From NCBI RefSeq assembly GCF_016680995.1, contig NZ_JAEQMG010000071.1:1-18430 (forward strand): DNA of 18,430 bases, in the 5' to 3' direction. How positions within the stretch are numbered: the stretch's first letter is position 1; each line of letters starts with the position of its first letter. This DNA is from Ruminococcus difficilis. Lineage in GTDB: Bacteria > Bacillota_A > Clostridia > Oscillospirales > Acutalibacteraceae. The translations under genes were made by a program, and so were the position numbers. The notes beneath the pieces were generated by a model. That model was not told the origin of the DNA, did not search any database, and saw nothing but the letters and a program-made list of their open reading frames with translations. Below, one piece after another: positions 1-18,430 of this stretch.

Positions 1-22
1 GAATTATTATCGGATAAAATAC

Positions 23-1294
23 TTAAATCTGCTCGAGAGCCTGCTTGAGATCCGCAATCAGGTCGTCGGCGTTCTCGAGACCTACGGAAAGACGGATCAG
101 ATCGGGTGCGATGCCCGCCTCAAGCAACTGCTGATCGGAAAGCTGACGGTGGGTGTGGCTCGCGGGGTGGAGCAGGCATGTTCTCGCGTCGGCAACGTGA
201 GTCGCGATCGTCGCGAGCTTGAGGCTGTCCATGAACCTGATCGCCTTATCTCTGCCGCCCTTTACAGCAAACGCCATTACGCCGCAGGAGCCGTTGGGCA
301 GGTACTTTTTGGAAAGCTCGTTGTACTTGTCGCCCTCGAGGTCGGGATAGTGGATCCACGCCACCTTATCCTGCTTGCTGAGGAACTCGGCGACCTTCTT
401 CGCGTTCTCGCAGTGTCTGTTCATGCGGACATGAAGGCTCTCAAGGCCGTTGTTGAGATAGAACGCATTCTGCGGTGACTGGATAGAACCGAGGTCGCGC
501 ATGAGCTGAGAGGTCGCCTTTGTGATATAACCGAGCTTGCCGAACTTCTCGGCGTATACAAGGCCGTGATAGCTCTCGTCGGGGGTGGTGAGTCCGGGAT
601 ACATATCGGCGTGTGCCATCCAGTCGAAGTTGCCGCTGTCGATGATCGCGCCGCCTACGCTGATGGCATGGCCGTCCATGTACTTTGTGGTCGAATGTGT
701 GACGATGTCAGCGCCGAACTCAATCGGGCGGCAGTTGGCGGGAGTCGCGAAGGTGTTGTCAACGATAAGCGGAACCCCGTGGGAATGCGCGAGACGCGCG
801 AACTTCTCGATGTCGAGAACGGTAACGGTGGGATTGGTGATGGTCTCGCCGAACAGCGCCCTTGTATTGGGACGGAACGCCTTTGCAAGCTCCTCCTCGG
901 GCAGATCCTGATCGACAAAGGTGACGTCGATGCCCATCTTCTTCATCGTTACGCCGAGAAGATTGTAGGTGCCGCCGTAAATCGCAGAGGAAGCGACGAT
1001 GTGGCTGCCTGTCTCGCAGATGTTGAAGAGCGCGAAGAAGTTAGCCGCCTGTCCGCTCGAGGTGAGCATCGCTGCGACGCCGCCCTCAAGAGCTGCGAGC
1101 TTCGCGGCTACCATGTCGTTGGTGGGGTTCTGAAGTCTGGTGTAGAAATAACCGCTCGCTTCTAAATCAAAGAGCTTGCCCATGTCGTCGCTGGAAGCGT
1201 ACTTCCATGTGGTACTCTGGTAAATCGGAAGCTGGCGGGGTTCGCCGTTCTTGGGTTCATATCCTGCGTGCAGGAACTTTGTTTCAATATTCAT
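23..1294 (-). CDS. metY: O-acetylhomoserine aminocarboxypropyltransferase (sulfhydrylase)
   Basis: PLP-dependent enzyme of the Cys/Met metabolism family. It makes homocysteine from O-acetylhomoserine and sulfide (or related sulfur nucleophiles) in the cytosol. The 423-residue length matches MetY rather than the shorter (~380-400) MetB/MetC enzymes. Seen in sequence: the YTRLQNPT phosphate-binding stretch (about residues 51-58), DNTFATP (179-185) with the pyridine-binding Asp, and STTKYMDGH with the Schiff-base lysine at about K204. The ATG has AAAGGAG upstream. It lies 29 nt downstream of a zinc-ribbon membrane protein gene on the same strand, so the two may be cotranscribed. No clear terminator is visible in the 22 nt left in the window. 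Family assignment is firm; sulfide as the in vivo sulfur donor is inferred. Confidence 0.93.
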   Translation of the reverse strand: MNIETKFLHAGYEPKNGEPRQLPIYQSTTWKYASSDDMGKLFDLEASGYFYTRLQNPTNDMVAAKLAALEGGVAAMLTSSGQAANFFALFNICETGSHIVASSAIYGGTYNLLGVTMKKMGIDVTFVDQDLPEEELAKAFRPNTRALFGETITNPTVTVLDIEKFARLAHSHGVPLIVDNTFATPANCRPIEFGADIVTHSTTKYMDGHAISVGGAIIDSGNFDWMAHADMYPGLTTPDESYHGLVYAEKFGKLGYITKATSQLMRDLGSIQSPQNAFYLNNGLESLHVRMNRHCENAKKVAEFLSKQDKVAWIHYPDLEGDKYNELSKKYLPNGSCGVMAFAVKGGRDKAIRFMDSLKLATIATHVADARTCLLHPASHTHRQLSDQQLLEAGIAPDLIRLSVGLENADDLIADLKQALEQI

Positions 1295-1323
1295 ATGTAT
1301 GACTCCTTTACATTTTATATGCG

Positions 1324-1836
1324 TTACTTAAAAAATCCTGTCAGAAATCCCGTGAGGAAATCCGTGCCCCAGATCACAAGGCAAAACAGGATAATTATCA
1401 GGATTGCCGAGAGAATCTTGACCGTAGTGCGCTTCGCGGGGCTCATTTCGACCTGCTCCTCGCTCTCGGCTGTGTTCTCTACATCCTGCATATCTACCGT
1501 TATTTCCTCGCCCTCGGGCTTTATCGCGCCGATGCCGACGCAGATATCGTACGCCTTCTCATAGGCTGCATAAGGCACGAGGATATCCTTGTCGTTGATA
1601 TCCGATCCCGTCACGGCGTCCGCGGAGAGGTTGTTTTTTCTCGCGGCAAGGTCGCTCGGGATTCCGCCGCTCTCGAGTGCGGACTGAACTCGCTGAGCCT
1701 CAAAGCCCGACGCGGACAGCAGAAACACGGGTGTATTCTCGTCCTCGATCGGATAAAGCTGCTGCGGCTTGCGGCACTCGGTGCAGATGTCAAACTTGTC
1801 CTCATGGATATGCTTGCACTTTTTACAATATTTCAT
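1324..1836 (-). CDS. Zinc-ribbon / DUF2007-like membrane-anchored protein
   Basis: Hypothetical protein of 170 residues. The N terminus has two CxxC pairs (C4/C7 and C18/C21), a zinc-ribbon arrangement. Residues about 35-105 (PVFLLSASGFEAQRVQSALE onward) resemble DUF2007-type 'putative signal transducing protein' domains. An acidic linker follows, then one hydrophobic C-terminal segment (about 138-160) and a short tail. It is probably a tail-anchored protein with the zinc ribbon in the cytosol. The ATG at 1836 is preferred over an upstream in-frame start at 1899, because AAAGGCAG lies just upstream of it and the longer reading would run through the dpaB terminator. It is followed 29 nt later by metY. 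Function unknown. Confidence 0.75.
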   Translation of the reverse strand: MKYCKKCKHIHEDKFDICTECRKPQQLYPIEDENTPVFLLSASGFEAQRVQSALESGGIPSDLAARKNNLSADAVTGSDINDKDILVPYAAYEKAYDICVGIGAIKPEGEEITVDMQDVENTAESEEQVEMSPAKRTTVKILSAILIIILFCLVIWGTDFLTGFLTGFFK

Positions 1837-1886
1837 CGTTAAACTGCCTTTCAAAAATATATACAATATTATTCTACCACAAAATA

Positions 1887-1909
1887 GCGGCAGGTACAAT
1901 ACCTGCCGC
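1887..1909 (-). terminator. Terminator of dpaAB
   Basis: A perfect 10-bp inverted repeat (GCGGCAGGTA / TACCTGCCGC) with a 3-nt loop sits just downstream of the dpaB stop. On the minus strand it is followed by TATTTT. It separates the spore genes from the zinc-ribbon gene and metY. Confidence 0.8.
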
Positions 1910-1916
1910 GCAAAAA

Positions 1917-2489
1917 TTATTCAAACACAGGCTGCACCTGTCTGTTCTCAAGCGCCGCCTCGACGCATGGCTTCAGCTTATTGAAGTCCGCGACGAGAGA
2001 ATTCGGCTTTTTGACAGGGTCGTCCTGCTTCAGGGGTACGAAGTAGATGTTCTTTGTGTTCAGCAATCTGCCGATGTTCTGCGCGGACGCGCCCAGCGCG
2101 TCGTTTGTCGCAACACAGAGCAGCACCGGCCGCAGCACACGCAGGTGGGATTTCGCCGCCATTGTAACAGATGTATCTGTCACGCCGAGGCTGAGCTTTG
2201 CGAGGGTATTGCCTGTGCAGGGCGCGATCACGAGCAGGTCGCACAGCTTTTTCGGGCCGATCGGCTCGGTCTGAACCGCCGTGGTCAGCACTCTTTTTCC
2301 CGTGATCTCCTCAGCGCGCTCTATCATCTCACTCGCCTTGCCGAAGCGCGTGTCGGTAGACGACGCGTTGCCCGACATAATAGGTATCACATCGTAGCCG
2401 TCCTCCACCAGCGCGCGCATCTGCTCAAATGCCTTTGAAAAGGTGCAAAAGGAACCGCACATCGCAAACCCAATGGTTGCCTTTGTCAC
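1917..2489 (-). CDS. dpaB: Dipicolinate synthase subunit B
   Basis: Flavoprotein-fold subunit (SpoVFB family) that works with DpaA to make dipicolinic acid, the spore-core calcium chelator, in the mother cell. The 190-residue product begins with GFAMCGSFCTF and contains MSGNASSTDTRFG and APCTGNTLAKLSLG, all characteristic of the family. The start is taken as GTG at 2489. It overlaps the dpaA stop (GTGA) and has a strong GAGGAGG 7-8 nt upstream. An earlier in-frame start at 2558 would add about 23 residues of Asn/Gly-rich sequence that do not fit the family. The four-base overlap indicates translational coupling with dpaA. Confidence 0.93.
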   Translation of the reverse strand: MTKATIGFAMCGSFCTFSKAFEQMRALVEDGYDVIPIMSGNASSTDTRFGKASEMIERAEEITGKRVLTTAVQTEPIGPKKLCDLLVIAPCTGNTLAKLSLGVTDTSVTMAAKSHLRVLRPVLLCVATNDALGASAQNIGRLLNTKNIYFVPLKQDDPVKKPNSLVADFNKLKPCVEAALENRQVQPVFE

Positions 2490-3358
2490 CGATTTACCTC
2501 CTCGATCATTCGGAATACGGTTGTTTTGATTATTTCCCCCGCCGTTTTGGGAGCGCATTTTCCCGGCAGCGAAAGCGCGCGCTGCGCGTCTATCCTCAGG
2601 GCGCTCGCCGCGTCGAAATCCACTCCCCCCGGCAGGGACGCAAGGTCTATCAACAGCGTATCGCAGTCGGTGTTCTCCAGCAGCTCTCTGTCAAAAATCA
2701 GCTTCGGCACGGTATTGAATACGATATTATAGCCGCGGATCTCCGTCAGCTTCTCAGTATTTACAAAGTCATAACCCAGCGCCGAGATATACGCGCGGTC
2801 GGTCGAGCTTCTCGCGCTGACCGTTACCTCCGCGCCCAAAGCCTTGAGCATGCGGGCAAGGATTTTGCCTATCCTGCCGAACCCGACGACCAGACACCTC
2901 GCGCCCGCTATCGTTCCCTCGTAAGCGCTCATGGCGCACTCCACCGCGCCCTCGGCTGTCGGCACCGCGTTGAGCACCGAAAAATCGTCACGTGCCGCGT
3001 AGTCATATATCCGCGCGCTCTTTAGTGCGGGATACGCGCGTATCAATCTGTCCTTCATCGAGGCGAACACGGGCTTTTGCTTCAGGAGCTCCTGCTCCTC
3101 CTCGTCAAAATACAGCGTACTCACCGCGAACGGCGCGTTCAGGCTGCCGTCAGCCCTCACCGACGGCAGCGGCAACAGTACTGCGTCGCTGTAGCCGAGC
3201 GCCGTTCTCACGTCGGCGATCGTTATATCGCCTATACTGCGCAAATTATCGAAACCGCCGAGCATGACGCGGTAGCCGTCCTTTATCAGCGAATCCGCCA
3301 AAAAAAGCTGCCGCTTGTCGCCGCCGAGTATTCCGAAGCTTCTGATTTTATTCTGCAT
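2486..3358 (-). CDS. dpaA: Dipicolinate synthase subunit A
   Basis: NAD(P)-binding subunit of dipicolinate synthase (SpoVFA family), 290 residues. It converts a dihydrodipicolinate-pathway intermediate to dipicolinic acid during sporulation. Seen: an N-terminal GGDKRQLFLA segment, NAVPTAEGAVE (about 130-140) and a Rossmann motif VVGFGRIGK (about 157-165), in the family's usual order. ATG 3358 is chosen. TTG 3370 and GTG 3367 lie in frame just upstream and are possible, since the ribosome site here (GGTTGGTG) is weak. It forms a two-gene operon with dpaB. Unlike Bacillus, no asd, dapG or dapA gene follows. Its presence implies an endospore-forming ancestry. Confidence 0.93.
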   Translation of the reverse strand: MQNKIRSFGILGGDKRQLFLADSLIKDGYRVMLGGFDNLRSIGDITIADVRTALGYSDAVLLPLPSVRADGSLNAPFAVSTLYFDEEEQELLKQKPVFASMKDRLIRAYPALKSARIYDYAARDDFSVLNAVPTAEGAVECAMSAYEGTIAGARCLVVGFGRIGKILARMLKALGAEVTVSARSSTDRAYISALGYDFVNTEKLTEIRGYNIVFNTVPKLIFDRELLENTDCDTLLIDLASLPGGVDFDAASALRIDAQRALSLPGKCAPKTAGEIIKTTVFRMIEEVNR

Positions 3359-3389
3359 ACATAACACCAACCGTAATCACTGTATAATT

Positions 3390-3417
3390 CATCATATGAT
3401 ACGATCGTCAGAAGGTG
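3390..3417 (-). promoter_or_regulatory. Candidate mother-cell sporulation promoter for dpaA
   Basis: On the minus strand an AC-containing -35 (CACC) is followed, 16 nt after the AC, by CATATGATG. This is one mismatch from the CATAnnnTA pattern of sigma-K promoters. No good sigma-A promoter is seen here. The expected transcript start lies about 25 nt before the dpaA ATG. Such short consensus matches arise by chance, so this is tentative. Confidence 0.35.
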
Positions 3418-3440
3418 ACTGCGCGCGGTTTAAAAACAAA

Positions 3441-3463
3441 AAGGCAGGCACGCAGCCTGCCTT
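3441..3463 (-). terminator. Terminator of ilvA-ridA
   Basis: A 9-bp stem (AAGGCAGGC / GCCTGCCTT) with a 5-nt loop, followed on the minus strand by a T-rich run (TTTGTTTTT). It lies 17 nt after the ridA stop. Confidence 0.85.
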
Positions 3464-3479
3464 TTATTCGTTATTAGAA

Positions 3480-3851
3480 TTATACCTCGGCGATTACCTC
3501 GACCTCTACCAGAACATTCTTGGGCAGGGTCTTTACCGCTACGCAGGAACGCGCGGGCTTTGAGGTGAAGTAGCTGCCGTAAACCGCGTTGAACGCCGCG
3601 AAGTCGTTCATATCCGCTAGGAAGCAAACAGTCTTTACCGCCTTGTCGAGTGAAGAGCCTGCAGCCTCAAGAACATTCTTGAGGTTGTTGCAGACCTGCT
3701 CGGTCTGAGCCTCGATAGTATCAGCCTCAACCGCGCCTGTAGCAGGGTTGATAGCGATCTGACCCGAGGTGAAAACGAGTCCGTTTGCCTTTACAGCCTG
3801 TGAATAAGGGCCGATCGCGTCGGGCGCGTTCTTTGTATAAACATAATCCAT
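3480..3851 (-). CDS. ridA: RidA family reactive intermediate/imine deaminase
   Basis: Small trimeric YjgF/YER057c/UK114-family enzyme of 123 residues. It hydrolyses the unstable enamine/imine released by PLP-dependent dehydratases, giving 2-ketobutyrate and ammonia. Seen: AIGPYSQAV (about 12-20), the LVFTSGQI strand, and PARSCVAV with the substrate-carboxylate arginine at about R101, followed by VEVEVIAEV at the C terminus. The start at 3851 has a clear AGGAGG 8-9 nt upstream. An in-frame start 24 nt earlier lacks one. It sits 27 nt downstream of ilvA in the same transcript, a direct functional pairing since threonine deaminase generates RidA's substrate. Confidence 0.93.
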   Translation of the reverse strand: MDYVYTKNAPDAIGPYSQAVKANGLVFTSGQIAINPATGAVEADTIEAQTEQVCNNLKNVLEAAGSSLDKAVKTVCFLADMNDFAAFNAVYGSYFTSKPARSCVAVKTLPKNVLVEVEVIAEV

Positions 3852-3878
3852 GATGTATTCCTCCTGTATAACCAATAA

Positions 3879-5075
3879 TCAAACAAGCTTGAAGCCTGCG
3901 CTTTTAAGTGCCTTAGAGATCTCGTTGACGTGCTCGAAGTTTCTCGTCTCGAGAATGATCCTCAGATACGCCGCCGTAACGTCGGTACCCTCGCCCGCTC
4001 TCTCGTGGTGAACGGAGATGACGTTCGCGCCGTGGTCAGCGATGATCTTCGATACAGCTAGCAGCTGACCGGGCTTATCCTGGAGCTGAATGCACAGAGT
4101 CTGCTGTCTGCCGCTCATGATAAGACCGCGCTTGATCACTCTGTTGAGGATCGTCACGTCGATATTACCGCCCGAAACGATGCAGACAACTTTCTTGCCC
4201 TTAACGGGGAGCTTGTTGTACATTACAGCCGCGAGAGGAGCTGCGCCCGCACCCTCGGCGATCATCTTCTGGGTTTCGATCAGCTTAAGAATCGCGGAAG
4301 CGATCTCGTCGTCGGAAACCGTTACGATATCGTCAACGTACTTGCTGATATATTCAAACGTATGCTCGCCGGGTTCCTTGACCTGGATACCGTCGGCAAT
4401 CGTGGATACCTTATCGAGAGAAACGATCTTGCCCTGCTTGACGGACTCGTACATTGAGGGTGCACCCTCAGCCTGTACGCCGTAAACCTTGATATTGGGG
4501 TTCAGGCTCTTTATTGCGAGCGCAACGCCCGAAAGCAGACCGCCGCCGCCGATCGCCGCTACAACAGCGTCGACGTCGGGCATCTCGTTGAGGATTTCAA
4601 GACCGATAGTACCCTGACCGGCGATGACATTCTCGTCGTCAAAGGGGTGAATAAAGGTCAGGTTCTTCTCGTCGCGCAGACGGAGAGCTTCGTTATAAGC
4701 GTCGTCATACACGCCCTTGACCATGCAGACCTCAGCGCCGTAGCCCTTTGTAGCCTCGACCTTTGAAATCGGAGCACCGTCGGGCAGACAAATCAAAGAC
4801 TTGATACCGTACTTAGTCGCGGCAAGCGCAACGCCCTGAGCGTGGTTGCCCGCTGAGCACGCGATAACGCCTCTCTCCTTCTCCTCCTCGGAGAGCTGTG
4901 AGATCTTGTAGCCTGAGCCTCTTACCTTGAACGAACCCGTGATCTGCAGATTCTCGGGCTTGAGGTAAACCTCGCAGTCGTCGGTAATAGCCGAAGCCTT
5001 TACAATGTGTGTTTGACGGATAACGTCCTTCAATACATATGATGCGTGATAAATCTTGTCAAGTGTTAACATCAT
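3879..5075 (-). CDS. ilvA: Threonine ammonia-lyase (threonine deaminase) with C-terminal ACT domain
   Basis: PLP enzyme converting threonine to 2-oxobutanoate and ammonia, the first committed step to isoleucine. In 398 residues it has the fold-type II core with SFKVRGSG (PLP lysine about K50), SAGNHAQG (74-81) and a glycine-rich GGGGLLSG phosphate loop. A single ACT domain (about 325-398, starting near QTLCIQLQDKPGQLL) fits the ~400-residue, one-ACT form and suggests amino-acid feedback control. The start is one of two adjacent ATGs (5075/5072) with GGAAG upstream; an ATG at 5096 is less likely. It has its own sigma-A promoter and is followed by ridA. Confidence 0.93.
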   Translation of the reverse strand: MMLTLDKIYHASYVLKDVIRQTHIVKASAITDDCEVYLKPENLQITGSFKVRGSGYKISQLSEEEKERGVIACSAGNHAQGVALAATKYGIKSLICLPDGAPISKVEATKGYGAEVCMVKGVYDDAYNEALRLRDEKNLTFIHPFDDENVIAGQGTIGLEILNEMPDVDAVVAAIGGGGLLSGVALAIKSLNPNIKVYGVQAEGAPSMYESVKQGKIVSLDKVSTIADGIQVKEPGEHTFEYISKYVDDIVTVSDDEIASAILKLIETQKMIAEGAGAAPLAAVMYNKLPVKGKKVVCIVSGGNIDVTILNRVIKRGLIMSGRQQTLCIQLQDKPGQLLAVSKIIADHGANVISVHHERAGEGTDVTAAYLRIILETRNFEHVNEISKALKSAGFKLV

Positions 5076-5112
5076 GACACTTCCTTCATCTTCCAAAAAT
5101 TACACTTCCACT

Positions 5113-5141
5113 ATTCTACTCCTATTCTCTAAAAAAATCAA
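5113..5141 (-). promoter_or_regulatory. Sigma-A promoter of ilvA-ridA
   Basis: On the minus strand, TTGATT (5136-5141), a 17-nt spacer and TAGAAT (5113-5118). The implied leader to the ilvA ATG is only about 30 nt, leaving no room for a T-box or attenuator. Confidence 0.7.
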
Positions 5142-5152
5142 GTTTTTTGTTT

Positions 5153-5257
5153 CGCGTACTAAAGGTTCTATGAATCTTTTGTGTTTCATTTTCGCGGGAA
5201 GGGTTCATCTGAATCACACGTTTCCTATTCTCTGTCCGAAGATTGATGGTCACTGAT
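5153..5257. repeat. Intergenic direct repeat, copy 1
   Basis: About 104 bp, repeated 135 bp further on (copy 2 at 5288) with about 11 substitutions, roughly 89% identity by hand alignment. It includes an identical 32-bp core covering GTGTTTCATTTTCGCGGGAA and the following 12 bases. It lies between the divergent ilvA and dtxR-like genes, upstream of both promoters. An 11-bp piece of the unit (TCCTATTCTCT) also occurs at 5120-5130, inside the ilvA promoter spacer. Confidence 0.85.
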
Positions 5258-5287
5258 ACGGCATCGGGCATTCGTCCGCGGGCGATC

Positions 5288-5392
5288 CGCGTTCTAAAGG
5301 TTTTATGATTCTTATGTGTTTCATTTTCGCGGGAAGGGTTCATCTGACTCTCACGTATCCTATTCTCTGTCCGAAGATTTATGGCCGCTGAG
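5288..5392. repeat. Intergenic direct repeat, copy 2
   Basis: Second copy of the 135-bp-period repeat. The two copies are separated by about 30 bp of GC-rich spacer. The minus strand is open across both copies and would give a 45-residue protein repeat. However, nearly all differences between copies change the amino acid, and there is no ribosome site, so the repeat is judged non-coding. Function unknown. Confidence 0.85.
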
Positions 5393-5428
5393 AAACGCAT
5401 TGTTACATACCCGTTACTCAAAAAACCA

Positions 5429-5457
5429 TTGATTATTTTTTTGTTTTATGATATCAT
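5429..5457 (+). promoter_or_regulatory. Promoter and candidate operator of dtxR-like gene
   Basis: TTGATT (5429-5434), a 17-nt spacer and TATCAT (5452-5457). A perfect 10-bp palindrome, ATGATATCAT (5448-5457), covers the -10 box. A repressor bound there would block the promoter, so autoregulation is possible. It is shorter than usual DtxR/MntR sites. Confidence 0.6.
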
Positions 5458-5484
5458 GGAATCAGAATATTTAGGAGTGATTTG

Positions 5485-5856
5485 ATGCAGCTGAAAGAAT
5501 CAGGCGAAATGTATCTTGAAACCATATATGTTCTCAGTCAGCGCAAGGGATTTGTGCGCTCTATCGACGTCGGCGAGGAAATGGGATACTCCAAGCCCAG
5601 CGTCAGCCGTGCGGTCGGAATTCTCCGCGACGGCGGCTATATCACCGTTGCCCACGACGGCGGACTTCATCTCACCGAGGCAGGACTTGAGGTCGCTCAG
5701 CGCACATACGAGCGTCACACCGTCCTCAGCGAATTCTTCATCAGGCTCGGCGTCGACGAGGAAACCGCGACAAACGACGCCTGCAAAATCGAGCACGTCA
5801 TAAGCAGCAGCACCTTTGCGGCTCTGAAAAAATACCTTAACGAGCAAATGAAATAA
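5485..5856 (+). CDS. DtxR/MntR family metal-dependent transcriptional regulator
   Basis: Winged-helix repressor plus dimerisation domain, 123 residues. It lacks the C-terminal SH3/FeoA-like domain of full DtxR, like short MntR-type proteins. HTH at about residues 20-55 (SIDVGEEMGYSKPSVSRAVG). By alignment from memory, the metal-site residues match the DtxR/IdeR primary set: M9, C100, E103 and H104 (DACKIEH), plus H78. MntR has Asp where M9 stands, so iron sensing is more likely than manganese (inference). Start ATG 5485 with AGGAG 7 nt upstream; a TTG one codon earlier is unlikely. No metal transporter is adjacent, so the targets are not evident. Confidence 0.88.
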   Translation: MQLKESGEMYLETIYVLSQRKGFVRSIDVGEEMGYSKPSVSRAVGILRDGGYITVAHDGGLHLTEAGLEVAQRTYERHTVLSEFFIRLGVDEETATNDACKIEHVISSSTFAALKKYLNEQMK

Positions 5857-5861
5857 CACTT

Positions 5862-5887
5862 CGGCACGCATTCTGTGTGCCGTTTTT
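5862..5887 (+). terminator. Terminator of dtxR-like gene
   Basis: Stem CGGCAC / GTGCCG with a 9-nt loop, followed by TTTTT, just after the stop codon. Confidence 0.75.
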
Positions 5888-5891
5888 GCAG

Positions 5892-5919
5892 AAAAAAAGG
5901 ACGGCGAGTTGCCGTCCTT
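5892..5919 (-). terminator. Terminator of the cohesin-like protein gene
   Basis: A 9-bp perfect stem (AAGGACGGC / GCCGTCCTT) with a 5-nt loop. On the minus strand it is followed by a run of T (positions 5898 down to 5892). It is convergent with the preceding plus-strand terminator. Confidence 0.85.
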
Positions 5920-5925
5920 AATCTT

Positions 5926-7653
5926 TTAATCAGAATTGTTCTTCAAATAATAAATAACAGAATCGCCGTAAATCATCATCGCCTTCTCATAAGCAACAAG
6001 ATTATTCACATATTCCTTATCGCTATCGCTCAGAGAGCCGGGATTCTCCATCTGATTTTTTCTGATATAATACTCAGAAACGATACTGAAGCGTGTGGTG
6101 TTGCCGATCGGTTTTTTTTCGCTGTCCACAACCGTGAAATAAACCAAATCGCGCATTTGATTTGCTTTCAGATCCTTGTACATCACCGCATAATGATCGT
6201 TCTCACTCAGGAACTCCTCTGCGGGAATATATACGGGAACGCTGACCTCGTTGCCGTTACTGTCATAATGCAAAACTCTTACATATTTTCCCGCGGGATC
6301 GGCGATGTTAAAGTGGTATTTCATCGCGATGACGCTTCCGAGCACCAGCTGTATCCCCTTATACTCGGCTTCGGGATTATCAATTTTTCTGAATTTGTCG
6401 TCATTGACCTCTCTAATGTAGTCGTTTGTAACTTTTATTTTGGATTTCAGCTTGGCGTTTTCAACATTAACTATATTTGTCAAAGCTTTTATGTTTACAT
6501 ACGGACTCTTGCTCAGATCGCTGTTGATAAGTTCATCATCGTGATAGCCCTTGAAGGTCTGACCTGCCGAGCCGTAATTAAGAAGGTCAACAAAAATCGT
6601 ATACCATTTTTGGTTTTTGGAATCTGTCAGAGCTTTGTAAATATAGCTCTTGACGCCTTTAGTTTCGGTACGATAGTGGGGTATTCCATTGTCGTTTGCA
6701 GAAACAGTCACCTTATATTCATCATACATACGCTGAGGATTAACTCCCTCATAGACAAACTTGTAATATTCAACACCATCGACTGTTGCTTCGCTGTTCG
6801 TCAGATCTTTGTCCACAGTGCTGTAATCATCGGAATATTTAATATTCATACGCAAATCGGTCATATCTCCGACCGCAGCCTTTTTCACATAAAACGCCGT
6901 TTTGAGGTTGACCGTAAGCTCGAGATTCATGCTGATTTCGAGATTTTTGTCATTATCAACCACAGGTACATATTTTTCATTATACGGACCCGCGTAAGCA
7001 ACGGAATAGCTCTTATCAGTCACATATTCCACAGGCGAATTTTTTACAATCTGGCTCTTCGAAACAAGGTACACGGGATTGACCGTCGTCTCGCCGTCTT
7101 TGCGAAATCCCAAAGTTTTTATTTGCAGATTTACGTTCGTTTCACCTGAATTTTTTTTCACATTGAAGGTCACGGAAATAAACGCCGACTTCCCCTCACA
7201 AACGTCATATCCGTTTGTGTTGGTGCAGTTTGCCTTTATCGCTCCGATATTTCCCTCAGCAAAAGATGCCGGGTTAGTGTTAAAAATTATGCCCTTCGGT
7301 TCTCCTTTAACAAACGCGTTCTTTACAAATAAAGGTACCAGATTACCTCGATCATTCAGCTTTTCGTTAACATTCTTCGTATGGTCATACTCAAGATAAT
7401 CTCTGTCATAGGTCAGTGTGAACTCACAGTTGAGCATGCAATAATTCTTCGTATTGTACCAATATGTAACCGTAACCTGATTGGAACCGGAAGCGGAACT
7501 GATTTCCATGCTTGAACCCGGAAACAGCTCCGGAATGTTTGAGGTAGCGTTCACCGTAAGTATATTTTCCGCCGCTGACGCGCTGACAGCAAACAGAGAA
7601 ACAGACGAAAAAGCAAGAATCAGACATAATAAAACTGAAATACATTTCTTCAT
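5926..7653 (-). CDS. Secreted protein with N-terminal cohesin-like domain
   Basis: Exported protein of 575 residues. The signal peptide has MKK, a hydrophobic core and an ASASAA cleavage region near residue 27. Residues about 58-185 look like a cohesin-type beta-sandwich: NCEFTLTYDRDYLEYD (about 75-90), then a 'GIIFNTNP' strand and an 'AFISVTFNVKK' strand, as in cohesin families. This is pattern recognition, not a profile hit. Residues about 220-575 form one or more unassigned domains with YKFVYEGVNP and VDLLNYGSAGQTF. The latter is close to an 'LLNYGAAAQ' motif I recall from large secreted proteins of Ruminococcus relatives. No sortase motif, C-terminal anchor or dockerin is seen, so it is likely released or non-covalently bound. 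It is a monocistronic gene with its own promoter and terminator. GGGTGG precedes the ATG. Confidence 0.7.
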   Translation of the reverse strand: MKKCISVLLCLILAFSSVSLFAVSASAAENILTVNATSNIPELFPGSSMEISSASGSNQVTVTYWYNTKNYCMLNCEFTLTYDRDYLEYDHTKNVNEKLNDRGNLVPLFVKNAFVKGEPKGIIFNTNPASFAEGNIGAIKANCTNTNGYDVCEGKSAFISVTFNVKKNSGETNVNLQIKTLGFRKDGETTVNPVYLVSKSQIVKNSPVEYVTDKSYSVAYAGPYNEKYVPVVDNDKNLEISMNLELTVNLKTAFYVKKAAVGDMTDLRMNIKYSDDYSTVDKDLTNSEATVDGVEYYKFVYEGVNPQRMYDEYKVTVSANDNGIPHYRTETKGVKSYIYKALTDSKNQKWYTIFVDLLNYGSAGQTFKGYHDDELINSDLSKSPYVNIKALTNIVNVENAKLKSKIKVTNDYIREVNDDKFRKIDNPEAEYKGIQLVLGSVIAMKYHFNIADPAGKYVRVLHYDSNGNEVSVPVYIPAEEFLSENDHYAVMYKDLKANQMRDLVYFTVVDSEKKPIGNTTRFSIVSEYYIRKNQMENPGSLSDSDKEYVNNLVAYEKAMMIYGDSVIYYLKNNSD

Positions 7654-7697
7654 TATATATCCACCCTTCGTTTTTAATTACATAATTGTTAACTTTT

Positions 7698-7726
7698 ATT
7701 ATATCTCATAATCAACCAAAAATCAA
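7698..7726 (-). promoter_or_regulatory. Sigma-A promoter of the cohesin-like protein gene
   Basis: On the minus strand, TTGATT (7721-7726), 17 nt, and a perfect TATAAT (7698-7703), about 45 nt before the ATG. Confidence 0.75.
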
Positions 7727-7789
7727 GTAAATATGAAATGAATTCCGTCAAAATACCACTCTTGCAACGCCGCTGACCTTTTATGCCGC

Positions 7790-7817
7790 AAAAAAAGAAG
7801 CGGTGATTTCTCACCGC
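7790..7817 (-). terminator. Terminator of cysK
   Basis: Stem GCGGTGA / TCACCGC with a 4-nt loop, followed on the minus strand by TTCTTTTTTT. It lies 12 nt past the cysK stop. Confidence 0.85.
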
Positions 7818-7829
7818 CTCGTAATACTT

Positions 7830-8759
7830 TTATTCCGCAAACATTGCTGTTGAGAGGTATCTCTCGCCCGTATCGGGAAGCAGAGCGACAATTACCTTGC
7901 CCTTGTTCTCGGGGCGCTTTGCAAGCTGTGCAGCCGCCCAGACAGCCGCGCCCGATGAAATACCTACAAGAAGTCCTTCGCCTCTCGCGAGGGTTCTGCC
8001 CGCAGCGAAAGCGTCCTCGTTCTCTACTGTGATAATCTCATCGTAAATCTCGGTATTGAGTGTATCGGGTACAAAGCCGGCACCGATGCCCTGGATCTTG
8101 TGAGGGCCTGCGGTACCCTTTGAGAGTACGGGAGAGCCTGCCGGCTCAACAGCGACAACCTTTACGTCGGGATTCTTGGACTTGAGGTATGTGCCTACAC
8201 CCGTGAGAGTGCCGCCTGTGCCGACGCCCGCAACAAAGATATCGACCTTGCCGTCGGTATCCTCCCAAATCTCGGGACCTGTGGTGCGGATATGCGCCTG
8301 CGGATTCGCGGGATTGATGAACTGACCGGGAATGAAGCTGCCCTCGATCTCAGATGCGAGCTGATTTGCCTTTTCGATAGCGCCCTTCATGCCCTTCGCG
8401 CCTTCGGTAAGAACGATCTCGGCTCCGTACGCCTTGAGCAGATTGCGGCGCTCAACGCTCATTGTCTCGGGCATGGTGAGGATCACGCGGTAGCCTCTCG
8501 ATGCTGCAACCGCCGCAAGACCGATACCTGTGTTGCCGCTGGTCGGCTCAATGATTACAGCGCCCTTCTTGAGCGCGCCTGTCGCCTCTGCCTCGTCGAT
8601 CATCGCGCGCGCGATTCTGTCCTTTACGCTGCCCGCGGGATTAAAATACTCGAGCTTCGCGTAAATCTCCGCTCCGATGCCGTTATTGTCAAGATAATTG
8701 GTAAGTCTGAGAAGCGGTGTGCCGCCGATCAGGTCTGTGATATGCTGATATACTTTCAT
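7830..8759 (-). CDS. cysK: Cysteine synthase A (O-acetylserine sulfhydrylase)
   Basis: PLP enzyme making cysteine from O-acetylserine and sulfide in the cytosol. The 309-residue length is typical. Seen: GSVKDR with PLP lysine about K46, the substrate loop TSGNTGI (73-79), a glycine-rich phosphate loop ([12 protein letters not shown]) and GISSGAA near the C terminus. The ATG at 8759 has AAAAGGAG upstream. It is transcribed alone from a consensus promoter, with an inverted repeat over the transcription start that may be a regulatory site. It is divergent from maf. With metY, the window carries two sulfide-fixing enzymes. Confidence 0.95.
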
Positions 8760-8785
8760 GATTGATTATCTCCTTTTGGAATAAT

Positions 8786-8807
8786 TATAAAACCTACGTG
8801 TTTTATA
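8786..8807. promoter_or_regulatory. Inverted repeat over the cysK transcription start (candidate operator)
   Basis: Perfect 8-bp arms (TATAAAAC / GTTTTATA) around a 6-nt centre. The repeat covers roughly +1 to +22 of the cysK transcript, a classic repressor position. A cysteine/sulfur regulator such as CymR would be the natural candidate, but the sequence does not clearly match the CymR box I know. Confidence 0.45.
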
Positions 8808-8813
8808 GGCTTT

Positions 8814-8842
8814 ATTATATCACCACTTTATCCGTTTGTCAA
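8814..8842 (-). promoter_or_regulatory. Consensus sigma-A promoter of cysK
   Basis: On the minus strand, TTGACA (8837-8842), 17 nt, TATAAT (8814-8819). Both hexamers are perfect consensus, so expression should be strong unless repressed. Confidence 0.9.
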
Positions 8843-8851
8843 TGGTTTTTA

Positions 8852-8880
8852 TTTACTTTTTTCCCGAAACGGTGTAAAAT
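8852..8880 (+). promoter_or_regulatory. Promoter of maf
   Basis: TTTACT (8852-8857), 17 nt, TAAAAT (8875-8880), placing the start about 25 nt before the maf ATG. It is back-to-back with the cysK promoter. Confidence 0.6.
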
Positions 8881-8910
8881 AGTATCAGAACTCAAAAAAG
8901 GACTGATATT

Positions 8911-9468
8911 ATGCTCATACTCGCCTCTGCCTCACCGCGCAGACAGGAGCTGCTCAAGCTCATTACCGAGGATTTCAAAATCGTACCCGCCGATATCGAC
9001 GAAAGCGTCGACAAGAGCCTTCCGCTCGAGAGCGTTCCCGAACACCTCGCCGACCAAAAGGCGGCTTTTGTTAGCGCGCAATACCCCGACGACATTGTTA
9101 TCGGCTGCGACACGGGCGTATTTGTCGGCAACCGAATGCTCGGCAAGCCCCACGGCAACATGGCAGCGTTCGAAATGCTGCGGCTGCTATCGGGCAGGGT
9201 TCACCGCGTGATCACGGGCTGCGCGATTTACAAGGGAAACAAAAAACTCACCTTTTCCGACGTGACCGAGGTAGAGTTCTATCCTCTTTCAAACGAGGAG
9301 ATAAAGGCGTACATCATCACGGGAGAGCCTGCGGACAAGGCAGGCGCGTACGGCATTCAGGGAAAAGGTTCGCTGCTGATCAAGGGTATCCGCGGCGACT
9401 ACTTCAACGTTGTCGGACTGCCCGTCGCAAAGCTGAGCAGAGCATTAAAGGATATTCAGGCTGAATAA
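8911..9468 (+). CDS. maf: Maf family nucleoside triphosphate pyrophosphatase
   Basis: House-cleaning enzyme of 185 residues that hydrolyses non-canonical or modified nucleoside triphosphates to the monophosphate plus PPi. It is linked to septum inhibition in Bacillus. Seen: the N-terminal ASASPRRQELL motif, the catalytic-region Asp in GCDTGVFV, the GKP loop, GRVHRVITG and DKAGAYGIQGKG, all in family order. The ATG has AAAAAGGA upstream. Substrate preference (dTTP/UTP versus m7GTP type) cannot be decided with confidence here. It is monocistronic and convergent with the thioredoxin-like gene. Confidence 0.92.
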   Translation: MLILASASPRRQELLKLITEDFKIVPADIDESVDKSLPLESVPEHLADQKAAFVSAQYPDDIVIGCDTGVFVGNRMLGKPHGNMAAFEMLRLLSGRVHRVITGCAIYKGNKKLTFSDVTEVEFYPLSNEEIKAYIITGEPADKAGAYGIQGKGSLLIKGIRGDYFNVVGLPVAKLSRALKDIQAE

Positions 9469-9482
9469 TTTATATTACAAAA

Positions 9483-9517
9483 TCAGGGCTGACGCAGATC
9501 AAACGCGTCAGCCCTGA
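9483..9517. terminator. Shared hairpin between maf and the thioredoxin-like gene
   Basis: A perfect 13-bp stem (TCAGGGCTGACGC / GCGTCAGCCCTGA) with a 9-nt loop in the 52-nt gap between convergent genes. Only the minus-strand side has a short T run (TTTTG), so it best serves the arsR operon and perhaps both directions. Confidence 0.75.
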
Positions 9518-9520
9518 GCA

Positions 9521-9850
9521 TTATCTGGATAATAATTTTACTGTTTCCTGCGGCTTGAGCACCTTGCCTGCGGACACGACCTTTTCGTTGATTACCAGCA
9601 CGGGCATCGACATCGCGCCGTACTGCATAACCTTCTCCATATCGGTGATGTACTCGACCTCTATTCCGAGACCGAGGTCGCTGACCGCCTGCTTTGTGTT
9701 CTCGTACATCTGATGGCACGACTTGCAGCCCGCGCCGAGAACCTTGACGCTCGTTTCCTCAGAGAGCACCGCGTCATACTTCGCTGTCTGAGCGGTTCCC
9801 GAACAGCAGCAGGGTTTTGCTTCTTCCTTTTTACGATTGAAAAATGCCAT
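9521..9850 (-). CDS. Thioredoxin-family (redox-active disulfide) protein
   Basis: Small thioredoxin-fold protein of 109 residues. It has a CxxC pair (C42/C45, GAGCKSCHQ) and the cis-Pro loop SMPVL (P83). An N-terminal Cys triplet (C14-C16, KPCCCSG) is a likely metal or metalloid binding site. It resembles the 'redox-active disulfide protein' family usually found next to DUF318/ArsP-type permeases, as here (17 nt downstream). A role in delivering or reducing the permease substrate is inferred. Strong GGAGG precedes the ATG. Last gene of the arsR operon. Confidence 0.85.
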   Translation of the reverse strand: MAFFNRKKEEAKPCCCSGTAQTAKYDAVLSEETSVKVLGAGCKSCHQMYENTKQAVSDLGLGIEVEYITDMEKVMQYGAMSMPVLVINEKVVSAGKVLKPQETVKLLSR

Positions 9851-9866
9851 TTTTATACCTCCGTTT

Positions 9867-10862
9867 TTATATCAACAAAAATTGCAGCGCGTTGAACGCG
9901 TAACCTACTATTATTATTCCCACCGTACAGATGGCGATGAAAATTCCCAGCAGCTTTGCCTTGACCGCCTTCTTGAGCATGATCATCGAAGGCAGTGACA
10001 GCGTCGTAACGCCCATCATGAACGAGAGCACTACCCCGAGCAGCGCTCCCTTTCCGAGCAAAGCCTCGGCGATCGGTATCGTGCCGAAGATGTCGGCGTA
10101 CATTGGGATTCCGCAGATCGTCGCGATGATCACACCGAAGGGATTGTCGCCGCCCAGCGCGGTAATCACCCACTCCTCGGGGATCCAGTTATGAATGACC
10201 GCGCCGATTCCGACGCCTATCAGCACATATGGGAATACCTTCTTAGCGGTTGAGAGCACCTCTCCCCACGCGTATTTTAGCCTGTCTGAAAAACGAAGCT
10301 CCTCCTGCGGAATATCGATCGCCTTCGCGTTTCGGATATACTCCTGAACCTGATCCTCTAGGTGCAGCTTCTCGATCAGCGTGCCGCCCGCAACGGCGAT
10401 AACAAGTCCGAGCACGACATAGACGACGGCGACCTTCCACCCGAAAATGCTCATCAGCAGCACAAGGCTGCCGAGGTCGACCATCGGCGACGAGATCAGG
10501 AACGAGAACGTCACCCCGAGCGGCAGACCCGCGCTTGTAAAACCGATAAACAGCGGTATCGACGAGCACGAGCAAAACGGCGTCACCGTTCCCAGGAGTG
10601 CAGCTATGATCCTCGCGCCCAAGCCGTTGAACCTGCCGAGCAGCTTCTTGCTCCTTTCGGGCGGAAAATAACTCTGAATATACGAGATTATCAGAATCAA
10701 TACGCCGAGCAAAAGCATGATTTTGATTGTGTCATAGATAAAAAACAGGACGCTGCCGCCGATTTTGCTATCGGTGTCGAGTCCGCATAGCGTTAGCAGA
10801 CTGCCTATAAGGCGCTCAAGCCACGCCATTCCGAGTATTTCATTCTGAATAAAGCTCCCCAT
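9867..10862 (-). CDS. ArsP/DUF318-family permease
   Basis: Polytopic membrane protein of 331 residues with about 8-10 hydrophobic segments. It contains the family motif TPFCSCSS (about 94-101) early in the chain and a second conserved half (GIPMYADIFGTIPIAEALL). Relatives with the TPFCSCS motif include ArsP, which exports trivalent organoarsenicals; other members are uncharacterised. Together with an ArsR-family regulator upstream and a Cys-rich thioredoxin-like protein downstream, an arsenic, antimony or other soft-metal(loid) efflux function is likely but not proven. No arsC or ArsB/Acr3 gene is present. ATG 10862 with GGAGG. A candidate ArsR operator lies 15 nt upstream. Confidence 0.87.
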   Translation of the reverse strand: MGSFIQNEILGMAWLERLIGSLLTLCGLDTDSKIGGSVLFFIYDTIKIMLLLGVLILIISYIQSYFPPERSKKLLGRFNGLGARIIAALLGTVTPFCSCSSIPLFIGFTSAGLPLGVTFSFLISSPMVDLGSLVLLMSIFGWKVAVVYVVLGLVIAVAGGTLIEKLHLEDQVQEYIRNAKAIDIPQEELRFSDRLKYAWGEVLSTAKKVFPYVLIGVGIGAVIHNWIPEEWVITALGGDNPFGVIIATICGIPMYADIFGTIPIAEALLGKGALLGVVLSFMMGVTTLSLPSMIMLKKAVKAKLLGIFIAICTVGIIIVGYAFNALQFLLI

Positions 10863-10876
10863 AATACCTCCAAAAT

Positions 10877-10900
10877 ATAGATAAATCGAAATTTGTCTAT
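10877..10900. promoter_or_regulatory. Candidate ArsR operator before the permease
   Basis: Arms ATAGACAAAT and ATTTATCTAT (minus-strand reading) around TTCG: 10+4+10 with one mismatch, the size and style of ArsR/SmtB sites. A TATAAA at 10900-10905 could be a -10 box overlapping it, but no good -35 is seen. It may be an internal operator. Confidence 0.6.
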
Positions 10901-10917
10901 TTATAGTCCATTAACAG

Positions 10918-10937
10918 AGCCGTGCATGAGCACGGCT
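10918..10937. terminator. Hairpin after arsR (partial terminator or processing site)
   Basis: Perfect 8-bp stem (AGCCGTGC / GCACGGCT) with a 4-nt loop, starting 4 nt past the arsR stop. It is not followed by T residues, so at most a weak terminator. It could set different levels for arsR and the permease. Confidence 0.5.
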
Positions 10938-10941
10938 TTGA

Positions 10942-11247
10942 TCAGCAGCAGGATTCCTTCTGTTCCGTCTGCACATTTGTCAGCTGCGAGAGAATATCCA
11001 CGGCGGCTTTGGCACCCTCTTGTGAAATCGAGTAGTGCATCCACTTTCCTTCCTTGCGGCCGACAACTATCCCCGAATCACAGAGAACCTTCATGTGGTG
11101 CGACATGGTGGGCTGGGTGACGCTGATTTCCTCATTGAGGCGGCAGGCGCACTTCTCGCCCGACTGCAGCAGCTTCAAAATCTTTATGCGGTTTTCATCG
11201 CAGAGCGCCTTGAACAGCTCGGCGGTTTTCTTTTCGTTCATTTCCAT
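10942..11247 (-). CDS. ArsR-family metal(loid)-responsive repressor
   Basis: ArsR/SmtB winged-helix repressor of 101 residues. HTH with recognition helix QPTMSHHMKVL. A Cys pair in the KCACRL segment (C33/C35) sits where ArsR proteins carry their As(III)/Sb(III)-binding cysteines, and the chain ends in CC, so thiol-based metalloid sensing is likely. Start: ATG 11247 is preferred, since GGTG lies 6 nt upstream. ATG 11259, also in frame, would sit inside the operator-like sequence with no ribosome site and a very short leader. First gene of the arsR-permease-thioredoxin operon. Confidence 0.9.
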   Translation of the reverse strand: MEMNEKKTAELFKALCDENRIKILKLLQSGEKCACRLNEEISVTQPTMSHHMKVLCDSGIVVGRKEGKWMHYSISQEGAKAAVDILSQLTNVQTEQKESCC

Positions 11248-11251
11248 TTTA

Positions 11252-11275
11252 TTCACCATATTGAAAAGTGTCTAT
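11252..11275. promoter_or_regulatory. Candidate ArsR operator at its own promoter
   Basis: The minus strand matches the permease-proximal site at 14 of the first 18 positions (shared ATAGACA arm and TTTC centre) and occupies the transcription start region. The distal arm is degenerate. Confidence 0.45.
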
Positions 11276-11279
11276 ATAT

Positions 11280-11307
11280 ATTATAATGAAATTCAGCGGC
11301 TTGTCAA
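11280..11307 (-). promoter_or_regulatory. Consensus sigma-A promoter of arsR
   Basis: On the minus strand, TTGACA (11302-11307), 16 nt, TATAAT (11280-11285). Both hexamers are perfect. Confidence 0.85.
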
Positions 11308-11328
11308 GGCTAAGTTTTTCCGCTCCGA

Positions 11329-11357
11329 TTGACAACATTGATTTTTTCTGTTATCAT
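11329..11357 (+). promoter_or_regulatory. Promoter of the sigma factor-dockerin protein operon
   Basis: TTGACA (11329-11334), 17 nt, TATCAT (11352-11357): a housekeeping-type promoter about 95 nt before the sigma factor ATG, divergent from arsR. No GAAC-type ECF promoter was recognised here, so autoregulation by the ECF factor itself is not supported by this site. Confidence 0.7.
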
Positions 11358-11455
11358 AGATTCAGAAAAAATTTTAAAAAAACAGCAAACCTTTTCCGAA
11401 CTTCAGAGTCCTTTTTAATGAAAGGGGAAAATGAGAGGAAAGAGAAGGGATCAGC

Positions 11456-12346
11456 ATGAACAAACAGCCTAAATATAAAATAGATAACGCAAGGCTGTCG
11501 CGCTTGGTGGCAAAGGCGCAGAACGGCAGCCGCAAGGCGATGGAGGACGTCATCAATATGGTGAGCGGATATCTGTACTACTACAGCCTGACTTTGCTCG
11601 GCGACGAGGAACAGGCAAAGGATGCGGTGCAGGATATTTTGCTGACCATTCTCAAAAAGCTCGATACACTCGACGAACCGAAGGCTTTTCTGGGCTGGAT
11701 GAAAACGATTGCCGCGAACTACTGCAAAACAAAGCTCTCGCGCACAAAGGAGCATATCAGCATTGACGAGGACACATGGGAATTCGCTGATGAAAACGAC
11801 CAGATCTGTCCCGAGAAATCAGCGGAAACCGAGGAGGTCTGCGGTTATGTGAGAGAAGCGGTCAGAGCGCTGCCTCAGCTTTTGCGTGAAAGCGTGATGA
11901 TGTTTTACTTTAATCAGATGAGCGTAAAGCAGATCGCAGATATCCTTGAGGTCAACGAAAACACCGTGAAAAGCCGCCTGTACTCCGCGCGTCAGTCCAT
12001 GAAAAAATATCTGGAGCAATACGGCGGCGCGGCTCTCGCCTCCTGCGCGGTACCGCCCGTGTCCGTGATATCGTTCAGCCTGATCCAGGGCGCGGAAAGG
12101 CAAAAGAATATTCTGATCCCGTACGCGACACAGGCAGGCGAAATCAAGGTAGCGGCTATCAATTCCTCGTCAGCGTCCGCATCATTGCCTATAAAAGCGG
12201 CGGCTGTCGGAGCTGCGTGCCTAATCACCGCCGGCGGAATCGGCGCCGCTGTGATGTCAGGAAAATCGAACGCGGATATGCCGTCCGAGCTGTTCACCGC
12301 TCCTTCCTCGCATTCATGCATGATGACTCAGCCCTCAAGCGCATAG
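11456..12346 (+). CDS. ECF-like sigma factor with C-terminal transmembrane segment
   Basis: 296 residues up to a TAG. Region 2 spans about 15-95 (GYLYYYSLTLLGDEEQAKDA; FLGWMKTIAANYC). Region 4 spans about 130-187 with HTH (MSVKQIADILEVNENTVKSR). This is a sigma-70 family, ECF-type layout with no region 3. A ~55-residue linker follows, then one hydrophobic segment (about 246-267, PIKAAAVGAACLITAGG) and a Ser/Pro-rich tail. Topology is N-in, so the DNA-binding part would be held at the membrane and the tail lies outside. The same frame continues after TAG 12344-12346 for 186 codons (see next entry), so the native protein was probably 483 residues. The ATG has AAGGG upstream. Release by proteolysis, as for other membrane-held regulators, is an inference. 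Confidence 0.88.
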   Translation: MNKQPKYKIDNARLSRLVAKAQNGSRKAMEDVINMVSGYLYYYSLTLLGDEEQAKDAVQDILLTILKKLDTLDEPKAFLGWMKTIAANYCKTKLSRTKEHISIDEDTWEFADENDQICPEKSAETEEVCGYVREAVRALPQLLRESVMMFYFNQMSVKQIADILEVNENTVKSRLYSARQSMKKYLEQYGGAALASCAVPPVSVISFSLIQGAERQKNILIPYATQAGEIKVAAINSSSASASLPIKAAAVGAACLITAGGIGAAVMSGKSNADMPSELFTAPSSHSCMMTQPSSA

Positions 12347-12907
12347 CCGACCGAACCGACCGCCGCACAAACAACCGCTCAGACCGTTCCCGTCAGCCGC
12401 ACCGTGACTGACAGCACGGAAGCCGGCACTCAGCAATCACAGGAGAATATCGCGGAAACAACCGTCTATTCCGAAAACGCGACTCAGGCACCGTCAACTC
12501 AGGCGCCGTCTACGGCTGAGCAAAGCGATACGCCGCTCTATTCGCAAATCATCAGAATTCAGGTCGCGGAAGATACATTCAGCGATTTTGACAGAATGTA
12601 CTGCTTCCTCACGGACAAAACCGCGGATACCGTTTTGGCGGCCTGGGGCTCGATAAAGGGAACCATGTCCAAGATCGAAAACACGGACACCTGGAGCATT
12701 TCTCTTGCCAGACAGAATATCACGCTGTATTCAGGACACAGATACAGCGTCGTATTTACGAGCGATTGGAGCACGCAGACAGATGTGCTTGAATTCACCG
12801 CCTCGGGCAACACCAGAGAGCATGTCGCTGTGTACACCGGCGAATCCACCCCTATCAGTTATACCGCCAACACTTATTCATATAAGTATAAGTGGCTCGG
12901 AGAATAA
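12347..12907 (+). pseudogene. Ectodomain continuation of the sigma factor after an in-frame TAG
   Basis: Same reading frame as the sigma gene, directly after its TAG. It opens with a Ser/Thr/Pro/Gln-rich linker (PTEPTAAQTTAQTVPVS onward, about 65 residues), then a ~118-residue domain ending in YKYKWLGE. That domain aligns along its length with residues 36-151 of the next gene's product (shared MYCF, W..KG.M, H.Y.VVF, QT..L, YKYKWLGE). The only internal start is a GTG at 12404 inside the linker, without a ribosome site or signal peptide, so independent translation is unlikely. The best reading is one gene interrupted by a nonsense codon (for example CAG to TAG), a sequence error, or readthrough. 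Confidence 0.75.
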
Positions 12908-12946
12908 GAGAACGGACGAAGATTTAATAAGAAAGGGTGCTTTTTT

Positions 12947-13912
12947 ATGAAACCAGCAATGAAAAAATGCTTAACCGCTGTACTAGCCGCGACTGTGTCG
13001 GTTTCCGTTTTCAGCGTTCCGGCAAACGCAGTCGAACCTGCCGCCCATGTACTCAGCATTGATATTGACAGCGATACCTTCAGGGACGTCAGGCAGATGT
13101 ACTGCTTTATCACGGACGAAACCGACAGCTCCGAAATCGTGAAATGGGGCGCCAAAAAAGGCGCAATGACAAAGGACGCGAATACCGATGTGTGGCGTTA
13201 CGACCTTGACGGACACGGCATCACCTTGGATCCCGCACACTCATACACCGTTGTTTTCTCTGACAACTGGATCATTCAAACTGAGGACCTCACCATCGCA
13301 GATTATGACAGCGAAAAGGAATACACCGCCGTTTTCTCGGAAATCTTCACAATGAAATCCTTCTATTCCAAGCCTGTGTACAAATACAAGTGGCTCGGCG
13401 AGAACGAGAAACAAGCCGGAGCAGATGTTTTCAGCGTCCGCGCCGATAAGGGCGCCTACGGAAGTGACCGCACACTGACCTGTCAGGTCTATGACGAAAC
13501 CGCTGAAGCCTACGTCTTGTGGTGCGGCAGAATGACCCTGGACGAAAACGCCCAGATCTGGAGCTTTGATTTCGGCAGGCACGGCATCGCGCTCGAACCC
13601 GGACACACCTATACCGTCACGTTTGGCAATGCTGAACCTCTGACAATCGATTCCTACGATCGAAGCAAGGACTACACCGACGTATTTTCTGAAGCAATAG
13701 GTAAAGATGATATCCTGTTTGGTGACGCGAACGGCGACGGTGAGGTAAATATTACCGACGTGACATTTATTCAGCTGCATCTTGCGGAACGTATCACCCT
13801 GGAAGGCGACTGCCTAACGGCCGCCGACGCAAACGGCGACGGTGAAGTAACCGTTGACGACGCTACGCAGATTCAAAAATATCTCGCCGATGAAATTGAC
13901 TGTTTAGGATAG
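12947..13912 (+). CDS. Secreted dockerin protein with two sigma-ectodomain-like modules
   Basis: Exported protein of 321 residues. Signal peptide with cleavage near VPANA (residue 28). Module 1 (about 36-151) is closely related to the sigma factor ectodomain just upstream. Module 2 (about 160-250) is a diverged copy (H.YTV.F, DYTDVFSEA shared) that lacks the QT motif. A type I dockerin (about 257-318) has two Ca-binding loops, GDANGDGEVNITD and ADANGDGEVTVDD. Loop positions 10-11 are IT and VD, so the two halves are not symmetric. No catalytic motif is recognised; a binding or scaffold-attached role is likely. The modules recall CBM25/26 starch-binding domains in spacing (inference only). It lies 39 nt after the ectodomain, with AAAGGGTG before the ATG, so cotranscribed. 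Stop is TAG, showing TAG is a normal stop here. Confidence 0.85.
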   Translation: MKPAMKKCLTAVLAATVSVSVFSVPANAVEPAAHVLSIDIDSDTFRDVRQMYCFITDETDSSEIVKWGAKKGAMTKDANTDVWRYDLDGHGITLDPAHSYTVVFSDNWIIQTEDLTIADYDSEKEYTAVFSEIFTMKSFYSKPVYKYKWLGENEKQAGADVFSVRADKGAYGSDRTLTCQVYDETAEAYVLWCGRMTLDENAQIWSFDFGRHGIALEPGHTYTVTFGNAEPLTIDSYDRSKDYTDVFSEAIGKDDILFGDANGDGEVNITDVTFIQLHLAERITLEGDCLTAADANGDGEVTVDDATQIQKYLADEIDCLG

Positions 13913-13979
13913 TTTTCATCCGATTAAGCATATTTTCGCGGGGAAAGAAATACTTGCGGCGCGTATCACTGCAAATTGC

Positions 13980-14008
13980 TTGTATATCAAAAGCGGATAT
14001 GGTACACT
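13980..14008 (+). promoter_or_regulatory. Promoter of the lipoprotein hydrolase
   Basis: TTGTAT (13980-13985), 17 nt, TACACT (14003-14008), about 40 nt before the ATG. The -35 is moderate. Confidence 0.5.
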
Positions 14009-14047
14009 GTTGATATGAACCACACGGAATGATAGGAGATTATCAGC

Positions 14048-14983
14048 ATGAAAACGAAAAAACTGGTTTGCGCATTATTGGCATCAACGCTCGTCCTTCT
14101 GTCTTTATCGGCATGTCAACCCGCAAAGCCGGGCCAGACTGAAACGACAAGCTCCGCCCAAAGCAGCGACATCTACCGTATCGAGGACTACGAAAGCAGC
14201 GAGGTCTTTGACATTGCAAAGGTCAATCTCAGTGAAGCATTGTCGGATATCTGCACGTCATATCGATTCACATATCTGTCGGACGGTCTTAAAATCAACG
14301 GATATATCTCCGTTCCGAATTCGTTGGCGGCAACGCAGAAGCCAGGCAAATGCGTTCTGTTTAACCGCGGCGGAAACAGAGATTTCGGCAAGCTGGAAAA
14401 TGATACTACAGCCAATATCTGCGCCGTTTGTGGCCGCATTGTCGTCGCTTCACAGTACAGGGGCGGCGGCGGGTCCGAGGGTGCCGACCAGTTCGGCGGA
14501 GACGACCTGCATGATGTTATCAAGCTGATTGATTTATGCGAGAATCATTTTTCGTTCATAGACATGGACGATTTCTGCGCTGCGGGCGCTTCGCGCGGCG
14601 GCGTGATGACATACCCTGTCGCAAGACAGGACAAAAGAATCAAGCGCATCATCGCACTCAGCGCCGAAAGCGATTTGTTTGAGGCGTATGAAAGCCGTGA
14701 TGATATGAAAACCGTCCTGAAGGAAACAATCGGCTGCACGCCTGATGAAAATCCCGAGGAATACAAAAAACGCTCGGCTGTGTATTGGGCAGACGAAATC
14801 GAGGTTCCGGTGCTGATGTTCCACAGCAGACAGGACAAACGGGTTTCCTACAAGCAGGCGGAGGATTTGTACGCGAAGCTCAAAGACAGTACCGACTGCA
14901 CCTTTATCACTTATGAGGACGATTCCCACGCCATCGTACATGACAAAGATTATTCCACTATCCGCAACTGGCTGAACCAGTAA
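14048..14983 (+). CDS. Alpha/beta-hydrolase (S9-like) lipoprotein
   Basis: 311 residues. Lipoprotein signal peptide with lipobox LSAC (lipidated C23), followed by a Ser/Thr-rich spacer, so it is anchored outside on the membrane. The hydrolase core resembles the prolyl-oligopeptidase/dienelactone-hydrolase-type families: RGGGGSEGADQFGGDDLHDV (about 138-157), nucleophile elbow GASRGG (S182), acid HSRQDKRV (D263) and DDSHAI (H294), giving a plausible complete triad. Substrate unknown; it could be a peptidase or an esterase on plant or glycan material. AGGAG precedes the ATG. It follows the dockerin gene by 135 nt but has its own promoter, so coregulation is only a guess. Confidence 0.85.
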   Translation: MKTKKLVCALLASTLVLLSLSACQPAKPGQTETTSSAQSSDIYRIEDYESSEVFDIAKVNLSEALSDICTSYRFTYLSDGLKINGYISVPNSLAATQKPGKCVLFNRGGNRDFGKLENDTTANICAVCGRIVVASQYRGGGGSEGADQFGGDDLHDVIKLIDLCENHFSFIDMDDFCAAGASRGGVMTYPVARQDKRIKRIIALSAESDLFEAYESRDDMKTVLKETIGCTPDENPEEYKKRSAVYWADEIEVPVLMFHSRQDKRVSYKQAEDLYAKLKDSTDCTFITYEDDSHAIVHDKDYSTIRNWLNQ

Positions 14984-14990
14984 TAAAAAT

Positions 14991-15029
14991 ACCCCTCCCG
15001 AATGAACCGAGCGTTCACACGTGAGGGGT
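14991..15029. terminator. Bidirectional-looking terminator after the hydrolase gene
   Basis: Outer arms ACCCCTC / GAGGGGT with an inner TGAAC / GTTCA pairing. On the minus strand it is followed by ATTTTTATT; on the plus strand by a poorer TTTGCTATT. It begins 8 nt after the hydrolase stop. Confidence 0.6.
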
Positions 15030-15177
15030 TTGCTATTGCCTGTTTATTGGGGAGAATGGAGATCTTTACTCCCATTCGCTCCCTGCAAAATAATCTTAAC
15101 AGTATTTGTTTAAGGGTTTTAACACGGAGTATTTCTATTATTTGTATTGTAAATAAAACACAGGCTATCAAAAATTC

Positions 15178-15196
15178 TGTTGCCATTTTGTTGCCA
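15178..15196. repeat. Short tandem repeat TGTTGCCA
   Basis: Two perfect copies of TGTTGCCA (15178-15185, 15189-15196) separated by TTT. In one minus-strand frame this reads VATKWQQNF then stop, reminiscent of C-terminal tails of some Firmicutes tyrosine integrases. No upstream integrase coding remains, because that frame is closed by a stop four codons earlier. Confidence 0.5.
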
Positions 15197-15208
15197 CGAT
15201 ACAAGATT

Positions 15209-15237
15209 ATTATAGCAGAAATATGCAATAAAATCAA
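15209..15237 (-). promoter_or_regulatory. Sigma-A promoter without an obvious gene
   Basis: On the minus strand, TTGATT (15232-15237), 17 nt, TATAAT (15209-15214). It points into the 14984-15202 region. Confidence 0.6.
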
Positions 15238-15239
15238 CA

Positions 15240-15420
15240 CTTTAAAGCGATAGCGTACACTTTTGATAATCCGTAATATCTAATTTAATTATATCTGATT
15301 TCATAATTATTTCTCACATAAAGGACACTCAAGTATTTGATTAAATCCTTTGTATTCATTCTAATTAGCCTTTCAAATATCGTAATTTAATTTTACCATA
15401 AAACCAGATAATTAGCAATA
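15240..15420. other. AT-rich gene-free stretch next to the 3' end of guaA
   Basis: Markedly more AT-rich than the surrounding coding DNA, with no reading frame, repeat or RNA that I recognise. Together with 14984-15240 it makes the largest gap in the window (about 500 nt). Confidence 0.6.
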
Positions 15421-15421
15421 G

Positions 15422-15459
15422 AAAAACGCCGCCAAGCAGGAATTATCCCACTTGGCGGC
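15422..15459 (-). terminator. Terminator of guaA
   Basis: Stem GCCGCCAAG / CTTGGCGGC with a 14-nt loop, followed on the minus strand by GTTTTTC, 26 nt after the stop. Confidence 0.85.
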
Positions 15460-15485
15460 ATTGATTATAATTCTATATTCGAAAT

Positions 15486-16466
15486 TTATTCCCATTCAAT
15501 TGTGCCCGAGGGCTTCGGCGTGAGGTCGTAGAGCACGCGGTTGACGTTCTCAACCTCAGACGTAATGCGCGCGGTGATGTGCTGCAAAAGCTCAAACGGC
15601 ACGTTCTCGACAGTAGCGGTCATCGCGTCCTTTGTGTTGACGGCGCGGATAATTACGGGATAAGCGAAGGTGCGCTTGCCGTCCTTTACGCCGACGGATT
15701 TGAAATCGGGCACAGCGGTGAAATACTGCCAGACCTTGCCCTCAAGACCGTTCTTTGCGAATTCCTCGCGGAGAATCGCGTCGGACTCTCTGACAGCCTC
15801 AAGTCTGTCGCGGGTGATAGCGCCGAGGCAGCGGACGCCTAAGCCGGGACCCGGGAACGGCTGACGGAATACCATGTTGTCGGGCAGACCGAGAGCCTTG
15901 CCGACCACTCTTACCTCATCCTTGAAAAGGAGCTTGAGCGGCTCGACCAGCTCAAACTGAAGATCCTCGGGCAGACCGCCGACATTGTGATGCGCCTTTA
16001 CCCCGTCGCTCTCGAGGATATCGGGATAGATCGTGCCCTGAGCCAGAAACTCGATTCCGTCGAGCTTGCGCGCCTCTTCCTCAAACACGCGGATAAACTC
16101 GGCACCGATGATTTTTCTCTTCTTTTCGGGCTCAGCGACACCGGCTAGCTTGTCGAGAAAACGGTCAACCGCGTCGACATAGATCAGGTTCGCGTTCATC
16201 TGGTTGCGGAATACCTCGACAACCTGCTCGGGCTCGCCCTTTCTGAGCAGACCGTGGTTCACGTGGACGCATACGAGCTGCTGTCCGACCGCCTTGATGA
16301 GCAGCGCTGCGACGACCGAGCTGTCAACGCCGCCGGAGAGTGCGAGAAGCACCTTCTTGTCTCCGATCTGCTCTCTGAGCTCTGAAATCTGCTCGTCAAT
16401 AAACGCCTGAGCAAGCTCGGGTGTTGTGATTCTTTCCATTGTTTCGGGTCTTACATTTCCTTGCAT
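15486..16466 (-). CDS. guaA: GMP synthase, ATP-pyrophosphatase and dimerisation domains only
   Basis: Makes GMP from XMP, ATP and ammonia. The 326-residue protein starts directly at the ATP-pyrophosphatase domain: P-loop SGGVDSS (44-50), [13 protein letters not shown]-like AHHNVGG, FKDEVR and [10 protein letters not shown]. It ends with the dimerisation domain and the family's TIEWE C terminus. Bacterial GuaA is normally about 510-525 residues with an N-terminal class I glutaminase. That half is absent, and the upstream 193 nt do not encode it. The size equals the stand-alone synthase subunit (GuaAb) known from archaea. The ATG at 16466 has GGAGG 7 nt upstream and its own promoter, so it looks like a deliberate gene start rather than a truncation. 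The glutaminase subunit must be elsewhere, or free ammonia is used. Confidence 0.92.
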
Positions 16467-16498
16467 ATCTTACCTCCGGAGTTTTTTGTGTTGATTTG

Positions 16499-16527
16499 AT
16501 TATAACACATCCGCTCCTCGTTGAAAA
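16499..16527 (-). promoter_or_regulatory. Promoter of guaA
   Basis: On the minus strand, TTTTCA (16522-16527), 17 nt, TATAAT (16499-16504). The leader is about 25-30 nt, with no room for a purine riboswitch. Confidence 0.6.
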
Positions 16528-16593
16528 GACTTTTTTCGTCAAACGCAAACATTTCTTTTGGCAATTATTCATTAAGATAACCCACATTATATG

Positions 16594-16622
16594 TTGAATT
16601 TTAGTCGTTTTTCGTGTATCAT
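16594..16622 (+). promoter_or_regulatory. Promoter of the GGDEF-EAL gene
   Basis: TTGAAT (16594-16599), 17 nt, TATCAT (16617-16622), about 30 nt before the ATG. Divergent from guaA. Confidence 0.6.
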
Positions 16623-16659
16623 TATTATACAGCTTAGTATGCAAAAAGGAGGTGAGGAA

Positions 16660-17946
16660 ATGATCCATTGGCTCAGTGATTACAACTACGACTTTGCGCT
16701 CGCGTCAATACCCGTTCAGCTGCTGATCATTTTGTTCTACAGCTTCAGGCGCAACCTGCCGATCCGTTCGAGCCACTGTTTTCTGGCGGTCATGATCTCA
16801 AATCTGACCATGACGCTCGCGGATATCGTGTCCTGCGAGATGAACGAGGTCTGGACGAGCTTTCCGATGTGGATCATGTACGCGATAAATATGCTGTATT
16901 TCCTCCCCTTCCTGATACGAGGCTGGGCGCTGTTCGCGTACACCTCAGAAGTCTGCGGAGCGTTCCGCAAGCTCGGGCGATGGTTCCGCATCGTCACACT
17001 TATACCCGTATCCGTCGGCGTGTTTCTGACTCTCTCCACTCCGTGGACGTCGGCGATATTCACGATCAACCCCGAAACAGGCTATCACAACTGCGCGCTC
17101 TACCAGACGATTTATTTCAGCACATACTTTTACATAGGCGCGTCCTTCGTTTCTCTTATCGTCGGCTGGAAGGGGCTTCGCAAGCGCAACCGCGTAGGTC
17201 TGTTCTCCTGCAACACAGCGCTTCTGCTCGGCATTATCTTCCGCAAGCTGTTTATCAACACGCTCGTGACGAGCTATTTCAGCATCATCGTTATCCTGAT
17301 CATATTCTTCTCGGCGGAAAACCCCGACCTCTTCTATGACCGCCGCATAGGGCTGTTCAACAAATACGCCTTCGCCCTGATATGCGACGACTTCTTGGAA
17401 AAGAACATTCCCGTCAGCGCGATAATGGTAAGCGCTCATGACTTCGACACGGCAAAGCACCTCTACGGCGCGAATCAGATTCAACGCCAGCTTGAGCTTG
17501 TCAGCAAGCGTATCAAGGGCATCACGCCGAAAACAAATATATTTTATCTCGGCGGCGGTCGCTTTATTATTCTCAGCCGCGAGAATGCCGACACTCCCGA
17601 GCTTACCGCCCGTAAATGGAAACGGCAATTTGAGCGGCAGCTAAAGCTCAGCAACGAGACTGTTCCGATGACATTTACGGTTATGCTTATCCCCTTCGAT
17701 ATCCTGAAGCGCGAGATCGAGCGGATCGAGGAGCTCATAAACTTCGCGTCAGGCAGAAGCTACCACGAAAACCAGCGCGGTAACTACGCGATCACTGAAG
17801 CGATCCTCAGTAAGCTGCAGCGCGAAAAGGACATTGAGGCAGCACTCAAAAAAGCCCTTGAGCAGCACCGCGTTGAAGTATTCTTCCAGCCCATCTACTC
17901 CACCGGAGCCGACCGCGTTGTCGGTGCGGAAGCTCTGCCCGTCTGA
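16660..17946 (+). CDS. 7-TM protein with degenerate GGDEF domain and start of EAL domain (frameshifted)
   Basis: 428 residues before a premature stop. About seven hydrophobic segments lie between residues 12 and 218, then a GGDEF-like domain (about 226-375: DRRIGLFNKYAFAL, then YLGGGRFIIL). The signature reads GGGRF instead of GGDEF, so diguanylate cyclase activity is probably lost and the domain may be regulatory. The EAL domain begins at about residue 390 (VEVFFQPIYSTGADRVVGAEAL). The frame then breaks: PV-stop replaces the expected A-R-L, consistent with loss of one G near 17938. The start at 16660 has a near-perfect AAGGAGGTG 6 nt upstream; the in-frame ATG at 16591 lies in the promoter. 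Role: membrane sensor controlling c-di-GMP. Confidence 0.85.
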   Translation: MIHWLSDYNYDFALASIPVQLLIILFYSFRRNLPIRSSHCFLAVMISNLTMTLADIVSCEMNEVWTSFPMWIMYAINMLYFLPFLIRGWALFAYTSEVCGAFRKLGRWFRIVTLIPVSVGVFLTLSTPWTSAIFTINPETGYHNCALYQTIYFSTYFYIGASFVSLIVGWKGLRKRNRVGLFSCNTALLLGIIFRKLFINTLVTSYFSIIVILIIFFSAENPDLFYDRRIGLFNKYAFALICDDFLEKNIPVSAIMVSAHDFDTAKHLYGANQIQRQLELVSKRIKGITPKTNIFYLGGGRFIILSRENADTPELTARKWKRQFERQLKLSNETVPMTFTVMLIPFDILKREIERIEELINFASGRSYHENQRGNYAITEAILSKLQREKDIEAALKKALEQHRVEVFFQPIYSTGADRVVGAEALPV

Positions 17947-18430
17947 ATGACGACAACATGGGATATATCCCGCCGAACGAATTTATCCGAGTCGCCGAAC
18001 GCAACGGAGATATCACGGAGCTCGGAAGGCAGATTTTTGACCGCGTGTGCCGGTTTGTCAACAATGAGAAGGTTGTCAATCAGGGCATCGAGTTCATCAA
18101 CATAAACCTCTCGCCCGCCCAGTGTCTTGACGACGACCTCGCCGCCGATTTGTCGGGCATCGCGTTCAAGCACGGCGTGCCGATGAATATGTTCGACTTT
18201 GAGATCACAGAATCCTTCATCGACGACCATCAGGCGATCGTCAACCAGATGACGCGCCTGCAGGCAAGCGGTGCGGAGCTGTCGCTCGACGACTTCGGCA
18301 CAGGTACCTCGAATATCGCGCAGCTCCTCAAGCTGCCGATCCACGTTGTAAAGCTCGATATGTCGGTCGTGCACTCCTACTTCAAGGGAGAGTCAAAACT
18401 GCTGCCCGACCTGATCCAGATGTTCAGAAA
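17940..18430 (+). pseudogene. EAL domain continuation after a one-base frameshift (runs off the window)
   Basis: In the shifted frame the coding resumes at once: RLNDDNMGYIPPNEFIRVAE, NINLSPAQ, FDFEITESF, LDDFGTGTSNIAQLL and VVKLD. These are the conserved EAL phosphodiesterase motifs, including the metal-binding Asn, Glu and Asp-Asp pair, so the domain itself seems catalytically competent for c-di-GMP hydrolysis. There is no ribosome site before the first in-frame ATG (17958). It is therefore the second half of the preceding gene, not a separate one. The 3' end lies beyond the window. Confidence 0.85.

What the first reader, a model, noticed from the sequence alone, without database searches (positions are those of the whole stretch)
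11456..13912. Membrane-tethered sigma factor whose ectodomain matches the secreted dockerin protein encoded next to it
Seen: the sigma frame runs through regions 2 and 4, a TM segment, an extracellular-type linker and a ~118-residue domain. That domain is homologous to module 1 of the downstream secreted dockerin protein, with the same YKYKWLGE end. Known: in Clostridium thermocellum, SigI/RsgI pairs sense polysaccharide through ectodomains that mirror modules on cellulosomal proteins, but the sensor there is the anti-sigma, not the sigma. Inference: a one-protein version, in which sigma factor, anchor and sensor are fused and control a scaffold-bound protein carrying the same ligand-binding module. 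The secreted copy could compete for ligand with the sensor.
Basis: partly seen in the sequence, partly recalled or inferred. Interest (0 to 1): 0.87.

Follow-up and report, generated by a model that had tools for sequence, protein, structure and literature searches.

The report
Starch-sensing sigma factor, here stop-split
A rumen bacterium carries a gene switch (sigma factor) that in related copies is joined through the membrane to a starch-binding-type module like that of the secreted protein encoded next to it, which it probably controls; in this copy a stop codon cuts the switch off from its sensor.

The parts
11329..11357 (+). possible housekeeping promoter TTGACA-17-TATCAT
   Evidence: 11 of 12 consensus bases in a script scan; consensus match only
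11386..11413 (+). ECF-type promoter CAAACC-N16-GTCCTT, 42 nt before the sigma ATG
   Evidence: same element at the sigma gene in 9 of 9 genomes with an orthologue
11456..12346 (+). sigma-TM ORF, 296 aa, ends at TAG
11567..11749 (+). sigma region 2 (residues 38-98)
   Evidence: PF04542, 38.9 bits over cut-off 24
11846..12001 (+). sigma region 4 (residues 131-182)
   Evidence: PF08281, 50.8 bits over cut-off 25.7
12197..12262 (+). putative TM (about residues 248-269)
   Evidence: hydropathy peak only; aligned in the orthologues
12344..12346 (+). in-frame TAG between TM tail and linker
   Evidence: shared with G001
12347..12541 (+). Thr/Pro-rich linker after the stop, same frame
12542..12904 (+). 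ectodomain module, Sas20-domain-1/CBM26-like fold
   Evidence: modelled as 12527-12904
12947..13912 (+). secreted dockerin protein, 321 aa, with two modules
13040..13402 (+). dockerin-protein module 1, 40% identical to the ectodomain
13403..13708 (+). dockerin-protein module 2
13721..13885 (+). type I dockerin (residues 259-313)
   Evidence: PF00404, 44.9 bits over cut-off 22.9

Best explanation
The locus is an operon of a one-component ECF-type sigma system. In its intact form a cytoplasmic sigma region 2/4 unit is joined by a conserved juxtamembrane stretch and one TM to a Thr/Pro-rich stalk and a starch-binding-type module outside the cell. Alpha-glucan outside is bound by the module and the sigma unit is released, most likely by regulated proteolysis (inferred from ECF52, IutY and RsgI). 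The freed sigma transcribes its own operon and, where the genes are not neighbours, separate dockerin genes from CAAACC-N16-GTC(C/T)TT promoters, so that sensor and scaffold-bound starch-binding protein rise together. In this window and in G001 a TAG removes stalk and sensor. The remaining sigma-TM protein, with about 27 residues outside, should be blind to the ligand; I expect it to be processed constitutively, because a short outside tail resembles the product of a first cleavage. Shown by computation: architecture, fold, promoter sharing, stop. Inferred: ligand, proteolysis, transcription, effect of the stop.
For: Unbroken sigma-TM-module frames in 8 of 8 other genomes with a close orthologue and full-length species-level alleles. 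Sas20 domain 1 as best profile and fold match. ECF-type promoter at the sigma gene in 9 of 9 genomes. Ten strict sites in the list of 161 genomes: 7 sigma genes, 2 dockerin genes (G041:C185, G121:C60), 1 other (G067). Two-module dockerin genes of G022 and G025, which have no sigma match, lack the site. Sensor exchanges towards dockerin-protein-type modules. RsgI_N in only 8 of 161 genus genomes, 6 over the cut-off.
Against: The window's copy is split. Of the 5 genomes where sigma and dockerin are not neighbours, 3 (G103, G114, G088) gave no dockerin gene with the site. The looser pattern occurs in 59 of 161 genomes, and with 2 mismatches sites are no more common than in the reversed control (48 against 44). 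The Y60 equivalent is T in the window's ectodomain, and G148, G085 and G041 ectodomains lack an aromatic at W72. No transcript, binding or protease data.
Confidence: 0.6

Rival explanations
1. The fused sigma is real, but its ectodomain resembles the neighbour only because adjacent homologous modules recombine easily; the sigma senses something else, or uses the module merely to hold on to substrate, and the likeness carries no regulatory meaning.
For: The neighbouring modules are homologous and the window-G001 differences cluster in the module (10 of 186 post-stop codons against 4 of 296 and 3 of 321). Dockerin-type ectodomains in this group occur only where the dockerin gene is next door. 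Binding-site residues are not uniformly kept.
Against: The same promoter form lies before dockerin genes that are on other contigs than the sigma gene in G041 and G121. The older sensors belong to the same broad module family.
Confidence: 0.25
2. The TAG is regularly read through, so that the window still makes some full-length sensor.
For: The post-stop frame is open to its natural end and its changes against G001 are mostly synonymous (7 of 10 changed codons, p 0.0037). No good independent start or signal peptide was seen for it.
Against: The excess of synonymous changes can come from recombination with full-length copies (denser changes there). TAG also ends the dockerin gene in this window (2 of 19 listed ORF ends), and no recoding element was sought.
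Confidence: 0.12
3. The truncated allele is decay: without its sensor the sigma protein is useless (locked at the membrane) and is being lost in part of the population.
For: Three single-sequence truncated copies, P0005-P0007, also lack internal stretches near region 4 or the juxtamembrane part.
Against: The sigma unit is intact in window and G001; the truncated cluster P0004 stands for 71 member sequences (clusters are at 90% identity, so not all need carry the stop). P0005-P0007 may be assembly artefacts.
Confidence: 0.25

Closest known systems
ECF52 sigma factors (SCO4117, Streptomyces coelicolor)
   Same: Sigma unit, TM, proline-rich stalk and outside carbohydrate-binding module in one protein; release by proteolysis proposed (passages of PMC5826349 and PMC8999054). 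An S. clavuligerus orthologue also has a stop in the stalk, which its authors suspect to be a sequence error.
   Different: ECF52 has a zinc finger and is reported from Actinobacteria only; no zinc finger was found in the 9 proteins scanned here; the module is of another family (smart00776 there, Sas20/CBM26-like here); here the neighbour carries the same module and a dockerin.
SigI/RsgI of Clostridium thermocellum
   Same: Works like it: polysaccharide-type module outside, sigma control of scaffold-bound proteins.
   Different: There two proteins, with the sensor on the anti-sigma; here sigma and sensor are one protein, no RsgI_N domain was found in the 9 proteins scanned, and RsgI_N is found in 8 of 161 genus genomes.
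IutY (ECF243, Pseudomonas putida)
   Same: A sigma factor fused to a membrane-bound regulatory part and freed by proteolysis (passage of PMC8999054).
   Different: Iron and siderophore signalling; no carbohydrate module mentioned in the passage seen.
Sas20 domain 1 of the Ruminococcus bromii amylosome (7RFT, 7RAW)
   Same: Same module family and fold as the ectodomain; Sas20 is a dockerin protein (PMC9112005: abstract, sections 5 and 12, passages).
   Different: No link to a sigma factor in the parts read; the window's modules lack the helical bundle and the loop-A residues that touch the sugar.

Membership tests
ECF sigma factors | regions 2 and 4 as the only promoter-binding domains | tested here: met
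   PF04542 and PF08281 in 9 of 9 proteins scanned; TIGR02937 74.2 bits over cut-off 42.9
ECF sigma factors | AAC / CGT type promoter and positive autoregulation | tested here: inconclusive
   CAAACC-N16-GTC upstream of the sigma gene in 9 of 9 genomes, but the base before GT varies and no transcript data exist; feature from PMC8103513 passages
ECF sigma factors | co-transcribed cognate anti-sigma factor | tested here: inconclusive
   no anti-sigma domain in the 9 sigma proteins at E 0.01; the gene that follows is a dockerin protein; not all neighbours were scanned
ECF52 | zinc-finger domain between region 4 and TM | tested here: not met
   no zinc-finger family among the Pfam matches of 9 proteins at E 0.01 or of the window ORF at E 0.1
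ECF52 | TM plus stalk plus carbohydrate-binding domain | tested here: met
   in the orthologues and full-length alleles, with another module family; in the window only across the stop
SigI/RsgI | RsgI_N anti-sigma domain on the sensor protein | tested here: not met
   no PF12791 among the matches of 9 proteins; none found in G001, G105, G148 or G085
SigI/RsgI | sigma and sensor as separate proteins | tested here: not met
   one frame in 8 of 8 orthologues; the window's split is by a stop inside that frame
Sas20 domain 1 / CBM26-like module | sequence profile and fold | tested here: met
Sas20 domain 1 / CBM26-like module | Y60/W72 aromatic platform and Q127 | tested here: inconclusive
   window ectodomain T/W/Q; aromatic at W72 in 8 of 11 and at Y60 in 7 of 11 sigma ectodomains
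Sas20 domain 1 / CBM26-like module | binding of alpha-glucan | not testable with these tools
   needs purified protein
Type I dockerin protein | dockerin domain over the curated cut-off, in a genome with cohesins | tested here: met
   44.9 bits over 22.9; cohesins over the cut-off in 9 of 9 genomes with this sigma (the window's own genome is not held)

The most novel reading that the evidence does not exclude
A one-component sigma switch whose outside sensor has repeatedly been re-cut from the type of module it controls: sensor and controlled dockerin protein share promoter and starch-binding module, so that secreted copies bind the sensor's own ligand and close a feedback loop. Such fused sigma sensors may be the general way in which Ruminococcus, which mostly lacks RsgI, reads polysaccharides for its scaffold system, and the stop allele would be a natural always-on or always-off variant of it.
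Probability: 0.35. Interest if true: 0.82.

Novelty: new variant of a known kind. Interest (0 to 1): 0.68.

Why it matters
How Ruminococcus tunes its amylosome and cellulosome genes seems open: a 2024 survey assigns RsgI sensor suites only to Acetivibrio-type systems (PMC11557425, passages), and my open-access searches listed no starch-module sigma factor in Ruminococcus. This locus offers a candidate sensor, a candidate promoter and a short target list that can be tested directly, and a natural sensor-less allele as a ready-made control. The module exchanges, if functional, show how a sensor can be re-aimed by copying from a neighbour.

Tried and rejected
An artefact of one assembly as the source of the TAG: rejected, because G001 and the proteins P0004-P0007 share the truncated end.

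Membership in ECF52 and in SigI/RsgI: rejected (Membership tests).

A wide regulon: not found. With 2 mismatches (48 sites against 44 in the reversed control) I examined 31 of the 48 sites (30 loci, plus G121:C82); beyond the sigma genes and the two dockerin genes with exact sites only G121:C82 precedes a dockerin gene, with a changed -10. With other spacings (24 sites, all examined) nothing was added. Two-module dockerin genes in G022 and G025, without a sigma match, lack the site.

One exchange against two: a clade of the window, G148 and G085 ectodomains is not rejected (AU p 0.097); two events rest on the sigma tree, where the window joins G105 (95/92). The window's ectodomain as sister of its own neighbour's module 1 is neither supported nor rejected (p 0.286). 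The bootstrap of the module tree had not fully settled.

The dockerin module was not modelled on its own.

Searches without use: single ectodomain and dockerin modules against PDB sequences by phmmer, ORF 5926-7653 against PADLOC and PDB.

Full report
WHAT THE SEQUENCE HOLDS. The sigma frame opens at 11456 and ends at a TAG at 12344-12346 after 296 aa. It has sigma region 2 (E 7.6e-10) and region 4 (E 1.3e-13) and a hydropathy peak near residue 249 (no TM predictor was run). After the stop, in the same frame, come a Thr/Pro-rich linker and a module of about 120 residues ending YKYKWLGE (12347-12904). The next gene, 12947-13912, has a signal-like N-terminus, two modules and a type I dockerin (E 1.3e-11). 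Ectodomain and dockerin module 1 are 40% identical over 121 aa. The homology is far above chance; the single continuous protein is not in this window.

THE STOP. The window's own genome is not held; the nearest, G001, is a 1.9 Mb assembly, 89% complete. Its locus is identical at 2923 of 2943 bases and has the same TAG. A contig of the same length and region appears as L116 (isolate RUG202), so I take G001 to be that record. A protein search with the 296-aa ORF gave 43 proteins at E 1e-80 or better. P0003 (483 aa, 97% identity, 236 member sequences) and P0002 (454 aa, 98%) run through to the same YKYKWLGE end; P0004 (71 members) and P0005-P0007 (one each) stop at the same truncated end. Members are grouped at 90% identity, so these are not allele frequencies. 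Close orthologues in G105, G148, G085, G103, G121, G041, G114 and G088 (8 of 8) are unbroken frames of 484-585 aa. The TAG is therefore a derived nonsense allele. Between window and G001 the post-stop part has 7 synonymous and 3 non-synonymous changed codons (p 0.0037 against neutral), but it is also denser in changes than its flanks (10 of 186 codons against 4 of 296 and 3 of 321), so recombination with full-length copies may explain both.

HOW COMMON THE FUSION IS. In one search, 80 of 161 genus genomes had a sigma match at E 1e-15 or better, short ordinary sigma factors included. Of the listed places I fetched 60 loci, mostly the best-ranked ones with long frames. They gave 57 sigma ORFs of at least 330 aa; with the window's post-stop part, 58 ectodomains were compared with 786 ORFs. 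A non-sigma ORF of the same locus matched in 8 of 58 (window, L056, L057, L081, L085, L103, L100, L091), next door in the first six. L081, L085 and L103 are another sigma type whose neighbour is a TM protein with the same ectodomain. Related loci inflate such counts, and 101 matches were to ORFs of other loci. For the present group the dockerin neighbour is found in 4 of 9 genomes (G001, G105, G148, G085), in three different surroundings as judged from ORF lists; in G085 that ORF has lost its signal peptide.

THE SENSOR HAS BEEN EXCHANGED. On a tree of 42 modules the four ectodomains of the paired genomes are not one clade (AU p 0.00028). The window's lies in a set of 15 with the dockerin-protein modules (100/99); those of G148 and G085 lie among second modules of such proteins (98/85); G105's lies with older-type sensors (99/98). 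Placing the window's, or G148's and G085's, with the older type is rejected (p 0.002 and 0.0015). The sigma tree joins the window with G105 (95/92) and G148 with G085 (100/99). The simplest history has two exchanges; a single capture is not excluded by the module tree (p 0.097).

THE PROMOTER. Upstream of the sigma start lies CAAACC-N16-GTC(C/T)TT (window 11386-11413). It is found at the sigma gene in 9 of 9 genomes with an orthologue. ECF sigma factors typically use AAC at -35 and CGT at -10 and are often autoregulated (PMC8103513, passages). The pattern at large is not rare: 59 of 161 genomes have at least one match. Its strict form, CAAACCTTTT-N12-GTCYTT, accounts for 10 of the matches listed there: 7 sigma genes; G041:C185, 35 nt before a gene for a secreted Sas20-type module plus dockerin; G121:C60, 46 nt before a gene for a small secreted dockerin protein; and one in G067, from which a long open frame runs on. 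In G041 and G121 these genes lie on other contigs than the sigma gene. A further dockerin gene, G121:C82, has a site with a changed -10. Allowing two mismatches gives 48 sites against 44 in the reversed control, so weak sites carry no weight. In G103, G114 and G088 no dockerin gene with the site was found. G022 and G025, without a sigma match but with two-module dockerin genes, have no such site. In window, G105 and G148 the dockerin gene follows the sigma stop, or the post-stop frame, by a short gap (39 nt in the window, 7 and 18 nt in the others) and probably shares its transcript.

MECHANISM. Best reading: alpha-glucan outside is bound by the sensor; the sigma unit is released, probably by proteolysis, as proposed for ECF52 and reported for IutY and RsgI (passages); sigma then raises its own operon and the dockerin protein that carries the same module family. 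Secreted copies would compete for the ligand; that is inference. The truncated allele leaves a short outside tail. I predict ligand-blind, constitutive release; a locked-off protein, decay or some readthrough are rivals.

COMPARISON. It works like SigI/RsgI but is not a member: RsgI_N is not among the matches of the sigma proteins and occurs in 8 of 161 genus genomes. It resembles ECF52 but lacks the zinc finger and is not actinobacterial. One ECF52 orthologue, in S. clavuligerus, also has a stop in the proline-rich stalk, which its authors suspect to be a sequence error (PMC5826349, passage).

PAPERS. Seen: outline, abstract, sections 5 and 12 and passages of PMC9112005; passages of PMC8999054, PMC5826349, PMC11557425, PMC5814915, PMC12203970 and PMC8103513; listings only for all others. 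Pinto et al. 2019 on one-component sigma factors was seen only as a reference title. That nothing like this is in print rests on the open-access searches only.

Noticed in passing
window 5926-7653 (-); L054 4233-5198: A secreted 575-aa protein without Pfam match whose G001 counterpart gives a sub-threshold cohesin match (19.9 bits, cut-off 24.1), about window 7051-7476; the G001 frame is only 321 aa. Possibly a divergent cohesin protein 4 kb from the sigma gene.
   Followed up: partly
L081 1846-4924, L085 711-3783, L103 2021-5108: Another fused sigma type: sigma-TM-ectodomain gene beside a TM protein that carries the same ectodomain without a sigma part. A sigma-less twin next door may be a recurring design.
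   Followed up: partly
L057 10520-11020: In G085 the dockerin gene next to the sigma gene has lost its signal peptide and the first module strand, joined close behind the sigma stop; deletion or assembly fault.
   Followed up: no
L079 699-2354, L092 8118-9872, L080 8189-9871: Fused sigma proteins whose outside parts end in short aromatic/charged repeats (KEAWSEK- or YYKTE-like) of unknown role (ends; not searched).
   Followed up: no
window 16591-18428 (+): A protein that looks like a GGDEF/EAL type (named from the sequence, not searched) is in two frames: 16591-17946, then 17958 onward; probably frameshifted here.
   Followed up: no
L058, L095, L174: Sigma ectodomains that seem to keep the helical part behind the beta-sandwich, as in Sas20 domain 1, so closer to the full starch-end-binding domain than the window's.
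   Followed up: partly
P0005, P0006, P0007: Truncated copies of the sigma protein that also lack internal stretches, single sequences each; decay or assembly artefact.
   Followed up: no
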